From Planctomyces sp. (GTDB lineage: Bacteria; Planctomycetota; Planctomycetia; Planctomycetales; Planctomycetaceae), in NCBI GenBank assembly GCA_016795105.1, contig JAEUIH010000014.1:23558-87557 (forward strand): DNA of 64,000 bases, given 5' to 3'. Positions 1 to 64,000 of this stretch are shown piece by piece (position 1 is the first letter of the stretch; every line of letters starts with the position of its first letter). Made by a program: the position numbers and the translations under genes. Under the pieces are notes generated by a model that saw only the letters and a program-made list of their open reading frames with translations, searched no databases and was not told the DNA's origin.

Positions 1-353
<353 letters not shown>

Positions 354-426
354 TTGATTTACGATCAAGCTGACACTTAGACTTTTTCTCGCAGATGAAT
401 GCGGCTCCGCTGGCGCATCTGCGTTT

Positions 427-537
427 TCCCGGTGAATTACCTTCGAGGAAACACACGTTCCCATTCCGAACACGATCGTTAAGCTCGATGGACCAATGAT
501 AGTACCCAAAAGTGCGAAAGTAGGCTATCGCCGGGAT
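427..537 (+). rRNA. 5S ribosomal RNA
   Basis: About 111 bases with 5S features: the ends TCCCGG (from 427) and CCGGGA (531-536) pair to form helix I, and the interior carries the conserved CCATTCCGAACACG segment (460-473) and a GAAAGTAGGC-like 3' arm. It lies about 75 bases after the 23S end and directly before an intrinsic terminator, as expected for the last gene of an rRNA operon. The ends are estimated from the pairing. Confidence 0.9.
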
Positions 538-546
538 CTTACACTA

Positions 547-575
547 AGCCGGACCTTTTAGGTCCGGCTTTTTTT
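547..575 (+). terminator. Intrinsic terminator of the rRNA operon
   Basis: A perfect 9-bp stem AGCCGGACC / GGTCCGGCT (547-555 and 561-569) with loop TTTTA is followed by a run of seven T (569-575), about 10 bases after the 5S end. The T run is followed by ACGCGC, a tag that recurs after other terminators in this window. Confidence 0.93.
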
Positions 576-665
576 ACGCGCCAACGTTTCATTGTCGGCC
601 CGTTGAAAACAGGCATGCCCGCGCATCCCCTTGCCTCGAACTCAACGGAATCATGGCGGTCTCTC

Positions 666-691
666 AGGAACTCGATTGAGTTCCTTTTTTT
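666..691 (+). terminator. Orphan intrinsic terminator, copy 1
   Basis: Stem AGGAACTC / GAGTTCCT (666-673 and 678-685) with a 4-base loop, running into seven T and then ATGCGC. No gene lies between it and the rRNA terminator, so it is either a backup rRNA terminator or the end of a small unrecognised transcript. Confidence 0.75.
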
Positions 692-946
692 ATGCGCCCA
701 TCACTCCTTCAGTTCATCACGCGACTTTCCATTCGGTCGGAAATTGTCATCCAAAACGGAGCCGTTCAACACGGAGCTGGCTCCAGCAAAGTGAATTTGT
801 CCCTCTAGATCTGTGATTGGAGTCATGCAGCTTCCCAATTCAGTTTTCTAATAGAGCAAGAGTTCTTGGGAGGGATCAATTTGCAGAAGAATGTGATCCA
901 CAGATTTACGGTGTCGAAGAAGGGATTGCCTGGGCTAGGACGGATC

Positions 947-985
947 CCGGTGGTCTGACCCCGGGAATTTTGGGTCTGACCCTGC
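947..985. repeat. GGTCTGACCCC-type repeat, copy A
   Basis: Contains GGTCTGACCCC (from 952) and, about 20 bases on, GGGTCTGACCC, an imperfect head-to-tail pair. Similar units recur at 1150-1198, 1526-1545 and 1680-1738. The short, partly self-complementary, intergenic units look like a REP-type element. No transposase is nearby. Confidence 0.55.
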
Positions 986-1149
986 AGCTGGCGTCCAAGA
1001 ACAGAATTTGCGTTTTGGAGATTTCGTAGCCTGGACCGTGAGGCCGATCATCTGGCCGTTCTCGGTTGGCCGAAATTCCGTAGGCTTCGTCTTTCGCTGC
1101 CGATGTTTCGGATCTTTTCAAAAAGTCCGCCTCGGGGGCGATTCGTGAG

Positions 1150-1198
1150 GGTGGCCTGACCCGCCGAGTTCGAAAATTTGAGGGTCTGGCCCCGGCAG
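1150..1198. repeat. GGTCTGACCCC-type repeat, copy B
   Basis: Begins GGTGGCCTGACCC and ends GAGGGTCTGGCCCCGGC, with AAATTTGA between. The order and spacing match copy D at 1680-1738, so these are two copies of one element about 530 bases apart. Confidence 0.6.
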
Positions 1199-1236
1199 CC
1201 TCTTTTAAGCGGCAAAAACTCGTTGTGGCTGCACAA

Positions 1237-1261
1237 AGGAACTCAATGAGTTCCTCTTTTT
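1237..1261 (+). terminator. Orphan intrinsic terminator, copy 2
   Basis: Stem AGGAACTC / GAGTTCCT (1237-1244 and 1248-1255) with a 3-base loop, then CTTTTTT and ATGCGC. The stem arms are identical to those of the hairpin at 666-685, so the two are duplicates about 570 bases apart. No upstream gene explains it. Confidence 0.7.
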
Positions 1262-1525
1262 TATGCGCAGAGCACTGTGCCCTGCCACGTGCGGAATTTC
1301 ACATCCAATCGCATTCAAAAACAGATCGTCAGAAATGCGTCGATGCAGATTGTGTTTCACGTTTCAGTCTCAAAAAAGAGAGCTGCGCGGACATCATTGT
1401 CTCACGGGCCAGCGACCGCCATCTCCTCGAAATTTGTCCAGCCAAGTGCGATTTTGTTGCTGGATCTGGCTGTAGCTCGACCCGCAATCCCCATTGTCTC
1501 ATCCCCAGTCCCCGATGGACTGGCT

Positions 1526-1545
1526 CCCGGTGGTCGGACCCCGTC
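1526..1545. repeat. GGTCTGACCCC-type repeat, half copy C
   Basis: CCGGTGGTCGGACCCCG matches the left half of copy A (CCGGTGGTCTGACCCCG) with one change. The right half is not recognisable. Confidence 0.4.
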
Positions 1546-1679
1546 GCGATTGCGCAAAATTCTGAATCCTCAACTTCATTCCGTCTTCCGCTGAAATGGG
1601 AATTGGGCAGAGTGCGGGATTTCAGAATTGATGACGTGCCTGTCCTGATTTGCGTTCGTGATATCTCATATCAGAATCG

Positions 1680-1738
1680 GGGTGGCCTGACCCCGACGAG
1701 ATCCCCTCGAGTCTGAATTTGAGGGTCTGGCCCCGGCG
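1680..1738. repeat. GGTCTGACCCC-type repeat, copy D
   Basis: Begins GGTGGCCTGACCCCG and ends TTTGAGGGTCTGGCCCCGGC, with an internal CCCCTCGAG segment not present in copy B. It is the best-preserved copy and lies about 210 bases before the kinase gene. Confidence 0.6.
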
Positions 1739-1948
1739 CGCCCCGGCGGCGGCTCGGTGGGACGCTTTAGTCCGGAATTTCTTTTCGCAGAAGCTTGAGG
1801 AGGCAAATGTCCGGAAGCTTGAATGATTGCAATCTGATTGATGAAGAGCTGGCTCATGTGTATCGTGATGTTTGCATCCTACTGAATCTGCACCATCGCG
1901 AATTGACATTTCTGTGTCTCCATGAGTGCAAGCAGTCAGGAGGTCCTG

Positions 1949-4900
1949 ATGTTAAACGACGAGGGACGAACGCCGGCGGACAGATTTTCGGATTCAACAT
2001 ATGTTCCTCAGCGAACAGCCGCAGCGGGTCAGTTGATCGCCGGTCGGTATAAGTTCATCGAACAGATCGGTGAAGGCGGGATGGGAACGGTTTGGCTGGC
2101 TGATCAGAAGGAACCCGTTCGTCGTCGTGTTGCAGTCAAACTCATCAAGGCCGGAATGGACTCTGCCCAGGTGCTGTACCGTTTTGAAGCGGAGCGGCAG
2201 GCTCTGGCAATTCTGGACCATCCGAATATTGCAAAGGTATTCGACGGTGGGCGAACAGAAGACGATCGCCCGTTTTTTGTGATGGAATACGTCAAGGGAA
2301 TCCCGTTAACGGACTTTTGTGACCGAGAGAAGCTTCGAGTTCGCGATCGACTGCAGCTCCTGATTTCTGTCTGCCAGGCGGTTCAGCATGCACATCAGAA
2401 GGGGATCATCCATCGCGACCTCAAGCCTTCAAATATTCTGGTGAGTATGCATGAGGGAAAGGCAGTTCCCAAGGTGATTGACTTTGGGCTGGCAAAGGCA
2501 TTTAACCAGTCGCTGACAGAAAACACACTCCATACAGCACTGGGGACGATGCTTGGGACACCTATGTATATGAGTCCGGAGCAGGCCGAACAGAACAATC
2601 TTGATATCGATACTCGGACGGACATTTATTCACTGGGAGTGATACTCTATGAGTTGTTGACAGGAGTGACGCCCATCGAGCGGCAGGCTTTTCGAGATGC
2701 AGCTCTGAATGAAATGTTGAGGTTGATCCGGGAAGTTGAACCTCCACGTCCGAGCACTCGCTTAAGCAGCATCGAGAATCTCCCGAACGTAGCGGCGTCT
2801 CGCGGGATTGATCCTCGATCACTCAATCGGGAACTTCATGGTGATCTGGATTGGATCGTTATGAAGGCGATCGAGAAAGAGAGAGGTCGGCGTTACGAGA
2901 CTGCTGATGGTTTTGCCAGAGATATCCAGCGATTTCTGGCCTTCGAAACTGTTGAGGCAACTCCGCCACGTCTCGGCTACCGGCTTCGAAAACTGTATCA
3001 GCGCCGCAAGCAAATCATTCTGATTTCCGGGGTGTTGCTGGGACTTTTGCTGACTGCGTGCGTTGTAAGCATCTGGCAGGCGATTCGGGCAACGAAGGCT
3101 GAAGGCGAGCTGTTGGTGCATTTGGAGACGGAGTCCGTGCTTCGAACTCGCGCTGAAACGGCGCGTGACAGGTTGCGCAGCATTCTTGACCTGATGACTT
3201 CATCCGTGACTCGTGAAGCACTGCTTACACAGCTTCGCCTGACCAAAGAGCAGGAAACTCTGCTCAACGACATTGTCCGATACTATGAAGAACTGGCAAT
3301 TGAAGATTCAGCAGACTCAGATCAGCGACTGCGAGTTGGCACGGCTTCGTTTCGAGTTGGTGAGATACAGTTTCGTCTTGGACGATTTTCTGATGCGAAG
3401 ACGTCGTTTGAACATGCGTACGAGATTCTGAGTTCTATGCCAGACAACAGCACAGAGTCGGAACCATCAAAGGTCGCTGCCGCTGCGGCATTGGTCCGTC
3501 TGGCATTCATCAGTTCACAATTTGGTGATCGAACGGGAGCAATTGAGACTCATAAACGAGCACTTGCCTGTTTCGAGACCGTGAAAGGCCCCGCGGCATC
3601 CTCTGAGATTGCTCTCCAGCATAAAGCGAACTGCCAAAGTTCGCTGGGGCTTGAGTTGATTGCTGTTGGGAACAACGAAGAAGCACTGCAATACTGCAAT
3701 GAAGCAATTCGAACGATGGGCGACAAGTCAAATGAATTGTCATCGCGATCGGTCGAATTTCGAGTTCAGTTGGCGAGGTGTTTTGGTAACCGGGGAATTG
3801 TTCTTGAACGGACTGTCAATATTCCCAATGTCATCGAAGACTTCATGCAGGCTCGGCAGATACTCGAGACTATGACTGAAGAGTCATCCGGGTTATCGAT
3901 CTATGGAGAATCTCTTGCGAAGACTTATAACAACCTTGGATTTATGAATGGCAAAGTTGGTCGCTGGGAGGAATCAATTGGTTACTTCAGGAAGGCGGTT
4001 GAGATTCGCGGACTGATCAGTGCCATGTATCCCGGCGTTTTTGAGTACAAGGTGTACCATGCTGATACAGAAGCAAGCTTAGCAGAAGTGCTCTTTCTCC
4101 GCGGGAATCGAGATGAAGCCATGTTTCATTCGAAGCATGCGATTGAGATTCTGAGAAGCCTGAAAGTGCCTGATTCGGGGACTCAGGCATTCAATCGGCA
4201 GTTACTAAGGGCAACAAGTCTTGCAGCAGGGTATGCCTCGGCGATGAATCGTCCTGAAGAAGCGTTGAGCCTTGCACAAGAGTCGGTAGATATTGCGCAT
4301 AAGCTCTCTTCAGAGTATGCTGAAGTAGTCGATTATGCTCGTGAAGAGGCCGTGTGTCTCAATAATCTGGCCAGGGTGTCTGCTGACTTCGGTCTCATTG
4401 AAGACTCAATCCGGCATCACACTGAGGCACTCAGAATTCGAACGCAGTTATGTGTTCGTCCGGAGAGCACAGCAGGAGATCTCCAGAATCGCGGAATGTC
4501 ACTTAATAATCTGGGGTCTGCAAATTGTGATGCCTGCAGATTCTCAGATGCTGTCGTACATCTGGAAGAAGCATACAAGATCCGATATGAACTATGGGGT
4601 CAATATAAGTCTGTGCCATCGGTGGCCTTGGACCTGAGTATGACCTGCATCAATCTTGCAGAACTCCATCGGCTCTTAAAGGACAATGCTCGTGCTCTGG
4701 AGTTACTTAAACAGGCTGAGGAAGTTTTAAACTCGCAGCCGAGCGAGACACATACATCTGACGAAGGTTTTTCGCTGTTGCAAAGAGCCCGAGAGAGAGC
4801 GATGGCGCGGGTACTGATTCAGGCCGGAGAGAACCTGCCTCCCGTGGATGAAATCCGTCAACTACTGAAGTCCGATGCAAAATGGCAGACCGCAGATTTG

Positions 4901-5107
4901 CTGGATGCAGCTTCTTTGGCGGCAGTTGCCGGGACAACGACGGCTTATTCAGACGAACAGAAAAGCGAAATTTCTGACATGTCGATTCAGCACCTGAAAG
5001 CGGCCGTTCAGCGTGGGTGGAGACCAAATCGCTTTCTGCTGGAGCATCCTGACTATATTCTGTTTAAAGCACGCATGGAAACGGAAGTTCCCTTTCCTGT
5101 CGAATAG
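1949..5107 (+). CDS. Membrane-anchored Ser/Thr protein kinase with C-terminal TPR-like region
   Basis: A 1052-residue Hanks-type kinase fused to helical repeats. The kinase domain has the glycine loop GEGGMGTVW (~41-49), the lysine of VAVKLIKAG, the catalytic loop HRDLKPSN (~155), DFGLAKA (~177) and GTPMYMSPEQ in the activation segment. A hydrophobic segment at ~355-380 (IILISGVLLGLLLTACVV) is a single membrane span. The rest, rich in A/L/Y helical pairs such as ALQYCNEAIRTMG, is tetratricopeptide-like and probably binds protein partners. An upstream ATG exists at 1922, but AGGAGGT at 1938-1944 favours 1949. Signal input and substrates are unknown. This architecture is very common in planctomycetes. 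Confidence 0.93.
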   Translation: MLNDEGRTPADRFSDSTYVPQRTAAAGQLIAGRYKFIEQIGEGGMGTVWLADQKEPVRRRVAVKLIKAGMDSAQVLYRFEAERQALAILDHPNIAKVFDGGRTEDDRPFFVMEYVKGIPLTDFCDREKLRVRDRLQLLISVCQAVQHAHQKGIIHRDLKPSNILVSMHEGKAVPKVIDFGLAKAFNQSLTENTLHTALGTMLGTPMYMSPEQAEQNNLDIDTRTDIYSLGVILYELLTGVTPIERQAFRDAALNEMLRLIREVEPPRPSTRLSSIENLPNVAASRGIDPRSLNRELHGDLDWIVMKAIEKERGRRYETADGFARDIQRFLAFETVEATPPRLGYRLRKLYQRRKQIILISGVLLGLLLTACVVSIWQAIRATKAEGELLVHLETESVLRTRAETARDRLRSILDLMTSSVTREALLTQLRLTKEQETLLNDIVRYYEELAIEDSADSDQRLRVGTASFRVGEIQFRLGRFSDAKTSFEHAYEILSSMPDNSTESEPSKVAAAAALVRLAFISSQFGDRTGAIETHKRALACFETVKGPAASSEIALQHKANCQSSLGLELIAVGNNEEALQYCNEAIRTMGDKSNELSSRSVEFRVQLARCFGNRGIVLERTVNIPNVIEDFMQARQILETMTEESSGLSIYGESLAKTYNNLGFMNGKVGRWEESIGYFRKAVEIRGLISAMYPGVFEYKVYHADTEASLAEVLFLRGNRDEAMFHSKHAIEILRSLKVPDSGTQAFNRQLLRATSLAAGYASAMNRPEEALSLAQESVDIAHKLSSEYAEVVDYAREEAVCLNNLARVSADFGLIEDSIRHHTEALRIRTQLCVRPESTAGDLQNRGMSLNNLGSANCDACRFSDAVVHLEEAYKIRYELWGQYKSVPSVALDLSMTCINLAELHRLLKDNARALELLKQAEEVLNSQPSETHTSDEGFSLLQRARERAMARVLIQAGENLPPVDEIRQLLKSDAKWQTADLLDAASLAAVAGTTTAYSDEQKSEISDMSIQHLKAAVQRGWRPNRFLLEHPDYILFKARMETEVPFPVE

Positions 5108-5139
5108 GCTTTCGGTTGAGAGTGTTGGGGTATATCTGC

Positions 5140-7539
5140 ATGTTCTGGGACGCAACTGGAAGAACTGCTGCTTTTCGGCTGTCTGCAGTCCTTTACGTAA
5201 CTGTGTTGTTCAGTTGTTCCTGTCAAGGCGACGAGCACGGAGGGAGTTCGCGTGTTCGTTTCAACAAACAGATTCGACCGATCCTGTCTGACAAATGTCT
5301 TCAGTGTCATGGCCCCGATGCTGGCAGTCGAAAGGGGGGATTCAGAGTCGATGATCGTGAATCCGTTGTTGGGACGGCGGATTCCGGCTTGCGGCCGGTT
5401 GTACCTGGCATGCCTGAACAGAGTCAGTTGTTGGTTCGCATTCACTCCAATGACGCCGACCTGACAATGCCTCCGGCTGCGAGCGGCAAGTTTCTGACTG
5501 AGGAAGAGAAAGGGCTGCTTCAGCGGTGGATTGTCGAGGGTGCCGAATATGAATCACACTGGGCATATCTTCCGATCTCTCGTCCTCCGATCCCTGACGT
5601 CAGCGATTCCGGATGGGTGCGGAACCCGATTGATGCATTCTTGCTTTCGAGGCTTGAGCGGGAAAATCTTCATCCGTCGGTCGAGGCGTCTGATTCAGTT
5701 CTGCTGCGACGGCTTTCACTTGATCTGACAGGATTACCGCCATCCGTCAATGATCTTGACCAGTTTCTTCTGGAGATGAACACTGCGAACGATCGAGCTT
5801 CTCGCGATGAAGTGTATTCTCGATGGATTTCACATTACCTTGCATCGCCTCACTATGGCGAACGTATGGCAGTCGATTGGATGGATGCCGCGCGTTATGC
5901 AGATACGAACGGTTACCAGGTGGATCGAGACCGCGATATGTACGCGTGGCGAGACTGGGTGATCGAAGCATTTAATCGGAATATGCGATTTGATGAGTTT
6001 ACGGTGGAGCAGCTTGCGGGTGATTTGCTGGCCGATGCGACACTGAGTCAGAAGATCGCAACCGGGTTTCATCGCAATCATATGCTGAACGAAGAGGGTG
6101 GAATTATTCCGGAGGAATTTCTTGCCGAGTATTGTGCTGATCGAGTCGAGACAACGGCTACGGTCTGGCTTGGACAGACGATGAATTGTGCTCGATGCCA
6201 TGACCACAAATTTGACCCGATCACTCAACGAGATTTCTATGGGCTGTACGCTTTCTTCCATAACATCACTGAGCAGGGCGTGGGAAACTATGGGGCTGTC
6301 TATCGCCTGAGTGCTCCACCATTGATTCGGCTTCCATCGCCGGAAATCGAGCGACAGGTGAGCGAGCTGGAGAAATCAAGAGACGCTGCAGCTGATGGAG
6401 CCGAGCGTACAAAGATTCAGCAACAGATCGACGCACTTCAGCAGCAGATTCCGACAGCCATGGTCATGGAGGAACTATCTGTACCTCGAGAGACTCGAAT
6501 CATGCTTCGCGGGAACTATGCGCAGCCGGGAGACATCGTCACCGCGTCAACGCCGGAGAGACTTCCTGGAATGCCTGCTTCTTTACCAAAGAATCGTCTT
6601 GGACTGGCGCGATGGCTGGTTGATCCCGGCAATCCGCTGACGGCACGTGTTATCATGAATCGGCTTTGGCAATCGGTGTTTGGAGTCGGAATCGTGAAGA
6701 CGTCGGAGGACTTTGGTACTCAGGGAGAGCTGCCCGTTCATCCGGAACTTCTGGACTGGCTTGCGTCGGAATTTGTTTCGAGTGGCTGGGATGTTCAGCA
6801 TATGTTGAAACTGATGATGACCAGTTCCGCTTATCGACAGCATTCAGGAGTGACTTCGGAGTTGCTTTCGCGAGATCCGGAGAATCGACTGTTAGCCCGC
6901 GGCGTACGGTATCGCCTTCAGTCAGAGTTCATTCGAGACCAGGCACTGTCTGCCAGCGGCTTGCTGGTTGCGAAGATTGGGGGCCCGTCGGTTAAGCCTT
7001 ATCACCCTGCGGGGTTTTATGAACAGGTGACAGCCGGAAGTGGCACGAATGTGTATGTCGAGGGGCAGGGAGAAGATCTTTATCGACGGTCGATGTATAC
7101 GTACTGGAAACGCTCAGTTCCCAATCCGGCAATGTTGATCTTTGATTCACCGTTTCGCGAGACATGCTCAGTTCGCAGAACGCGAACAAATACGCCGCTG
7201 CAGGCTCTGAATCTGATGAATGACCCAACCTATATTGAGGCAGCGAGGGTACTGGCGATGAGGATTCTGCGAGAGGGAGGTTCGACGGTCGATTCGCAGG
7301 TGAACTACGGGATGCGAGTTGTACTGTCGCGTGAGCCGTCTGAGCCGGAACGAGCGATTTTGGTAGCGGCATATGAACGAACGAAGCTGGATTTTCAGGG
7401 CGACCCGGTTTCTGTGGATGGATATCTGGCAGCGGGAAAGTCGTCAATTCCGGAAGGTACTGACAGAGTGGCGCTTGCTGCGATGGCAGTGGTGTCGGGA
7501 ACGATTCTGAATCTCGACGAAGCAATTACTCGCGAATGA
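5140..7539 (+). CDS. Exported haem-c-motif DUF1549/DUF1553 protein (pair 1)
   Basis: A 799-residue planctomycete-type protein. After a hydrophobic leader ending near SCSCQG, a PSD1-type cytochrome-like segment has CLQCH (CxxCH) in KCLQCHGPDAG. DUF1549 follows, with RRLSLDLTGLPPS and NCARCHDHKFDPI carrying a second CxxCH, then DUF1553 with NRLWQSVFGVGIV and NTPLQALNLMNDP. The biochemical role of these domains is not established; the CxxCH motifs suggest covalent haem and an envelope location. A TTG start at 5116 would add eight residues; ATG 5140 is preferred because the signal peptide then starts at the N-terminus. It pairs with the DUF1501 gene 36 bases downstream, with which it is probably co-transcribed. 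Confidence 0.93.
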   Translation: MFWDATGRTAAFRLSAVLYVTVLFSCSCQGDEHGGSSRVRFNKQIRPILSDKCLQCHGPDAGSRKGGFRVDDRESVVGTADSGLRPVVPGMPEQSQLLVRIHSNDADLTMPPAASGKFLTEEEKGLLQRWIVEGAEYESHWAYLPISRPPIPDVSDSGWVRNPIDAFLLSRLERENLHPSVEASDSVLLRRLSLDLTGLPPSVNDLDQFLLEMNTANDRASRDEVYSRWISHYLASPHYGERMAVDWMDAARYADTNGYQVDRDRDMYAWRDWVIEAFNRNMRFDEFTVEQLAGDLLADATLSQKIATGFHRNHMLNEEGGIIPEEFLAEYCADRVETTATVWLGQTMNCARCHDHKFDPITQRDFYGLYAFFHNITEQGVGNYGAVYRLSAPPLIRLPSPEIERQVSELEKSRDAAADGAERTKIQQQIDALQQQIPTAMVMEELSVPRETRIMLRGNYAQPGDIVTASTPERLPGMPASLPKNRLGLARWLVDPGNPLTARVIMNRLWQSVFGVGIVKTSEDFGTQGELPVHPELLDWLASEFVSSGWDVQHMLKLMMTSSAYRQHSGVTSELLSRDPENRLLARGVRYRLQSEFIRDQALSASGLLVAKIGGPSVKPYHPAGFYEQVTAGSGTNVYVEGQGEDLYRRSMYTYWKRSVPNPAMLIFDSPFRETCSVRRTRTNTPLQALNLMNDPTYIEAARVLAMRILREGGSTVDSQVNYGMRVVLSREPSEPERAILVAAYERTKLDFQGDPVSVDGYLAAGKSSIPEGTDRVALAAMAVVSGTILNLDEAITRE

Positions 7540-7575
7540 CTCAGATTCGTGAATGGGGCCTGAGAGTAACACACA

Positions 7576-9066
7576 ATGAACGTATTGTTGCGTGAGAGGA
7601 AAGAACAAGTGCCTTTGCAGACATCACGTCGACAGCTTTTGACTTCATCATCAATGATCGCAGGGTCTGCAGCGCTCGCGACTCTGTTGGATCAGGATAT
7701 TGTTGGGGGTGGGATGAGGTCAGGAGAAGAGGTGGCGGGACGTATGATTGCCGGAAGCAATCTACCTCATTTCATTCCTCGAGCAAAAAGAGTCATATGG
7801 CTGACGCAGGCTGGTGCACCGTCTCAACTGGAGCTGTTTGATCACAAGCCTGAGCTTCATCGACATTTCGACCGGGATTTGCCGGAATCGGTTCGAGGCG
7901 GACAACGATTAACGGGGATGACATCGGGGCAGGCGAGGCTGCCTGTGGCGCCATCTGTATTTCGATTTCGTCAGCATGGACAATCCGGGACATGGTTGAG
8001 TGAGATTTTGCCCCATACCGGGCGAATCGCCGACAGGATCTGTGTGATTCGGAGTCTGCACACAGAGGCCATCAATCATGACCCGGCAATGACTTTACTT
8101 CAGACTGGCCATCAGACGGCGGGTCGTCCTTCAGCGGGAGCGTGGCTGTCGTACGGGCTGGGTTCAGAGAACTCGAATCTGCCGGCGTTTGTTGTCATGA
8201 TTTCGCGGCCCAGTGGTCCAACGAATGCTCAGCCTCTGCATGAGCGGATGTGGGGATCAGGCTTTCTGCCACCTCGCTACCAGGGTGTGAGATTTAGTCC
8301 CGGATCAAGTCCGGTTCTTTTCCTTTCAAACCCAGCCGGTATCACTCAGACTCGTCGACGGGCAATGCTGGACGATCTTTCCGCTTTGAATACTCTGCAT
8401 TTTGAGGATGTGCGAGACCCTGAAATCGCCGCCAGGATTGACCAGTACGAGATGGCGTTTCGGATGCAGAGTTCGGTTCCTGAACTTGCTGATTTTTCAA
8501 CGGAGCCGAAATCGGTGTTTGAACACTATGGGCCGGAATCCGAGAAGCCCGGGACGTTCGCTGCAAACTGTATTCTTGCCCGTCGTCTGATAGAACGCGG
8601 AGTTCGATTTGTTCAGCTTTATCATCGTGGCTGGGATCAGCATGGGAGTTTGCCGAGCGGGATCAGGAGTCAATGTTATGACACAGATCAACCGTCGGCT
8701 GCGTTGGTGGAAGACCTTGCATCCAGAGGACTGCTGGACGACACGCTGGTTATTTGGGGTGGTGAATTCGGAAGGACCGTATATTCTCAGGGGAGTCTGA
8801 CAGCCACAGACTATGGACGGGACCACCATCCGCTTTGTTATTCGGTCTGGCTTGCCGGCGCGGGGATTCGAGCCGGACAAACGTATGGTGAGACCGATGA
8901 TTTCTCATACAACATCGTCCGTGACCCGGTGCACATCCATGATCTGAATGCGACGATACTTCATCTAATGGGACTTGATCATACGCGATTAACGTATCGG
9001 CATCAGGGACGAGATTTTCGCCTGACGGATATTCATGGGAGCATCGTGACTCCGATTCTGAGTTGA
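7576..9066 (+). CDS. Tat-exported DUF1501 protein (pair 1)
   Basis: A 496-residue DUF1501 protein, a family related in fold to alkaline phosphatases and sulfatases. The N-terminus has a twin-arginine signal, SRRQLLTSSSMIAGSAALA (~17-35), so it is probably exported folded. Family landmarks visible are IWLTQAGAPSQLELFDHKP, DRICVIRSLHTEAINHDPA, GAWLSYGLGSENSNLPAFVV, WGGEFGRTVYSQ, GRDHHPLCYSVWLAGAGIRAG and DLNATILHLMGLDH. The histidines and aspartates in these could bind metal, but activity is unknown. It follows its DUF1549/DUF1553 partner; the same order recurs at 25818-28063 (minus strand) and 41770-46554. Confidence 0.93.
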   Translation: MNVLLRERKEQVPLQTSRRQLLTSSSMIAGSAALATLLDQDIVGGGMRSGEEVAGRMIAGSNLPHFIPRAKRVIWLTQAGAPSQLELFDHKPELHRHFDRDLPESVRGGQRLTGMTSGQARLPVAPSVFRFRQHGQSGTWLSEILPHTGRIADRICVIRSLHTEAINHDPAMTLLQTGHQTAGRPSAGAWLSYGLGSENSNLPAFVVMISRPSGPTNAQPLHERMWGSGFLPPRYQGVRFSPGSSPVLFLSNPAGITQTRRRAMLDDLSALNTLHFEDVRDPEIAARIDQYEMAFRMQSSVPELADFSTEPKSVFEHYGPESEKPGTFAANCILARRLIERGVRFVQLYHRGWDQHGSLPSGIRSQCYDTDQPSAALVEDLASRGLLDDTLVIWGGEFGRTVYSQGSLTATDYGRDHHPLCYSVWLAGAGIRAGQTYGETDDFSYNIVRDPVHIHDLNATILHLMGLDHTRLTYRHQGRDFRLTDIHGSIVTPILS

Positions 9067-9081
9067 AGCGGGTGAAGGTGA

Positions 9082-10317
9082 CTAGTTGGTTGCAACTTCG
9101 GCTGTGTTGAGACACTTGTCAATCTGTCGAATGGCCTGACGAAGCCGCTGACTGTTTTCGACGATTGCCAGTCTGAGGAAGCCTTCGCCTTCAGGCCCGA
9201 ACCCCCGGCCAGGGCTGACAGCAACACCGCCTTCATTCAGAAGTTTCATGGCAAAATCGATGGATCCCATTTTCTTCCATGGTTCCGGGATTTCAGTCCA
9301 GACGAACATTCCAGCGCGGGGCGGGGTGACGTTCCATCCAATACGATTCAGGCCTTCGCACAGAACATCGCGGCGCTGTTGATATTCGACGGCGAGGCTT
9401 TCGATAGCTGCATCACAGTGCCGCATCGCAACTATGGCTGCGATCTGAATTGGCTGAAAGATGCCATAGTCGTAATAGCCTTTAATTGTTGCCAGGGCGC
9501 GGACCATTTCTGAATTACCGCAGCAGAAGCCAATTCGCCAGCCGGCCATGCTGTAGCTCTTGCTCATGGAAGTCATTTCTACACCGACGCTGAGAGCACC
9601 AGGAGTAGAAAGGAAGCTGGGAGCCATGTAGCCGTCGTAACAGATGTCTGCGTATGCAAAGTCGCTGATCACGAGGAAGTTGTGTTTCTTTGCCAACCGG
9701 ACCAGCTCGACATAGAAATCTTTTTCAATAACTGTCGAGGATGGGTTGTGAGGGAAGTTGACAACGACCACTTTTGGCTTGGGAACGAGGTGTTCGCACG
9801 TGTAGGCAATATTGCGAAGGTATTTTTCAGGATCGCGAACATCCAGAGCAATGACGTTTCCGGACGCGAGCATTACCGCGTAGACATGGATCGGAAACGA
9901 AGGTGCCGGGACAATGGCCGTGTCGCCTGGGCCCATCAATGCCAGGCACATATGGCTGAAGCCTTCCTTCGAGCCAAGGCAGGCCAGGACTTCATCGTTC
10001 GGATCAAGGCGGACCCCGTAGCGTTTCCAGTAGCGGGCGGAGACTTCTTTCCGGAGATTTCCAATACCGTTCGAAACGGAATATCGGTGGTTCCTTGAAT
10101 CAGCGAGCGCTTCTTCAATTTTTTGCACGATCAACGGATCGGGTGGATCCGTCGGATTTCCCATGCCAAGGTCGATTACGTCAACGCCAGCAACTCGCAG
10201 CTGGTATTTTCGCTTGTTAATTGTACCGAAGAGGTAGGGCGGAAGCCGTTTGACGCGGTCAGCAACCGGGATCGAAAACGGATTGTCTTCAAACAGTACT
10301 TCAGATTCGCTTCGCAT
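9082..10317 (-). CDS. Class I/II pyridoxal-phosphate aminotransferase
   Basis: A 411-residue fold-type I aminotransferase. The Schiff-base lysine lies in [24 protein letters not shown] near the N-terminus, [11 protein letters not shown] (NxP motif) and the C-terminal arginine segment [10 protein letters not shown] are also typical. Closest known groups are AlaC/alanine aminotransferase and LL-diaminopimelate aminotransferase-like enzymes. The substrate cannot be fixed from sequence, though [13 protein letters not shown] favours the AlaC-like group. A GTG at 10353 would extend it by 12 residues without a ribosome-binding site, so ATG 10317 was chosen. It is convergent with the DUF1501 gene, leaving a 15-base gap. 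Confidence 0.88.
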
Positions 10318-10432
10318 GATTCTCTGTCCGTTGTGTATGAGGCCGACGGACACATTTTAGAGAACGAAGGGCGTTCAGGCGATGCCATCTTCTCGATGTT
10401 TTTGGTGCAAAATCTGCCGAAGTACAAAGAAA

Positions 10433-10467
10433 CACGGCTCAGACAACCCGAAAGTTGCTGAGCCGTG
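10433..10467 (-). terminator. Strong hairpin upstream of the aminotransferase
   Basis: Stem CACGGCTCAG / CTGAGCCGTG (10433-10442 and 10458-10467), extended inside by CAAC/GTTG. On the minus strand it is followed by TTTCTTT, a weak T tract. It may be a second terminator for the pilin-like genes or a structure in the aminotransferase leader. Confidence 0.5.
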
Positions 10468-10670
10468 CTCCTCGAAACAGGAGATCGCATAGATGTCAGA
10501 TGTGTCAGGTTCCTGTTGATACGAGCCGGGCACGTGTCCTGATTGCCGGAATGACCGTTTTGGGAAGTCGGCCGTCAGGATTCGAGTCCGTCTGGAAGTT
10601 CGTTCGAAACATGCAGTCTGGAATGTTGAGATTTTTCAGGCATCAGGACGCCTGTTGAATTTACATCAAA

Positions 10671-10698
10671 GGGGCTCTGAACAATGTTCATGAGCCCC
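10671..10698 (-). terminator. Hairpin terminator after the pilin-like genes
   Basis: GGGGCTC / GAGCCCC (10671-10677 and 10692-10698) with further pairing GAAC/GTTC inside. It lies 20 bases after the stop codon of the 10718-11056 gene on the minus strand. Only a short T tract (TTTGATGT) follows. Confidence 0.6.
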
Positions 10699-10717
10699 TG
10701 TAGAGATGTATCAATGA

Positions 10718-11056
10718 TCAGCGATTTCCGTAGTGACCGTTGTTGTCGCCGTATCCCTTTTCGCCACGTGCACCGCTGTTGCATGTGAGGTCGCAGGAGT
10801 TGTCGCACTCATCCTGGAAGTCGAGGAAGGTCGATCCGACAACTTCACCCTTCTTGCCACTTGCGAGTGTGAAATAGTATGTCTGGTTGATTCCGCCAAT
10901 CGCAGAACCGAGGTCTTCAAGCTCTTCATTGACGCCATAGGACAATTCAGTCAGTCCTACGATCATGCCGATGACACAGATGGTTCCCACTAGAACCAGT
11001 TCAGCGGAGACAACAAAGCCGTTTTCGTCGTTCTTCAGTGCATTCAGAATGTTCAT
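10718..11056 (-). CDS. Small pilin-like membrane protein (tandem copy 2)
   Basis: A 112-residue protein not assigned to a named family. A short charged N-terminus (NILNALKNDENGF) precedes one hydrophobic segment (VVSAELVLVGTICVIGMIVGL), then ELSYGVNEELEDLGSAIGG: a basic/polar leader, then a hydrophobic helix with a glutamate five residues into it, as in Flp/type IVb-like pilins. The C-terminus has four cysteines and a G/N/H-rich tail ending HYGNR. Start ATG 11056 has GAGGAAATTGAA upstream. It is a tandem paralogue of 11153-11464, nearly identical through GKKGEVVGSTFLDFQDECDN. Cleavage after the glycine before F and surface assembly are inference. Confidence 0.8.
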   Translation of the reverse strand: MNILNALKNDENGFVVSAELVLVGTICVIGMIVGLTELSYGVNEELEDLGSAIGGINQTYYFTLASGKKGEVVGSTFLDFQDECDNSCDLTCNSGARGEKGYGDNNGHYGNR

Positions 11057-11152
11057 TTCAATTTCCTCTGTCTTTGGATTCAAAAGTGATTTGATTTGTA
11101 GTGTTCAGGAGTTGAAGTTCAGGAATATCAGGTGATTAGAATTGTCAGGCGT

Positions 11153-11464
11153 TTAGTAACCAGTTTGTTCAGTCCGACCAGCAGAGTTGCAGTTGATGTC
11201 ACAGGCGTTGTCGCATTCATCCTGGAAGTCGAGGTAAGTTGAGCCAACGACTTCACCCTTCTTTCCGCTGGCAAGCGTGTAGTAATAGGTCTGATTGATT
11301 CCACCGACAGCAGAGCCGAGGTCTTCAAGTTCCTGATTCACGTTGAAGCTCAGCTCGGTGAGTCCAACGATCATTCCGAGTACGCAGATGGTTCCCACAA
11401 GAACCAGTTCAGCAGAGACCACAAAGCCGTTCGTGTCGTTCTTCAGTGCGGTAAACAGTTTCAT
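11153..11464 (-). CDS. Small pilin-like membrane protein (tandem copy 1)
   Basis: A 103-residue paralogue of the next gene downstream. It shares the leader KNDTNGF, the hydrophobic segment VVSAELVLVGTICVLGMIVGL, NQELEDLGSAVGGINQTYYY and GKKGEVVGSTYLDFQDECDN, with four cysteines after it. The tails differ completely (RTEQTGY here, HYGNR there), so selection is on the core. It is the first gene of the pair and has a candidate sigma-54 promoter at 11572-11589. A surface-appendage subunit is the most likely role; a small secreted or membrane structural protein is the alternative. Confidence 0.8.
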   Translation of the reverse strand: MKLFTALKNDTNGFVVSAELVLVGTICVLGMIVGLTELSFNVNQELEDLGSAVGGINQTYYYTLASGKKGEVVGSTYLDFQDECDNACDINCNSAGRTEQTGY

Positions 11465-11881
11465 CTCAATTTCTCCCGTTTCATTGATCGACGAGTCTGA
11501 CTGTTTCGGGGCCAGTTCGTCTTTATCTTTTTGCCTTCGTCACTCTGACGTTTGGCTGATGATGGGAGTAAAAGCAGGTCCGATGCCAAATGGTGCTACG
11601 CGTGTTCAAAAAACTTAGCGCCGGTCTTCAGTTGGTGTGGCTAAGTGCTTTTGATGCAAGGGCTTACGGAATGTTTCAGAATTGTCGCCCGGGTTTCGGT
11701 TTGTAAAGAGCCTGAAACATGGGTGTTGATCAAAGGCAACAGACAGACGAGCCGGGAATGGTGCATCATCACTTAACTGCTTTGATGGCAGTTGTTTACA
11801 GCGCTCCACTTGAGGGGACGTCACATGATGCAGGATGTCAACAGTCGGTGATTCGATGATGCAGTGGGAATACGTCAACAA
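11465..11881. other. Intergenic region upstream of the pilin-like genes
   Basis: 417 bases between the pilin-like pair and the DUF2007 gene, all on the minus strand. It holds the candidate sigma-54 site described separately. An 88-codon minus-strand frame at 11615-11881 has no recognisable protein character and is not called. Confidence 0.5.
11572..11589 (-). promoter_or_regulatory. Candidate sigma-54 (-24/-12) promoter for the pilin-like genes
   Basis: On the minus strand TTGGCATCGGACCTGCTT has the GG and GC dinucleotides at the spacing of the YTGGCACGRNNNTTGCW consensus, with three mismatches. It lies about 110 bases upstream of ATG 11464. Sigma-54 control of pilin genes is known in other bacteria, which adds plausibility. 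This is a visual match, not a scored one. Confidence 0.4.
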
Positions 11882-12502
11882 TCAAAACAACACCAGAGAA
11901 AGCAACAGGAAGGTGATCAGGAGGATTGAAATGGGAATGATCCAGCGGATGCGGAGAGGAATTCGAACGCGATCGTCAGTCAGAGGTCGGCCACTGAAAT
12001 CGATCACCGCTGCAGATGGTGGTGTGGCTTGAGTCTCTGAATCCGAGACGATTGAGAATTCTTCGTGATTGAGGAGCGTGCGTTCTGCTCCGCAGTTCCA
12101 GCAAATTTCGAACGAGCCAGCGTTGATTTCGTTGCAGTGATTACAGGCCCATTCAACAGACCGTAACTCAGCTTTGTTACGATGAAGATCGTTCTGGAAC
12201 TGAACCAGAAGTCTGGTGGCTTTTTCGAGTTCTGCTTTTCGAACATAGAGTTCAATGAGTTGAACGGCTGTGCCATAGTAGTTGAGAGTCGTTGAAACAT
12301 CGGTGCCGACGATGTGGACATCGACTCCATGCTGCTTCAGGAAGTTCCATGCGAATTCCGCCGTGACTGAGTGCCGGAATTCAGCCAGTCGAATGACCTC
12401 CGAATCGGGATGAGATGAAGCAAATTCGCGTTCGGATACATCTTCCGGGGGAACCAGTGGCGGACGATACGGGTTTTCAGACGGTCGTGATTCGTCTGGC
12501 AT
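11882..12502 (-). CDS. DUF2007 and zinc-ribbon membrane protein
   Basis: A 206-residue protein with three parts. A DUF2007-type domain (VIRLAEFRHSVTAEFAWNFLKQHGVDVHIVG onwards), a family often annotated as putative signal-transducing, is followed by a zinc ribbon WACNHCNEIN...FEICWNCGAE with two CxxC pairs. The C-terminal membrane span is IIPISILLITFLLLSLVLF. The soluble part should face the cytoplasm. A TTG at 12532 would add ten residues; ATG 12502, with TGAGG upstream, is chosen. Function is unknown. Divergent from queC. Confidence 0.82.
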   Translation of the reverse strand: MPDESRPSENPYRPPLVPPEDVSEREFASSHPDSEVIRLAEFRHSVTAEFAWNFLKQHGVDVHIVGTDVSTTLNYYGTAVQLIELYVRKAELEKATRLLVQFQNDLHRNKAELRSVEWACNHCNEINAGSFEICWNCGAERTLLNHEEFSIVSDSETQATPPSAAVIDFSGRPLTDDRVRIPLRIRWIIPISILLITFLLLSLVLF

Positions 12503-12671
12503 TAGAGCTGGCCTCAATTGGAAGGACGACAATTCGAGTTTGAGTGTACGTTTCTGAACCTTGAAATATTAGGGTCTGCGACTGTGATCAGGGAACTCTC
12601 CGGGGTAAATTGCTTCTGGAGAGCAGCGAGACGACTGCAAGACTGGGTTCTTTCAATAAAGAGATACGATA

Positions 12672-13370
12672 GTGGGTCGGAAAAAAGCCGTTGTACTGGT
12701 GAGTGGTGGACTGGATTCGGCGACAGTGCTGGCAATTGCACGTCAGCAGGATTACGAACTTCATGCAATCTCTTTTGACTACGGTCAGCGACATCGATTT
12801 GAGCTCGATGCTGCTGAAGCAGTATGTCGTGCGAATCATGTGTTCGAGCACGTTGTTTTTCGACTCGACACCAGCATATTCCGCGGGTCAGCTTTGACCA
12901 GCGACATCGCCGTTCCACACAATCGGACTGACGAAGAGATTGCCGGAGGAATACCGGTCACCTATGTTCCTGCCAGAAATACGATCTTCCTTTCGATCGG
13001 ACTGGGGTATGCTGAATCGATCGGTTCAGCAGATTTGTTTATCGGAGTGAATGCGATTGACTACAGTGGGTATCCGGATTGTCGTCCGGAGTTTGTCAGG
13101 GCTTTTGAAGACATGGCAAATCTCGCAACAAAGGCAGGAGTTGAAGGACAGAGGTTCCAGGTTCATACACCTCTGATTTCCATGACGAAGGCGGATATCA
13201 TTCGCAAGGGCCTGACATTGGGTGTCGACTACGGGTTGACTCACAGTTGTTACGACCCGTCGCCTGATGGGGCATCCTGCGGAGAATGTGATTCGTGTCG
13301 GCTGCGGCTGAAAGGCTTTGAGGATGCCGGTGCGAAGGATACTGCAAGATATGTGACGGGGCGATCTTGA
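12672..13370 (+). CDS. queC: 7-cyano-7-deazaguanine synthase QueC
   Basis: A 232-residue enzyme that converts 7-carboxy-7-deazaguanine to preQ0 with ATP and ammonia, a step toward queuosine in tRNA. The PP-loop [13 protein letters not shown] is at ~10-22 and [10 protein letters not shown] follows. The C-terminal zinc site is C in THSCYDP plus the three cysteines of SCGECDSC, as in characterised QueC. Length is normal. The start is GTG. The stop overlaps a possible TTG start of the BshC-like gene, so the two are probably co-transcribed. No preQ1-riboswitch-like structure was seen upstream. Confidence 0.96.
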
Positions 13371-13381
13371 ACGCTGAACGT

Positions 13382-14986
13382 ATGAATCCAGAGCAGGCAG
13401 CGTCGACGGTAATACCCGACTTTGCGAAGTGGATTGAAATCCTCTCGACACCGTTAACGCGTTCGACGCATACACTTCCCGGACGTCTTCGCGCCGACGC
13501 CAGGCGGTCAATGCTGGATGCGGCGCGAGAGTACACATTGGGGTTGGCCGACACATCGGGGCTGGAGGTGAATCCGCGTGAGGCCGATTCATCACAGATT
13601 CAGGACATTGATGCGGAACGACAACGTGTGATCATGACCGGACATCAGCCGGTGATCTTTCATCCGGGACTTGCTTACAAGTACCGTGTGACTGAGCAGG
13701 CGGCAATGGCAGGCGGGGCTGTAGCGATTGCCGTCGTGATTGACACCGATGAGGGACGATCAGGGGCGTTCTCTTACCCGGAACTCGACAGGTTGGTGAC
13801 TGAAGCACACGCAATTCCGCATTTGGTTTCTCAGACGAGAACATTGTCGCGTGAATCCACGTCTTCAAGTGCTGGATTGTATGCGAATGAGTGGCTGGCG
13901 GATGCTTCGATACTCTCAGGTGTTGAGGAAAATGTATGTCGTGCTCTTCAGGATTGTGGTCTTTCAGAGTGTGAGTCGCGATTCAGAACGGTGATCGGCG
14001 ACTATCGGAGGATTGCGGACCGAGGCCCGTGTCAGATGAGTCGCGCGAATATTGCTGTCCGCAGAGCCGCCGGAATTGGACGTCGGATGTTTGAGATTCC
14101 GTTCTCCGAACTCTGCCGTCAGCGGGCAGTCATGGTATTGATCGCGGACGTTTTGAACCGATGTGATGAATATCTGACCGTGCATAACTCTGCGATTGAA
14201 CGGTTTCGAGCTGTCGAAGGGATCCGGAATGCCGCAAATCCGTTTCCAAATCTCGGCGGAGGAGAGGGGCGGATTGAATTGCCCTTGTGGCTGATTGACT
14301 GGCGGAATGAAGGAAGTCGACGCCCCGTTTATGCAACGAGGCATGCGGATCAGATTTTACTGGAGACCGACAGCGAGGTGGTCTGTGAATGCCGCCGCCC
14401 GGTGGATGTTGATGAGTTGTTGAACAACATTCCGGATGAGAGCCAGCTGATTCCCCGTGGGGCTCTGATCACCGGAATCATGCGGACATTGTTTGCCGAT
14501 CTGTTTGTCCATGGAACCGGAGGGGGTAAGTACGACCGTTTCACAGATGAACTGATCCGTGACTGGTGGGGTGTGGAACCAACTCCGATTGCGGTGGCGA
14601 GTACAACAATGCGATTGTTTGAAGGACCTCGAAACGAAGTTGCTCGGCTCACAACGATTGAACAGCAGCAACGAGACCTGATGTACAATCCGCAGCGTTC
14701 GTTTGGTAAGTCGATTTTCTCACAGCAACTGGAAACGGTGTTGCAGAAGCTGGTCGCGGAGAAGAATCAGTTGAGCGAACAGGTGCGAGTTGCCCGTGAA
14801 TCGGGGAACTCTGCAAAGGAGATCGGGACACGAATGCAGCGACTTACGGATGAGATTCGAGGAGCCGTACAGGCTGAGTTCGATCCTCAGCTGAGGGAAC
14901 TGAAGTCGCTCACCGAAAGCCAGCGGGCCGTTCTGGATTCTCGAACGTGGCCCTGGTTCTTCTTTGATTGGAATCCACTGGGGTGA
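13382..14986 (+). CDS. BshC-like protein (putative bacillithiol-synthase-type)
   Basis: A 534-residue protein resembling BshC, the cysteine-adding enzyme of bacillithiol synthesis, but divergent. The N-terminal nucleotide-fold motif is MTGHQPVIFHPGLAYKY, where typical BshC has a TGQQ...GP segment. VIDTDEGRSG stands where BshC has a VASEDHD-like motif, and LITGIMRTLFADLFVHGTGGGKYD matches the conserved C-terminal core. The last ~120 residues form a coiled coil (EQQQRD... to LTESQRAVLD), also a BshC trait. A TTG at 13367 overlapping the queC stop is an alternative start. Because the catalytic-core motifs differ, the true substrate is uncertain. Confidence 0.6.
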   Translation: MNPEQAASTVIPDFAKWIEILSTPLTRSTHTLPGRLRADARRSMLDAAREYTLGLADTSGLEVNPREADSSQIQDIDAERQRVIMTGHQPVIFHPGLAYKYRVTEQAAMAGGAVAIAVVIDTDEGRSGAFSYPELDRLVTEAHAIPHLVSQTRTLSRESTSSSAGLYANEWLADASILSGVEENVCRALQDCGLSECESRFRTVIGDYRRIADRGPCQMSRANIAVRRAAGIGRRMFEIPFSELCRQRAVMVLIADVLNRCDEYLTVHNSAIERFRAVEGIRNAANPFPNLGGGEGRIELPLWLIDWRNEGSRRPVYATRHADQILLETDSEVVCECRRPVDVDELLNNIPDESQLIPRGALITGIMRTLFADLFVHGTGGGKYDRFTDELIRDWWGVEPTPIAVASTTMRLFEGPRNEVARLTTIEQQQRDLMYNPQRSFGKSIFSQQLETVLQKLVAEKNQLSEQVRVARESGNSAKEIGTRMQRLTDEIRGAVQAEFDPQLRELKSLTESQRAVLDSRTWPWFFFDWNPLG

Positions 14987-15004
14987 TGAGCGTTTTCACC
15001 GAGA

Positions 15005-15457
15005 TCACAGCGAAGCATCAGGCTTTGGACGATCTATTTCGACTGTAATTCCCTGCTCTTCAGCCCATTCCAATATTGCTTTCTTTGTTTCTTCGCTTTC
15101 GAATTTGTACCAGGAATTCATCAGGTTGCGAACTTCGAGCAGTGCCTTAAAGCGGCCATAGCCGCCTTTGCGACGAAAGATGTCAGAGACCTGATCCAGT
15201 TCATCTGGCAGGTATTCTTCTACGAATCGAATGGCCAGCATTTTTCCGAGATCCAGGTCATTCTTGTTAGGTACAAACCAGTACAGGTCCGAATCGTCGC
15301 AGTCCTCAGGGATCTCCTCCTCCTCCGCATCTTCGCTGTCAGAGACAAAGTAGATTTTCCCCGTCTCTTTTGAGATATACGCTTCCATTTCAGAAGCAAA
15401 CCCTGCGGAGGCCCACTGGAATGCTTCTTCAAGTTTCGAAAGGGGGATAGTAGGCAT
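15005..15457 (-). CDS. UPF0158 family protein
   Basis: A 150-residue acidic cytoplasmic protein of the UPF0158 family, with the recognisable features WYKFESEETKKAILEWAEEQGI at the C-terminus and SKETGKIYFVSDSED near the start. An acidic stretch (EDAEEEEIPEDCDDSD) lies at ~43-58. It has no signal peptide and no catalytic motif. Function is unknown in the whole family. It is convergent with the BshC-like gene. Confidence 0.85.
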   Translation of the reverse strand: MPTIPLSKLEEAFQWASAGFASEMEAYISKETGKIYFVSDSEDAEEEEIPEDCDDSDLYWFVPNKNDLDLGKMLAIRFVEEYLPDELDQVSDIFRRKGGYGRFKALLEVRNLMNSWYKFESEETKKAILEWAEEQGITVEIDRPKPDASL

Positions 15458-15640
15458 CGAGGCTTCCTTTTGCCTGGAATGAGCTGTCGTGGCTCCATGG
15501 TTGGACCAGCAGCTCTACAACGTGATTCAGTCTGAGAACAATGAACGTGGGGCACGACGATCGCTGCCGGATGCTAAGCAACATTCTGCAATTCGTCGAC
15601 CCTGATTTCACTCATGGAAGACGTTGGTCTTTTCTGAAAA

Positions 15641-18223
15641 TCACATAAGTTCGCTGGGTTCGGGCCAGTTGTGTTTTGGGTATCTTCGTCGGAGATCTTT
15701 GCGGACTTCGGCGTAAGTGTTTGCCCAGAAGCTGGCGAGATCATCGGTGATTTGTTGAGGTCTCATGTTGGGGGCGAGCAGGTGAAGCAGGAGTGGGATT
15801 CTGCCGCCGGCGATTCGGGGCGTTTGTTTCCAGCCGAAGACCTCCTGAATTCGGACAGCGAGGACAGGGGGTTTACCGGCTTCATAGGTAATGCGAATTT
15901 TGTTACCTGACGGGACCTGGAGTTTTTCAGGGGCCTCTTTATCGATGAGTTGTCGAGTTTGCCAGCTGCAGGACGCCTGAAGAGTATCGAGCCAGGGAGC
16001 CTGGCGAAGTTCTGTGAAGGATCTTCGACGTTCGCAGAGTTCCTTCAGGATCAGGTCAAGGTGTTCCTGGTCAAACCGGGGCAGTTCGAGTTCCGGCATC
16101 CAGCCAGCGAGACACCGGGTTCTCATCAGGAAGCTGTTGAGTTCCTGATTGTTGGCTGGAAACACGGAGTCGAACTGCGTTCTGGCCGCTTTATAGAGAA
16201 GTTCAGAACAGAGTGTTATATTCGAAATCGAAGTCGGGGTTTCCTCAAGGCACAGATCGGCGAACCATGTGCAGCGTCGCGCCACGATCTGGTGTTGAGA
16301 GGGGTGGAAGAACAGTTCTTCGGATGTGCGTATTAGTTCGGGGGGTAGCCATGTTCGATCAACAACAGATGCGAGTCTGACGTTGGCGTTTGCACCTTTG
16401 TCGTCGATGTCGATCGACAGGAAGAGCGGTGGCTCAGCGACAGCAGAGCTGGGCGCGAGCTGCACACCTCGCCCCCCGACCATCAGGCCGCGAGTACTGC
16501 CTGGTTCTCTGCGGCGAGTGACGCGATCCGGAAATGCAGCGACAAGACTTTTTAGGAACGCCGTGTCGGAATCCTGAGCTGACAGGGGTTGATGTTTGTT
16601 GGTTGGCGGAAGTGAGTGTTCGAGTTGTCTGGCAACCTGTTGAATTGTCCTTGCTGCTCCAATGTGTACTGGACCGAAGTGAGACCCTGATTCGTGGTTC
16701 GAAGATTGATCCCGGCGCTCCCAGGCTTCGAAGGCGGCAACGCGGTCGAGGACATCAGAGACGGTTCGTCGCGAGGACACTGTGTGGATCGATTTTCCCG
16801 GATGGCCCGATTGTTGACTGGATGCGGCGTTCTTTTGAAACGGGTCACGTTCAGACAGCATTGCGGCGAGGAGGCAGGTGCGACGGCTGATGCCTGTGCG
16901 TTGACCTTCGATCAGCAATCGAGCGAGTCTTGGAGAGACCGGAAGGCGAACGATATCGAGTCCGAGCTGAGTTACTGTGGTTCCGTTCACGGCACCCAGC
17001 AGGGTGAGCAGTCGAGAAGCGTGCTGGATGGCATCAGCAGGAGGACGCTCGTACCACGGGAATTCCATCACATCCGATTCGCCCCATGCATAGAGTCGCA
17101 GGACTGCGGACGACAGATCGACTCGGTTGAGTTCCGGAACTTCAAAATCCGGTCGATGTCGATGCGAGGCTTCATCCCATAATCGCAGGCAGAGGCCTGG
17201 TCCCGTTCTGCCGGCACGACCGGCTCGCTGATCTGCGGACGCTTTTGAAATGGGGATTAATTCAAGTCGATCCAGACCCACAGATGGGTCGAACAGCATT
17301 TGGCGTGCGTAACCTGTATCCACAACGGCGGTGATACCATCGATGGTTACGGATGTTTCGGCGACATTGGTGGAGAGGATAAGTTTTCTTTTGGGGCATA
17401 ATCGCAGGACTCGATCCTGATCCTCGGGTGACAGATCACCGTAGAGAGGCATGACAGCAAGGTCGAAGCGGCTTGCGAGGTTTTTCACTTCGGTCTGTGT
17501 GCGATGGATTTCACCCACGCCCGGCAGGAAAACGAGGACATCGCCATCGATTTCGTTGAGGACACGTTCGATTCCCTGGACAGCGGCTTCAACGACAGAG
17601 CGTCTGTCGTTTGGCTTTGAGTAGTGAATTCGGATTGGATACGTGCGTCCCTGACACTCAATTGTGGGGCAGTCCCCAAGAAAAGCGGCGACGGGCGCCG
17701 GGGCCAAAGTTGCAGACATAACGACAATTTTGAGATCGGGCCGAACGGTCTGCTGAATCCGACGAGTCATCGCGAGAGCGAGATCGCTTTCAAGTCGTCG
17801 TTCGTGGAATTCGTCAAAGATGACGACTGAAACGTCTTCAAGGAACGGATCATCAAGTAGACGTCTGAGCAGAATTCCTTCGGTCATTACAACAATGCGT
17901 GTGTCACGACCGACCTTATCATCGAATCGTACTCGGTATCCCACGGTGTCACCCACACGTTCGCCGCGTTCGAAAGCCATTCGTGCGGCGGAAGCTCGGG
18001 CCGCAATACGTCGCGGCTGGAGCATCATGATTTTTCCGGAGAAGTTTCCTTGATCCAGAATCGCGGGTGGAACACGCGTGGTCTTTCCGGCACCGGCGGG
18101 AGCTCGCAGAACGAGACAGTGGTGATGCTGCAGTCGTTCGACGATTTCCGGGAGAACTTCGTCAACAGGAAGAGGGGGATTCATTTGAGAGGGGTTGAGT
18201 TGGTTAGATCGGGACGTTTCCAT
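15641..18223 (-). CDS. hrpB: ATP-dependent helicase HrpB
   Basis: An 860-residue DExH-box helicase of normal HrpB length. Walker A is APAGAGKTTRVPPAIL (~40-55), the DExH box is DEFHERRLESDLALAM, motif III is SATL, and the C-terminal helicase domain has LSTNVAETSVTIDG and DQRAGRAGRTGPG (arginine fingers). The C-terminal HrpB-specific domain is visible at the end (PNMRPQQITDDLASFWANTY). RNA unwinding is expected from the family, but the cellular role of bacterial HrpB is poorly defined. It is divergent from the NUDIX gene with ~50 bases between. Confidence 0.95.
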   Translation of the reverse strand: METSRSNQLNPSQMNPPLPVDEVLPEIVERLQHHHCLVLRAPAGAGKTTRVPPAILDQGNFSGKIMMLQPRRIAARASAARMAFERGERVGDTVGYRVRFDDKVGRDTRIVVMTEGILLRRLLDDPFLEDVSVVIFDEFHERRLESDLALAMTRRIQQTVRPDLKIVVMSATLAPAPVAAFLGDCPTIECQGRTYPIRIHYSKPNDRRSVVEAAVQGIERVLNEIDGDVLVFLPGVGEIHRTQTEVKNLASRFDLAVMPLYGDLSPEDQDRVLRLCPKRKLILSTNVAETSVTIDGITAVVDTGYARQMLFDPSVGLDRLELIPISKASADQRAGRAGRTGPGLCLRLWDEASHRHRPDFEVPELNRVDLSSAVLRLYAWGESDVMEFPWYERPPADAIQHASRLLTLLGAVNGTTVTQLGLDIVRLPVSPRLARLLIEGQRTGISRRTCLLAAMLSERDPFQKNAASSQQSGHPGKSIHTVSSRRTVSDVLDRVAAFEAWERRDQSSNHESGSHFGPVHIGAARTIQQVARQLEHSLPPTNKHQPLSAQDSDTAFLKSLVAAFPDRVTRRREPGSTRGLMVGGRGVQLAPSSAVAEPPLFLSIDIDDKGANANVRLASVVDRTWLPPELIRTSEELFFHPSQHQIVARRCTWFADLCLEETPTSISNITLCSELLYKAARTQFDSVFPANNQELNSFLMRTRCLAGWMPELELPRFDQEHLDLILKELCERRRSFTELRQAPWLDTLQASCSWQTRQLIDKEAPEKLQVPSGNKIRITYEAGKPPVLAVRIQEVFGWKQTPRIAGGRIPLLLHLLAPNMRPQQITDDLASFWANTYAEVRKDLRRRYPKHNWPEPSELM

Positions 18224-18272
18224 AGCAGGCGAATGACGCTATGCTTCGCGCTCCGATGATAGGGGAAGACAG

Positions 18273-18842
18273 ATGAAAAAGAAGGCGGCGGATCGGCCAA
18301 TTGAGAAGGTGTGGGGATTTTGCCCTCGGTGTGGAGCAAAGGCATCAAAGCGGGGAGTGAATCCATTTCATTGCCGTGAGTGTGAGTATACTCATTACTT
18401 TGGTCCGTGTGCGGCCGTGGGAGCGATTACAACGGACCCGGAAGGCAAAGTACTGTTGCTGATCCGGGGCAAGGACCCCGGCAAGGGGATGTATGGACTT
18501 CCTGGTGGATTTGTGGATCAGGGGGAGACGGTCGAGGATGCGTTGCGGCGGGAAGTGATGGAAGAGATTGGACTCACCGTCACTGACTATCGTTACCTGG
18601 CGTCGTTTCCGAATCAGTATGCGTACTCCGGAGCCGTGTTGCCGGTGATGGATGTGTTTTTTGTGATGACTGTTCGTTCATTTGACGAGATTGCCGTTGT
18701 TGATGGCGAGATTGACGCGTGGCACTTTTGCCATCCAACTCGACGTGAGCTTCAGAACATGGCGTTTGAATCCAATCGGCGAGCACTCGAGTTGTTTTTG
18801 AAGCAGCGATCTGTCAGGTCCCGCGAAAGAGGAAGCAAATGA
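18273..18842 (+). CDS. NUDIX hydrolase with N-terminal zinc ribbon
   Basis: A 189-residue nucleoside-diphosphate-X hydrolase. A zinc ribbon FCPRCGAKASKRGVNPFHCREC (two CxxC pairs, ~12-33) precedes the Nudix domain, an arrangement seen in NudC-type NADH pyrophosphatases. The Nudix box GGFVDQGETVEDALRREVMEEIG fits GX5EX7REUXEEXGU exactly. It lacks the SQPWPFPxS motif of true NudC, so NADH specificity is not shown. The last four bases overlap the deoC start (ATGA at 18839-18842), implying translational coupling and a possible shared role in nucleotide recycling. Confidence 0.9.
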   Translation: MKKKAADRPIEKVWGFCPRCGAKASKRGVNPFHCRECEYTHYFGPCAAVGAITTDPEGKVLLLIRGKDPGKGMYGLPGGFVDQGETVEDALRREVMEEIGLTVTDYRYLASFPNQYAYSGAVLPVMDVFFVMTVRSFDEIAVVDGEIDAWHFCHPTRRELQNMAFESNRRALELFLKQRSVRSRERGSK

Positions 18843-19570
18843 ATTTTCAGTATACCGACATTTCCCGGATGATTGATCACTCGCTCCTGAAGCCCACAAT
18901 GACGGTTGATGACTTTGAGGTTGGTTGTCGGCTGGCGGTTGTTTACCAGGCGGGCAGTGTGTGTATTCAGCCGTATTATCTGAAGCGATGTGCAGAAATT
19001 CTGCACGGGAGTGGCTGTCGAGCCAGTACTGTGATTGGTTTTCCGCATGGCGGACATACGACGCAGATCAAGGAGGCAGAAGCGATCCAGGCTCTTCGGG
19101 ATGGCGGTGAAGAGCTGGACATGGTCGTGAACATCAGCAAGGTGTTAAGTGGAGACTGGGACTTTGTTCGGACAGATATCAAAGCGGTGATTGATGTAAC
19201 TCATGCCGCGGGCCAAAAGGTGAAGGTGATCTTTGAGAACTGCTATCTGAGTGATTCTCAGAAGATCCGGCTTTGTGAAATCTGCAGTGAGTTGAAGGCA
19301 GACTGGGTCAAGACATCGACAGGATATGGGACCGGCGGCGCAACGCTGGACGATCTGCGTCTGATGCGAAAGTACTCGACCCCCGAAGTTCAGGTGAAGG
19401 CTGCCGGTGGAGTTCGGGATTTGGATACGCTGCTGCAGTGCCGTGAAATAGGTGTCAGCAGAGTTGGGGCAAGTGCTACTCAGGGAATGCTGGATGAGTG
19501 TCGAAAGCGGCTGCAGCTGCCGGCGATTTCCTTTTCCGGCACTGCAGGCAGTGTGTCTCCGGGCTATTGA
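18839..19570 (+). CDS. deoC: Deoxyribose-phosphate aldolase DeoC
   Basis: A 243-residue class I aldolase that cleaves 2-deoxyribose 5-phosphate to glyceraldehyde 3-phosphate and acetaldehyde in deoxynucleoside breakdown. MIDHSLLKPTMT (~11-22) is the family N-terminal motif. The Schiff-base lysine is in WVKTSTGYG, the second active-site lysine in VKAAGGVRD, and VKVIFENCYL lies between. Length is typical. The start overlaps the NUDIX stop by four bases. Confidence 0.95.
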   Translation: MNFQYTDISRMIDHSLLKPTMTVDDFEVGCRLAVVYQAGSVCIQPYYLKRCAEILHGSGCRASTVIGFPHGGHTTQIKEAEAIQALRDGGEELDMVVNISKVLSGDWDFVRTDIKAVIDVTHAAGQKVKVIFENCYLSDSQKIRLCEICSELKADWVKTSTGYGTGGATLDDLRLMRKYSTPEVQVKAAGGVRDLDTLLQCREIGVSRVGASATQGMLDECRKRLQLPAISFSGTAGSVSPGY

Positions 19571-19587
19571 TCTTTTTGGACTGGAGC

Positions 19588-20136
19588 CTATTTTTCAAGA
19601 GTTCCTTCCATACTCTTCTTGAGTCGATCAAACTGTTCTGAGAGAACGCCGTCGACAGGCGCTGACCATTTGGAGATACCTCCTGGGACATAGCCTGTGA
19701 CGTTGTATGTGACGTCAACGACAGTTTGATCGCCGTCTTTGCGAAGTCGCACGGTCATAGAACCGTGGATCGCCTGTTCCTGAAGCGGTCCAAGACCTCC
19801 GTGCATGCGGAGTAGTTTGCCTGGTTCTGCATAGACGACTTCCATATGGCGGCAGAAGCCGCCGTCGGGCAGTTTTTCAAGAAACGCGCCTCCAGGTACC
19901 GGGTCAATGGACATATTGGCAGCATCGCCCGACCACGAATGAGCAGGATTCCACCATTTGGAAGGTTTTATCAGTGTGTCGAAGACAGTCCTGGGATCGC
20001 CGTTGACCGAGATACTCACTACAGAGGAGAAGCCTTGATCGGAGGAATCTTTGACATCGGCCGAGGATGTTCTAACGGCCGAAAGAGTTCCGATTGCAAG
20101 CAGGATCGCGATCAGAATGTTCTTGGTAGCAGGCAT
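19588..20136 (-). CDS. Exported SRPBCC-family protein
   Basis: A 182-residue protein with a signal peptide (ILIAILLAIGTLSA, cleavage near SSADV), then a START/SRPBCC-like ligand-binding fold: VVSISVNGDPRTVFDTLIKP, the sheet GGAFLEKLPDGG, EVVYAEPGKLLRMHGGLGPL and TVVDVTYNVTGYVPGG. Such folds bind hydrophobic ligands or act as polyketide-cyclase-like proteins. No catalytic residues can be assigned, and export is unusual for the family. It is convergent with deoC; the sigma-54 activator on the same strand lies 64 bases upstream. Confidence 0.8.
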   Translation of the reverse strand: MPATKNILIAILLAIGTLSAVRTSSADVKDSSDQGFSSVVSISVNGDPRTVFDTLIKPSKWWNPAHSWSGDAANMSIDPVPGGAFLEKLPDGGFCRHMEVVYAEPGKLLRMHGGLGPLQEQAIHGSMTVRLRKDGDQTVVDVTYNVTGYVPGGISKWSAPVDGVLSEQFDRLKKSMEGTLEK

Positions 20137-20199
20137 TTTGGTGCTTTCAGACAGTAGGATGTGGCGACATTCAATCTGGACGACAGGTTCACAAAGAGC

Positions 20200-21744
20200 T
20201 TATTGAGAGTTCCTGAGTGTTTCAATGTGTTTCTTGACGGTCCGCTGGTCAAGTCCAACGACGCGCGCCGTTGCTGCATAGCTCCTGTTTTTCTCAAATA
20301 CTGACGCGCAATAGAGTGAAACGAGTTCTTCCGCGGTGACGTCACCATTTCGAAATGAGTCCACGAGGTCAGTTGTGGAGTGGGACGCAGGCTGTAAGGG
20401 TCTGTAGACCTTTCTGATGAGTATGTTTCTGACGCATTGTTCGAGTTCTCGGAAATTGCCTGGCCATTGATAGTCCGGCCCGAGTTGGTGAGTGATCCAG
20501 CGAATCGTATCGGATGTCACTTCGTCGGCCGCGTCGCTGTCGGGCAGCAGGCGACGAGCGATTTGCCGGACAAGCGGAAGGAGTTGAGCCGGTTCATCTC
20601 GTATCTGTTCGATGAGCGACGGGGTCGTAATGACGTCTGAGCAGAGACGATAGTAAAGATCTTCCCGAAATCGGCCGGCAGCAAGTTCGCTGGAAAAGTC
20701 TCGATTTGTGGCAACAATCAGTTTTCCGCCAAAGCGGCGCACTTGAGTTTCTCCCAGACGCTGAAACTCGCGATTTTGAAGTACTCTTAAAAGCTTCACC
20801 TGAAGCGAAGCCGAGAGTTCACCGATTTCATCAAGGAACACGGAGTGTCCCGGTTTGCAGGATTCAAACAGACCGGTTCTTGCTGCGACAGCGCCCGTGA
20901 ATGCGCCCTTTGCATGCCCAAATAAATCAGACTCGACCAGGGTCTCTGCAAACGCCGAAATGTTTGAAACATGAAACCCCTCAGAGAAGTCTTCACGAAA
21001 TCTCCTGTGTCGAGAGTCGAAGGGAATATGCCGCGATAAGCCAATGGCGCGGGCAACGAGCTCCTTTCCTGTGCCGGAGGGTCCTGAAATCAGTGTCGTG
21101 ATTTCCTCCATTCTGTCGTAGAGAAGGAGCCCATATCGTCGGAAGTCATGAGTGAAGATTGACTGCCATATTGAGGCTCGAAGTTGTTGTATCAGAGAAG
21201 CGTTTCCCCAGATGAATTGATTGATGCAGAAGTGTGCTCGTCGGATCTGAAAGAGGCAGGCAAATGTGTGATGACATGAATAATGGGCGTCGTTTTGAAT
21301 CCCCGTGTCGTTCCAGAAGAACTGCCATTGTTTTTCAAAGTCGAGGTAGTAGTCGACGCTTGATCGGTTGGTCTGAGTGACTTCGTGACTGTGCAGAGCC
21401 TGCTCAATTGTGTTGAGGAATCGGTCGCGAAATCGGTAGTAGAGTACGACCAGGATGAGATCCTGATAGAGCCAATGATCCTTGTCGCTGAGTTTGGAAC
21501 CACTGCGTAACGACGAGGTCAAATTGTTCAGCATATTTGCAGCGATGCTGAGCGACTTACCGAGTTCGTCGTTCCCCGGCACAATGAGCCGTTCAGGATT
21601 GCTGGTCGAGATCGCAATTGGACCAGATCGCTCCAGCATCTGCCTGAGGAGACGACTGGTTTCATCCGGCTGAAACGGGTTTGCAAATGCAAACTCCGAC
21701 ACGGCCTCCGCGAAATCACGTTGAGGCTGAGTGAACAGGGACAT
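20200..21744 (-). CDS. Sigma-54-dependent transcriptional activator
   Basis: A 514-residue enhancer-binding protein. An N-terminal domain of ~220 residues has no recognised receiver or PAS motif. The AAA+ domain has Walker [17 protein letters not shown], the sigma-54 contact loop GAFTGA in [11 protein letters not shown], Walker [12 protein letters not shown] and [15 protein letters not shown] Fis-like helix-turn-helix ends the protein ([20 protein letters not shown]). The stretch between Walker A and GAFTGA ([20 protein letters not shown]) departs from the usual wording. It is divergent from the P450 operon, where a candidate -24/-12 site lies at 21922-21938, so that operon is the obvious target. 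Confidence 0.92.
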
Positions 21745-21921
21745 TTGTTCGTCTCCTCGCGAAATCAGAAACAGGCTTTGGAACTCTGATCGGTCATGTC
21801 ACCACATGCTATTGATGATGGCATCCTATGTCATGCTTTGCGGGTCGCTTTTGATTGGGATGAGATTCTGTTTGCGACGTAAGATGTTTCTCATAAGAGA
21901 GTTGCGTGTGTACTGCCGTGT

Positions 21922-21938
21922 TCGGCATGGCAACTGCA
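21922..21938 (+). promoter_or_regulatory. Candidate sigma-54 promoter of the P450 operon
   Basis: TCGGCATGGCAACTGCA has GG (21924-21925) and GC (21936-21937) at correct -24/-12 spacing and three mismatches to YTGGCACGRNNNTTGCW. Transcription would begin near 21949, leaving a ~90-base leader to ATG 22039. It lies in the intergenic region shared with a sigma-54 activator gene and resembles the site at 11572-11589. Confidence 0.42.
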
Positions 21939-22038
21939 TTTGAGACAAATCGTGAGCCGTGTTTGGAAAAGCCTGATGATGGCCGCGTGTCGGCTGACAG
22001 GGTCCAACAGACAACATTCATCGTATGGAGTGTGTCCA

Positions 22039-23430
22039 ATGCAGTCAGAGAGTTTGTGCACAGCTCCCGAGGTCCCAGGTCATTGGCTATGGGGTAGTTT
22101 GCCGGAGTATCAGCGGGGGCGGCTCAAGTTTCTTGAGTCAGTCCGTCGGGAATTTGGAACTGCAGTTACGTACAGACTTGGAACTCATCGAGTGTTTCTG
22201 AGTTGTGAGCCGGACGTTCTGAAAGAAGTTTTAGTGACTCGGCACCGCGATTTTGGGAAATCAGCTTCCACGTTGATGCTGAAGGACTTCTTTGGTGAGA
22301 GTCTTTTGACGAGCGAAGGGGTTCGGTGGTTCGAGGATCGGCGACTGATGCAGCCAACGTTTTCAGCTGATCAGGTCCGGAAGTTTGGGTCAACGATGGT
22401 GGGTCAGTCGCTGAGTTATGCCGGCAAGCTGTCCAATGGCGAACATCGCGATGTGTTGCGTGACATGCAGGAACTCACCATGTCTATTGCAGCAGAGACC
22501 CTTTTGGGCGTCACGCTGGCGGACGAAGTGCGGTCAATTCACGAACCGCATGATCTGATTCGTTCGAGTTTTGATGCTCGTGTCGAACATCCAGTAGCGT
22601 CATTCCCCTGGCTGCCGACTCGCCAGAATCGGCGTGTCAAAGAAGCGACTCGTGAGATTCACGGCATCGTAAACGCGATCATCACCAGGCGGAGGGGAGA
22701 TCGCGTTTCGGGAGGCGATGTCCTTTCCCGGATGCTTCAGTTTCAGGAACAGAATCCTGGGCAACTTTCGGACGAGCGAATTCGAAATCAGGTGTTGACG
22801 TTTCTGTTTGCCGGACACGAAACGACGGCCAGCGTTCTGGGATGGGCATGGTACATGCTTGCTGTTCATCCCGACGTGGAGAATCGACTTTACGCGGAAC
22901 TGGATGAAGTTCTGGGAGACCGTGATCCTGAGATTCAGGATATTCCGAATCTGAATTACACGGCCCGATTCGTTCGGGAAACTCTGCGACTCTACCCGTC
23001 CGTTTACATGATGAGTCGTCGATCGCTTCGAGATTGCCAGGTAGGCGGTTTCAATATCCGTCGGGGCACAACCATCCTGATGAGTCAGTGGTTGATGCAG
23101 CGTGATGCGAGGTTCTATGAGCGTCCGTTGAGCTTTGATCCGGACCGATGGACGGCTGACTTCCAGCAGAATCTGAATCAGTTTGGCTGGTTTCCATTTG
23201 GTGCTGGCCCGCGCAAATGCATCGGTGACAGCTTTGCGATTCTGGAGACTGTCCTGGTGATTGCCACGATTGCTTCCCGTGTCAGATTCAGGCTGCAGGA
23301 AGGTCAGGCAATTGTGCCATATCCATCCGTCACGTTGCGTCCGAGTCCGGGAATTCGGGTGTTCTGCGAACAGCGTCGTGCCGATTTCGCAAAGTCCGAG
23401 AGTCAGATCCCAACCAGAGTTCAATTCTAG
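22039..23430 (+). CDS. Cytochrome P450
   Basis: A 463-residue haem monooxygenase. The I-helix oxygen-binding motif is FAGHETTAS, the K-helix ExxR is ETLRLYP, the meander region is RPLSFDPDRW and the haem-cysteine loop is FPFGAGPRKCIGDSFA. Length is that of a soluble bacterial P450, with no N-terminal anchor. Redox partners are not nearby and the substrate is unknown. A longer frame starts at 21940, but that lies before the predicted transcription start, so ATG 22039 is used. The hydrolase gene follows after 9 bases, so both form one operon. Confidence 0.95.
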   Translation: MQSESLCTAPEVPGHWLWGSLPEYQRGRLKFLESVRREFGTAVTYRLGTHRVFLSCEPDVLKEVLVTRHRDFGKSASTLMLKDFFGESLLTSEGVRWFEDRRLMQPTFSADQVRKFGSTMVGQSLSYAGKLSNGEHRDVLRDMQELTMSIAAETLLGVTLADEVRSIHEPHDLIRSSFDARVEHPVASFPWLPTRQNRRVKEATREIHGIVNAIITRRRGDRVSGGDVLSRMLQFQEQNPGQLSDERIRNQVLTFLFAGHETTASVLGWAWYMLAVHPDVENRLYAELDEVLGDRDPEIQDIPNLNYTARFVRETLRLYPSVYMMSRRSLRDCQVGGFNIRRGTTILMSQWLMQRDARFYERPLSFDPDRWTADFQQNLNQFGWFPFGAGPRKCIGDSFAILETVLVIATIASRVRFRLQEGQAIVPYPSVTLRPSPGIRVFCEQRRADFAKSESQIPTRVQF

Positions 23431-23439
23431 AAAGGCGAA

Positions 23440-24402
23440 GTGATGCACACGTTTAAAATCTCGTTCTGGAAACCTCTTCTTTTGTTTTTCAGGACTCGAA
23501 GGAGGCGATCGATGGCAACCATGTTTGGTGTCGCCATGCTGCCTTTGCTGATGCGACAAATGCTGCGACCGATTCCGGATGAACAGATGGAGGTTCGGGT
23601 CGCGATTGGGGAAGGGTCAGTTTCTGTTCGAGTGGATGTGTTTCTGCCGGAAACAGAATTGGTCGGTGACGAGAAGTCTCCGGCTGTGTTGCTGCTCCAT
23701 GGAATCGAAGGAGCGAGTCTGTGCAGGAGTCATCACTACCAGACAGCACAGTCATTGGCAGATCGGGGTTACGCTGTGTTCTTTGTTCATTATTTTGATG
23801 TGGCGAACTACGAAGACTTGTGGTTGACTCGAAGCGACGGAAGTGTAGACGTGACGCAAATCGAGTCGTTTTGTCGGAATGACTCTTCACTCTGGACGTC
23901 GGCCGTCACTTCGGTTGTCTCTGCGGTGCGGACCAGGCGTGACATTGATGATTCCAGAATCGCGCTGAATGGGAACTCACTTGGTGGATTCGTTGCGATT
24001 GCCGCGGCATCGCAACTATGTTCACATGATCAATGTGATGTGAGCGCCGTTGTAGTGAATTGGGGGGCAATGTTTGATACGACTGTTTGTCGAACGGGAT
24101 TCCCTCCGACACTGTTTGTACATGGCGAACTGGATGAAGTGATTCCGATCGAATGGGCGCGGCGTGCAGAAACGAACATCAGAGCTGTGCAGGAGGATGT
24201 TCAGTTCATTGTCATACCCGATGCCGATCATGTTGCTCGCTCCCCTGAATCTGATCGCGAGACTCTGGAATTCCTCAATCGATGCCTGTCGAGTAAGAAA
24301 CACGGGTTACAGGGAGCAGCAATTCGGCAACAGCCGGTTCAGGAAGTGATAAGTCAGCGAATGCTTCGAGAGCTGGGTTTTTCGTTTTTCGACTATCATT
24401 AG
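23440..24402 (+). CDS. Dienelactone-hydrolase-like alpha/beta hydrolase
   Basis: A 320-residue alpha/beta hydrolase. The strand-turn LLLHGIEGA, nucleophile elbow GNSLGG, acid segment HGELDEVIP and histidine in PDADHVARSP give a complete Ser-Asp-His triad. The N-terminal ~45 residues include an arginine cluster (RTRRRRSM) and a hydrophobic stretch (FGVAMLPLLMRQM) that may be a membrane anchor or signal. Downstream of the P450, it could hydrolyse an ester or lactone formed by oxygenation; this is inference from context. It is convergent with the DUF1501 gene. Confidence 0.88.
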   Translation: MMHTFKISFWKPLLLFFRTRRRRSMATMFGVAMLPLLMRQMLRPIPDEQMEVRVAIGEGSVSVRVDVFLPETELVGDEKSPAVLLLHGIEGASLCRSHHYQTAQSLADRGYAVFFVHYFDVANYEDLWLTRSDGSVDVTQIESFCRNDSSLWTSAVTSVVSAVRTRRDIDDSRIALNGNSLGGFVAIAAASQLCSHDQCDVSAVVVNWGAMFDTTVCRTGFPPTLFVHGELDEVIPIEWARRAETNIRAVQEDVQFIVIPDADHVARSPESDRETLEFLNRCLSSKKHGLQGAAIRQQPVQEVISQRMLRELGFSFFDYH

Positions 24403-24450
24403 CGGCTTAAGTTCAAGGTTTGTCCCATGGAATGGCCTTGTGAAATGACC

Positions 24451-25818
24451 TTATGAAATGATGTCATGAATGACATTTCCGGCGAGGCCGGTGAGTCGGA
24501 AGTCTCGACCGCTGTAGTGGTAAGTGAGTTTGGTGTGATCGAAGCCCAGCAGGTGCATGATAGTGGCGTGAAAATCGTGGATGTGGACGGGGTCTTCGGT
24601 GATCTTTTCGCCCATGTCATCCGTTGCGCCGTGGACGTAACCGCCTTTGACACCACCACCCGCCAACCAGCAGGTAAACGCATCTTTGTAGTGATCGCGG
24701 CCATCGACCTGTGTTTTGGGAGCAGAGGGTGTACGGCCAAATTCGGTACACCAGACGACGAGTGTTTCGTCAAGCAGTCCTCTTTGTTTGAGGTCTGTCA
24801 GGAGACCTGCGATTGCCTGATCCGTGTTGCCGCACAGTTTTTCGTAGCTCTTCATGTTCGAATGAGCATCCCAGTTTCCTCGGTCGACAATTTCGATGAA
24901 CCGTACTCCGCGTTCGCTCATGCGGCGAGCGGCAAGGCACTGCCAGCCGAAGCTCTTTCGATCGTTTCGCCCGATTCCGTAGAGAGCGAGAGTTTCGTCG
25001 GATTCGTCTGAGAAATCGAGGACTTCGGGTGCCTTCTTCTGGAGACCGGTTGCAGCGTCGAAGGAGTAGATTCTTGCAGCGAGTGTGGAGTCATGCTGGT
25101 GGGACTGCATGTGGCGCTGATTGAGTCGGCGGAGAAGATCGAGTTCCTTCTGTTGCAGAGCGGCCGTGGCAGAGTCGGGTGTCAGATTGGGGATTGGGTC
25201 GGCACCCGGAGTGATTCTGGTGCCTTGATGGCAGGCCGGCAGGAAATTGCTGTCCCATGACTGAGCTCCGGCATATGGAAGAGTCTCAGCAAAGACCACG
25301 TGTGAAGGGAGGTTTGGATTGGTGGTGCCCAGTCCGTAACTGACCCATGCACCGATTCCCGGCAGGGTTTCGGCGCGAGTGCCGGAGTGCATACTCAGCG
25401 TTGCTTCGAAGTGATCGCCTTTGTCTCCATGCATTGATCGAATCAGGCAGAGATCATCGATGCATGATCCGAGGTGTGGATAGAGGTTGCTGATGAGAGT
25501 GCCGTTCATGCCGCAACGATGATTTCCCCAGAGACTCCCGGCGAAGATTCGATCTTTGGACGCGTCTCGACCATGGAATTTCTGAAGTTCCGGTTTTGGG
25601 TCGAATCCGTCAACATGCGACGCGCCACCCGGCATGAACAGAAAGATGACTCGCGACGCCTTTGGTGCGAAGTGTGGTTGATCGGGTGCAAGAGGATTTG
25701 TTGATTCCGCTGCCGACAGTCGAGGGAGCAGCCCGAGCAGGGAGAGTCCGGAAGCAGCCTGGCCGGATTGAGCGAGCAGGCTGCGACGAGTAATTGAAGA
25801 CTTGGAGAACAGATTCAT
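24451..25818 (-). CDS. Tat-exported DUF1501 protein (pair 2)
   Basis: A 455-residue DUF1501 protein. Twin-arginine signal ITRRSLLAQSGQAASGLSLLG at ~8-28. Landmarks: VIFLFMPGGASHVDGFDPKP, DDLCLIRSMHGDKGDHFEA, GAWVSYGLGTTNPNLPSHVV, WCTEFGRTPSAPKTQ, GRDHYKDAFTCWLAGGGVKGG and DFHATIMHLLGFDH. ATG 25818 has GAGGTCCTGAC before it and is preferred to the longer frame at 25857, which would overlap the upstream partner. It lies 16 bases after the DUF1549/DUF1553 gene, so one operon is likely. Confidence 0.93.
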   Translation of the reverse strand: MNLFSKSSITRRSLLAQSGQAASGLSLLGLLPRLSAAESTNPLAPDQPHFAPKASRVIFLFMPGGASHVDGFDPKPELQKFHGRDASKDRIFAGSLWGNHRCGMNGTLISNLYPHLGSCIDDLCLIRSMHGDKGDHFEATLSMHSGTRAETLPGIGAWVSYGLGTTNPNLPSHVVFAETLPYAGAQSWDSNFLPACHQGTRITPGADPIPNLTPDSATAALQQKELDLLRRLNQRHMQSHQHDSTLAARIYSFDAATGLQKKAPEVLDFSDESDETLALYGIGRNDRKSFGWQCLAARRMSERGVRFIEIVDRGNWDAHSNMKSYEKLCGNTDQAIAGLLTDLKQRGLLDETLVVWCTEFGRTPSAPKTQVDGRDHYKDAFTCWLAGGGVKGGYVHGATDDMGEKITEDPVHIHDFHATIMHLLGFDHTKLTYHYSGRDFRLTGLAGNVIHDIIS

Positions 25819-25834
25819 GTCAGGACCTCGCTGG

Positions 25835-28063
25835 CTAATCAACATAAACAAATTCATTACTGCTCAGCAACGTTCTGGCGAGGCTTACCCAGGCCAATTG
25901 ATGAGCATCCGCATCAGGTGTACCTGAAGAGATCAGGTGCTGGCTGTATTCCTGAAGATACAGCAGACAGTCTGCGACATCTTCAGCGGTGGCTGGTCTG
26001 GAAAATGCAAGTTGCCATGCATGTTGAATTCGCAGTTCAGGATCACTCGAGTAACTGATCAGACGGTTGGCAAATCCCGTTGAAACGTCTCGAACGAACG
26101 GGCTGTTCATCATATAAAGCGCCTGCAGCGAGACTGTGCTTTCACGGCGATTTTCGGTGGTCTTGTTTGAGTCCGGGCCATCGAAGAGTGCCAGAAAAGG
26201 GTGCTTATTCAGGCGAGCTGTCATGAGGTAAACAGAACGATGGCGATGGTCAATCGTTTCGTTAAAAGGATTCCCCTGGGAGTATTTGAGCTTATCGGTC
26301 GGCTTGAATGGATGGCGACCATGGCCACCAGGTTCAAGCAGCATGCTGACATTCAGAAGATTATCGCGGAGTGTTTCTGCATCCATCCGTCGTCGAGTAA
26401 ACCGCCAGAGGCCGGTGTTGGCCTGATCGTTTGATTCATTTTCCGCATGTTCTGCGCTGGACAGCTGATATACCGATGACAGCATAATCTGACGATGCAG
26501 ATGTTTGACGGACCAGCCATTGCGAACAAAGTCTGTGGTGAGCCAGTCAAGAAGTTCAGGGTGTGAGGGTTTGGAGCCCTGAAGACCAAAGTTACTGCTG
26601 GAGGCGACAATGCCCTGACCGAAGTGGTATTGCCAGACGCGATTGACGATGACTCGGGTAGAGAGTGGGTTCGAGTCGCTGGCGAGCCAGTTTGCGAACT
26701 GAAGTCGACCGCTCTCGTTCTCCGGAATCTGCGGAAGGTCCTTCGTAATGATGCTCAGATAGCTGCGAGGGACTGTGTCACCCTTCCTGTGCAGGTCGCC
26801 GCCAATACGAATTGCGGCGTTGCCCGTCAGTGCGATTTTATCACTCACAGCCCAGGCTTCGAGTGACTCATAGTCAGCGGGCAGAGCATCGTTTTTGGTG
26901 AGAGTCGCAAAATGACTGCGATCCTTTTGGTGCTCCGTGCCGGCATGTGGATATTGAGTGTTTTCGAAGTATCCGTAGATGCCGTAGTAGTCGTTCAGTG
27001 TAATGGGATCAAATTTATGGTGATGGCAGCGTGAGCAGCCGAGAGTCAGACCGAGTGTCGACTTGCCAATCGTGTCGATAGTGTCATCAATAATCAGATT
27101 CATTTCTGCGAATGCAGAGTTACCGAAGCGTCGACTGAGAGCGATGAATCCGGTCGCGATGATGCGGTCATTGCTTCGAGGATGTGAGGGATCCTGCTTT
27201 GCCATCAGGTCGCCTGCAATCTGTTCTTTCAGGAATTCGTTCCATGGCAGGTCGCTGTTCATGGAGTTAATCACATAGTTGCGGTAGTAGCGAGCTTCGG
27301 GAATGGGAGTGTCGGTGCCGTCTCCGCTGGTGTCTGCATAGCGTGCGAGGTCAAGCCAGTGTCGTCCCCATCGTTCACCGTAAGCTGGACTGCTGAGCAA
27401 CCTATCGACGACTTGCGAGAATGCATCCGGCGCGGAGTCTGATTCGAAGGCGATCACATCTTCCGGGGTTGGAAGAAGTCCAGTCAGGTCAAGAGATGCT
27501 CGCCGAAGCAGTGTCCGTTTATCGGCAGCAGCGACTGGCTGAAGACCTCGAGCCGAGTAGCCGGCGAGAATGAAGTTGTCGATCGGTGTACGACAGAGGT
27601 CCTGCTGATTGACTACCGGAGGAGAAACATCCTGGACTGGCTGAAAAGCCCAGTGAGACTCGCCGGATGATTCTGACTGCATGGGTAGCGAGGACTCCGG
27701 CCAATGAGCACCCGTCTCAAGCCAATGTCTCAGGTCTGCGATTTCCGAGTCTGAGAGTTTCTTCTCAGGAGGCATCTGCAGTTCTTGATCTGAAGTGAGC
27801 ACACGTTCGAGAATTGCACTTGCAGCGGGATGATCTCGATTGATGACGGCGCCCAGCATACCGCCTTTTTCGAAACCCTCCCGGGTATCAAGATTCAGGC
27901 TGCCCTCAGGTGTCTGACCGGCGTGGCACTCGAGGCAGTTTGAAATCAGCAGCGGGCGAATTTTCGATTCGAAGAACTCGAATTCATCGGCAAAGCTGAG
28001 TTCCGGTGTCGAAGTGATCACAACAGTGACAGCAAATGCTGACAAGTATCGAAGAGTGTTCAT
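25835..28063 (-). CDS. Exported haem-c-motif DUF1549/DUF1553 protein (pair 2)
   Basis: A 742-residue protein with a cleavable signal (FAVTVVITSTPELSFADE). CLECH in NCLECHAGQTPEGSLNLD is the first CxxCH, SRCHHHKFDPI the second. DUF1549 is marked by [18 protein letters not shown] and YGERWGRHWLDLARYADTSG, DUF1553 by NRVWQYHFGQGIV, HPELLDWLTTDF and VSLQALYMMNSPF. The last residues, LLSSNEFVYVD, are the usual end of the family. It resembles the pair-3 protein more than pair 1 at the C-terminus. Partner of the DUF1501 protein downstream. Confidence 0.93.
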   Translation of the reverse strand: MNTLRYLSAFAVTVVITSTPELSFADEFEFFESKIRPLLISNCLECHAGQTPEGSLNLDTREGFEKGGMLGAVINRDHPAASAILERVLTSDQELQMPPEKKLSDSEIADLRHWLETGAHWPESSLPMQSESSGESHWAFQPVQDVSPPVVNQQDLCRTPIDNFILAGYSARGLQPVAAADKRTLLRRASLDLTGLLPTPEDVIAFESDSAPDAFSQVVDRLLSSPAYGERWGRHWLDLARYADTSGDGTDTPIPEARYYRNYVINSMNSDLPWNEFLKEQIAGDLMAKQDPSHPRSNDRIIATGFIALSRRFGNSAFAEMNLIIDDTIDTIGKSTLGLTLGCSRCHHHKFDPITLNDYYGIYGYFENTQYPHAGTEHQKDRSHFATLTKNDALPADYESLEAWAVSDKIALTGNAAIRIGGDLHRKGDTVPRSYLSIITKDLPQIPENESGRLQFANWLASDSNPLSTRVIVNRVWQYHFGQGIVASSSNFGLQGSKPSHPELLDWLTTDFVRNGWSVKHLHRQIMLSSVYQLSSAEHAENESNDQANTGLWRFTRRRMDAETLRDNLLNVSMLLEPGGHGRHPFKPTDKLKYSQGNPFNETIDHRHRSVYLMTARLNKHPFLALFDGPDSNKTTENRRESTVSLQALYMMNSPFVRDVSTGFANRLISYSSDPELRIQHAWQLAFSRPATAEDVADCLLYLQEYSQHLISSGTPDADAHQLAWVSLARTLLSSNEFVYVD

Positions 28064-28537
28064 GGGCGATCACTCCAGTCGGTTTGCAGAATTCAGGAAG
28101 GCCATCCGGGATGAGTAGTATCATTTCCAGATGGATGGTTTGAGGCAGGATGAACTGAGTTATGCGACATTGAGCCAGCGGATCGCAAAACCCGGATTCA
28201 CTGGTGACACTGTATCAGCGAAATTGGGCTGCTCCAATCAAATCTGGTCGGCAGAATTGGTGTTTATTCTGAATGCGAAATCGAATTCGCAGAAATCTCA
28301 CTGTCTGAATTCGCTCAGTTGTGTGCGGTCCTGAGGGGGAATTCACTGGGAGGCAAAGCGTGCTGCAGCGTCACAAGTTGAGCGGTTCCGCACACCGTTT
28401 GGGAAGATTGGTGAGAAGAAGATGGAGGAAAACGCTGATCGAATGATGAACAGGCGGTTCGGCACAGTGTGTGCAGATGAAATGTTCAGTGTGCCAAAGG
28501 CGTGACATTTGTGGTTGTTGAGTGAAAGTACAGTTCC
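28064..28537. other. Intergenic region before the CBS/UspA genes
   Basis: 474 bases between divergent genes. A candidate sigma-54 site lies at 28459-28475. A 67-codon plus-strand frame at 28131-28334 lacks a ribosome-binding site and resembles no known protein. Nothing else is recognised. Confidence 0.5.
28459..28475 (+). promoter_or_regulatory. Possible sigma-54 promoter for the CBS/UspA genes
   Basis: TCGGCACAGTGTGTGCA has GG and GC at the -24/-12 spacing, with three mismatches to the consensus. It lies 62 bases before ATG 28538. Weaker than the other two candidates because no activator gene is adjacent; chance is a real alternative. Confidence 0.28.
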
Positions 28538-28957
28538 ATGAAGAAGAACGATCCGGTTTCCAACGTGATGACCAAGACTCTTGTGACATTGGATATCAAT
28601 GAGCCCATATCGAAAGCTCGGCAGTTGTTTGAAACATCCGGTGTTCATCATTTGCCGGTCGTCAGTGGTGATGAGCTTGTCGGGATCATGAGCTGGACGG
28701 ATTTCCTGAGGATCAGCTTTGGTGAGTTCGGAAATCAGGATGTTCGCAGTCTGGATGCGGTACTGGATCATACCTATAAGCTTGCAGACGTGATGCAGAA
28801 GAATCCGACGACGATTCCGGTGTCAGGAATGGTCCGAGACGCGGCCCATGTTTTGGCGAATGGTGGGTTCCATTCACTACCGGTCGTTGATGGCAAGAAG
28901 CTGGTTGGTCTGATTACGTCAACGGATCTGATTCGGTATTTGGTAGAGCAATACTAG
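28538..28957 (+). CDS. Tandem CBS-domain protein
   Basis: A 139-residue protein made almost wholly of two CBS motifs, DPVSNVMTKTLVTLDINEPI...HHLPVVSGDELVGIMSWTDFL and LADVMQKNPTTIPVSGMV...HSLPVVDGKKLVGLITSTDLIRYL. Such pairs form Bateman modules that bind adenosine nucleotides or S-adenosylmethionine and act as energy sensors or regulators. There is no attached effector domain. The UspA-like gene follows 37 bases later, suggesting a small stress or energy-sensing operon. Confidence 0.92.
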   Translation: MKKNDPVSNVMTKTLVTLDINEPISKARQLFETSGVHHLPVVSGDELVGIMSWTDFLRISFGEFGNQDVRSLDAVLDHTYKLADVMQKNPTTIPVSGMVRDAAHVLANGGFHSLPVVDGKKLVGLITSTDLIRYLVEQY

Positions 28958-28994
28958 AGTAAAACCATACTGACGTAGTTGTCGGGAGGCAGCC

Positions 28995-29450
28995 ATGTTA
29001 CCACGGTTTCGACATATACTCGTGCCGCTTGATTTCACAGCCAAGAATCAGGCGGCGCTGGATATCGCGTTTGACTTTGCTGTTCGAGAGCAGGCCGTGG
29101 TTTCGTTGCTGCATGTCATTGAGACGATTCACGGACCTCAGGATCCGGAGGACCCTGAGTTAAGAGACTTCTATGGTCGACTGAACCACAATGCTGAGTC
29201 CGAACTGGACTCGAAGGCTCAGCGGTTCATGGCTGCGGGAGTGCGAGTGAATCAGCGAGTGAGATTTGGGGCGAGGCCGACGGAAATTGTGCGATATGCG
29301 TCTGAGCACGCCGTCGATTTGATCATCATGAGTTCCCATGCCGTTGATCGAGCACACCCAGCCACAAGTCTGGCCACTGTAAGTTATCAGGTTTCAGTGC
29401 TCTGCGATTCACCCATTATGCTGGTGAAGTCTCACCCGCAACGGGTGTGA
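28995..29450 (+). CDS. Universal stress protein (UspA family)
   Basis: A 151-residue UspA-fold protein: FRHILVPLDFTAKNQAALDIAFDFA at the start, SLLHVIETIHG, VDLIIMSSHAVDR and a final SVLCDSPIMLVKSHP. The nucleotide-binding G-2x-G-9x-G(S/T) loop is not clear (SSHAVDRAHPATSLATVSYQV), so ATP binding is uncertain. The last 35 bases overlap the end of the convergent acyltransferase gene. Confidence 0.92.
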   Translation: MLPRFRHILVPLDFTAKNQAALDIAFDFAVREQAVVSLLHVIETIHGPQDPEDPELRDFYGRLNHNAESELDSKAQRFMAAGVRVNQRVRFGARPTEIVRYASEHAVDLIIMSSHAVDRAHPATSLATVSYQVSVLCDSPIMLVKSHPQRV

Positions 29451-30180
29451 ACTCCACGCCGCCGATACCAGCAAGTGATTCCATGATGAAATCGGTCATC
29501 TCAGAGAGAATCTGGTGAGTGGGCTTTCGGCCCTGCCATTTCGAAAGGTCGAGCGGTTGTCCGTAGGTGACTCGAGTATGAGTCCACGTGAAGAAAGCTC
29601 TGACCATGGAGCTGCTTCTGGGAGCGTCGTGGATGAAGACCGGTATGACCGGCACGTTTGCCTTTAGAGCAAGCCATGCGACGCCTGTACCGCCGGGCAG
29701 CAACCGTTCGTTTGGGGCGGAGGTGTTGAGTCTTCCTTCAGGGAAGAGGCCCAGCAGGCGACCTTCTTTCAGGCGTTGAAGGGCGTCCTTCGCCGGAGCC
29801 ATATCCTTGCCATCGCGATCTACAGGGATCGACTGCATTGCTCGGCAGACCCAACTCACCACACCGCCCCGAACGTAATATTCGCGGGCCATCATGAATC
29901 CGATGACTCGGAGGCGGCGCACCTTGAACTGATCGAAGTGCCGAATCCAGAGAATTGCGGGGTCAACGGGGCTGGTGTGATTGGCAACAATAATTGCCGG
30001 CCCATGCTCTGGGATCGTGCACGTGTTGGTGGCCTTCCAGTGGAAGAACAAGAGTGACTGAAGTCTGGCAATCTGATAGCAAACCCAGGCCTCCCATCCC
30101 TCGGCGCATTTCAATGCTCGAAAGATTCCAGTCGCAATAAGCACCGATAGGGCGATGCTGATCCAGAGAATCCAGTTCAT
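29416..30180 (-). CDS. 1-acyl-glycerol-3-phosphate acyltransferase (PlsC-like)
   Basis: A 254-residue membrane acyltransferase. The N-terminal span WILWISIALSVLIATGIF precedes motif I NHTSPVDPAIL (HX4D), motif II around REYYVRGGVVSW, motif III FPEGRLN and motif IV VPVIPVFIHDAP. It should transfer an acyl chain to lysophosphatidic acid or a related lysophospholipid. The C-terminus overlaps the UspA gene by 35 bases tail to tail. Confidence 0.9.
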   Translation of the reverse strand: MNWILWISIALSVLIATGIFRALKCAEGWEAWVCYQIARLQSLLFFHWKATNTCTIPEHGPAIIVANHTSPVDPAILWIRHFDQFKVRRLRVIGFMMAREYYVRGGVVSWVCRAMQSIPVDRDGKDMAPAKDALQRLKEGRLLGLFPEGRLNTSAPNERLLPGGTGVAWLALKANVPVIPVFIHDAPRSSSMVRAFFTWTHTRVTYGQPLDLSKWQGRKPTHQILSEMTDFIMESLAGIGGVEFTPVAGETSPA

Positions 30181-30291
30181 TCAATCAGATACAGAGGTTC
30201 TGGCGGATGCAGAAGATTCCGGGGACCGGAAGGAGTAAGGGAGGGAGCGACATATGGTGGGAGAAATTCGTTGATTCGTCAACGAAAATCA

Positions 30292-30317
30292 GCGCATAAA
30301 AAAAGCCCTTCGGGGCT
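30292..30317 (-). terminator. Orphan intrinsic terminator, minus strand
   Basis: On the minus strand AGCCC / GGGCT (loop CGAA) is followed by seven T and ATGCGC. The genes on both sides point away from it, so it would end an unrecognised minus-strand transcript starting somewhere in 30320-30670. The T7-ATGCGC tail is the same as at 685-697. Confidence 0.65.
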
Positions 30318-30603
30318 AAGCTTTGTGCGGGGACTGAACGACGAAGGGAACTGGGGATGTTGACATTGGATGGGTCAGCCACGGTCAACAAGTGTATTCT
30401 TCGTTCAACACAAGCTCAGTAAGCTCGAAGGGCTCGCTGGGATGCTCTTTAGAGGTAGCACGAACTGTGCCATTGACAGGAAAAATTCTGAGAAACGAAG
30501 CGTTCATGCTGAAAGAAGCCAAAAATCGTTGGGCGCTGGCAGAGTGAATAGGCAAAAGACTACACAAATTCGCTGAGCGCCGATGGTCTCAAATCTTGAA
30601 TTA

Positions 30604-30658
30604 TCGGCGCCGAAGGCGTAATGTGGGTGTCGAAACGCTTCGGCGCCGAACTTCGGCG
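30604..30658. repeat. GC-rich inverted-repeat cluster before the sigma-54 activator
   Basis: TCGGCGCCGAAGGCGT (30604-30619) is repeated in inverse orientation as ACGCTTCGGCGCCGA (30635-30649), one base shorter, around a 15-base loop. The right arm also belongs to CGCCGAA-C-TTCGGCG (30644-30658). It ends 13 bases before the GTG start, so it could be an autoregulatory operator, a leader hairpin hiding the ribosome-binding site, or a REP-type element. Confidence 0.6.
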
Positions 30659-30671
30659 CTAGTGATTTCGG

Positions 30672-33600
30672 GTGAATTTGGGGGATTTGCAGGTGCTTTG
30701 GTTTGGAACAAACGCTGGAACAACGCACCGCGACTTGAGGGTTTTGGTCGGTGCTTGTGTTGGACTTGTGGTGACATATTCGGTTGCGGTGATGTGGTAT
30801 GTGGCCACATTTCCAGACGCCGGCGTTCGTTGTTTGTTGCCTGAAAGCTCGATGGCTCACACGGGTGGCGGCGTCGAGGTTGCTCAGTTTGTGGATGAGA
30901 CAGTTGTGCCATCTCCAGGCAAAGGCGACCGGCTGATCAGCATTAATTCTCGGCCAGTGACCACGTTTCTCGATGTCGTGGAACAATTGTCATCGCTTCG
31001 TTCTGCGAAGATTGAGCCTGGGGGGCAGTTAGCTCCGGGGTCGGACCCGAGTGAGGAGCCAGTACCTGGACTGGTGGAGATCTTTGGGCGAGACGGCAAG
31101 TCGGCGCCGGAGCGGCTGGTGGAGGTGAAGTTCCGGGTGCTTTCTTCGGCGAAGCCAGAGTTGGAGAACCGAGTCTACATACCGATTCGTCCGATCCACA
31201 TATTCGATATTTCTATGACGATGGTTTGGTTTGTTTGCCAGTTGTTGATTCTGGGCGTAGCTTTGGCGGGTTACTGGCACAGGCCGTTTGACCGGGTTTC
31301 TCAGAACTTCTGTCTGATGTGTTGTGCATCGATGGGCGCGTTTGTCGCGGGGTTTCATTGGTGGATTCTGGCAAGTAGTCCTTTGCTGAACATACCGTTC
31401 ATTATTTGTGCTGCGATGTTGCCGGCGATGGTGTTGAACTTCTTTCTCGTGTTTCCGGCTGAGCCGGAGTTTGTGCGTCGACATCGTCCCTGGATGCAGT
31501 TCCTGTTGTTTGGGCCGGCGTCGATTTGCGCGATGTTGCTTGTGATTGTGTATTGGTCTGCGTGGTGTTTGAACGGCCGGCCGGATTCGACAGGTGCTTT
31601 GAATGTTTATCAGCGGATGGCTGTGATCGTGCGAATGGTGCTGCTGGACGGGTCGGGAGAGGTCGACTTTGTGGGACTCTCGACCAGTCTGTTGTCGCTG
31701 CTGCGAACGCTGGTGCATGCATCGATCGGGGTTGCTTCAGTGTACTTTGGGGCCACTGTCGTTCAGCTGGGGACGAGTTTTCGGCGAATCCAGAATCCAC
31801 GGGAGCGTTATCAGGCGATGACGATCCTCGTGGCGGCACTCGTTTCCACACTGCCCATCGGCTACACGCTGTATCTGGCCTACTTTCGAAAGATCGACTT
31901 TGCACTCGGTCATGCTCAGGCCCCGATGTTTATGGCGAGCATGTTGTTCATGGCTGCATATGCGCATGGAATGTTTCGGCATCGGCTGATGCTTGCGGAC
32001 GATGTTTCGCGGAGCGGCCGTTATACATTGATGTCGCTTGGAGTATCGGGGAGCTTTGCGACGTTTCTGGCGATCGGTGGTGTGGCGGCACATGCGTATC
32101 AGTTGCCCCTGAATTCTTCGACAGCGCAGGAAATCTCTCTTTTCCTGATTTTGCTTCTGGCAGCGTCTCTGAGTCTGTGGGTGAGGGACCGGCTGCAGTC
32201 GGTGGTCGATCGACAGTTCTTCAGTGAGAAGTATCAACTGGATCGAACGTTAACTCAGCTGAACAGAGCGGCCGGGATTCTGGCTGACCCCTCAGGACTG
32301 GCCGACATTACATTGAAGACGTGTCAGGATGTGATCGACGCATCGTTTTCCGCGATGTATGCGCGAGACACTCATGGAGTGTTTCGACTGATGGGATCAC
32401 GCTCAGCAGCATCGTTGCCGACCGTTCTGAAAGCGGACCAGGTTCCGGGGGATGATGGGCCTGTGGTTCAGAGAGTTCCCACATCGAATCGCGAGTCGAT
32501 GACCGTAATTCAGAAATTGATGTTTGAACTGAAAGCGGAGTTACTGCTGTTCCTGCAGGACGACAACGGACCTGGTGGAATCATAGTTGTTGGTCGCCGG
32601 CGAGGCGGGACGTCGTATTCGGCGGAAGATATTGCATTTCTGCAGGCGATCGGGCAGATGAGTATGCTGGCTCTGCAGAGTTCTCGTGCCAATCAGACGC
32701 TGGCAAAACTGGACGCCGAGTTAAAAGTCAAAGTGGACCGCATTTCCGAACAGCAGCGACAGTTGGCAATGCTCCGAGCGGAACTAACCAATCTGCAGCG
32801 GGATGCAGGGCAGGTACCGGCATTGGCCGGCGATGAGACGTTTATGCGAGACGGTGTTCGAGGCAACAGTCCGGCACTTCTGGATGTCCTTGATCAGATT
32901 CGCAAAGTTGCTCGAAGTTCTTCAACAGTACTGGTGCGAGGGGAGAGCGGAACAGGCAAGGAATTACTGGCCCGGGTGATTCATCGTAACAGTGAGCGAT
33001 CAGCAGCCCCGCTGGTTTCGGTCAACTGTGCTGCGCTGTCGTCATCGTTGCTGGAAAGTGAACTGTTCGGGCATGTGAAAGGCGCGTTTACGGGCGCTCA
33101 TGCGGACAAGGTCGGGCGATTTCAGGCTGCCCATGGCGGAACATTGTTTCTGGACGAGATCGGAGACATTTCTGCGGAGACGCAGGTCAAACTTCTTCGA
33201 GTCCTGCAGGAGCGGTGTTTTGAACCGGTTGGCAGTGATCGAACGGTTCAGGTGGATGTGCGTCTGATCGCCGCTACGAATCGGGATCTGGAGTCGATGA
33301 TTGCGGCCGGCGAATTTCGTGAAGACCTGTACTATCGACTGAATGTGGTCAGTGTTACTTTGCCTCCGCTGCGACAGAGAAAAGAGGACTTGATTGAGTT
33401 GATCTTTTTCTTCCTGAGCCGATCATCGCAGAAGGCTCGGAAGCAGATTCGTCAAATCGACCCGGAAGCGATTGCCGCTCTGGAACAGCACGACTGGCCC
33501 GGGAACATTCGCGAGTTGGAGAATGTGATGGAGCGAGCGGTGGTGTTGGCAGATACTGATGTTATCCGGGTGCAGGACCTGCCGCAGACGCTGCGACAGA

Positions 33601-33878
33601 ATACTCAGGCACAACGGCCAATTGTGATTCAGGCGGTTTCGAGACCCGTCAATGCATCGGAATCCCGTAGAGGTTTCTCCGAAGCTGTGTCTGCGAGTGA
33701 GTCAACAGAATTGCTCAGCGGAGGCATTGACGGACTGGGTGCTGAAGAGGAGGAGCGTTTGCTGCGGGAAGTCCTGAGGTCATGCGGGGGCAATAAGGCG
33801 AGTGCGGCCCGTCGACTGAATCTTCCTCGAAGCACGTTCTACAGCAAATGCAAGAAATACGGGATTCAGCCGGGATGA
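30672..33878 (+). CDS. Membrane-bound sigma-54-dependent transcriptional activator
   Basis: A 1068-residue protein. One membrane span (~22-47) is followed by an extracytoplasmic PDZ-like segment (~66-160, with [24 protein letters not shown]), then about nine further hydrophobic segments from ~182 to ~503. Next come a linker ([17 protein letters not shown]) like those in multi-span sensor kinases, a GAF-like domain (~530-690), a coiled coil, and AAA+ with Walker [14 protein letters not shown] (~755), [13 protein letters not shown] (~804) and [11 protein letters not shown] Fis helix-turn-helix ends it ([20 protein letters not shown]). It seems to sense at the membrane and activate RpoN promoters directly. 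The start is GTG. The stop overlaps tsaE. Confidence 0.9.
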
Positions 33879-34375
33879 AAGACAGTTACGGTGGACATCA
33901 TATCCGGACTGTGGACTGTGAGGATGAGGCTGCCACGGATTGTCTGGGGCGCTGTCTGGCGGACATCGTCGAAGGCGGCCTTGTGATAACGCTGGATGGA
34001 GAGCTCGGTTCCGGGAAAACTCGACTTGTGCGCTCACTTTGCGACAGTCTTGGTGTCGGGCCGAATCAGGTCAACAGCCCGACGTTTGTAATCCTTCAGT
34101 TCTACACAGATGGACGAGTGCCGATTGCCCATTTTGATACATATCGACTTGCAGATGTCGATGAGTTCCTTGCGATCGGAGCTGACGAGTATCTGAACAG
34201 TACTGAGTGGTTGTGTCTGGTGGAGTGGGCGAATCGAGTTGAGGAGATTTTGCCTGAGGACCGACTCCGGATTCGGATTACTCAGACAGGTGTCGGTTCC
34301 CGGCGATTTGAGTTTGAGGCCGGAGGTGACCGATCAGAGCTGGTTTTGAAGAAACTTCGGACGGAGTCAATTTGA
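33875..34375 (+). CDS. tsaE: tRNA threonylcarbamoyladenosine biosynthesis protein TsaE
   Basis: A 166-residue P-loop ATPase needed with TsaB and TsaD for the t6A modification at position 37 of ANN-decoding tRNAs. Walker A is [14 protein letters not shown] (~42-55); [11 protein letters not shown] and IAHFDTYRL are the family motifs, and [19 protein letters not shown] ends the core. ATG 33875 overlaps the stop of the activator gene by four bases (ATGA), preferred over the longer frame starting at 33848. Coupling to a sensor gene is unusual for an essential tRNA-modification gene. Confidence 0.93.
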
Positions 34376-34423
34376 ATCAGGCTGGAGGGCTGAATCACGG
34401 CGTCAGTCTGAACCTCGGTGAGA

Positions 34424-35224
34424 TCAGCGGGCGGTCCAGCCACCGTCGACGGTCAGCAGGCTGCCGGTCATGTAGCTGCTGGCGGGGCTTGCGAGGAGGA
34501 TAGCGGCGCCCTGGATTTCATGGAGTTCGCCCCAGCGTTCGAGAGCCACAGCGCCGAGGATGTTTTTCTTTGCATCTTCTGTGTCAGCGATGGGGATGTT
34601 CATCGGCGTGAGAAACGGACCGGGGCAGATGGCGTTGCAGGTGATGCCAAAAGGTGCGAGTTCGAGACCAAGACCTCGCGTCATTTGTACGACAGCACCT
34701 TTGCTGGCTGTGTAGGGAGTTCGATTTGCGAGTCCGACGACACCGAGGGTACTGGCAAGATTCACAATGCGGCCGTAACCGGCGGACTTCATGTGGGGGA
34801 TGACTGCCTTGCAGCAGAGCCATGTGCCGTCGACGTTGGTCTTTTGAACTTCCTGGAACTGTTCATAAGTCAGCGAATCGATACTTCCTCGAATATTGAT
34901 TCCTGCGCTGTTGACGAGAATATCAATGCGGTTGAAGCGACCGATCGTGGCGGCGACGAGTGCCTTTACATCGGACGGTGATGTTACGTTGGCAGCGACG
35001 GCAATAGCAGGTACATTGAAACCTGATGAGAGTTCCTGAGCGACTTCGGCCCCTTCGGACTGATCACGGCTGGCGATCACGATCGATGCACCGGCGGAAG
35101 CGAGCCCGGCAGCGATTGCGGCTCCAAGACCCTTGGAGCCGCCTGTGACAATCGCTACCTGGCCGTTCAGGCTGAACTGAGCAATTCCAGGGAGTGAACG
35201 CAGATTGACGGATGCGGACGTCAT
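34424..35224 (-). CDS. Short-chain dehydrogenase/reductase
   Basis: A 266-residue NAD(P)-dependent SDR. The nucleotide loop is GGSKGLGAAIAAGLA (~27-41), NSAGI is the NNAG-type motif, the catalytic serine is in NLASTLG and the YxxxK motif is YTASKGAVV. ICPGPFLTPM follows the active site and SYMTGSLLTVDGGWTA ends it. The closest known groups are gluconate 5-dehydrogenase and FabG-like reductases; the substrate is not determinable. nadB, on the same strand, lies ~90 bases upstream. Confidence 0.92.
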   Translation of the reverse strand: MTSASVNLRSLPGIAQFSLNGQVAIVTGGSKGLGAAIAAGLASAGASIVIASRDQSEGAEVAQELSSGFNVPAIAVAANVTSPSDVKALVAATIGRFNRIDILVNSAGINIRGSIDSLTYEQFQEVQKTNVDGTWLCCKAVIPHMKSAGYGRIVNLASTLGVVGLANRTPYTASKGAVVQMTRGLGLELAPFGITCNAICPGPFLTPMNIPIADTEDAKKNILGAVALERWGELHEIQGAAILLASPASSYMTGSLLTVDGGWTAR

Positions 35225-35317
35225 AACAAAGCGCCTTGCAGGATCTGTTGGTTTGAGTGGTACGTGTGGGCTGGTGAATCAGGAACAGAGGGATTCGAGA
35301 GCATGCTGGGTTTCAGG

Positions 35318-36958
35318 TCAAGGGCAGGGTGAATCCGTGTGAACTGTGATGTGAGATCTTTGTGCTTCGAGCATCTCAGGGTAGTCGGTTCGTGCGTGAA
35401 CGCCTCGACTTTCACGTCGTTCCTGTGCTGCGGCCGTCATGATCCGGCTGACGAGCATCATGTTTTGAAGTTCCCAGCCAGCGGGCTCGTTCAGATCTCT
35501 GCGGCAGACGTAGTTCGCCCAGAAATCCAGCTGTTGCCTGGCCGCCAGGAGATCCACTTCATTTCGGGTGATGCCAACACTGCGCCACATCAGACTGCGG
35601 AGGGAATTTCGGATATCGGCGAGGTCAAGAGCTTCGTCATCGTGGCCAGGTCGTCTGTCAGAAGAGTTTGAGAGTCTGGGAGCTGTAAACTGATCTGGCA
35701 TTTCGCGAGCGGCGGCGGAAGCGTTCACTCCGCAGCGAAGGCCAAAGACGACGCCTTCCAGCAGGCTATTGCTGGCGAGCCGATTTGCACCATGAAGACC
35801 GGTTGAGGTAACTTCGCCGGCTGCCCAGAGACCGGGGAGTGACGTCTGTCCGGAGAGGTCGGTCGTGACACCACCGATCATGTAATGTGCACCCGGACGT
35901 ACCGGGACTCGATCGCTGGTCATATCGAGTCCAAAGTCAGAGCAGACTTTCCGGATATGAGGAAACCGCTTCTTTACATGTTCCGGGTTCAGGTGAGACA
36001 GATCGAGATAGACGCAGGGGTGAGATGTGCGGGCCATTTGTCGAGTGATTGCCTGACTGACGACATCTCGGGGGGCAAGTTCCCCGGCATCATTGTAGTC
36101 GAACATAAATCGATGACCGCTGCTGTCCACAAGATGAGCACCTTCACCGCGGACGGCTTCGCTGATGAGATATCTGGAGCTGCCTGCGATGTAGAGAACG
36201 GTGGGATGAAACTGCATGAACTCCATATCACGCAATTCGCAGCCAGCGCGAAATGCAATGGCATGGCCATCGGCGGTGGCAATCTGAGGATTTGTTGTTT
36301 CACGGTAGATTGCGCCGGCCCCGCCGGTGCAGAGGATCGTTTGCTTGGCCCAGACAAAGGTACGGCCATGATTTGCATTCCAGACCAGGGCTCCTCGGCA
36401 GGCACCGTCACATGTCAGCAGATCGATTGTAAAGGTACGGGGCCAGAGATCGATATGTTCTGCTTCGTGAGCAGTGCGATTCATTGCTCGCATGACTTCC
36501 TGCCCCGTCGCATCGCCGAGTGCATGAGCGACGCGTGCGTGGCTGTGTCCGCCTTCAAGAGTCAGAGCAATCTGGCCATCGACTTCGTCAAACTCAGCTC
36601 CGTACGAAACGAGTTCGCGAATTCGTTCAGGCGCTTCTTTAACGACGAGGTCCACAACTTCCTGGTGGCACAGTCCTTTACCGGCAGCAAGAGTGTCATT
36701 GACGTGATTCGCAAAATCATCAAGAGGATCAAGCACACCGGCAATCCCACCCTGAGCATAGGCGCTGTTGGAATGCTGGAATGAATCTTTAGTCACGACA
36801 ACTGTTCGAAGGGAAGGGTCGACTGCGAGAGCTGCCCGGATCCCTGCAATCCCTCCACCAATGATCAGGACATCCGTGAATAAATGCGGGACTCGTTTGG
36901 GATCGAACGGAACGAGGTATCTGCGAAGGGAGGGGACAGTGATGGATCGGGACTTCAT
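35318..36958 (-). CDS. nadB: L-aspartate oxidase NadB
   Basis: A 546-residue flavoprotein that oxidises L-aspartate to iminoaspartate in de novo NAD synthesis. The FAD dinucleotide motif is GGGIAGIRAAL, followed by SAYAQGGIAGVLD and LEGGHSHARVAHALGDATG, which mark NadB and the succinate-dehydrogenase family. MQFHPTVLY, EAVRGEGAHLVD and ATGLHGANRLASNSLLE-type segments (here STGLHGANRLASNSLLE) complete the core. ATG 36958 is preferred; the 37021 start gives an unsupported 21-residue extension. No nadA or nadC lies nearby. Confidence 0.94.
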   Translation of the reverse strand: MKSRSITVPSLRRYLVPFDPKRVPHLFTDVLIIGGGIAGIRAALAVDPSLRTVVVTKDSFQHSNSAYAQGGIAGVLDPLDDFANHVNDTLAAGKGLCHQEVVDLVVKEAPERIRELVSYGAEFDEVDGQIALTLEGGHSHARVAHALGDATGQEVMRAMNRTAHEAEHIDLWPRTFTIDLLTCDGACRGALVWNANHGRTFVWAKQTILCTGGAGAIYRETTNPQIATADGHAIAFRAGCELRDMEFMQFHPTVLYIAGSSRYLISEAVRGEGAHLVDSSGHRFMFDYNDAGELAPRDVVSQAITRQMARTSHPCVYLDLSHLNPEHVKKRFPHIRKVCSDFGLDMTSDRVPVRPGAHYMIGGVTTDLSGQTSLPGLWAAGEVTSTGLHGANRLASNSLLEGVVFGLRCGVNASAAAREMPDQFTAPRLSNSSDRRPGHDDEALDLADIRNSLRSLMWRSVGITRNEVDLLAARQQLDFWANYVCRRDLNEPAGWELQNMMLVSRIMTAAAQERRESRGVHARTDYPEMLEAQRSHITVHTDSPCP

Positions 36959-37104
36959 AGTGATACCTGAGAAAATCGTTTTGCAGGCTTTGAGGGAACT
37001 GCATGTCAGATGGATGGTCAAATATTGTAGACAGTTCGATCACAGATTCGCTGGCAATCGGCCCCGATAACCCTCGGATCGCCCGAATTGGAGCGAGCCC
37101 GGTC

Positions 37105-37137
37105 TTGTGTCGCGGTTCTACTTGCATATATTATGCA
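37105..37137 (+). promoter_or_regulatory. Candidate promoter overlapped by a palindromic operator
   Basis: TTGTGT (37105-37110) and TATATT (37127-37132) are spaced by 16 bases, a plausible -35/-10 pair. TGCATA-TAT-TATGCA (37123-37137) is a perfect 6-3-6 palindrome covering the -10. It lies ~125 bases upstream of the first gene of the metal-handling cassette. Fur-family regulators (Fur, Zur) bind AT-rich palindromes at such positions; which regulator acts here is unknown. Confidence 0.42.
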
Positions 37138-37261
37138 TAAAGGATCGCGGCCAGGAGTTGCGGAGATGGTCGGTATCTGTTCCCTGTTTTCCACTCAATT
37201 TCGTGTTTTCTGCGACTCGAGGCCACGATCTGAGCGAGACATTCACGAAGGAGGAAGTGTG

Positions 37262-38734
37262 ATGAGGGCAGTGAAAGTAGTCGTGGCGTGTGTTGTGTTG
37301 TTGTTTGCGGATGAGGCCTGCAGCATTGCAGCGAATCAGCAGTCAACTCGCCCCGTTCAGTTCTCGCGCCCAGCACAAGCAGCGCGCCCGGCGCAAGCTT
37401 CGCGCCCGGCGCAAGCTTCGCGCCCGGCACAGCCAGCGCGGCGGATCACTCGACTGTTCTGGCAGGACCGCAGCGATGACTCGTTGAAGTGGTCGGAGGT
37501 GTATTCCGGTGAGCCGTGGAAACTCAAGCCGGGGGTTGGTGTCGTGAGTGGCTTTCCGAAGCTGGACTCAGAGAAGCAGGACCTTGTGCAGATGGAGTAT
37601 TCTGACGGGATCGTGCTGGTAGGGGTTCGAGACCAGGATGGAGGGAAGATTCAGAGTGGCTGGATCGCAGTTGACACAGGAGTCCGCGCGGTTTCTCACG
37701 GAAATCACTTTGATTGGAAGTACCAGCAGAATCCGGTTGTGAAGCAGTCTGTTCTGAATACGGAGCAGGGAAACCCGGCGCACGTTAATTTGTATGACGG
37801 TGGATTCTTTATCGCGAATGATTCGAAGAATGGATTCACATGGATATCGCCGGCAGACTTGTTGCGGCCTGCGAAGGCCAACGTATTGCCGGGTCGATTT
37901 TTTTCTGGTGGTGGAAGCCACATCACGATGGCGGCGGTTGGCAATGCAGTTTGCTATTCAACATGGATCGATGGAGGAGGTCCGAACAGGGGGCGGGTTG
38001 ATGTGGTGAATCTGCGGAAGAGTCCTTCGAGTGAGCCGGCTTATTCGCTCACACTGCCGACTGGTGTGATTCACGGAGCCACAACAAACTCGGGCAAAGT
38101 GTTTTTTGCGCCTCAGGATGGAGTGTGTTGGGTTGAAGCAGACCTGAATGTGCAGAAGTCGGCGGACAAAGTGGTTGTGAACCATATTTCTCTGGGTACT
38201 GATGAAGAGGGCAAGGAGCCGCTGAGAACCGGCGCGTTCGTTAATCACCGCAACTGGGTATTGTTTACGACTGGTCAGGCTGAGACTTCATCGTTGTGTC
38301 TTTTGGACGCAAAGTCGAGTGCACCGAAATTGGTGAAAGTGCCCATCGATGTTCGCGATGGTCTGTCTCTGGTGACTCCCGAGGCAGTGCTTGCTGCTGG
38401 TGGAAAGCGATATGCGTTTGTTTTTGAAGATCGAAGCGAAGGTGACGTTCAGGAAGAACTGAATGTCATTGATCTGGATCCTAATGGAGATCGGAATTTT
38501 GCGGATGCCACAGTTGTGAAGACGATTGGGGTTGGGGCGAGCCGCGTGGAGGGGCATTACGGCCATCATTCGATCAGTTTTGATGGTGACCACAAGTTCG
38601 GGTTCATCTCAAATCCAGGCGACGGTACGATCTGGGTTCTGTCTCTGGCGGATTTGGAAGTGAAGGGAAAGCTTGAAACTGGAGGTACACCGGGGGCTCT
38701 GATCGCTGTTGGTGCTGCTGAGCATCATCACTAA
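37262..38734 (+). CDS. Secreted protein of unknown function, propeller-like
   Basis: A 490-residue protein not recognised as a named family. A signal peptide (VVVACVVLLFADEACS) is followed by a low-complexity linker of repeated RPAQAS units (~36-60), then ~430 residues of repeated beta-rich segments (DGIVLVGVRDQDGGKIQSGW, GHYGHHSISFDGDHKFGF, DGTIWVLSLADLEVKGKL) that suggest a beta-propeller. It ends AAEHHH. ATG 37262 has AAGGAGGAA upstream and puts the signal at the N-terminus; the frame could otherwise start at 37088. As first gene of the cassette with metal-ligand-rich lipoproteins and a COG0523 GTPase, it may work at the cell surface in metal handling; that is inference. Confidence 0.75.
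   Translation: MRAVKVVVACVVLLFADEACSIAANQQSTRPVQFSRPAQAARPAQASRPAQASRPAQPARRITRLFWQDRSDDSLKWSEVYSGEPWKLKPGVGVVSGFPKLDSEKQDLVQMEYSDGIVLVGVRDQDGGKIQSGWIAVDTGVRAVSHGNHFDWKYQQNPVVKQSVLNTEQGNPAHVNLYDGGFFIANDSKNGFTWISPADLLRPAKANVLPGRFFSGGGSHITMAAVGNAVCYSTWIDGGGPNRGRVDVVNLRKSPSSEPAYSLTLPTGVIHGATTNSGKVFFAPQDGVCWVEADLNVQKSADKVVVNHISLGTDEEGKEPLRTGAFVNHRNWVLFTTGQAETSSLCLLDAKSSAPKLVKVPIDVRDGLSLVTPEAVLAAGGKRYAFVFEDRSEGDVQEELNVIDLDPNGDRNFADATVVKTIGVGASRVEGHYGHHSISFDGDHKFGFISNPGDGTIWVLSLADLEVKGKLETGGTPGALIAVGAAEHHH
37365..37436 (+). repeat. 18-bp tandem repeat coding RPAQAS units
   Basis: Four 18-base units of the form CGCGCCCGGCGCAAGCTT, two of them identical (37383-37418), inside the linker of the 37262 gene. 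They code for repeated RPAQAS hexapeptides and could change copy number by slippage. Confidence 0.8.
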
Positions 38735-39056
38735 ATCACTAAGGGGGGGCTGGTGTTTCCTGCGATCTGGTGCGAATTGAGTGGATAGTTGTGGGTTTGG
38801 GAGACGGGAGCGGAATGTGGACGGGCAGGAATGCGCGTCGTGCAGTGGATGTGGACGGGCAGGAATGCCCGTGGTGCAGTGAATGTGGACGGGCAGGAAT
38901 GCCCATCCTACTTATTGGATTTTGGGGTTCTGATGAGAAAACTGAGGGGAAGTCCTGGTTAGGGGGATGTCCGCGGACGTAAAAACGGTAAGATTCAGTG
39001 GTGAGTTGAGCACTGTTTTCTCTCGGAAAGTACCGAAATATAAGGGATGTGGTGAA
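38735..39056. other. Intergenic region with short tandem repeats
   Basis: 322 bases between the first and second genes of the metal cassette. It holds the three-unit 34-base repeat at 38815-38912. No clear terminator or promoter was identified, so it is unclear whether the second gene starts its own transcript. Confidence 0.5.
38815..38912. repeat. 34-bp tandem repeat, three units
   Basis: Units begin at 38815, 38849 and 38883 with ATGTGGACGGGCAGGAATGC, exactly 34 bases apart; the last is cut short. Each contains the small palindrome GGGCA-GGAA-TGCCC (the first unit has TGCGC). The pattern fits a dispersed intergenic repeat family rather than coding sequence. Confidence 0.8.
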
Positions 39057-39668
39057 ATGAATCGGAAGTCGTTCTGGCAGTTTGCGATTGTCATGTCAGC
39101 GTTGGTGGTTGTTTGGGGCTGTGATGGTGGAAGTGCCACCACAAAGACTGGCGATGACGCTGGCCATGGGGATCACGATGATCATGAAGGTCATGCTCAT
39201 GATCATGCCGAAGATGAGCAGCATCCGGAAACGCTGGCTGAAGCGGCGTCACAACTGGCAGCCATGCGCAACACGATTCGGGATGCGTTTGCGAAGAATG
39301 ATCCTGATACGGCACATGATCCGCTCCACGAAGTCGGCCACGTTCTGGAGGAAGTGCCAGCCCTTGCAGACAAGTCCAGTTTGAGTGATGAGTCCAGGAC
39401 CGCCGTTAAGGCTGCGGCTGAAACGCTGATGACAGCGTTTGGCGCCGTTGATAAGACGATGCACGGTGGCGAGGGGTCAACTTATGCAGAGGAATCTGCA
39501 AAGATTGATGCAGCTCTAAAGGTCATTGAAGATGCCGTCGCTGGTGCAGCAGCACCGACTGGCGAAGCGGCACCTGCTGGCGAGGCAGCACCTGCTGGTG
39601 AAGCGGCACCTGCTGGTGAAACGGCACCTGCTGGCGAGGCAGCACCTGCTGGCGAGACGAAAGAGTGA
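39057..39668 (+). CDS. Histidine-rich lipoprotein
   Basis: A 203-residue putative lipoprotein. The signal (FAIVMSALVVVWGC) has a weak lipobox ending at Cys22. Residues 37-56 are an acidic histidine cluster (GHGDHDDHEGHAHDHAEDEQ) of the kind that binds Zn, Ni or Cu. A ~100-residue helical domain follows (ETLAEAASQLAAMRNTIRDA, MTAFGAVDKTMHG), possibly a four-helix bundle with conserved-looking His in HDPLHEVGHVLEEV. The C-terminus is six APAGEA-type repeats. ATG 39057 puts the signal first; the longer frame at 38967 does not. It precedes a second lipoprotein and a COG0523 GTPase, so a metal-buffer role in the envelope is likely. Confidence 0.8.
   Translation: MNRKSFWQFAIVMSALVVVWGCDGGSATTKTGDDAGHGDHDDHEGHAHDHAEDEQHPETLAEAASQLAAMRNTIRDAFAKNDPDTAHDPLHEVGHVLEEVPALADKSSLSDESRTAVKAAAETLMTAFGAVDKTMHGGEGSTYAEESAKIDAALKVIEDAVAGAAAPTGEAAPAGEAAPAGEAAPAGETAPAGEAAPAGETKE
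39547..39655 (+). repeat. 18-bp tandem repeat coding APAGEA units
   Basis: Six 18-base units like GCACCTGCTGGCGAGGCA, with third-position changes, code the C-terminal APAGEA repeat of the His-rich lipoprotein. The unit length equals that of the repeat in the 37262 gene, but the sequence differs. Confidence 0.8.
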
Positions 39669-39710
39669 ATTCAGGGCACTGATTCAGTGAGTAATTCCGG
39701 GGTTAAGATC

Positions 39711-40256
39711 ATGCAGAGCCGATTGGGTGGATTAAGAGCAGCGACGGTTGTTGGCATGTTTGCGGCAACAGGATTGTTGACCCTGGCGATCTCGGGCTGC
39801 GGAGAATCTGTCAGCCCGGAGATTCTTGCTCTCCGGACGGCTCATCTGTTGGTGGAAGTACCAGCAGGTGAGCAGACGATTGCCAAAGTTCGGGAGCAAT
39901 TGAAATCGGGAGAAGCGACTGCTGAATCAGAGTTTGTGATTAAGGGGCGTATCAATGCGGGAGATATGCCGCCATGGGGGACCGGGACCGCGTCTTTCGT
40001 GGTGACGGAAGCGATTGGGCACGACGGCGATGAGGAGCATGATCCACATAAGTGCCCATTTTGCAGTCGTGACATTCAAAATAACATTGCTCAGGTGCAC
40101 TTTCAGGACGGCGACGGGAAGCTGATTCAGATTGACTCGCGGGAGTTGTTCGATCTGAAGCAGTTTCAGCTTGTTGTAGTTCGGGGCACTGCGGAAATTG
40201 ACGATTCGGACACATTGGTGATTCACGCGCGGCAAATGCACGTGACGCGAAAGTAA
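39711..40256 (+). CDS. Lipoprotein with His/Cys metal-binding motif
   Basis: A 181-residue lipoprotein: signal FAATGLLTLAISGC with lipobox cysteine 30. The middle has a dense ligand cluster HDGDEEHDPHKCPFC (~104-118: three His, two Cys as CxxC), flanked by beta strands (ESEFVIKGRINAG, AQVHFQDGDGKLIQIDSREL, QFQLVVVRGTAEID) that look like a small OB-type barrel. The cysteine-histidine site could hold zinc. Not recognised as a named family. A GTG at 39687 is an alternative start. The GTPase gene follows after nine bases, so co-transcription is nearly certain. Confidence 0.8.
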   Translation: MQSRLGGLRAATVVGMFAATGLLTLAISGCGESVSPEILALRTAHLLVEVPAGEQTIAKVREQLKSGEATAESEFVIKGRINAGDMPPWGTGTASFVVTEAIGHDGDEEHDPHKCPFCSRDIQNNIAQVHFQDGDGKLIQIDSRELFDLKQFQLVVVRGTAEIDDSDTLVIHARQMHVTRK

Positions 40257-40265
40257 TAACTGTTC

Positions 40266-41537
40266 ATGAAGACTTTGCCCGTTACTGTCTTGTCTGGTTT
40301 TCTCGGCGCCGGCAAGACAACGATGTTGAACCATATTCTGCGAAATCGAGAGGGACTCCGTGTTGCGGTGATCGTGAACGACATGAGTTCCGTGAACATC
40401 GATGCGAAGTTGATCGCAAGCGGAGATGCGGCTTTAAGTCGTTCAGAAGAGACTCTCGTTGAAATGACCAATGGTTGTATCTGCTGTACTCTGCGGGAAG
40501 ACCTGCTCGTCGAAGTCACGAAACTTGCTCGTGAGGGGCGGTTTGACTATTTGCTCATCGAGTCAACGGGGATTGCCGAGCCGCTTCCGATTGCGGAGAC
40601 ATTTTCGTTTGAAGACGAGGAAGGGCGATCACTCAGCGAATTTGCTCGGCTGGATACCCTGGTCACCGTGGTTGACGCTGTCAATTTCCTGAACGACTAT
40701 GAATCGACGGATGAGCTGCATGAACGTGATCTTGGCGCAGATGAGACCGACGATCGCGATTTGTCTCAGTTGCTGGCTGATCAGATTGAATTTGCCAATG
40801 TGATTGTTCTGAACAAAACAGATCTGGTGTCTGAAGATCAGCGGGGCGTTCTGCATGCGATTCTGCAGACAATGAATCCATCTGCCAGAGTGATTGAGTC
40901 TGAATTTGGGAAGGTTTCGCTGAGCGACGTGTTGAACACGGGGCTCTATGAAGAGGAATGGGCGGAATCCTCTGAATCATGGATGTCAGTTCCTCGCGAC
41001 AGTGCCGAAGCTGACTCCCATTCAGAAGCTGACGAGTATGGTATCAGTAGTTTTGTCTACCGTGCTCGTCGACCGTTTCATCCTGAGCGTCTGTATGACT
41101 TCTGGGTTTCGGGTGAATTAACTGGCGGAATACTTCGATCAAAAGGTTACATCTGGCTTGCAACGCGTCCGGAGTTCGCGGGAGTCTGGTCGCAGGCGGG
41201 TTCAGTTTTGAGTGCACAGCCGGGGGGATACTGGTGGGCCGAGAGTCCTCGAGAAGAGTGGCCTGTTGATGACCCGGAGATGATGTCGGACATTGAATCG
41301 GTATGGGACGAAGCCACCGGTGATCGGCGTCAGGAGCTGGTCGTGATCGGACAGGACCTGGATCGTGCGGAGCTGGAAAGAGCTCTCGATGAATGTCTGT
41401 TGACAGATGCAGAATTCGCTCTTGGCGAGGAGCGGTGGCTGGAATTCAGCGACCCGTTTTCATCATGGGACGTTTCTGAAGTTCACGATCATGATCACGA
41501 TAGTGATGGAAACTGTTTGCCGGACCATCCACGCTAG
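40266..41537 (+). CDS. COG0523 (CobW/ZNG1-type) GTPase metal chaperone
   Basis: A 423-residue G3E-family GTPase. Walker A is [15 protein letters not shown] (~11-25), the metal-binding CxCC is [11 protein letters not shown] (~69-79), [17 protein letters not shown] is Walker B/switch, and [12 protein letters not shown] is the guanine-specificity motif. A CobW C-terminal domain (~260-400) ends in a ligand-rich tail, [19 protein letters not shown]0523 proteins load or deliver metals such as Zn, Co or Ni to client enzymes in the cytosol. With no cobalamin genes nearby and two metal-ligand lipoproteins upstream, zinc is the likeliest cargo, by inference. Confidence 0.93.
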
Positions 41538-41769
41538 CCACATCATGTCCAGGGAGTGTGAATTGCTTCGGAGACTAAGCGGAAATGACCTGCTTCAGCG
41601 TGGACTGATGCCTGACAGGAAAGCAACTGTGCGGCCGCTGAAAACTGAATAAAAATGTCGGGGTCTCGGAGAATTGCGGGTGGAGTGATTCGAGTGTATT
41701 TCCGTGAAGAGGAACCGTGTACACTACGGTGTGCGATTGTATTGGATTTCCTCTGCGGAGAGCTGAGCA

Positions 41770-44700
41770 GTGAACCGTTGGTTGCAGTATCTGCTATGTG
41801 CGGCAAGCACTCTAAGTCCGTTTGTGATGTCGGTTTGTCATGGCGACGAGCAGACCACATCTGATTTTTTTGAATCACAGATTCGCCCACTTCTGGCGGA
41901 CCATTGCGTTCAATGTCACGGAGCCGACAAGCAGTCCGGAGGATTGCGGCTCGATTCAGCGGCCGGGCTTGCCAAAGGAGGCGACTCGGGTGTGGTTGTG
42001 GTAGCCGGTCAGCCGAACATCAGTCGGCTGATAGAGGCGGTGCGTCGAAGTGAAGAACTGCAGATGCCGCCAGAGGAAACCCTGACAGAGCAGCAGGTGT
42101 CGTATTTGGAACGATGGGTGGAGCTGGGAGCAAACTGGCCCGAGACCTCGCAACCGGTGAAGTCCTCTAAAACAGATACTGCGAAGACTCACTGGGCATT
42201 CCAGCCGGTTGGCAGGTATGACGTTCCCAGTGTGCAAAAATCAGACTGGGTCCGGACACCGATTGATGCGTTTATTCTGCAGAAGCTGGAAGCGTCCGGA
42301 CTACCGATGTCAGGAGAAGCCGACCGTCGAACATTGATTCGACGAGCCACTTATTCAGTGACGGGTATGCCACCTTCGGTCGAGGACGTTGAGCGATTTG
42401 TTCAGGATTCGTCGGAGGGTGCCTATGAGCGTCTAATTGATTCTTTGCTGGCTCGGCCTCAATACGGCGAACACTGGGCTCGTCACTGGCTGGATGTTGC
42501 ACGATATTCAGACACAAAAGGCTATGTATATGCACGCGAAGAGCGTTTCTGGCCGCACGCATGGAATTATCGTGACTGGGTTGTGAACTCGCTGAACGAA
42601 GACCTGCCCTACAATCGATTTCTGCTGTTACAGATTGCTGCTGATCAGGTTCCGGACCGTCGGGAGTCTGACCTTGCTGCGATGGGTTTTCTGACGATCG
42701 GGCGGAGGTTTTTGGGGGTTCAGCGGGACATCATTGATGACCGGATTGATGTTGTGACGCGAGGCACGATGTCGCTGACTGTCGGGTGTGCTCGTTGCCA
42801 CGATCACAAGTATGACCCGATTCCGACAGCGGACTACTATTCTCTGTATGGAGTTTTCGCCAGCTGCAGTGAACGACTAATTCCGACAGGAGGATTGCCC
42901 GAGGACGCGGAATTTCAGAAAGAGCTGACAGCACGAGCGGAGAAGCTTGAACAAACTCTTCAGGAGCGACGACATGCCACAGCAGAGCGGGTTCGACAGC
43001 GAGTGGGCGAATACTTAAAAGCCCAGCGGGAACTTGGAAAGTATCCTGAAGAGGGCTTTGATCAGATTCTGGCGGTGACCGACATCCTTCCGGCGTTTGT
43101 TCGTCGATGGCAGAACTGGCTGCATGAGGCGAAACGGCGTAATGATTCCGTTTTTGTTGCGTGGCACGCGTTTGACGGATTGTCAGCGGAGGAGTTTTCA
43201 GCAAAATCGCCTGGCATAACGGCAACATTGATGGCGTCACCGGAAGGTTCCATTCATCCGGAAGTCCGGAAGGCGTTTGCGACGAGCCCCGGTTCCTTTG
43301 ATGAGGTGATCCAGCGATATTCTGAGATTCTGCATCGTACAGATGAAGACTGGCGTCAAAGACTTCAGGCTGCGAAAGAGGCAGGGCAGCCGGTGCCGGT
43401 TCAGTTTGACGAACCGGAGAAGGAGGCGTTGAGACAGATTCTTTATGGACCGACATCTCCATGTGAAGTGCCGAACGAGTCGATTGTCAATACAGAAAAT
43501 GACTATGATTCCGGAAGTTGCAATGATCTGTGGAAGCTCCAGGGTGACGTCGAGCGACTGGTAATCAACGCTGAAGTGCCTGCAAAGTTTGCGGTCGTTC
43601 TGGAAGACCGAGCGGAGGCGGTAACACCACGAATATTTCGACGGGGCAATCCTGCAACAAAGGGTGACGAAGTTCCTCGACAGTTCCTGAGCCTGTTATC
43701 CGGTGAAGATCGCCGGCCGTTTGAGCAGGGCAGTGGTCGGCTGGAAATGGCACAGGCGATTATTTCGGAACAGAATCCGCTCACGGCCCGAGTGATGGTC
43801 AATCGAGTTTGGCTGCATCACTTCGGAGCGGGGCTTGTTTCAACTCCAGGGGACTTTGGAATTCGATCGGAGACACCCACGCATCCGGAGTTACTCGACT
43901 GGCTGGCACGTCGATTCATGGACGGCGGCTGGAGTCTGAAGCAGTTGCACCGCATGATTCTGCTGTCGTCAACGTTTCGAATGTCTTCATTTGGGCCGGA
44001 AGACGAAACATTACTTCAGCAAGCGGTGCAGCAGGATCCTGCGAATCGTCTTCTATGGAGAATGAATTCGAGGCGACTGTCGTTTGAAGAACTCAGGGAT
44101 TCGATGCTGGCGGTTTCGGCCGATCTTGATTTAACCTCAGGGGGGAAGCCCGCAGATCTGTTTGCGAAACCGTATCCGGTTCGCCGAACGATTTATGGCT
44201 TGGTCGATCGACAATTTCTGCCCGGGACACTGCGAATGTTCGACTTTGCAAATCCTGACCTGCACATTCCTCAGCGAAGCGAAACCACAGTTCCTCAGCA
44301 GGCGCTGTTTCTGATGAACCACCCGGCCTCGCTCGAACGAGCTCGCAAATTGTCTCAAAGAGTCTCAGAGACAGCCGGAGGAGACGATGTTGCGTTTGTT
44401 CGTGAGTTGTATCGAGCGGTGCTTCAGCGAGATGTTGAGCCTGGCGAGCTTGAGGCTGCGGTATCGGTGTTGAATCCCGGGGAATCTCCTGCCAGTGATC
44501 CGGTACGGCCGGAAGTTGCTGACTGGAGTTATGGATACGGAAAGATGGACGAAGCTGCTGGACGGGTTGCAGCATTTACACCGCTTCCGCATTTTACAGG
44601 GACAGCCTGGCAGGGTGGACCTAACTTCCCGGATGGTCCTCTGGGATGGGTACAGTTATCGGCGACAGGCGGTCATCCGGGCAATGACCGTGAACATGCA

Positions 44701-45120
44701 GTCATTCGTCGCTGGACTGCGCCTCGTGCAATGAAGTTGATTGTGGAGACGGAACTTGTACATGAACCGGAGCCCGGAGATGGAATTCGTTACTTTATAG
44801 CGAGTTCGCGACAGGGGATTTTGAAGTCCGGGAAGATTCACAAATCGCGAGAATCGCCGGGGATTTCTGAGATCGAAGTCGAACCGGGTGAAGAGCTGGA
44901 CTTTGTGGTTGACATTGGTGACGAACTGAATAGTGATCAGTACCTTTGGCGCAGTCAGATTCGGGATATTGGCGGCGCGGCTGGGGCAACGGAAGTATCA
45001 GGCTCAGTTCACTGGGATTCCGAAAAGGACTTTTCGGTCGATTCTGTGAATCAGCTAACGGTACGGGAGCAGCTGGCACAGGTGTTGTTGTGTTCGAATG
45101 AGTTTGTGTTTGTAGATTGA
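41770..45120 (+). CDS. Exported haem-c-motif DUF1549/DUF1553 protein, long form (pair 3)
   Basis: At 1116 residues, this is ~320-370 longer than the other two in the window. Signal LLCAASTLSPFVMSVCHG, CxxCH in HCVQCHGADKQSGGLRLDS, second CxxCH in CARCHDHKYDPI. DUF1549 has RRATYSVTGMPPSVED; DUF1553 has NRVWLHHFGAGLV and TVPQQALFLMNHP. The extra length is a charged helical insert (~390-560) and a beta-rich insert (~910-1060, WQGGPNFPDGPLGWVQLSAT, VDIGDELNSDQYLWRSQI) set before the usual C-terminal end LLCSNEFVFVD, possibly a carbohydrate-binding-like module. The start is GTG. Followed by its DUF1501 partner after nine bases. Confidence 0.92.
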   Translation: MNRWLQYLLCAASTLSPFVMSVCHGDEQTTSDFFESQIRPLLADHCVQCHGADKQSGGLRLDSAAGLAKGGDSGVVVVAGQPNISRLIEAVRRSEELQMPPEETLTEQQVSYLERWVELGANWPETSQPVKSSKTDTAKTHWAFQPVGRYDVPSVQKSDWVRTPIDAFILQKLEASGLPMSGEADRRTLIRRATYSVTGMPPSVEDVERFVQDSSEGAYERLIDSLLARPQYGEHWARHWLDVARYSDTKGYVYAREERFWPHAWNYRDWVVNSLNEDLPYNRFLLLQIAADQVPDRRESDLAAMGFLTIGRRFLGVQRDIIDDRIDVVTRGTMSLTVGCARCHDHKYDPIPTADYYSLYGVFASCSERLIPTGGLPEDAEFQKELTARAEKLEQTLQERRHATAERVRQRVGEYLKAQRELGKYPEEGFDQILAVTDILPAFVRRWQNWLHEAKRRNDSVFVAWHAFDGLSAEEFSAKSPGITATLMASPEGSIHPEVRKAFATSPGSFDEVIQRYSEILHRTDEDWRQRLQAAKEAGQPVPVQFDEPEKEALRQILYGPTSPCEVPNESIVNTENDYDSGSCNDLWKLQGDVERLVINAEVPAKFAVVLEDRAEAVTPRIFRRGNPATKGDEVPRQFLSLLSGEDRRPFEQGSGRLEMAQAIISEQNPLTARVMVNRVWLHHFGAGLVSTPGDFGIRSETPTHPELLDWLARRFMDGGWSLKQLHRMILLSSTFRMSSFGPEDETLLQQAVQQDPANRLLWRMNSRRLSFEELRDSMLAVSADLDLTSGGKPADLFAKPYPVRRTIYGLVDRQFLPGTLRMFDFANPDLHIPQRSETTVPQQALFLMNHPASLERARKLSQRVSETAGGDDVAFVRELYRAVLQRDVEPGELEAAVSVLNPGESPASDPVRPEVADWSYGYGKMDEAAGRVAAFTPLPHFTGTAWQGGPNFPDGPLGWVQLSATGGHPGNDREHAVIRRWTAPRAMKLIVETELVHEPEPGDGIRYFIASSRQGILKSGKIHKSRESPGISEIEVEPGEELDFVVDIGDELNSDQYLWRSQIRDIGGAAGATEVSGSVHWDSEKDFSVDSVNQLTVREQLAQVLLCSNEFVFVD

Positions 45121-45129
45121 GGTGTCGAG

Positions 45130-46554
45130 ATGTTCGGATCGATCGACCGTCGTGGTTTTCTCCAAAATGCGGGACTTGGAATCGGTGCTCTTGGACTGGC
45201 TCATGTGCTGCGTGCGGACGGGCGACTTGTTCAGGCGAGCGAGGTTGCTGGTGCATCGCCGGCGGAAGGCGCTCTGACGCACCGGTCACCTCAGTTTCCG
45301 GGAAAAGCGAAGCGAGTCATCCATTTCTTTTTGAATGGAGGTCCATCGCATGTTGACACATTCGATTACAAGCCGGCTTTAGCGAAGTTTGCCGGGCGTC
45401 CACTGGGCGACAATCTGAGAACGGAACGCAAAACGGGATCTGCGTTTCCATCACCATTTCGGTTTCGTCGGTATGGGGATTCGGGGTTGGAAATCAGCGA
45501 GATTTTCAGCCGGACAGCTGAGCACGCCGACGACATGGCGGTTATTCGATCGATGTATGCTCAGGTGCCGAATCACGAACCGTCATTAATGCTGATGAAC
45601 TGTGGTGATTCTGTGCAACCCCGGCCGAGTATGGGAGCATGGGTGTTGTATGGTCTTGGGACGGACAACCAGAACCTTCCTGGTTTCGTTGCCATGTGTC
45701 CTGGGGGGTTGCCAATCAAGGATACGGAAAACTGGCAAGCCGGATTTTTGCCGGGTGCCTTTCAGGGGACGTATGTTGATTCGCAGCACAAGGAATTAAG
45801 TCGGCTGATCGAGAACATCGAACATCCGCAGATTGCGACGCCTGCACAGAGACAGCAGCTGGAACTGTTGACTCGACTTAACACCGAGCATCGACGTCGT
45901 CGGCTTGACCCGCGACTGGATGCTCGAATCCAGAGTTTTGAACTGGCATTTCGGATGCAGCAGGATGCATCCGAAGCATTTGATGTGAGTCGGGAGCCGC
46001 AGCACATTCAGGAAATGTATGGAGAGGGAGTTCATGCACGACAGACGTTGATTGCTCGCAGACTGCTGGAACGCGGTGTTCGATTTGTGCAGTTGTGGCA
46101 TGGGGCAGGGCAGCCGTGGGATAATCATTCCAACATCGAATCGGCCCATCGAAGTCTTGCTGGTCAGATTGATCAGCCGATTGCGGCATTAATGACGGAC
46201 CTCAAGCAGCGAGGAATGTTTGAGGACACGTTGATTTTGTGGGGTGGGGAGTTTGGTCGGACGCCAACCGTAGAACTGGCGGGGGATGGGCAGCCTCAGC
46301 TTGGCCGCGACCACAACCATTATGGTTTCAGCGTCTGGATGGCGGGAGGCGGCATTCGTGGGGGGACGACATATGGAGCCACGGACGAGATCGGCTTTAA
46401 GGCAGAAGTGAATCCTGTCAGTGTTCACGACCTGCATGCAACGATCCTGCATGCATTGGGGTTTGATCACGAGAAGTTGACGTTTCGGTATGCAGGGCGG
46501 GACTTTCGATTGACGGACGTGCACGGGCGAGTCATCCGCGAAGTGTTGAGCTGA
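45130..46554 (+). CDS. Tat-exported DUF1501 protein (pair 3)
   Basis: A 474-residue DUF1501 protein starting MFGSIDRRGFLQNAGLGIGA, a twin-arginine signal. Landmarks: VIHFFLNGGPSHVDTFDYKP, DDMAVIRSMYAQVPNHEPS, GAWVLYGLGTDNQNLPGFVA, WGGEFGRTPTVELAG, GRDHNHYGFSVWMAGGGIRGG and DLHATILHALGFDHE. It starts nine bases after its DUF1549/DUF1553 partner and is surely co-transcribed. Metal- or phosphatase-fold activity is possible from family fold but unproven. Confidence 0.93.
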   Translation: MFGSIDRRGFLQNAGLGIGALGLAHVLRADGRLVQASEVAGASPAEGALTHRSPQFPGKAKRVIHFFLNGGPSHVDTFDYKPALAKFAGRPLGDNLRTERKTGSAFPSPFRFRRYGDSGLEISEIFSRTAEHADDMAVIRSMYAQVPNHEPSLMLMNCGDSVQPRPSMGAWVLYGLGTDNQNLPGFVAMCPGGLPIKDTENWQAGFLPGAFQGTYVDSQHKELSRLIENIEHPQIATPAQRQQLELLTRLNTEHRRRRLDPRLDARIQSFELAFRMQQDASEAFDVSREPQHIQEMYGEGVHARQTLIARRLLERGVRFVQLWHGAGQPWDNHSNIESAHRSLAGQIDQPIAALMTDLKQRGMFEDTLILWGGEFGRTPTVELAGDGQPQLGRDHNHYGFSVWMAGGGIRGGTTYGATDEIGFKAEVNPVSVHDLHATILHALGFDHEKLTFRYAGRDFRLTDVHGRVIREVLS

Positions 46555-46721
46555 GAATTGTGGGAGGGGCAGACAGTGCATCGCAGGAATCGGGAAATTT
46601 CGCTGCGGTGGTTGTTCTGGCAAGAGAGCCTGAAGTACATTTCCCGTTGAAACGGGAAGAAGATTGAATTCTGATGTATTGCCAAAGCTCTTTGGACGAG
46701 CCGGTCACGGGAAGAGGATCC

Positions 46722-47312
46722 ATGTCATCGCTGAAAATTGTGCCGCATCCGCACCCTGCACTTCGGTGGAAGTCGAAGGAAGTCACGCAGATTGATGCTG
46801 AGCTGAAGGCGATGATTTCTCAGATGTTTGACTTGATGTACGAGTCTCGCGGAATCGGACTTGCAGCGAATCAGGTTGCGTTGCCCTATCGGTTGTTTGT
46901 GATCAACCCATCGGGTGATTCGTCGATGAAAGACGAAGAATTTGTCTTCATCAATCCGGAGATTATTCGCAGGAACGGAAGCGAAGAGTCTGAAGAGGGT
47001 TGTCTGAGTTTGCCAGGGATCTACGGGGCGGTTCCCCGTGCGACGCGTGTAGTCGTTGATGCATTTGACTTGAGCGGTCGGCAGTTCGAGATGGATGTGA
47101 CGGGTCTTGATGCTCGCGTGATTCAGCATGAATACGACCACATCGAGGGCGTTATGTTTCCGGATCGGGTGAGTGCAGCAGTGATGAAAGAGATGCAGCC
47201 TCTGATTGAAGACCTCGAGCGGGAATTTCATCAGAAGCAGGCGGCGGGCATGATACCGACAGACGACGAATTGAAGCGACAGCTGCTTGATCTGGAAAAA
47301 TTGCGAACTTAA
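46722..47312 (+). CDS. def: Peptide deformylase
   Basis: A 196-residue metalloenzyme that removes the N-formyl group from new proteins. Motif 1 is GIGLAANQV, motif 2 EEGCLSLPGIYG (Cys metal ligand) and motif 3 QHEYDHIEGVMF (HExxH-type: HEYDH). ATG 46722, with AAGAGGATCC upstream, is chosen over the 46674 frame because homologues begin just before LKIVPHPHPALR. The C-terminal ~30 residues are a charged helix. Tail-to-tail with the PP2C gene, two bases apart. Confidence 0.95.
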   Translation: MSSLKIVPHPHPALRWKSKEVTQIDAELKAMISQMFDLMYESRGIGLAANQVALPYRLFVINPSGDSSMKDEEFVFINPEIIRRNGSEESEEGCLSLPGIYGAVPRATRVVVDAFDLSGRQFEMDVTGLDARVIQHEYDHIEGVMFPDRVSAAVMKEMQPLIEDLEREFHQKQAAGMIPTDDELKRQLLDLEKLRT

Positions 47313-47313
47313 T

Positions 47314-48228
47314 TCAGCCTGCCTGTCGCCCTTCGGGCGTGGCGATGAGTTCGTTGCCTTGAGCTGACCGCGGTGAATGTTTGCGGTGTGACTTCCGGGC
47401 AGACGACAGAGGAACTCGGCGGAATGCAATGATCGTCAGGTCATCAGGCTTGGATGGGTGAGAAAGCTGTTGACCGAGTGAAGTCATCCGCTGTGTTGCG
47501 ATATCGACCAGTTTCTGGACAGCATTTCCGAGGTGTCCACAGCGGACGACAGAGATGATTTCGTCTGTGGAAAGATTATCGCTGAGTCCATCGCTGCAGA
47601 TCAGCAGAGTGTCACGAGGGCTCATTTCCATCCGCGGGCCGATTTCGATTCTCATCTCGGGGCAGCCAACAAGATTTGAGACGTAGTGTCGATCAGGATG
47701 AGACATTGCGTCAATTTCGTCCATCATGCCGGATTCGATCGCATATCCAACGGGGGAGTGAGAGATCGACTGCCAATGGAGTCTGCCTCGCTGCCCACAC
47801 AGCAGGATCATAGAATCGCCGACATGGTAGGGACGGACTCGATCCTGCTGAACTTCAATAACAGCCAGAGTTGTTGCGGCCTGAACGCCGAGTTCGCAGA
47901 TTTGATCGTTTGCATCCTCGAAGCCATCGAGAATCGCGGAGCGAAGATGTGAGTTGTGGCCAGTGTTGCCTGTCAGCCTCTGGAACAGTGCATTGACAGC
48001 CAGTGCTGATGCGTGATGGCCGGCCTGCATTCCTCCGACACCGTCTGCAATGACGAGTGCCCCCGTCTTTCCGGAGGTTTCGAGTACAGCCGCGGCATCT
48101 TCGTTGACGGTATTTCGATGAGGACACCGGCGACTGAAGACGGCAACCTGCCCCCCTGCGAACGACATCAGTTGCGGCGTCGCGAGATCCTGTTCAGTCA
48201 GAATTAGGTTGTTGGCCGGGCCTGCCAT
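47314..48228 (-). CDS. PP2C-family Ser/Thr phosphatase
   Basis: A 304-residue PPM/PP2C phosphatase. Metal-binding motifs: NEDAAAVL (~43), LVIADGVGGMQAGHHAS (~58), TLLICSDGLSDNLS and the final DDLTIIAF (Asp of motif 11). The N-terminus RRCPHRNTVNEDA fits the usual RxxNED entry. It has no membrane span. The C-terminal ~30 residues are basic (RKSHRKHSPRS). The small kinase gene lies 70 bases upstream on the same strand, so the two form a kinase-phosphatase operon. Confidence 0.93.
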   Translation of the reverse strand: MAGPANNLILTEQDLATPQLMSFAGGQVAVFSRRCPHRNTVNEDAAAVLETSGKTGALVIADGVGGMQAGHHASALAVNALFQRLTGNTGHNSHLRSAILDGFEDANDQICELGVQAATTLAVIEVQQDRVRPYHVGDSMILLCGQRGRLHWQSISHSPVGYAIESGMMDEIDAMSHPDRHYVSNLVGCPEMRIEIGPRMEMSPRDTLLICSDGLSDNLSTDEIISVVRCGHLGNAVQKLVDIATQRMTSLGQQLSHPSKPDDLTIIAFRRVPLSSARKSHRKHSPRSAQGNELIATPEGRQAG

Positions 48229-48298
48229 GGCAATACCGCAATCACTACCGAGGCTGTTTCATCTGCCGCAGGATACTGAAACCTGCTGGAATTTCCAA

Positions 48299-49114
48299 TT
48301 AAGCAGAAGCACGGCGCCGAACTTTGGCATGTCGCAGAGTTCTAGCTTTCAGACGCAGGAATACAGACAGCATTTGTTCTGCGTCACGAAACCGCTTTCT
48401 CGGATTAGGTTCGATCGCCTTTCTCATGAAGGTAATGAATTCCGGGTGAATACGTCCTCTGAGTTTTGTGTAACCTCGAGGCGGCCATTCGAAAGGCCAT
48501 TCGGGCCACTGGCCGGTCAGCATTCGCCAGACGATCAGCCCGATTGAAAACACATCTGAGCGTCGGGACGGTTTTCCCATTGCCTGTTCCGGAGCCATGT
48601 ATCCGACGGTGCCGGTACCTGATCCCTGGATCGTTTTCTGAGAGACTTTCGCGATACCGAAATCTGCGAGTCGAATCCGATTGCCGGGAAATACGATCAC
48701 GTTATCCGGCTTGATATCGCAGTGAATAATTCGATGAGCGTGAGCATGGGCAGTTGCTCGAATAATCTGCTCGGTAATGTCCATTGCCGTGTCGACAGAC
48801 AAACGGCGCTGGAGGCGATTCAGGAGTGTTTCGTCCCCCAGCGGAAAGACCATCACCAGACGATCTTCAATAATGCTGGCATCCTTGATTGGCAGGATGT
48901 TTTCATGATCGAGGTTTTGGGTGGTGCGAATTTCTTTACGGAATTCGCTGAGCACATTGTCGGTCGTGTATTGAGAATGCGGGATCTTGATGGCGACTCG
49001 GATGCCCTGAATGGTATCCATCGCCTGATAGACCGACGCAAACCCACCCTGACCGAGCCGGCGTTCTATTCGATACTTGCCGATTTTCTGGCGAACTCGA
49101 AGGTCGCTTGTCAT
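48299..49114 (-). CDS. Soluble Ser/Thr protein kinase
   Basis: A 271-residue Hanks-type kinase consisting of little more than the catalytic domain: GQGGFASVYQ (~20), VAIKIPHSQ with the ATP-anchoring lysine, HCDIKPDNVIVF (HxDxKPxN, with Cys where HRD has Arg), ADFGIAKVSQ, GTVGYMAPEQ and a final arginine helix. The missing HRD arginine suggests it does not need activation-loop phosphorylation. A basic tail (ARTLRHAKVRRRASA) ends it. Paired with the PP2C gene downstream. Confidence 0.93.
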   Translation of the reverse strand: MTSDLRVRQKIGKYRIERRLGQGGFASVYQAMDTIQGIRVAIKIPHSQYTTDNVLSEFRKEIRTTQNLDHENILPIKDASIIEDRLVMVFPLGDETLLNRLQRRLSVDTAMDITEQIIRATAHAHAHRIIHCDIKPDNVIVFPGNRIRLADFGIAKVSQKTIQGSGTGTVGYMAPEQAMGKPSRRSDVFSIGLIVWRMLTGQWPEWPFEWPPRGYTKLRGRIHPEFITFMRKAIEPNPRKRFRDAEQMLSVFLRLKARTLRHAKVRRRASA

Positions 49115-49541
49115 GAGTCTTTTGGTTTCGCTGTGGAGCAGAATCCGAAAACGGACCGTTCACATTTCTGAGCGGCTTCATCCTCCAGATTCGGCGAAGC
49201 GCTTCAATTGGAAGGACCCGAAATTTTGCGCAGAGCAGAAAAATCGATAACTGATGCCAGGCCCCGTGTTACTACCCGAAGATCCTCTCCGGCTTTCTGC
49301 TCAAAATGCTTCGATTCCCCCAAAAGTACTCAACTCTCTGACCCTCGAGCTGGGGGTCGGCTGAGTTGATTCGATCGAGGAGAAACATTCAGCGGTCAGG
49401 AGAATCCTGCCTTTCTCGTCGATTGACACAAACGAGTACTGGCAGGACCAATGAAAACGACTTTGGTTGGGCAGCGAAATGCGGTGAATCGCCGATTGAT
49501 GACTGGGAATGCACCGGTTTTTGGCACAAAAGGGGATCAAA
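49115..49541. other. Intergenic region between kinase and sulfotransferase
   Basis: 427 bases between divergent genes. Frames present are short and lack ribosome-binding sites. No clear promoter, terminator or repeat was recognised beyond a 14-base string (49204-49217) shared with 12514-12527. Confidence 0.5.
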
Positions 49542-50372
49542 ATGGCCTGGATTTTTGTTGGAGGAAGTCAGCGGAGCGGAACGTCGATCATGCAGCAATT
49601 GTTGTGTCAGTCGCCGCTGGCGAATTCGTATGTGTACGAAGCCAGCTATCTGCGAATGCAGTTGACTGTGTATCGAGATGCGAGGAATTCCTTCAACGGG
49701 AACATGTCCAGCTATTTTGGTGACGAGGCCGGCCTGCGTAATTTCAGTTCTCTTGTTGTGCGAGCATTCCTTGAACACTCAAAGGCGCACCTTGGCGGGC
49801 ATGATCATCTGATTCTGAAGGAACCCCATTTGACGCAGTTCTGGCCGGAGCTCTACGAACTGGTTCCGGAATCCGTGTTCCTGTTGATGGTCCGGGATCC
49901 TCGCGACGTGATTGCATCGATGGTTGCGGTCGGAGAGAAGCAAAAGCAGGCTGGTCAACGCTACCTGTTTACTCAGCGGGATATCCCTGCACTCTGCGAA
50001 CATATGATTTCCTTTTACGCGCCTGTCCTGAATATTGAGGATTCCGGATTTCGTGATCGGCTGGCGATTGTGCTGTATGAAAATCTCGTCCAGCAGCCGC
50101 GGCAGGCATTGAAGGAGATTTCAGGGTTTACCGGGATTGATTTTGAATCCATCGATGAAACTGCCATTCCGGATACAGGCGCAGTGAGGACGGACTGGAT
50201 TCAGCAGTCGGCGTTGTATTCACCCTGGGCGACAGAAGTCAGCGGACAGAAGCTCTCGGATTCTCGCGTTGGAAACTATCGAACAATTCTGACACCGAGC
50301 GAGATTGCTCAGGTGGAAGAAATCTGCGAACCATTTTTTGAGTGGTTTCGATATGATCGATGTGCTGCGTGA
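49542..50372 (+). CDS. Sulfotransferase family protein
   Basis: A 276-residue PAPS-dependent sulfotransferase-like protein. The 5'-phosphosulfate loop is GGSQRSGTSIMQQLL (~6-20); the 3'-phosphate-binding segment is LMVRDPRDVIASM (~105-117). LKEPHL may include an active-site residue. ATG 49542, preceded by AAGGGGATCAAA, puts the P-loop at the N-terminus as in relatives; a frame from 49509 is longer. The acceptor is unknown, and no glycan or carrier genes are adjacent. Confidence 0.9.
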   Translation: MAWIFVGGSQRSGTSIMQQLLCQSPLANSYVYEASYLRMQLTVYRDARNSFNGNMSSYFGDEAGLRNFSSLVVRAFLEHSKAHLGGHDHLILKEPHLTQFWPELYELVPESVFLLMVRDPRDVIASMVAVGEKQKQAGQRYLFTQRDIPALCEHMISFYAPVLNIEDSGFRDRLAIVLYENLVQQPRQALKEISGFTGIDFESIDETAIPDTGAVRTDWIQQSALYSPWATEVSGQKLSDSRVGNYRTILTPSEIAQVEEICEPFFEWFRYDRCAA

Positions 50373-50476
50373 GTGTCCACCGTTCCGGCCGTGAACGCTG
50401 CATTGGGCCGTGTGGGTGGTTGCGGTGCGGGTGTCGTGTTACGGTATGGTTTGGGTGCGACCAGTCTCTGGAGCTA

Positions 50477-50530
50477 TCGCCTGCGGCTGGCCGCTAAACT
50501 GCGCAGTCGCCTGCGGCTTGCCGTTAAACT
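50477..50530 (+). repeat. Direct repeat TCGCCTGCGGC..GCCG.TAAACT, two copies
   Basis: TCGCCTGCGGCTGGCCGCTAAACT (50477-50500 as 24 bases) and a near-identical copy at 50507-50530 differ by two bases and are spaced 30 bases. The second copy ends 17 bases before ATG 50548. A related TGCGGCATTGCCGTTAAAC lies at 61901-61919 before another start codon. Confidence 0.7.
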
Positions 50531-50547
50531 TTGATGGGGATTTTGAT

Positions 50548-51816
50548 ATGAGCGGTCGTTCGAATCGTCGAGGGTTTCTGAAGAGTTCGGCTGCTGGGGC
50601 TGGAAGTTTGTTTGCGGCACCGCTGATTCTTCCATCGCGAGTGTTTGGTGCGAATGAGCGAGTGGCTGTGGCATCGATTGGTGTTCGGAATCAGGGAGGC
50701 GGAAATCTGAAGCGATTTCTTGATGCCGGGACCGATGTGGTTGCAGTGTGCGACGTGGATTCGAAGGTCGCAGGTGCGGCTGCAGAGACTGTGATGAAGT
50801 CCGGTGTTGCGTGCCAGATCTATGGTGACTACCGAAAGTTACTGGAACGGACGGATCTCGACGCTGTTGTCATCACAACTCCCGATCACTGGCATGCATT
50901 GATGACTATCCATGCATGCCAGGCTGGCAAGGATGTCTATTGTGAAAAGCCGCTGTCACTAACGATTGCCGAAGGTCGGCGAATGGTGAAAGCGGCTCGT
51001 GAGCATTCCCGGATTGTGCAGACGGGCTCACAGCAGCGTTCTTCGGCAGAATTCTGGAAGGCCTGTATGCTGGTCAGAAACGGAATGCTGGGGGAGGTTC
51101 AATCGATTCTGGTTGGAATTCCTGATCCGAACCATCCAGGTCCGATTGGTCCGGAGGAGCAGGTGCCGGCAGAACTGAACTATGACATGTGGCTGGGACC
51201 AGCGCCGTTTGTGCCGTATCACAGCAAGCGGGTGCACTACAACTTCCGATTCTGGTGGGACTACTCGGGCGGACAGATCACCAACTTTGGGGCTCATCAT
51301 CTGGACATCGTTCAATGGGCGCTTGGCATGGACAACAGCGGCCCGGTTTCAGCAGAAGGGACTGCCGGTTTTCATCCTGATAAGGTTCATGAAGTGACTG
51401 AGAGCTGTCGGATCACGTATACCTATGGCAATGGAGTCAAAGTTGTGCTCGGGCAGAGGCAGGACGATATTCCTGAGGGCGTGACGTTCATCGGGAGCAA
51501 AGGTCGAGTGGTTGTGGGGCGAGGCCGAGTTTCTTCAACTCCGAGCGAGATTGCAGAGACATCACTGGAGGACTCTTCACTGATCCAACTTGTCCGCAGC
51601 ACGGATCACACGCAGAACTTTCTCGAGTCTGTGAAAACTCGTGAATTACCCATTTGTGATGTAGAAATCGGACATCGATCGGCGACCGTATGTCATCTCG
51701 GAAATCTGGTTGCTCGTCTTGGGCGTCCCATCAAATGGGATCCCGTTTCAGAGTTGATTGTCGGAGACGCAGAAGCTCAGGCAATGACCGACAGGGTCTA
51801 CCGCGAGACGCGATGA
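50548..51816 (+). CDS. Gfo/Idh/MocA-family oxidoreductase, Tat-exported
   Basis: A 422-residue NAD(P)-dependent oxidoreductase. Twin-arginine signal NRRGFLKSSAAGAGSLFAAP at ~6-25; dinucleotide fold VAVASIGVRNQGGGN; the family motif YCEKPLSLTIAEGRRMV with the catalytic-region EKP; and a C-terminal domain with FRFWWDYSGGQITNFGAHHLDIVQWALG. Such Tat-exported members are common in planctomycetes and probably act on sugars. ATG 50548 with GGGGATTTTGAT upstream is chosen; the longer frame would begin inside the direct-repeat region. No sugar transporter or operon partner is adjacent. Confidence 0.92.
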   Translation: MSGRSNRRGFLKSSAAGAGSLFAAPLILPSRVFGANERVAVASIGVRNQGGGNLKRFLDAGTDVVAVCDVDSKVAGAAAETVMKSGVACQIYGDYRKLLERTDLDAVVITTPDHWHALMTIHACQAGKDVYCEKPLSLTIAEGRRMVKAAREHSRIVQTGSQQRSSAEFWKACMLVRNGMLGEVQSILVGIPDPNHPGPIGPEEQVPAELNYDMWLGPAPFVPYHSKRVHYNFRFWWDYSGGQITNFGAHHLDIVQWALGMDNSGPVSAEGTAGFHPDKVHEVTESCRITYTYGNGVKVVLGQRQDDIPEGVTFIGSKGRVVVGRGRVSSTPSEIAETSLEDSSLIQLVRSTDHTQNFLESVKTRELPICDVEIGHRSATVCHLGNLVARLGRPIKWDPVSELIVGDAEAQAMTDRVYRETR

Positions 51817-51846
51817 GGATGTACTTACGTTGGTAGCTCTCCCCAG

Positions 51847-51981
51847 AGTACTCATCACGCTCCGTCGTGATGTCGAGCCTCTGCCTGCGATTCGCCACAC
51901 AGCGTCCGACCCATCGTGACGGGCAGCACGCCAGACATTGCAGCATCGCGTCGTTCATCACGACGGAGCGTGATGAGTACT
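51847..51981. repeat. 135-bp nested palindromic element (possible MITE)
   Basis: AGTACTCATCACGCTCCGTC..., 26 bases at 51847-51872, is repeated perfectly in inverse orientation at 51956-51981. Each arm is itself a hairpin (CATCACG / CGTGATG around CTCCGT). The 83-base core has no gene. TTGGTAGC at 51830-51837 and TTGGCAGC at 51982-51989 flank it and may be remains of a duplicated target. Confidence 0.8.
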
Positions 51982-52007
51982 TTGGCAGCATCGCACCAGA
52001 ATATCGC

Positions 52008-53882
52008 TCAGTTCAGTGGGAGGACCGAGGCTGAGATCGAAGAGGGGAAATCTTTTGAGCGCCAGAGTCGGTGAGTTGCTTTTTGGAAGTCGTCGTGCTG
52101 AGCGTGGTAGATGTTGGGGACGAATTTCTGGGGGTTCCGGTCAACCAGCGGAAACCATGTGCTTTGAACGTGAATCATGAGTCGATGTCCTTTTTTGAAG
52201 CGATGCATGACATCAAGCAGCTCTAGTTTGACTCGCGACGGTGTGTTGGGTTCAAAGGGTTTGGGTTTTTCGAAGGACTCTCTGAACCGACCACGCATGA
52301 CTTCGCTGCGGAGCATCATCTGAAAGTTTGGTAAGATTGCCGGATCGGTGCCATCGGGCTGTACATCGATGAGTTTTACGACAAAGTCGGCGTCGGTGCC
52401 GGTTGTTGAGACCCACAAGTCGACCTGAAGAGGTCCTGCGAGGACCAGATCTTCTTTGAGTGGTTCGGACTGATAGACAAGGACATCCGGACGACGAGCA
52501 GCGAATCTCTGGTCTTCAACCATATACTCGACCGTCATTCTCGGCGTAATGACTTCGGTATATGGGACAGGCCGGGCAGGATCGCTGATGTATTCATCGA
52601 AGCCTGTGTCGTTTCCAGTGGTGGGAGCCGTCCATTTGATGCTGCTGTTTTCGCTCAGGAAGAGCGTCTTTGCTTCGGCAGTCTTTGGCGGCCAGTCATC
52701 GAAGGTTCTCCATGTGTTGGAACCTGTTTCAAAGACAGTCGCTTCCGCGGGAGCAGAGTGATCTGCACCTTTGAGGTATTTTTCGAAGAATGGATACTCA
52801 ATTTCGGCTCGATAGAAAGCGCTGGTTTTGGATCCGAATGGAACGGCCCCCAACTTGTCGCCATCGGGAGACGCCCACCCGCCGTGAATCCACGGACCAA
52901 CAACCAGAACGTTATTGACGTTGGGATTTTGATTTTCAACGGCGTGATAGGTCTTGAAAGATCCGTAGAGGTCTTCTGCATCGTACCAGCCGGTTACGAT
53001 CATCACTGCGGGGGCCACATTTTTCAGATGCGGCAGGATTTCACGCTTCTGCCAGAATTCATCCCGATTGGGATGTTCCATCATTTCGTTCCAGAACGGA
53101 ACACTGCCCTTCAGGTGACGCCGATTGATTTCTTCGATCGTGCCGGCTTCGAGAAACAGATTATAACCATCTATTGAAGGCAGACTGTGAGGGACAGGTC
53201 GCTCCGTAGACGGACCGGTGCGTTCGTGAGCATTGTTATTGAGCCATCGATAGGCGTGTGCGAGGAAGAAAGCACCGTTGTGCAGGAAGTCATCGAAGTA
53301 CCAGTCACCAACGGGTGCCTGAGGTGAGACGGCTGTGAGAGCGGGATGAGCATCGATCATTCCGGCCGAGCAATAGAAGCCTGGGTAGGAGATTCCGTAC
53401 ATACCGACTCGGCCATTGTGCCCGGAATGATTCTTCAGCAACCATTCAATAGTGTCGTATGTGTCCGTGCTTTCATCAACATCCTGAGGACCGTTCTTCT
53501 GTGCAATATGTGGAGTGACCTGCTGAAAGGTGCCTTCCGACAGGAATCGTCCTCGGACGTCCTGATTTACAAAAATGTAGCCGGCTTTGACAAAATGATC
53601 TGACGGACCGAGAGCAGACGGATAGGCTGCAGGTCCATACGGTGCACAGGAGTAGGGGGTTCGCTTCATAAGAAACGGATAGGACTTCGTGGAATCACGT
53701 GGAGTGAAGACCACGGTATACAGCCGAGCCCCGTCGCGCATCGGAATCATGTGTTCCGACTTGATGTAGTGCAGCCGGATGTAACTTTCTGCCACAGCCG
53801 GGTCAGGTGTTTGTGAACAAGCCTGACCACAGGCTGAAGACAGAATCAGAATGGCAGACAGCGAAGAAATGAGCAGACGCAT
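52008..53882 (-). CDS. Exported CocE/NonD-family hydrolase (S15 peptidase-like)
   Basis: A 624-residue serine hydrolase. Signal peptide LLISSLSAILILSSACGQACS with a possible lipobox cysteine. The nucleophile elbow is GMYGISYPGFYCSAG; KRTPYSCAPYG precedes it; VTGWYDAEDLYGSF and the VVGPWIHGGW region hold the acid and histidine. The C-terminal jelly-roll domain (ADFVVKLIDVQPDGT, RLMIHVQSTWFPLVDRNPQ) is typical of CocE/X-Pro dipeptidyl-peptidase enzymes. It should cleave esters or acyl-peptides in the periplasm. The S10 peptidase gene lies 40 bases upstream on the same strand, so an operon is likely. Confidence 0.93.
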   Translation of the reverse strand: MRLLISSLSAILILSSACGQACSQTPDPAVAESYIRLHYIKSEHMIPMRDGARLYTVVFTPRDSTKSYPFLMKRTPYSCAPYGPAAYPSALGPSDHFVKAGYIFVNQDVRGRFLSEGTFQQVTPHIAQKNGPQDVDESTDTYDTIEWLLKNHSGHNGRVGMYGISYPGFYCSAGMIDAHPALTAVSPQAPVGDWYFDDFLHNGAFFLAHAYRWLNNNAHERTGPSTERPVPHSLPSIDGYNLFLEAGTIEEINRRHLKGSVPFWNEMMEHPNRDEFWQKREILPHLKNVAPAVMIVTGWYDAEDLYGSFKTYHAVENQNPNVNNVLVVGPWIHGGWASPDGDKLGAVPFGSKTSAFYRAEIEYPFFEKYLKGADHSAPAEATVFETGSNTWRTFDDWPPKTAEAKTLFLSENSSIKWTAPTTGNDTGFDEYISDPARPVPYTEVITPRMTVEYMVEDQRFAARRPDVLVYQSEPLKEDLVLAGPLQVDLWVSTTGTDADFVVKLIDVQPDGTDPAILPNFQMMLRSEVMRGRFRESFEKPKPFEPNTPSRVKLELLDVMHRFKKGHRLMIHVQSTWFPLVDRNPQKFVPNIYHAQHDDFQKATHRLWRSKDFPSSISASVLPLN

Positions 53883-53922
53883 TGAGACAGCTCCCGATCT
53901 GAGAGTGCCTCATTGCTGGATG

Positions 53923-55479
53923 TCAGTCGTTTTGAGGCACTGCCGATTTGTAGAATTCGAGGAGATCACTGCGCAGTTGCACGAGTGAAGGCTCGTGAAT
54001 GTACATCATGTGACCGCCTTCGTAATGTCGCGTGGTCACATTTTCGAGACCCTGATCGGAAAGTCCAAGGTGATCGAGTGTATATTGCATTGCAAAATGA
54101 GGAGTTGCCAGATCGTAATAACCGCAGGCGACGAACAGTTTGAGTGAGGGGTTGGCAGCCATGGACTGTCGAAGTGTTTCGGAGGCATCGACATAGCGAT
54201 TTTCGAAGCTGCTGTAGCTCCATGGCTGAACATTACCGGTCAGGATTTCATAGACTCGTTCATCTTCGAACTTCAGATCACGGCGGACGTAGTCATTGAA
54301 GGTGGCCGTGAAAGGTCCGAAGATGGCGGCTCCGCTGGCGTCGAATTCGGGCGATTCGCCTGCGGAATCCCGATCCATGCTGCTGTAGCGACTATCGAAG
54401 CGACCGATGGTCAGCTCGCGGCCTCGCAGCAACTGTTTACCGAATCTGTCCATCGAGACTCGAAGCTTTGCAGACTTCACATATTCGGCAGTCAAACCGG
54501 TGAGGCGAGCGAATCGTTCTGCGACCGCATTGAAATCTTCATCAGGCAGAGATGTTCCTTTCAGGAGAGCGGCCGCATATTCGGTCATGGCAAACGCTTC
54601 TGCTTCTGCCACCAGTTCCGTAAGAGGTTTTTGTTGCAGATCGGCCGGCAGCGCTTTGTGATACCACGCAGTTGCTGTGTACGTTGGCAGGAACAGAATG
54701 AAAGGGAGATCATTGCTCGTGGAGAATCTTAGCGTCTGAAAGTTGATTGCACCGGAAACGACAACGATACCATTGAGTTCCATGTTGTAGCGATCCTGGA
54801 GATGGCCGCTGAGCCCTGCGGCTCGAACGCCACCATAGCTTTCACCACACAGGAACTTTGGTGAAGGCCATCGCTGGAAACGAGTTGTATAGTCGTGGAT
54901 GAACTGGCCAACACTTCGGACATCTTCCTGATAGCCATGAAATTCGCTCTTATTGACGTCCTTCAGTGGACGGCTGTAACCAGTACTCACCGGGTCAATA
55001 AATACCAGGTCCGTGATGTCCAGCAGTGATGCTGGATTGGAGTCCAGGTGATACGGTGGACGGAGAAAGGACCCGTCTTCCGGAAATCGGATGATTTTTG
55101 GACCCAGCATGCCGAGATGCAGCCAGACTGACGATGACCCGGGGCCGCCGTTGAAGCAGAATGTGATCGGCCGTTTGGCCACATCGGCATCGGGCCGATT
55201 GTACGCAATGAAGAACATCTCAGCTCGTTCTTCAAGCTTGTCGGACTTCATCACGAGTTTGCCGGCCGTTGCTTTGTAGGAAAACGTCTTGCCGTCAATT
55301 GTTGCTTCATGCGATGTTTCGATCAGCGATTCCTTTGCCGAATCACTTTTGTCCTCCTGATTGCTCTTCGGTTTGTCGTCATCAGCGAATCCTGTGGAAG
55401 GATCGGCGAAAGCTGTGGAAGGGAGAGACAGCGAAACGCAGGAAAGGAGGAGCAAAGCACGAAACGAGTCACGCCGCAT
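53923..55479 (-). CDS. Exported S10-family serine carboxypeptidase
   Basis: A 518-residue peptidase S10 homologue. Signal FRALLLLSCVSLSLPSTAFA. The oxyanion segment FNGGPGSSSVWLHLG is the classic S10 motif, CGESYGGVRAAGL holds the nucleophilic serine, GYYDLATPHFA the aspartate and HYEGGHMMY the histidine. A charged, likely flexible N-terminal stretch (DDKPKSNQEDKSDSAKES) follows the signal. It removes C-terminal residues from peptides at the cell surface or in the periplasm. With the CocE-like gene it makes a peptide/ester-scavenging pair. Confidence 0.93.
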   Translation of the reverse strand: MRRDSFRALLLLSCVSLSLPSTAFADPSTGFADDDKPKSNQEDKSDSAKESLIETSHEATIDGKTFSYKATAGKLVMKSDKLEERAEMFFIAYNRPDADVAKRPITFCFNGGPGSSSVWLHLGMLGPKIIRFPEDGSFLRPPYHLDSNPASLLDITDLVFIDPVSTGYSRPLKDVNKSEFHGYQEDVRSVGQFIHDYTTRFQRWPSPKFLCGESYGGVRAAGLSGHLQDRYNMELNGIVVVSGAINFQTLRFSTSNDLPFILFLPTYTATAWYHKALPADLQQKPLTELVAEAEAFAMTEYAAALLKGTSLPDEDFNAVAERFARLTGLTAEYVKSAKLRVSMDRFGKQLLRGRELTIGRFDSRYSSMDRDSAGESPEFDASGAAIFGPFTATFNDYVRRDLKFEDERVYEILTGNVQPWSYSSFENRYVDASETLRQSMAANPSLKLFVACGYYDLATPHFAMQYTLDHLGLSDQGLENVTTRHYEGGHMMYIHEPSLVQLRSDLLEFYKSAVPQND

Positions 55480-55729
55480 AGCGAGGATCCTGTCAGGTTA
55501 AGATTCCAGATGTTACAAGTCGCGGACGACATCGAGCGTTCGACGCGATCCTGTGATTTTAGGGTGGCCGGGAGGGTTGGTGAAAGCGGCTGTTGGTGGC
55601 TGTCGTGGAAATCCGCTGAAATGATGAATGTCAGGCCGATCACGACGCCGGAACGACGAGTGGCGCTGGTTTTACATGTGGGGGCCAGATTGGCCTTGGG
55701 CGGATGGCTTGAAGAGGGGGTGATCAGGT

Positions 55730-56131
55730 ATGCAGTTGGAGAATCCATACTTGCCGCCAGCGGAGGGGGAGCAAGGGGCGGGTGAAACGGTCATCGACGA
55801 CAAGTCTTGTGCCGCTGATCGATGTCCTCATTGTGGCGTCGCAATTACGTTTGTTGCGATGCTCTGTCAGGGGACCCCGTTTCGTTTTCGTTGCCTGCGA
55901 TGCGGTGAGCGGAGTGCGATCCGGGCGCCTGGGCTTGTGAAGGCGTTAATCCTGACCATTTGCTTCGCGTTGGTGATTGTGGTCTTACTTCCGTTCATTC
56001 ACCATTGGTATGGTCTGGATGCATTGATTGGCGGCCTGATGGTGACACTTGTGTGTTTCTTTGCCATTGAGTGGTTTTGGTGTCGGCACATCAGGAAGAC
56101 TGGACGGATGCATCCGATTCAGCGGAGATAG
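55730..56131 (+). CDS. Small zinc-ribbon membrane protein
   Basis: A 133-residue protein not assigned to a named family. The N-terminus ENPYLPPAEG is an NPYxPP-type start common among planctomycete membrane proteins. A zinc ribbon (RCPHCGVAI ... FRCLRCGERSA, ~31-63) is followed by two membrane spans (ALILTICFALVIVVLLPFI and LIGGLMVTLVCFFAIEWFW). The ribbon would face the cytoplasm. Ends convergent with the next small gene. A longer frame from 55309 in another register was rejected. Confidence 0.75.
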   Translation: MQLENPYLPPAEGEQGAGETVIDDKSCAADRCPHCGVAITFVAMLCQGTPFRFRCLRCGERSAIRAPGLVKALILTICFALVIVVLLPFIHHWYGLDALIGGLMVTLVCFFAIEWFWCRHIRKTGRMHPIQRR

Positions 56132-56147
56132 TAAGTTGAAGCGAGAC

Positions 56148-56393
56148 CTATTCACCGCCACCAATCAGGACCATTCCGATGATATATGGAACGAGCCCTG
56201 CGAGTTGAATGAAAAAGGGCTTACGAGCTTCCTGCCAGTGCATCACGAGAAAGATCAGGGAGACAAAAGGAACGAAAAGACAGCCGAGACCCCAGAGAAC
56301 GCTCTCCTGAAAAGCGAGTACGATCATCCAGATGCCTCCAACCAGCATCGCGATTCCTCCGATCATCATCAGGATTCCGGCAAGTGCTTCCAT
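56148..56393 (-). CDS. Small two- or three-span membrane protein
   Basis: An 81-residue hydrophobic protein: LAGILMMIGGIAMLVGGIWMIVLAF, GLGCLFVPFVSLIFLVMHW and LAGLVPYIIGMVLIGGGE are membrane segments, with a short charged loop (QEARKPFF) between the last two. The GG-rich first helix and glycine-rich end are typical of small membrane proteins in these genomes. Function unknown. It is convergent with the zinc-ribbon gene, 16 bases apart. Confidence 0.75.
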   Translation of the reverse strand: MEALAGILMMIGGIAMLVGGIWMIVLAFQESVLWGLGCLFVPFVSLIFLVMHWQEARKPFFIQLAGLVPYIIGMVLIGGGE

Positions 56394-56671
56394 AGCGATG
56401 TTCCCTTCGAAAGTCAGGCGTGTACTGAGGCATATGTGTGGGTAGTGTTTACTCGACCATAGAGATTCCGCGAGGATGTTAAGTCCATTGCTTAGACCGA
56501 TGCAAGGCCACTGTGTCGGGTCGATGTATCCACTTTTTCACGTGTGAACGTTTTTGGTTGCCAGATGAACGATTTTGTCTAGAACCACGAGGCGTCAGTG
56601 AGGATTGTGAGGCAAGCGAACTGGTTGAGCAAATCGACTGGTGCAATTGACTGGCTGGGAGAGCGTTCAGA

Positions 56672-57958
56672 ATGGCAAATCGACGAGTGATTTTCATGCG
56701 AGCCGTATCGTTCGCAGGGTTGATGGTTTGCATTTCCGTTGCATTGGCGGCGAATGAGCCGACTGCGGAGACGGCGAAGGGCGAATGGACTCAGTGGCGT
56801 GGTGCGGACCGGATGTGTCGGCTATCGGAGCCAGTGGAATGGCCGGAGACATTAAATGAAGGAGCATTGGTGCAGCAGTATCAGGTGGAGCTGCAGCCGA
56901 GTTATTCGGGACCGATTGTCACTGAGGACAAAGTCTTTGTCACGGAGACCGTGAACAAGGAAATGGAAGTTGTCCGGGCACTGGATCGTGCGACGGGGAA
57001 AGAGCTGTGGAATGTGGAATGGCCGGGAGCGATGACCGTGCCGTTCTTTGCGGCATCGAATGGGAGTTGGATTCGATCGACACCTGCCTGGGACGGGGAG
57101 CGACTTTATGTTGCCGGCATGTTGGATGTCCTTGTGGCATTGGACGGTGCGACGGGCCGTGAAGCATGGAAGGTTGATTTTGCACAGGAGTTTGGCACCG
57201 GGCCGGAGACCTTCGGGTTTGTCTGTTCTCCTTTGGTCGACGGGGGCCATGTTTATGTGCAGACGGCTGGTGGACTGGTGAAGCTGGAAAGTGCGACGGG
57301 AAAGATTGTGTGGCGGAGCCTAAAAGAAGAGGGCGGTATGATGGGCGGTGCGTTTTCGTCACCGATCATTGCAGAGGTCGCCGGAGTTCGGCAGATGCTT
57401 GTGCAGACTCGAGCGCGTCTTGCCGGCGTGGACCTTGAGACGGGCGCAGAGTTGTGGGGCGTGGACATTCCCTCGTTTCGAGGTATGAACATTTTGACAC
57501 CCACTGTCTTGGGAGACAGGGTTTTTACCAGCAGTTACGGGGGAGGCTCGTTTCTGTATGAGATTGTTCGATCTGGAGACGGATATGAAGTGAAGAAGGT
57601 CTGGAATACGAAGACAGAGGCCTACATGTCATCTCCGGTGGTGATCAATGACATGATTTACGTCCATCTGCGAAATCAGCGATTTGTGTGTATCAACCCG
57701 GCGACTGGCGAATCTGTATGGACGACAAAACCATTTGGAAAGTACTGGAGCATGGTTGTGAATGGCGACCGGATGCTTGTGCTGGATGAACGTGGGGACT
57801 TGATGCTGATCAAGGCGGATTCAGCTGAGTATCAGCAGCTGGATGTTCGGCACGTGAGTGATACTGAATCCTGGGCCCATCTTGCGGTTGCAGGGGAGCA
57901 GGTATTTGTTCGACATCTTGACGGATTGACCGTTTATCGGTGGTCCGGCGGGAAATAG
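56672..57958 (+). CDS. Exported PQQ-like beta-propeller protein
   Basis: A 428-residue exported protein: signal VSFAGLMVCISVALAANE, then WTQWRGADRMCRLSEPVEWP, the usual opening of planctomycete PQQ-domain proteins. At least six WD-like blades follow, each with the DGATGREAWKVDFAQE or ESATGKIVWRSLKEEG type motif (A-x-TG-x-x-W). Relatives are often labelled BamB-like or outer membrane protein assembly factor, but that role is not shown here. Whether a quinone is bound is unknown. No operon partners are evident. Confidence 0.9.
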   Translation: MANRRVIFMRAVSFAGLMVCISVALAANEPTAETAKGEWTQWRGADRMCRLSEPVEWPETLNEGALVQQYQVELQPSYSGPIVTEDKVFVTETVNKEMEVVRALDRATGKELWNVEWPGAMTVPFFAASNGSWIRSTPAWDGERLYVAGMLDVLVALDGATGREAWKVDFAQEFGTGPETFGFVCSPLVDGGHVYVQTAGGLVKLESATGKIVWRSLKEEGGMMGGAFSSPIIAEVAGVRQMLVQTRARLAGVDLETGAELWGVDIPSFRGMNILTPTVLGDRVFTSSYGGGSFLYEIVRSGDGYEVKKVWNTKTEAYMSSPVVINDMIYVHLRNQRFVCINPATGESVWTTKPFGKYWSMVVNGDRMLVLDERGDLMLIKADSAEYQQLDVRHVSDTESWAHLAVAGEQVFVRHLDGLTVYRWSGGK

Positions 57959-57998
57959 CCTGGAATTTGACCCTGAGAAATACGGATCTGTATGTTGG

Positions 57999-58021
57999 GC
58001 CTGCTTGTCAGGCAAGCGGGC
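57999..58021 (+). terminator. Hairpin after the PQQ-propeller gene
   Basis: GCCTGCTTG / CAAGCGGGC (57999-58007 and 58013-58021, one G-U pair) with a 5-base loop, 40 bases after the stop codon. There is no T run, so it may be a weak or factor-dependent terminator. Confidence 0.4.
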
Positions 58022-58127
58022 TCCATGTACTCTTTGCTGCTCCTCAGGTGATCTTTGCGGGATTCGGGAAGATCGGCGACCGGGGATTCTCTGAATCTTC
58101 ACCATACCTCAGCAGCTGAAGTGACTT

Positions 58128-59366
58128 GTGTTGTCTGATCAGGAACGAATTGTTATCACCGGGATCGGAATTGCGTCTCCGAACGGCACCAACCTGGCGG
58201 AATTCCGTGAGAGTCTGCTTGCTGGTCGCTCGGGGGTCGTGAACTACGAGACTCGGTACATGGGGCCTGTGCTTGCGGGCGTGTGTCGATTCGACGAGCT
58301 GCGATATCAGAAAAAGAAAGATGTCCGTCGGGGAACTCGGGCGGGATCCATTGCGGTTTACTGTGCGAACGAAGCTGTGCGGGATTCGGGGCTGGAGTGG
58401 GACAAGGTTGCTCGCGATCGGGTGGGCGTCTACCTTGGGATCACGGAGCACGGCAATGTGGAAACCGAGAATGAGATCTATGAGATTTCGAAATTCGGTT
58501 ATGACACGAAGGTGTGGTCCCACCATCACAATCCTCGGACGGTTGCCAACAATTCCGCGGGTGAAGTGACTCTGAATATGGGTATTACTGGGCCGCACCT
58601 GACCATTGGTGCTGCCTGTGCGGCCGGGAATGCCGGGTTCATTCATGCGGCGCAGATGCTGCGACTGGGTGAGGTGGATTTAGCGATTGCTGGTGGCGTA
58701 TCGGAGAGCATCCATACGTTTGGGATATTCGCAAGCTTTGCAGCTCAGGGTGCCCTGGCGACTCACGAGGATCCCACAAAAGCCTGTCGACCGTTCGATA
58801 CAGATCGAAATGGGATTGTGGTCGCCGAGGGTGGCGGGATCTGCACGGTTGAGCGACTTTCGGACGCAAAGGCTCGCGGTGCGAAGATTTACGCGGAGAT
58901 CATCGGATATGCGATGAATTCCGACGCGAAGGACTTTGTGCTCCCGGATTCGAATCGTCAGGCCGAATGTGTGCGACTGGCATTAAAGCGGGCTAAGATT
59001 AATCCGGAAGACGTGGACATTGTGAGCAGCCATGCGACGGCGACGGAGCAGGGAGACATTGAGGAGGCGACGGCACTGCGGGCTGTGTTTGGTGGGTCAT
59101 CGCGAACGGTGGTGAACAACACCAAAAGTTTCATCGGCCATGCGATGGGAGCCGCCGGTGCTCTGGAAATGCTGGGGAATTTGCCGTCGTTTGACGATGG
59201 AGTGGCTCACGCTACAATCAACCTCGACAACCTTGATCCCAGATGCAGCCTGCCGAATCTCGTGGTCAATCAGCCTCGGGAACTCGGGAATGTTCGGATA
59301 ATTCTGAACAACTCGTTTGGTATGCTGGGGATCAATTCGGTATTGATTATTCGCAGGTTTGAATAG
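58128..59366 (+). CDS. Beta-ketoacyl-ACP synthase (FabF-like)
   Basis: A 412-residue condensing enzyme of the thiolase fold. The catalytic Cys is in IGAACAAGNAGF (~163), the two histidines in SSHATATEQGD (~303) and TKSFIGHAMGAAG (~338), giving a full Cys-His-His set. VITGIGIASPNG opens it and NNSFGMLGINSVLII ends it. Divergence around the active site (AACAAG for the usual TACATG; HATAT for HGTGT) sets it apart from housekeeping FabF. The start is GTG. ACP and a desaturase-type gene follow on the same strand, so a dedicated rather than general fatty-acid role is likely. Confidence 0.92.
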   Translation: MLSDQERIVITGIGIASPNGTNLAEFRESLLAGRSGVVNYETRYMGPVLAGVCRFDELRYQKKKDVRRGTRAGSIAVYCANEAVRDSGLEWDKVARDRVGVYLGITEHGNVETENEIYEISKFGYDTKVWSHHHNPRTVANNSAGEVTLNMGITGPHLTIGAACAAGNAGFIHAAQMLRLGEVDLAIAGGVSESIHTFGIFASFAAQGALATHEDPTKACRPFDTDRNGIVVAEGGGICTVERLSDAKARGAKIYAEIIGYAMNSDAKDFVLPDSNRQAECVRLALKRAKINPEDVDIVSSHATATEQGDIEEATALRAVFGGSSRTVVNNTKSFIGHAMGAAGALEMLGNLPSFDDGVAHATINLDNLDPRCSLPNLVVNQPRELGNVRIILNNSFGMLGINSVLIIRRFE

Positions 59367-59414
59367 TCTCAGCCTGGTTACATGTCTTCGGGACCGCAGA
59401 AAAAGGGTGTGTTG

Positions 59415-59678
59415 ATGAACTCTGAGCAGATCCGTCAGGTCATTATGGACATTCTGGAGAGAATTGCTCCGGATGAGGATCTGTCCGATCTGGACGATAG
59501 TCGGCCGTTTCGTGAACAGATGGAACTGGATAGCATGGACTTTCTGGACATCGTCATGGAACTGAGAAAGATGTATCGGATCCAGATTCCGGAAGAGGAC
59601 TACCCGAATTTGAATACAATGGCGGGAACGGTCGAGTATTTGCTTCCGAAGCTGAAAGACGTTCCTGTAGGGACATAA
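59415..59678 (+). CDS. Acyl carrier protein
   Basis: An 87-residue acidic carrier. The phosphopantetheine attachment serine lies in ELDSMDFLDIVMEL (DSL-type motif, here DSM). SEQIRQVIMDILERIAPDEDLSDL is helix 1 and IPEEDYPNLNTMAGTVEYL the last helix. A frame from 59382 adds 11 residues; ATG 59415 fits carrier length better. It sits 48 bases after the ketosynthase gene, so it is probably its partner rather than the general ACP. Confidence 0.92.
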   Translation: MNSEQIRQVIMDILERIAPDEDLSDLDDSRPFREQMELDSMDFLDIVMELRKMYRIQIPEEDYPNLNTMAGTVEYLLPKLKDVPVGT

Positions 59679-59728
59679 GTTCGGCCTCAACGACGAAGTT
59701 TGGCAGTGAATCAAACGAAGCCAGCGAT

Positions 59729-59763
59729 CAACCTCGAAGAACGGACTTCGAGGTTGTTTTTTT
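59729..59763 (+). terminator. Intrinsic terminator after acyl carrier protein
   Basis: A perfect 11-bp stem CAACCTCGAAG / CTTCGAGGTTG (59729-59739 and 59746-59756), loop AACGGA, then seven T (59757-59763). It is as strong as the rRNA terminator yet ends only seven bases before the earliest start of the next gene. It lacks the AYGCGC tag after the T run. Confidence 0.88.
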
Positions 59764-59770
59764 CTGACGG

Positions 59771-61171
59771 GTGGAGAGAGCTGAGGGCGGGGTTGTGCGT
59801 TACGACACGGTCATTATTGGTGCCGGAATGTCGGGGCTTTCAGCCGGTGTTCGACTTGCGTATTACGAGAAGAAGGTCTGTATCCTTGAGCGGCACACGA
59901 CGATTGGCGGACTGAATTCCTTTTATCGACTCCGCAATCGAAACTACGATGTTGGGCTTCACGCAATCACGAACTATGCAAAGCCCGGAACGAAGAACGG
60001 ACCTCTCAGCAAACTCCTGCGGCAACTGAGGATGACCTGGGACGACTTTGATTTGTGTCCGCAGTTGAAATCATCAATTGTGTTTCCCGGCGTGCGAATG
60101 CAGTTTACGAATGATTTCAGCTATTTTCAGGACCAGGTGATCCATTCGTTTCCCGCGCAGGCCGACGGTTTTCTGCGGTTGCTGAAGCGAATTGACGAGC
60201 ATGATCCGCTGAATCTGGACCGGGTGGCCGTATCGGCTCGCGAAGTGGTCAGCGAGTATATTCGTGATCCGTTGCTTGTGGACATGCTGTTTTGTCCATT
60301 GATGTTTTACGGAAGTGCGACACCGCGGGACATGGACTTCAGTCAGTTCGTGATCATGTTCAAGAGCATTTTCTATGAAGGGTTTGGTCGGCCATTTGAG
60401 GGGATTCGGCAAATCCTGAAGCGGCTGGTGAAGCACTTTAAGTCACTGGGTGGGCAGTTACGACTTCGGGCCGGAGTTCAGCAGATTCGTCAGAAGGACG
60501 GAATGGCGACTTCAGTGGTGCTCGACGATGGTTCCGAAATCGAAGCTGATCATGTGTTGTCGTCGGCTGGGGCAGCGGAGACGATGCGTTTGATTGATCC
60601 CACTGCGAGTATTGTGAGGCCGGTGGCTGGGGACATTTCGTTTGTGGAGTCGATATCCGTTCTGGATTGTGAGCCATCTGCGCTTGGGCATCAGGATACG
60701 ATTGTCTTCTACAACAATGCGCCCGAGTTTCGCTACGAGCGGCCCGTTGATCCGATTGATTTGCGGAGCGGAATCATTTGCTCGCCGAATAACTTCGACT
60801 ACGCCCAGCCATTGGAAGATGGTCGAATCCGGATTACGGCGCTTGCCGAGCCGGATTATTGGATGAACCTTCCAGCCGAAGACTACGTGGCAGAGAAGGC
60901 TCGGTGGAACGAACGGATCATAGAAAGTGCGATTTCGCATTTACCCGATTTTCGTTCGCATGTGATAGATACCGATGTGTTTACACCGCGTACGATTCGG
61001 CGTTTTACGGGGCATGACAATGGGTGTGTCTATGGAGCTCCGGAGAAGTTCGTGAACGGACAGACATCTCTGAAAAACCTGTATTTGTGCGGCACGGATC
61101 AGGGTTTTCTTGGGATTGTGGGGGCAATGTTGAGTGGGATTACGATTGCGAATCGGTATTTGCTGAAATAG
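59771..61171 (+). CDS. FAD-dependent carotenoid-desaturase-type oxidoreductase
   Basis: A 466-residue flavoprotein of the phytoene desaturase/carotene isomerase/retinol saturase group. The FAD motif is VIIGAGMSGLSAGVRLAY (~14-31), ERHTTIGGLNSFY follows, and the C-terminal FAD contact is YLCGTDQGFLGIVGAMLSG. Length is typical. It may desaturate or isomerise a polyene, or act on an ACP-bound chain given the adjacent ketosynthase and ACP. A GTG at 59795 (GGGCGGGG upstream) is another possible start and gives the usual short lead into the FAD motif. A strong terminator stands immediately upstream. Confidence 0.9.
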   Translation: MERAEGGVVRYDTVIIGAGMSGLSAGVRLAYYEKKVCILERHTTIGGLNSFYRLRNRNYDVGLHAITNYAKPGTKNGPLSKLLRQLRMTWDDFDLCPQLKSSIVFPGVRMQFTNDFSYFQDQVIHSFPAQADGFLRLLKRIDEHDPLNLDRVAVSAREVVSEYIRDPLLVDMLFCPLMFYGSATPRDMDFSQFVIMFKSIFYEGFGRPFEGIRQILKRLVKHFKSLGGQLRLRAGVQQIRQKDGMATSVVLDDGSEIEADHVLSSAGAAETMRLIDPTASIVRPVAGDISFVESISVLDCEPSALGHQDTIVFYNNAPEFRYERPVDPIDLRSGIICSPNNFDYAQPLEDGRIRITALAEPDYWMNLPAEDYVAEKARWNERIIESAISHLPDFRSHVIDTDVFTPRTIRRFTGHDNGCVYGAPEKFVNGQTSLKNLYLCGTDQGFLGIVGAMLSGITIANRYLLK

Positions 61172-61318
61172 GGGGGACGGGGGCTTTTGTGGGAGAAAGC
61201 CACTTCCCAGCGTCGGGACATCCGTTGGGCGGGTTGCGTCCGCGGAGGATGGTCATATAATCGGGCGGAGTGTCTGCATTTGGCACAGATGGCACCTGAA
61301 AGGCCGAGGTGAAGACTC

Positions 61319-61870
61319 ATGTTGATGTGGTTTCGGAATGTCTGGATGTCCGTGTTCACCGTTCTGCAGGGAATGTGGGTGACACTGCTGACTATGGGGA
61401 AGACCTATCAGCGGAGGACGTTCACCGAAGTTTATGAGTACCCTGAGGTGCCGGTGAAGGTAAAGCCACGTTATCGTGGCTTCCACCGGTTTGATCTCAC
61501 GACCTGTATTGGTTGTGAAAAGTGTGCGGCTGCCTGTCCTGTGGACTGCATCTACATTGATAAAGAGAAGAGCCCGGTTGGTAAGGGTTTCCGGATCAAC
61601 GGCTTTACCATTGATTACACAAAGTGCATGTTTTGTGCGTTGTGTGTTGAGCCCTGTCCGGTGGATTGCATCTTCATGGGGGCGAACTACGACCTAAGTT
61701 GCTTTAGTCGCGATGGATGTATTGTGGATTACGCGAAACTGCCTCTGGAGATAGCGTGGGGGCGGGCTGCTTTGAATCCGACGGCAGTGTCGGAGTCCAA
61801 GGTTGTTCATCAGCCGGTGTGGGTGAAGGGTGAGTCGAGTCCATTTGAGTTTTCAGAGTCAGGTTCATGA
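61319..61870 (+). CDS. nuoI: NADH-quinone oxidoreductase subunit I
   Basis: A 183-residue complex I subunit with two [4Fe-4S] ferredoxin motifs, [15 protein letters not shown] (~61-75) and [15 protein letters not shown] (~101-115), clusters N6a and N6b, on the electron path to quinone. The N-terminal ~25 residues are hydrophobic/amphipathic, as usual for the membrane-facing end. It lies first in this cluster, before nuoA, unlike the canonical order. Confidence 0.96.
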
Positions 61871-61935
61871 GATGGATTTCCTGCTGTAGTCGCGGGTGTG
61901 TGCGGCATTGCCGTTAAACGAAGCGGAGGTGGGCG

Positions 61936-62409
61936 ATGGTGGCCGAAGATCAGGTTCTGACAGTAGCGGAAGTGAATAGCCGGCTGCCGCTGGTTCGATC
62001 CATCGTTCGTGATATCGTTGGGCTTCATCAGGATATCACTGGTCGGCGCGAGCGGTTTCGTTCTGTTCGACGTCGACATGCGGGATCACCAGCGGACGAC
62101 GAGTCGGTGTATGAGCAGGAGATGCGTCAGCTGGAAGAAGAGTTGGCTCGGGATGAGGATCGTCTGGATTCCTATTCTGAAGAGCTGTCGAAGATTGGTG
62201 GAGTGTTGACGGATCCGGTGCTTGGTACGGTCGATTTTCCGACTTTGATGGACGGAGATCGAGTGTGGCTTTGCTGGCAGCTGGACGAACCGGATGTTCG
62301 CTTCTGGCATGCAGGTGGATGTGGTGAATCGGAGCGACTTCCATTGACGGAAGACGAGCATAACGGATGTTCGACGGTCGGTGGTGGTCATTCAGATTCA
62401 TCGTCGTAG
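61936..62409 (+). CDS. DUF2203 family protein
   Basis: A 157-residue cytoplasmic protein of the DUF2203 family: LTVAEVNSRLPLVRSIVRDI at the start, a coiled coil (EMRQLEEELARDEDRLDSYS, ~60-85), LTDPVLGTVDFPTLMDGDRVWLCWQ and FWHAGGCGESERLPL. Function is unknown. It sits between nuoI and nuoA, 65 bases after the former and 74 before the latter, so it is probably co-transcribed with complex I genes. The start follows a TGCGGC..GCCGTTAAAC string shared with the Gfo/Idh gene upstream region. Confidence 0.85.
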   Translation: MVAEDQVLTVAEVNSRLPLVRSIVRDIVGLHQDITGRRERFRSVRRRHAGSPADDESVYEQEMRQLEEELARDEDRLDSYSEELSKIGGVLTDPVLGTVDFPTLMDGDRVWLCWQLDEPDVRFWHAGGCGESERLPLTEDEHNGCSTVGGGHSDSSS

Positions 62410-62483
62410 GGTGAGTGACGGGTGCAGGCGGCGAGTGGAAGACTTGAATCTGCTCGTATGTTTAAGATCAGAGGTTGGCGGGT

Positions 62484-63062
62484 ATGACAGACCTAGTCGG
62501 GCATTTTTTGTTGTTTGGCGGACTGGCCATCGGGTTTCTGATGGTTCCGCTGTTGCTTGGTCGTCTGCTGCGTCCTCGGCTCCCAACCCCTGAGAAGGAT
62601 GCGATCTACGAGTGCGGTGAGCCAGCGATTGGGTCGAGTTACATTCAGTTCGACCTGCGGTTTTACGTCGTCGCGTTGCTGTTCATTATCTTTGACGTGG
62701 AAGTCGCTTTCTTCTTTCCATGGGCCGCGGTGTATGGCAGTGCAATGCAGCTTGCAGATACCAGGATCACAGATGAGTCTCGTCAGGTATTGAGTGAGCG
62801 TCTGCTGAGTGCAGAGCCCGGAAGTCTGAATCCTTCGCAGGTCATCAGTGCCGACGCTGCTGCTCGAATCGGATTCGTAGGCTTCATGGACATCCTTGTA
62901 TTCTTTGGTGTCTTGCTGGTTGGCTTCGCCTACGTCTGGAAGCGGGGCGATCTGGACTGGATTCGAGCGCTGTCGAAGCGAAGTGCCCAGGCTGCTGATC
63001 AAACGTCGATCGCCCGAGTTCCGGCTGGTGCATCAGGTCAGCCAGCGACTGTCCAGGGTTAG
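62484..63062 (+). CDS. nuoA: NADH-quinone oxidoreductase subunit A, long form
   Basis: A 192-residue membrane subunit of complex I. TM1 is FLLFGGLAIGFLMVPLLLG; YECGEPAIGSSYIQFDLRFY is the signature loop; TM2 is VVALLFIIFDVEVAFFFPW; TM3 is FMDILVFFGVLLVGFAYVW. E. coli NuoA has ~147 residues with a short TM2-TM3 loop; here ~43 residues (AMQLADTRITDESRQVLSER to DAAARIG) are inserted, and a ~30-residue tail follows TM3. ATG 62484, after AGAGGTTGGCGGGT, is used rather than TTG 62475. The next gene is nuoC, not nuoB. Confidence 0.94.
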   Translation: MTDLVGHFLLFGGLAIGFLMVPLLLGRLLRPRLPTPEKDAIYECGEPAIGSSYIQFDLRFYVVALLFIIFDVEVAFFFPWAAVYGSAMQLADTRITDESRQVLSERLLSAEPGSLNPSQVISADAAARIGFVGFMDILVFFGVLLVGFAYVWKRGDLDWIRALSKRSAQAADQTSIARVPAGASGQPATVQG

Positions 63063-63156
63063 GTTAGGGTCTCTGATCAGCATTTGGTGCCCTGGAAACA
63101 GGCCACGTTTGGTTTCGGGTGACACGAAGAAAAGAACGTAGAAGGGGAAATCGGGG

Positions 63157-63690
63157 ATGGAAGTTCAGGCAATGCACGCCATTCTGCTGGAGAAATTCGG
63201 AGCAGAGGCCGTCGGTGCTGAAGTTCACAAGGCGATTGATCCGTGGATTCAGGTGAATGCTTCGTCGATAGTGGCAGTGGGCACCTTTGTGCGTGACGAT
63301 GCTCGACTAAAGCTTGATCACCTCAATGACCTGTGCGGCGTGGATTATCTTGAGACGGATCCAAAGAAGGTCGAGAAGTTCGGTCATACGCCTCATATTG
63401 AAGTTGTCTATCAGCTGACAAGCACATCATTGAAGCACCGTCTGAAACTCAAGGTTTCTGTTCCTCGCTGGACGAACAACGAACCCGGCAATCTGCCGGT
63501 TGTTCCATCGGTTAGCAGCGTCTGGGGGATCGCGAACTGGCATGAGCGTGAAGCCTACGACATGTTTGGCATTGATTTCGTTGGGCACCCAAATCTGAGG
63601 CGGATTCTGTGTCCTGAAGACTGGACCGGGTATCCGCTTCGCAAGGACTATGAATTTCCGCTCGAGTATCACGGAGTTCGTGGGCGCTAG
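63157..63690 (+). CDS. nuoC: NADH-quinone oxidoreductase subunit C
   Basis: A 177-residue peripheral-arm subunit of complex [17 protein letters not shown] and [25 protein letters not shown] are the family signature, ending [10 protein letters not shown]. It is the separate NuoC form, not the NuoCD fusion of E. coli. GGGGAAATCGGGG precedes the ATG. Separated from nuoA by 94 bases, too short for nuoB, and from nuoD by 59. Confidence 0.95.
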
Positions 63691-63749
63691 GGTCAGTATT
63701 CTGAGTTAGGGTCGTTCGGTTGTCGTATGATGGGTGAAGGAAATCGTCG

Positions 63750-64000
63750 ATGAGTTTGCAGATAGAAGACCCACGAGTCATTGAGTTTGACGTGCAGACC
63801 GATGAGATGCTCGTGAACATGGGCCCGCAACATCCAAGTACACACGGGGTGTTGCGTCTGTTGCTGCGAACGGACGGTGAAATTGTTCATGAATGTACGC
63901 CGCACATTGGCTATCTTCACCGATGTGCGGAGAAGATTGGCGAGAATCTTTCTCCACCGCAGTACATTCCATACACGGATCGTATGGACTATCTGGCTGC
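63750..64000 (+). CDS. nuoD: NADH-quinone oxidoreductase subunit D (partial, cut by window end)
   Basis: The first ~83 codons of NuoD, starting at ATG 63750 with GAAGGAAA upstream. [20 protein letters not shown] and [19 protein letters not shown] are the classic N-terminal motifs of this 49-kDa-type subunit next to the quinone site; the histidine of HPSTHG lies in the quinone pocket in characterised enzymes. The rest is beyond 64000. Confidence 0.95.

Follow-up and report, generated by a model that had tools for sequence, protein, structure and literature searches.

A candidate planctomycete zinc-starvation gene cluster joining a remote AztD homologue and two lipoproteins to a ZigA-like GTPase

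In Paracoccus denitrificans and Citrobacter koseri, the AztABCD system includes AztD, a periplasmic zinc chaperone built as an eight-bladed beta-propeller with two His-rich zinc sites. An association of AztD in general with COG0523, Fur-family and zinc ABC transporter genes has been published (PMC6689063). A second described system is that of ZepA from Anabaena, a zinc protein that is secreted and linked to Zur. Homologues of it exist in the PVC superphylum, and the neighbourhoods of zepA contain COG0523 and ZnuA genes, together with Fur-family genes in PVC members (PMC10957091).

The locus examined here lies in Planctomyces sp. (assembly GCA_016795105.1, contig JAEUIH010000014.1, positions 23,558-87,557 of the forward strand), and the 64,000 nucleotides analysed are referred to as the window. 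A cluster of four genes, all on the plus strand, spans positions 37105-41537. An earlier note had pointed out these genes, their metal-binding motifs, a 9-base gap, a palindrome and a 322-base gap with repeats, and direct reading of the sequence confirmed each of them. It had also called the cluster undescribed, a claim that gives way to the association already published for AztD (PMC6689063). We consider it likely, on sequence comparisons and predicted structures, that the cluster is a planctomycete zinc-starvation cassette cooperating with an AztABC-like importer whose genes lie elsewhere in the genome; its regulation, zinc transfer and the roles of its lipoproteins are proposed below in conditional terms.

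Gene 1 (P0004, 490 amino acids, 37262-38734, plus strand) encodes a putative secreted AztD-like beta-propeller, as called from a family profile and a predicted structure. Its open reading frame opens with TTG at 37088 and has its stop at 38734; the start is likely the ATG at 37262, with AAGGAGGAAG upstream and a signal-peptide-like N-terminus. The three non-GTPase proteins had been regarded as unrecognised, which no longer applies to gene 1, recognisable by its family profile as AztD-like. With P0004 alone, none of the Pfam or NCBIfam models reached its cut-off, AztD being recognised through the family profile only, and single-sequence PDB searches gave nothing usable. Against the PDB, the profile retrieved AztD entries 6ck1 (E 4.4e-7; 6.2e-6 in another run) and 6cmk (E 0.0014), and the NCBIfam AztD model was matched by 11 of 16 family members (best 1.6e-7), set A1 comprising 16 of the 40 sequences known at that stage. 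Structure comparison aligned the AlphaFold model (pLDDT 89.4) with 6ck1_D over 362 residues (Z 33.8, rmsd 3.2); three AztD entries scored Z 33.8, 32.5 and 32.1 and the next fold 27.8, while the top nine rows of a Foldseek search with the model were all AztD. Judged by profile and model together, gene 1 is a remote homologue of AztD, and its predicted fold is a beta-propeller of the AztD type.

The zinc ligands of AztD (P. denitrificans numbering) could be traced onto gene 1. At site 1, His124 and His167 correspond to His174 and His220 in the printed alignments, and we infer from spacing and invariance, rather than from alignment, that His218 corresponds to His271. Site 2 (His99, His102, Asp104) aligns with His146, His149 and position 151, an Asp in the window (37697-37714). 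The C-terminal ligand His408 has its counterpart in the terminal EHHH of gene 1 (38720-38731), the model aligning through residue 490 to residue 408 of 6ck1. Histidines 146, 149, 174, 220 and 271 are invariant in all 56 family sequences compared (set A3: P0004 and 55 of 59 loci, L232, L239, L257 and L266 being left out). Position 151 is His in 45 of them and Asp in 11, and a His falls within the last three residues in 26; His432 and His436 are also invariant, and His435 is present in 55. By analogy with AztD, gene 1 may bind zinc and hand it over to an AztC-like protein.

At the other end of the cluster, gene 4 (P0003, 423 amino acids, 40266-41537, plus strand) follows gene 3 after 9 bases. 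It carries a CxCC motif (NGCICC, 40476-40487) and a His/Asp tail from about 41484, and it matches the Pfam families cobW (4.9e-57) and CobW_C (1.5e-27). Against the NCBIfam model ZigA (NF038288) it scored 593.4 bits across almost the whole model (389 of 390 positions), 6.6 short of the cut-off of 600; the homologue in a same-genus locus, L210, passes with 623.8 bits. On these matches gene 4 is a ZigA-like COG0523 GTPase, placed just under the formal ZigA cut-off.

Between them lie two putative lipoproteins. Gene 2 (P0001, 203 amino acids, 39057-39668 from an ATG, plus strand) belongs to an unnamed family, and no model in Pfam or NCBIfam reached its cut-off. Its His/Asp/Glu cluster HGDHDDHEGHAHDHAEDEQH (about 39165-39224) is followed by a domain with LHEVGH-type histidines and a tail of GEAAPA repeats. 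With 7 His per 25 residues, it ranks highest among the 64 window reading frames of at least 150 amino acids, some of which are not genes (next 6). Relatives were found in 27 of 148 genomes of the class, at 31 places, of which 28 were fetched (all except G341:C136, G300:C75 and G299:C12). A gene-3 relative lies on the same strand within 400 bp at 16 of the 28, the other 12 being without gene 3, and the two unnamed families appear to travel as a pair at those 16 places.

Gene 3 (P0002, 181 amino acids, 39711-40256, plus strand) is predicted from model and motif to be a CPFC-type OB-fold lipoprotein. It carries HDGDEEHDPHKCPFC, with His110 and Cys115-Pro-Phe-Cys118 at 40038-40064. No Pfam or NCBIfam family was matched over cut-off, and the OB-fold model (pLDDT 82.2) found no specific fold partner in structure searches. 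The CPFC motif occurs in 16 of 17 gene-3-type entries adjoining gene 2, the 17th being a fragment, and PWDxCC in 29 of 30 entries adjoining FtsX permeases. This exchange of motifs, with CPFC next to the His lipoprotein and PWDxCC next to FtsX permeases, suggests one OB lipoprotein put to two metal or redox jobs. Of the gene-3 sets, A2 comprised 22 of 49 entries and A4 comprised P0002 and 11 of 12, with L213 left out. Searches gave no support for gene 3 as a ZepA or DUF3299 protein.

Upstream of the cluster, a candidate Zur-type operator ACTTGCATATATTATGCATAA occupies 37120-37140, about 120 bp before the gene 1 ATG. For its inner palindrome TGCATA-TAT-TATGCA (37123-37137), dinucleotide shuffles predict 0.02 occurrences per window, allowing up to 1 mismatch. 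When this genome was kept out of the profile's training, the site was the best in the window, at 13.7 bits, which sits below the mean null maximum of 14.5 per 64 kb. A refined profile, to which ten hand-selected sites of other genomes contribute, gave it 20.1 bits, with null sites of at least 18 bits at 0.0005 per kb, and made it the sole window site of at least 15 bits. In the motif search two other seeds ranked equal or higher (16 and 18 genomes, widths 15 and 19); these presumably reflect conservation at the beginning of the ZigA reading frame. Two of the genomes sharing a motif seed, G137 and G194, belong to one genus.

A similar motif precedes ZigA, gene-2 and gene-1 genes in other planctomycetes. 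It lies within 350 bp of gene 1 in 1 of the 17 loci that have gene 1 near gene 2 or ZigA, and 12 of the 17, including all four in the window's gene order, showed no site of at least 14 bits on the fetched stretch. Within the window's own genome, similar boxes are found in the divergent AztC/COG0523 promoter on contig C122 and before a DUF1559 pseudopilin gene, and the two other ZnuA-like loci, on C369 and C11, showed no good box. The FtsX/OB locus L059 showed no good box either (11.7 bits). One further copy of the exact palindrome TGCATANNNTATGCA exists in the genome of the window, within a DUF1501 gene. The looser pattern WTGCAWNNNNNWTGCAW occurs at 16 places, several high scorers lying inside genes, and the motif score alone therefore does not identify operators. 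Pattern TGCATANNNWWTGCA occurs at 8 places, namely the window, the AztC and DUF1559 promoters, a reading frame of doubtful reality on C358, and four inside genes; since it was built from the window and AztC promoter sites, only the DUF1559 promoter site is independent. The palindrome looks like a zinc-regulator box, and by sequence the cassette and zinc-uptake genes of the same genome share a candidate operator.

The importer on C122 has AztA, AztB and AztC as the best NCBIfam models of its three subunits, all below cut-off: 194.6 bits for AztA (next 190.2), 218.3 for AztB (next 197.8) and 249.9 for AztC (cut-off 350; next MntC 234.8). AztC, a cluster A-I binding protein, is also the best model for the protein on C369 (192.6 bits). 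The C122 importer genes diverge from a second COG0523 gene, which heads a run ending with a Fur-family gene; its product matches PF01475 and may sense zinc, given its genomic place. Three histidines in the D-loop of AztC, the loop that projects into AztD, are required according to PMC7463823; read by eye, this stretch holds one His in the C122 protein and two in that of C369, fewer than three in both. The importer served by the cassette is probably the AztABC-like one on C122. Zinc, proposed from motifs in the earlier note, is very probably the metal in view of the AztD-like, ZigA-like, Fur and AztABC-like context.

Neighbourhoods in related genomes were favourable to the view that the four genes belong together. 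Among 59 gene-1 loci, genes 2 and 3 are present in 12 and ZigA in 10; all four genes occur together in 5, in the window's order in 4. At 42 loci the fetched stretch, short in some cases, contains no gene 2 and no ZigA. The two locus surveys overlap (L213/G401, L216/G266, L210/G423), and their counts are therefore not to be added. In two genomes gene 2 has a Fur-family gene at a distance of 138 and 700 bp, in others such a gene is found close to ZigA, and further neighbours include MerC and NicO-like genes. Gene 1 is usually preceded by a DUF1559 gene and by genes for a PQQ-like protein and a small lipoprotein. For the boxed DUF1559 gene of the window's genome, the 22 best matches listed were all DUF1559 genes upstream of gene 1, in a search of reading frames from the fetched loci only, a set rich in gene-1 neighbourhoods; the DUF1559 cluster holds 92 reading frames from 52 genomes. 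In L210 a box, a small gene, DUF1559, PQQ, lipoprotein, AztD-like, ZigA, His lipoprotein and CPFC lipoprotein genes follow one another contiguously on one strand. These partners raise the unlikely idea of a surface apparatus under one Zur box, in which a dedicated pseudopilin, with the PQQ-type propeller and small lipoprotein, would expose or carry zinc-binding proteins outside, the AztD-like protein would take the metal, the paired lipoproteins would pass it through the envelope, and AztABC and ZigA would deliver it to enzymes of the cytosol.

The genes might instead answer zinc excess or several metals, as a metal-induced storage or efflux set with the His-rich lipoprotein as a sink. Some weaker gene-2 relatives adjoin CzcB- or CzcA-like genes (by eye; clusters c12 and c25), a CzcA-like gene is convergent to the CPFC pair in L093, and in L210 an ArsP_1 permease weakly similar to SO_0444 Cu/Zn efflux proteins adjoins the gene-2-like gene. 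We regard this as improbable, given that work on ZigA, AztD and AztABC in other bacteria places them in uptake or scarcity (PMC6689063, PMC11834433) and that cassette and importer promoter have the box in common.

Equally improbable in our estimate is that genes 2 to 4 form the zinc set while gene 1, a separate transcript placed there partly by history, works with its usual DUF1559 and PQQ partners. The gap before gene 2 (38735-39056, 322 bases, three 34-bp repeat copies at 38815-38916) speaks for such a division. With 145+175 copies of its core GACGGGCAGGAATGCCC across the 8.9-Mb genome, the repeat is a dispersed element and thus not specific to this locus; a consensus scan found no terminator-like site within the gap, and the region gave no sigma-70-like promoter and no Rfam match. 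Against a separate gene 1, it shares strand and neighbourhood with genes 2 and 3 in 12 of 59 loci, the distance between the two reading frames ranges from overlap to about 490 bp, with ZigA in between in L210, and the one window site reaching 15 bits stands before gene 1. Finally, a copper propeller enzyme of nitrous-oxide-reductase or thiocyanate-dehydrogenase type, with genes 2 to 4 serving its metal site, recalls the eight invariant or nearly invariant histidines, the weaker fold matches to thiocyanate dehydrogenase and NirN/NirF/cd1 and the clade III NosZ match (E 0.16) of 1 of 16 family members, but is very improbable with AztD at Z 33.8 against at most 27.8 for these folds, conserved AztD zinc ligands, and ZigA, Fur and AztABC-like genes pointing to zinc.

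The zinc-starvation cassette would work as follows. Under zinc shortage a Fur-family repressor of the Zur type would come off the TTGCA-N7-TGCAA-type box and the genes would be expressed. The propeller, once exported, would hold zinc at two sites, one in its central pore (His174, His220, His271) and a flexible one at its edge, whose conserved ligands would be His146, His149, Asp151 and the C-terminal EHHH, and would pass it to the AztC-like binding protein. The envelope-anchored His-rich and CPFC lipoproteins might trap zinc or act as a buffer for it, and hand it on to either the propeller or the binding protein, which is the weakest step. AztAB would import the metal and the GTPase, like ZigA in other bacteria, would allot it to cytosolic client enzymes. 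Such a course is compatible with the envelope-to-cytosol route put forward earlier. If correct, it extends the AztD chaperone class to planctomycetes, in a form encoded away from its importer and linked with ZigA, gives two unnamed lipoprotein families a testable zinc role, and provides the phylum with a candidate Zur box and its expected regulon; no mention of AztD together with planctomycetes was found in a limited body of papers.

Several known systems resemble parts of this locus. Descriptions of ZepA give it a PEP-CTERM end together with an H-X(2-9)-H-F/Y-H site; compared by description only, genes 1 to 3 differ in having no such end by eye. Gene-3 paralogues with FtsX/ABC genes presumably resemble the PA4063-PA4066 operon. 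The ZrgA/PA4063-PA4066 proteins are listed as His-rich periplasmic zinc proteins, a description that would also suit the present lipoproteins. The Pfam matches listed up to E 1 for genes 2 and 3, and up to E 0.1 for 22 gene-3 relatives, included neither DUF2796 (ZrgA/PA4063) nor DUF3299 (PA4066). Like Acinetobacter baumannii ZigA, gene 4 has cobW and CobW_C domains, CxCC, a His-rich tail and a full-length model match; unlike it, gene 4 falls below the model cut-off and is encoded with envelope zinc proteins. The closest parallel is AztABCD, with its two-site propeller, its nearby Fur-family and COG0523 genes (PMC6689063) and a zinc ABC importer, present here in the same genome with subunits best matching AztA, AztB and AztC. 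Gene 1 nevertheless is about 15% identical to AztD and is not called by NCBIfam, most of its relatives have His at one site-2 ligand where the window has Asp, and the C-terminal His is confined to part of a family with extra histidines at 432, 435 and 436. In contrast to AztABCD, the aztD-like gene stands apart from aztABC, beside ZigA and two lipoproteins.

Direct reading of the sequence bore out the four genes, the metal motifs and the gaps described in the earlier note, together with the palindrome ahead of gene 1 (37123-37137). Gene 1 (37262-38734) likely starts at ATG 37262 rather than at TTG 37088. The 322-base gap between genes 1 and 2 holds three copies of a dispersed element (38815-38916) with the inverted core GGGCA-ggaa-TGCCC. 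Because this core recurs 145+175 times in the genome (320 exact copies), often in tandem at a spacing of 30-70 bp in a genome scan, the gap repeats carry no special message on this locus. A divergent gene with FAD_binding_2/Succ_DH_flav_C domains (35318-37021), presumably NadB-like, lies upstream and has with gene 1 a common promoter region containing the candidate Zur-type operator, or box, at 37120-37140. Genes of the PSCyt1/DUF1549/DUF1553 and DUF1501 families lie downstream of the four-gene set. The window sits in contig C55 of an 8.9 Mb genome.

Gene 1 had been regarded as unrecognised, and its protein (P0004), searched singly against family models and the PDB, gave no usable match; this view was overturned by a family profile and by the predicted structure. 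The profile was based on relatives found in 43 of 148 genomes of the class and at 59 loci in named contigs, and it retrieved AztD from the PDB in two runs (6ck1, E 6.2e-6 and 4.4e-7; 6cmk, E 0.0051 and 0.0014). The NCBIfam AztD model was matched by 11 of 16 family members (best E 1.6e-7). An AlphaFold model of gene 1 (pLDDT 89.4, pTM 0.86) scored Z 33.8, 32.5 and 32.1 with AztD crystals, with NirF next at 27.8, and the top nine Foldseek rows were AztD chains (E 7.6e-16 to 6.7e-13), followed by a row at 1.4e-8.

According to PMC6689063, the AztD pore site is formed by His124, His167 and His218, and the edge site by His99, His102, Asp104 and the C-terminal His408. In the alignment, gene-1 His174 and His220 correspond to His124 and His167, and His146, His149 and position 151 to His99, His102 and Asp104; judged by spacing, His271 would be the counterpart of His218. 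These five histidines are invariant in all 56 family sequences, and position 151 is His in 45 and Asp in 11, including the window protein. Since gene-1 residues align with AztD site 2, the EHHH tail is plausibly its fourth ligand; a C-terminal His is found in 26 of the 56 sequences. Unlike these residues, the family's His432 and His436 (56/56) and His435 (55/56) have no assigned AztD counterpart. Family profile, predicted structure and ligand conservation thus identify gene 1 as a predicted AztD-like protein.

The assignment of gene 4 (40266-41537) to COG0523 was upheld by its cobW and CobW_C Pfam domains. The protein matches the ZigA model over its full length at 593.4 bits, the cut-off being 600, and a same-genus homologue clears that cut-off (623.8 bits); gene 4 is classed by sequence as ZigA-like. 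ZigA is under Zur control and has a role in zinc scarcity, as stated in PMC11834433.

Genes 2 (39057-39668) and 3 (39711-40256) indeed match no named family above cut-off in Pfam or NCBIfam, nor do 22 relatives of gene 3 in Pfam. Lipobox-like sequences read by eye, atypical in gene 2 (VWGC), mark both as predicted lipoproteins. Among 148 genomes of the class, 27 carry relatives of gene 2. In 16 of the 28 places fetched, a gene-3 relative lies no more than 400 bp away and on the same strand, and in four ZigA lies within 6 kb. Gene 3, with a predicted OB fold, has relatives in 33 of 294 genomes of the phylum, in two contexts. Among 49 tallied entries, CPFC is found in 16, every one adjoining a gene-2 relative, and PWDxCC in 29 adjoining FtsX permeases and in two outside that context; the last two carry neither motif (a fragment adjoining gene 2 and one entry adjoining FtsX). 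His110 and the CPFC residues of gene 3 are invariant (12/12). The source genome has one gene-3 paralogue, next to FtsX, ABC and HlyD-type genes; the family assignments come from the equivalent locus L057. Operons of the type FtsX - PWDxCC OB lipoprotein - HlyD-type - ABC ATPase - FtsX, variable in gene order and widespread across the phylum, were seen at L059 (source-genome contig C349) and about 30 other loci.

The conserved neighbourhood anticipated earlier does exist: all four genes recur together in 5 of the 59 gene-1 loci, with the window order kept in four (L212, L215, L223, L224). Genes 2 and 3 accompany gene 1 in 12 loci (L210-L218, L223, L224, L228) and ZigA in 10 (L210, L212, L215, L221, L223, L224, L232, L260, L268 and, on the opposite strand, L233), and 42 have neither. 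These counts are lower bounds because contig ends cut many loci. Among cultured planctomycetes, Blastopirellula marina DSM 3645 and Rhodopirellula rubra have gene 1, with no genes 2-4 found next to it. On its upstream side, gene 1 is usually accompanied by genes for a DUF1559 pseudopilin, a PQQ-type protein and a small lipoprotein. In a second genome survey, the gene 2-3 pair adjoins ZigA in G024 and G319, and in G399 a Fur-family gene lies between them. A single cluster of Fur-family genes has members 138 bp (G383) and 700 bp (G399) away from gene 2, and others near ZigA in G340, G379, G395 and G399. An apparent further ZigA-linked arrangement joins a MoxR-type ATPase (by eye), a second His lipoprotein family and an ArsP_1-like permease, with ZigA nearby (L164, L166, L182, L160, L154). 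At L176, L180, L155, L156 and L167, which come from several genomes, ZigA is accompanied by what looks by eye like an FAD-type oxidoreductase (cluster c16) and by a protein of about 200 amino acids (cluster c9) without a Pfam match.

A palindrome-filtered motif search of the sequence ahead of ZigA operons and gene-2 operons from 53 genomes returned TTGCAAT-N3-ATTGCAA. Its seed was present in 16 of the 52 genomes other than this one; the best seed from shuffled sequence reached 7. With a profile whose training and test sets overlap, 21 of 119 stretches reached at least 14 bits, against 0.1 per shuffled set. Scored with a profile trained without this genome, the window box is the top site of the 64 kb at 13.7 bits, yet this falls short of the mean null maximum, which is 14.5. 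With that profile, the gene-1 start region outscored 48 or more of 50 shuffles at 14 of the 42 loci lacking gene 2 and ZigA (six at 16 bits or more), and at only 1 of the 17 loci where gene 1 lies near either. After ten hand-picked gene-1 sites were added, the refined profile placed a site at gene 1 in L260 and at ZigA in L221 among these 17; in L210, L216 and L268 it found sites of 20-24 bits at a distance of 2.5-4.3 kb upstream, those of L210 and L268 ahead of a DUF1559-PQQ run leading into gene 1. The other 12, including all four with the window gene order, have no site of at least 14 bits on the fetched stretch, which argues against one box being shared throughout the cassette family.

Within the source genome, similar candidate boxes are found at three promoters. 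Under the refined profile the window box scores 20.1 bits. The top-scoring site at the importer locus on contig C122, with 19.1 bits, lies between the ZnuA-family gene C122:60385 and a divergent COG0523 gene. Next on the strand of this COG0523 gene come a WD-repeat-like gene (by eye), a gene of 182 aa and a Fur-family gene, which by eye belongs to the same type as the Fur-family genes found close to gene 2 and ZigA elsewhere. The best models for the three importer subunits are AztC, AztA and AztB, all below cut-off, and this locus (L272, C122:50000-69000) is probably the core zinc-uptake locus of the genome. The third box, a site not used in writing the search pattern, precedes the DUF1559 gene C122:47707. 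In a comparison with the fetched loci, each of the 22 best matches listed for this gene is a DUF1559 gene that lies ahead of gene 1 in other planctomycetes. Here (L276), the box is followed by a DUF1559 pseudopilin gene and a small lipoprotein-like gene, some 12 kb away from the importer.

The homology of gene 1 and the conservation of its ligands, the family of gene 4, the pairing of genes 2 and 3, the conservation of the cassette and the three similar boxes are directly supported. In the mechanism we propose, the metal would be zinc, whose starvation would de-repress the four-gene set; the lipoproteins would capture or relay it, gene 1 would transfer it to an AztC-like protein and the ZigA-like GTPase would act as distributor. 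Against this transfer stands the AztC-like protein of C122, which by eye has one His in a loop where AztC needs three, so the acceptor may be a different one.

A limited literature search on planctomycete zinc and Zur, AztD, and the Zur motif and regulon returned no account of the four-gene cassette, and nothing on AztD together with planctomycetes. ZepA, another Zur-linked secreted protein with PVC homologues, is a different case, judging from PMC10957091, where motifs are named for other groups along with one Luteolibacter site. The presence of zinc ABC, Fur and CobW/COG0523 genes around AztD has already been published (PMC6689063), and the planctomycete cassette is a variation on this AztD/zinc gene association.
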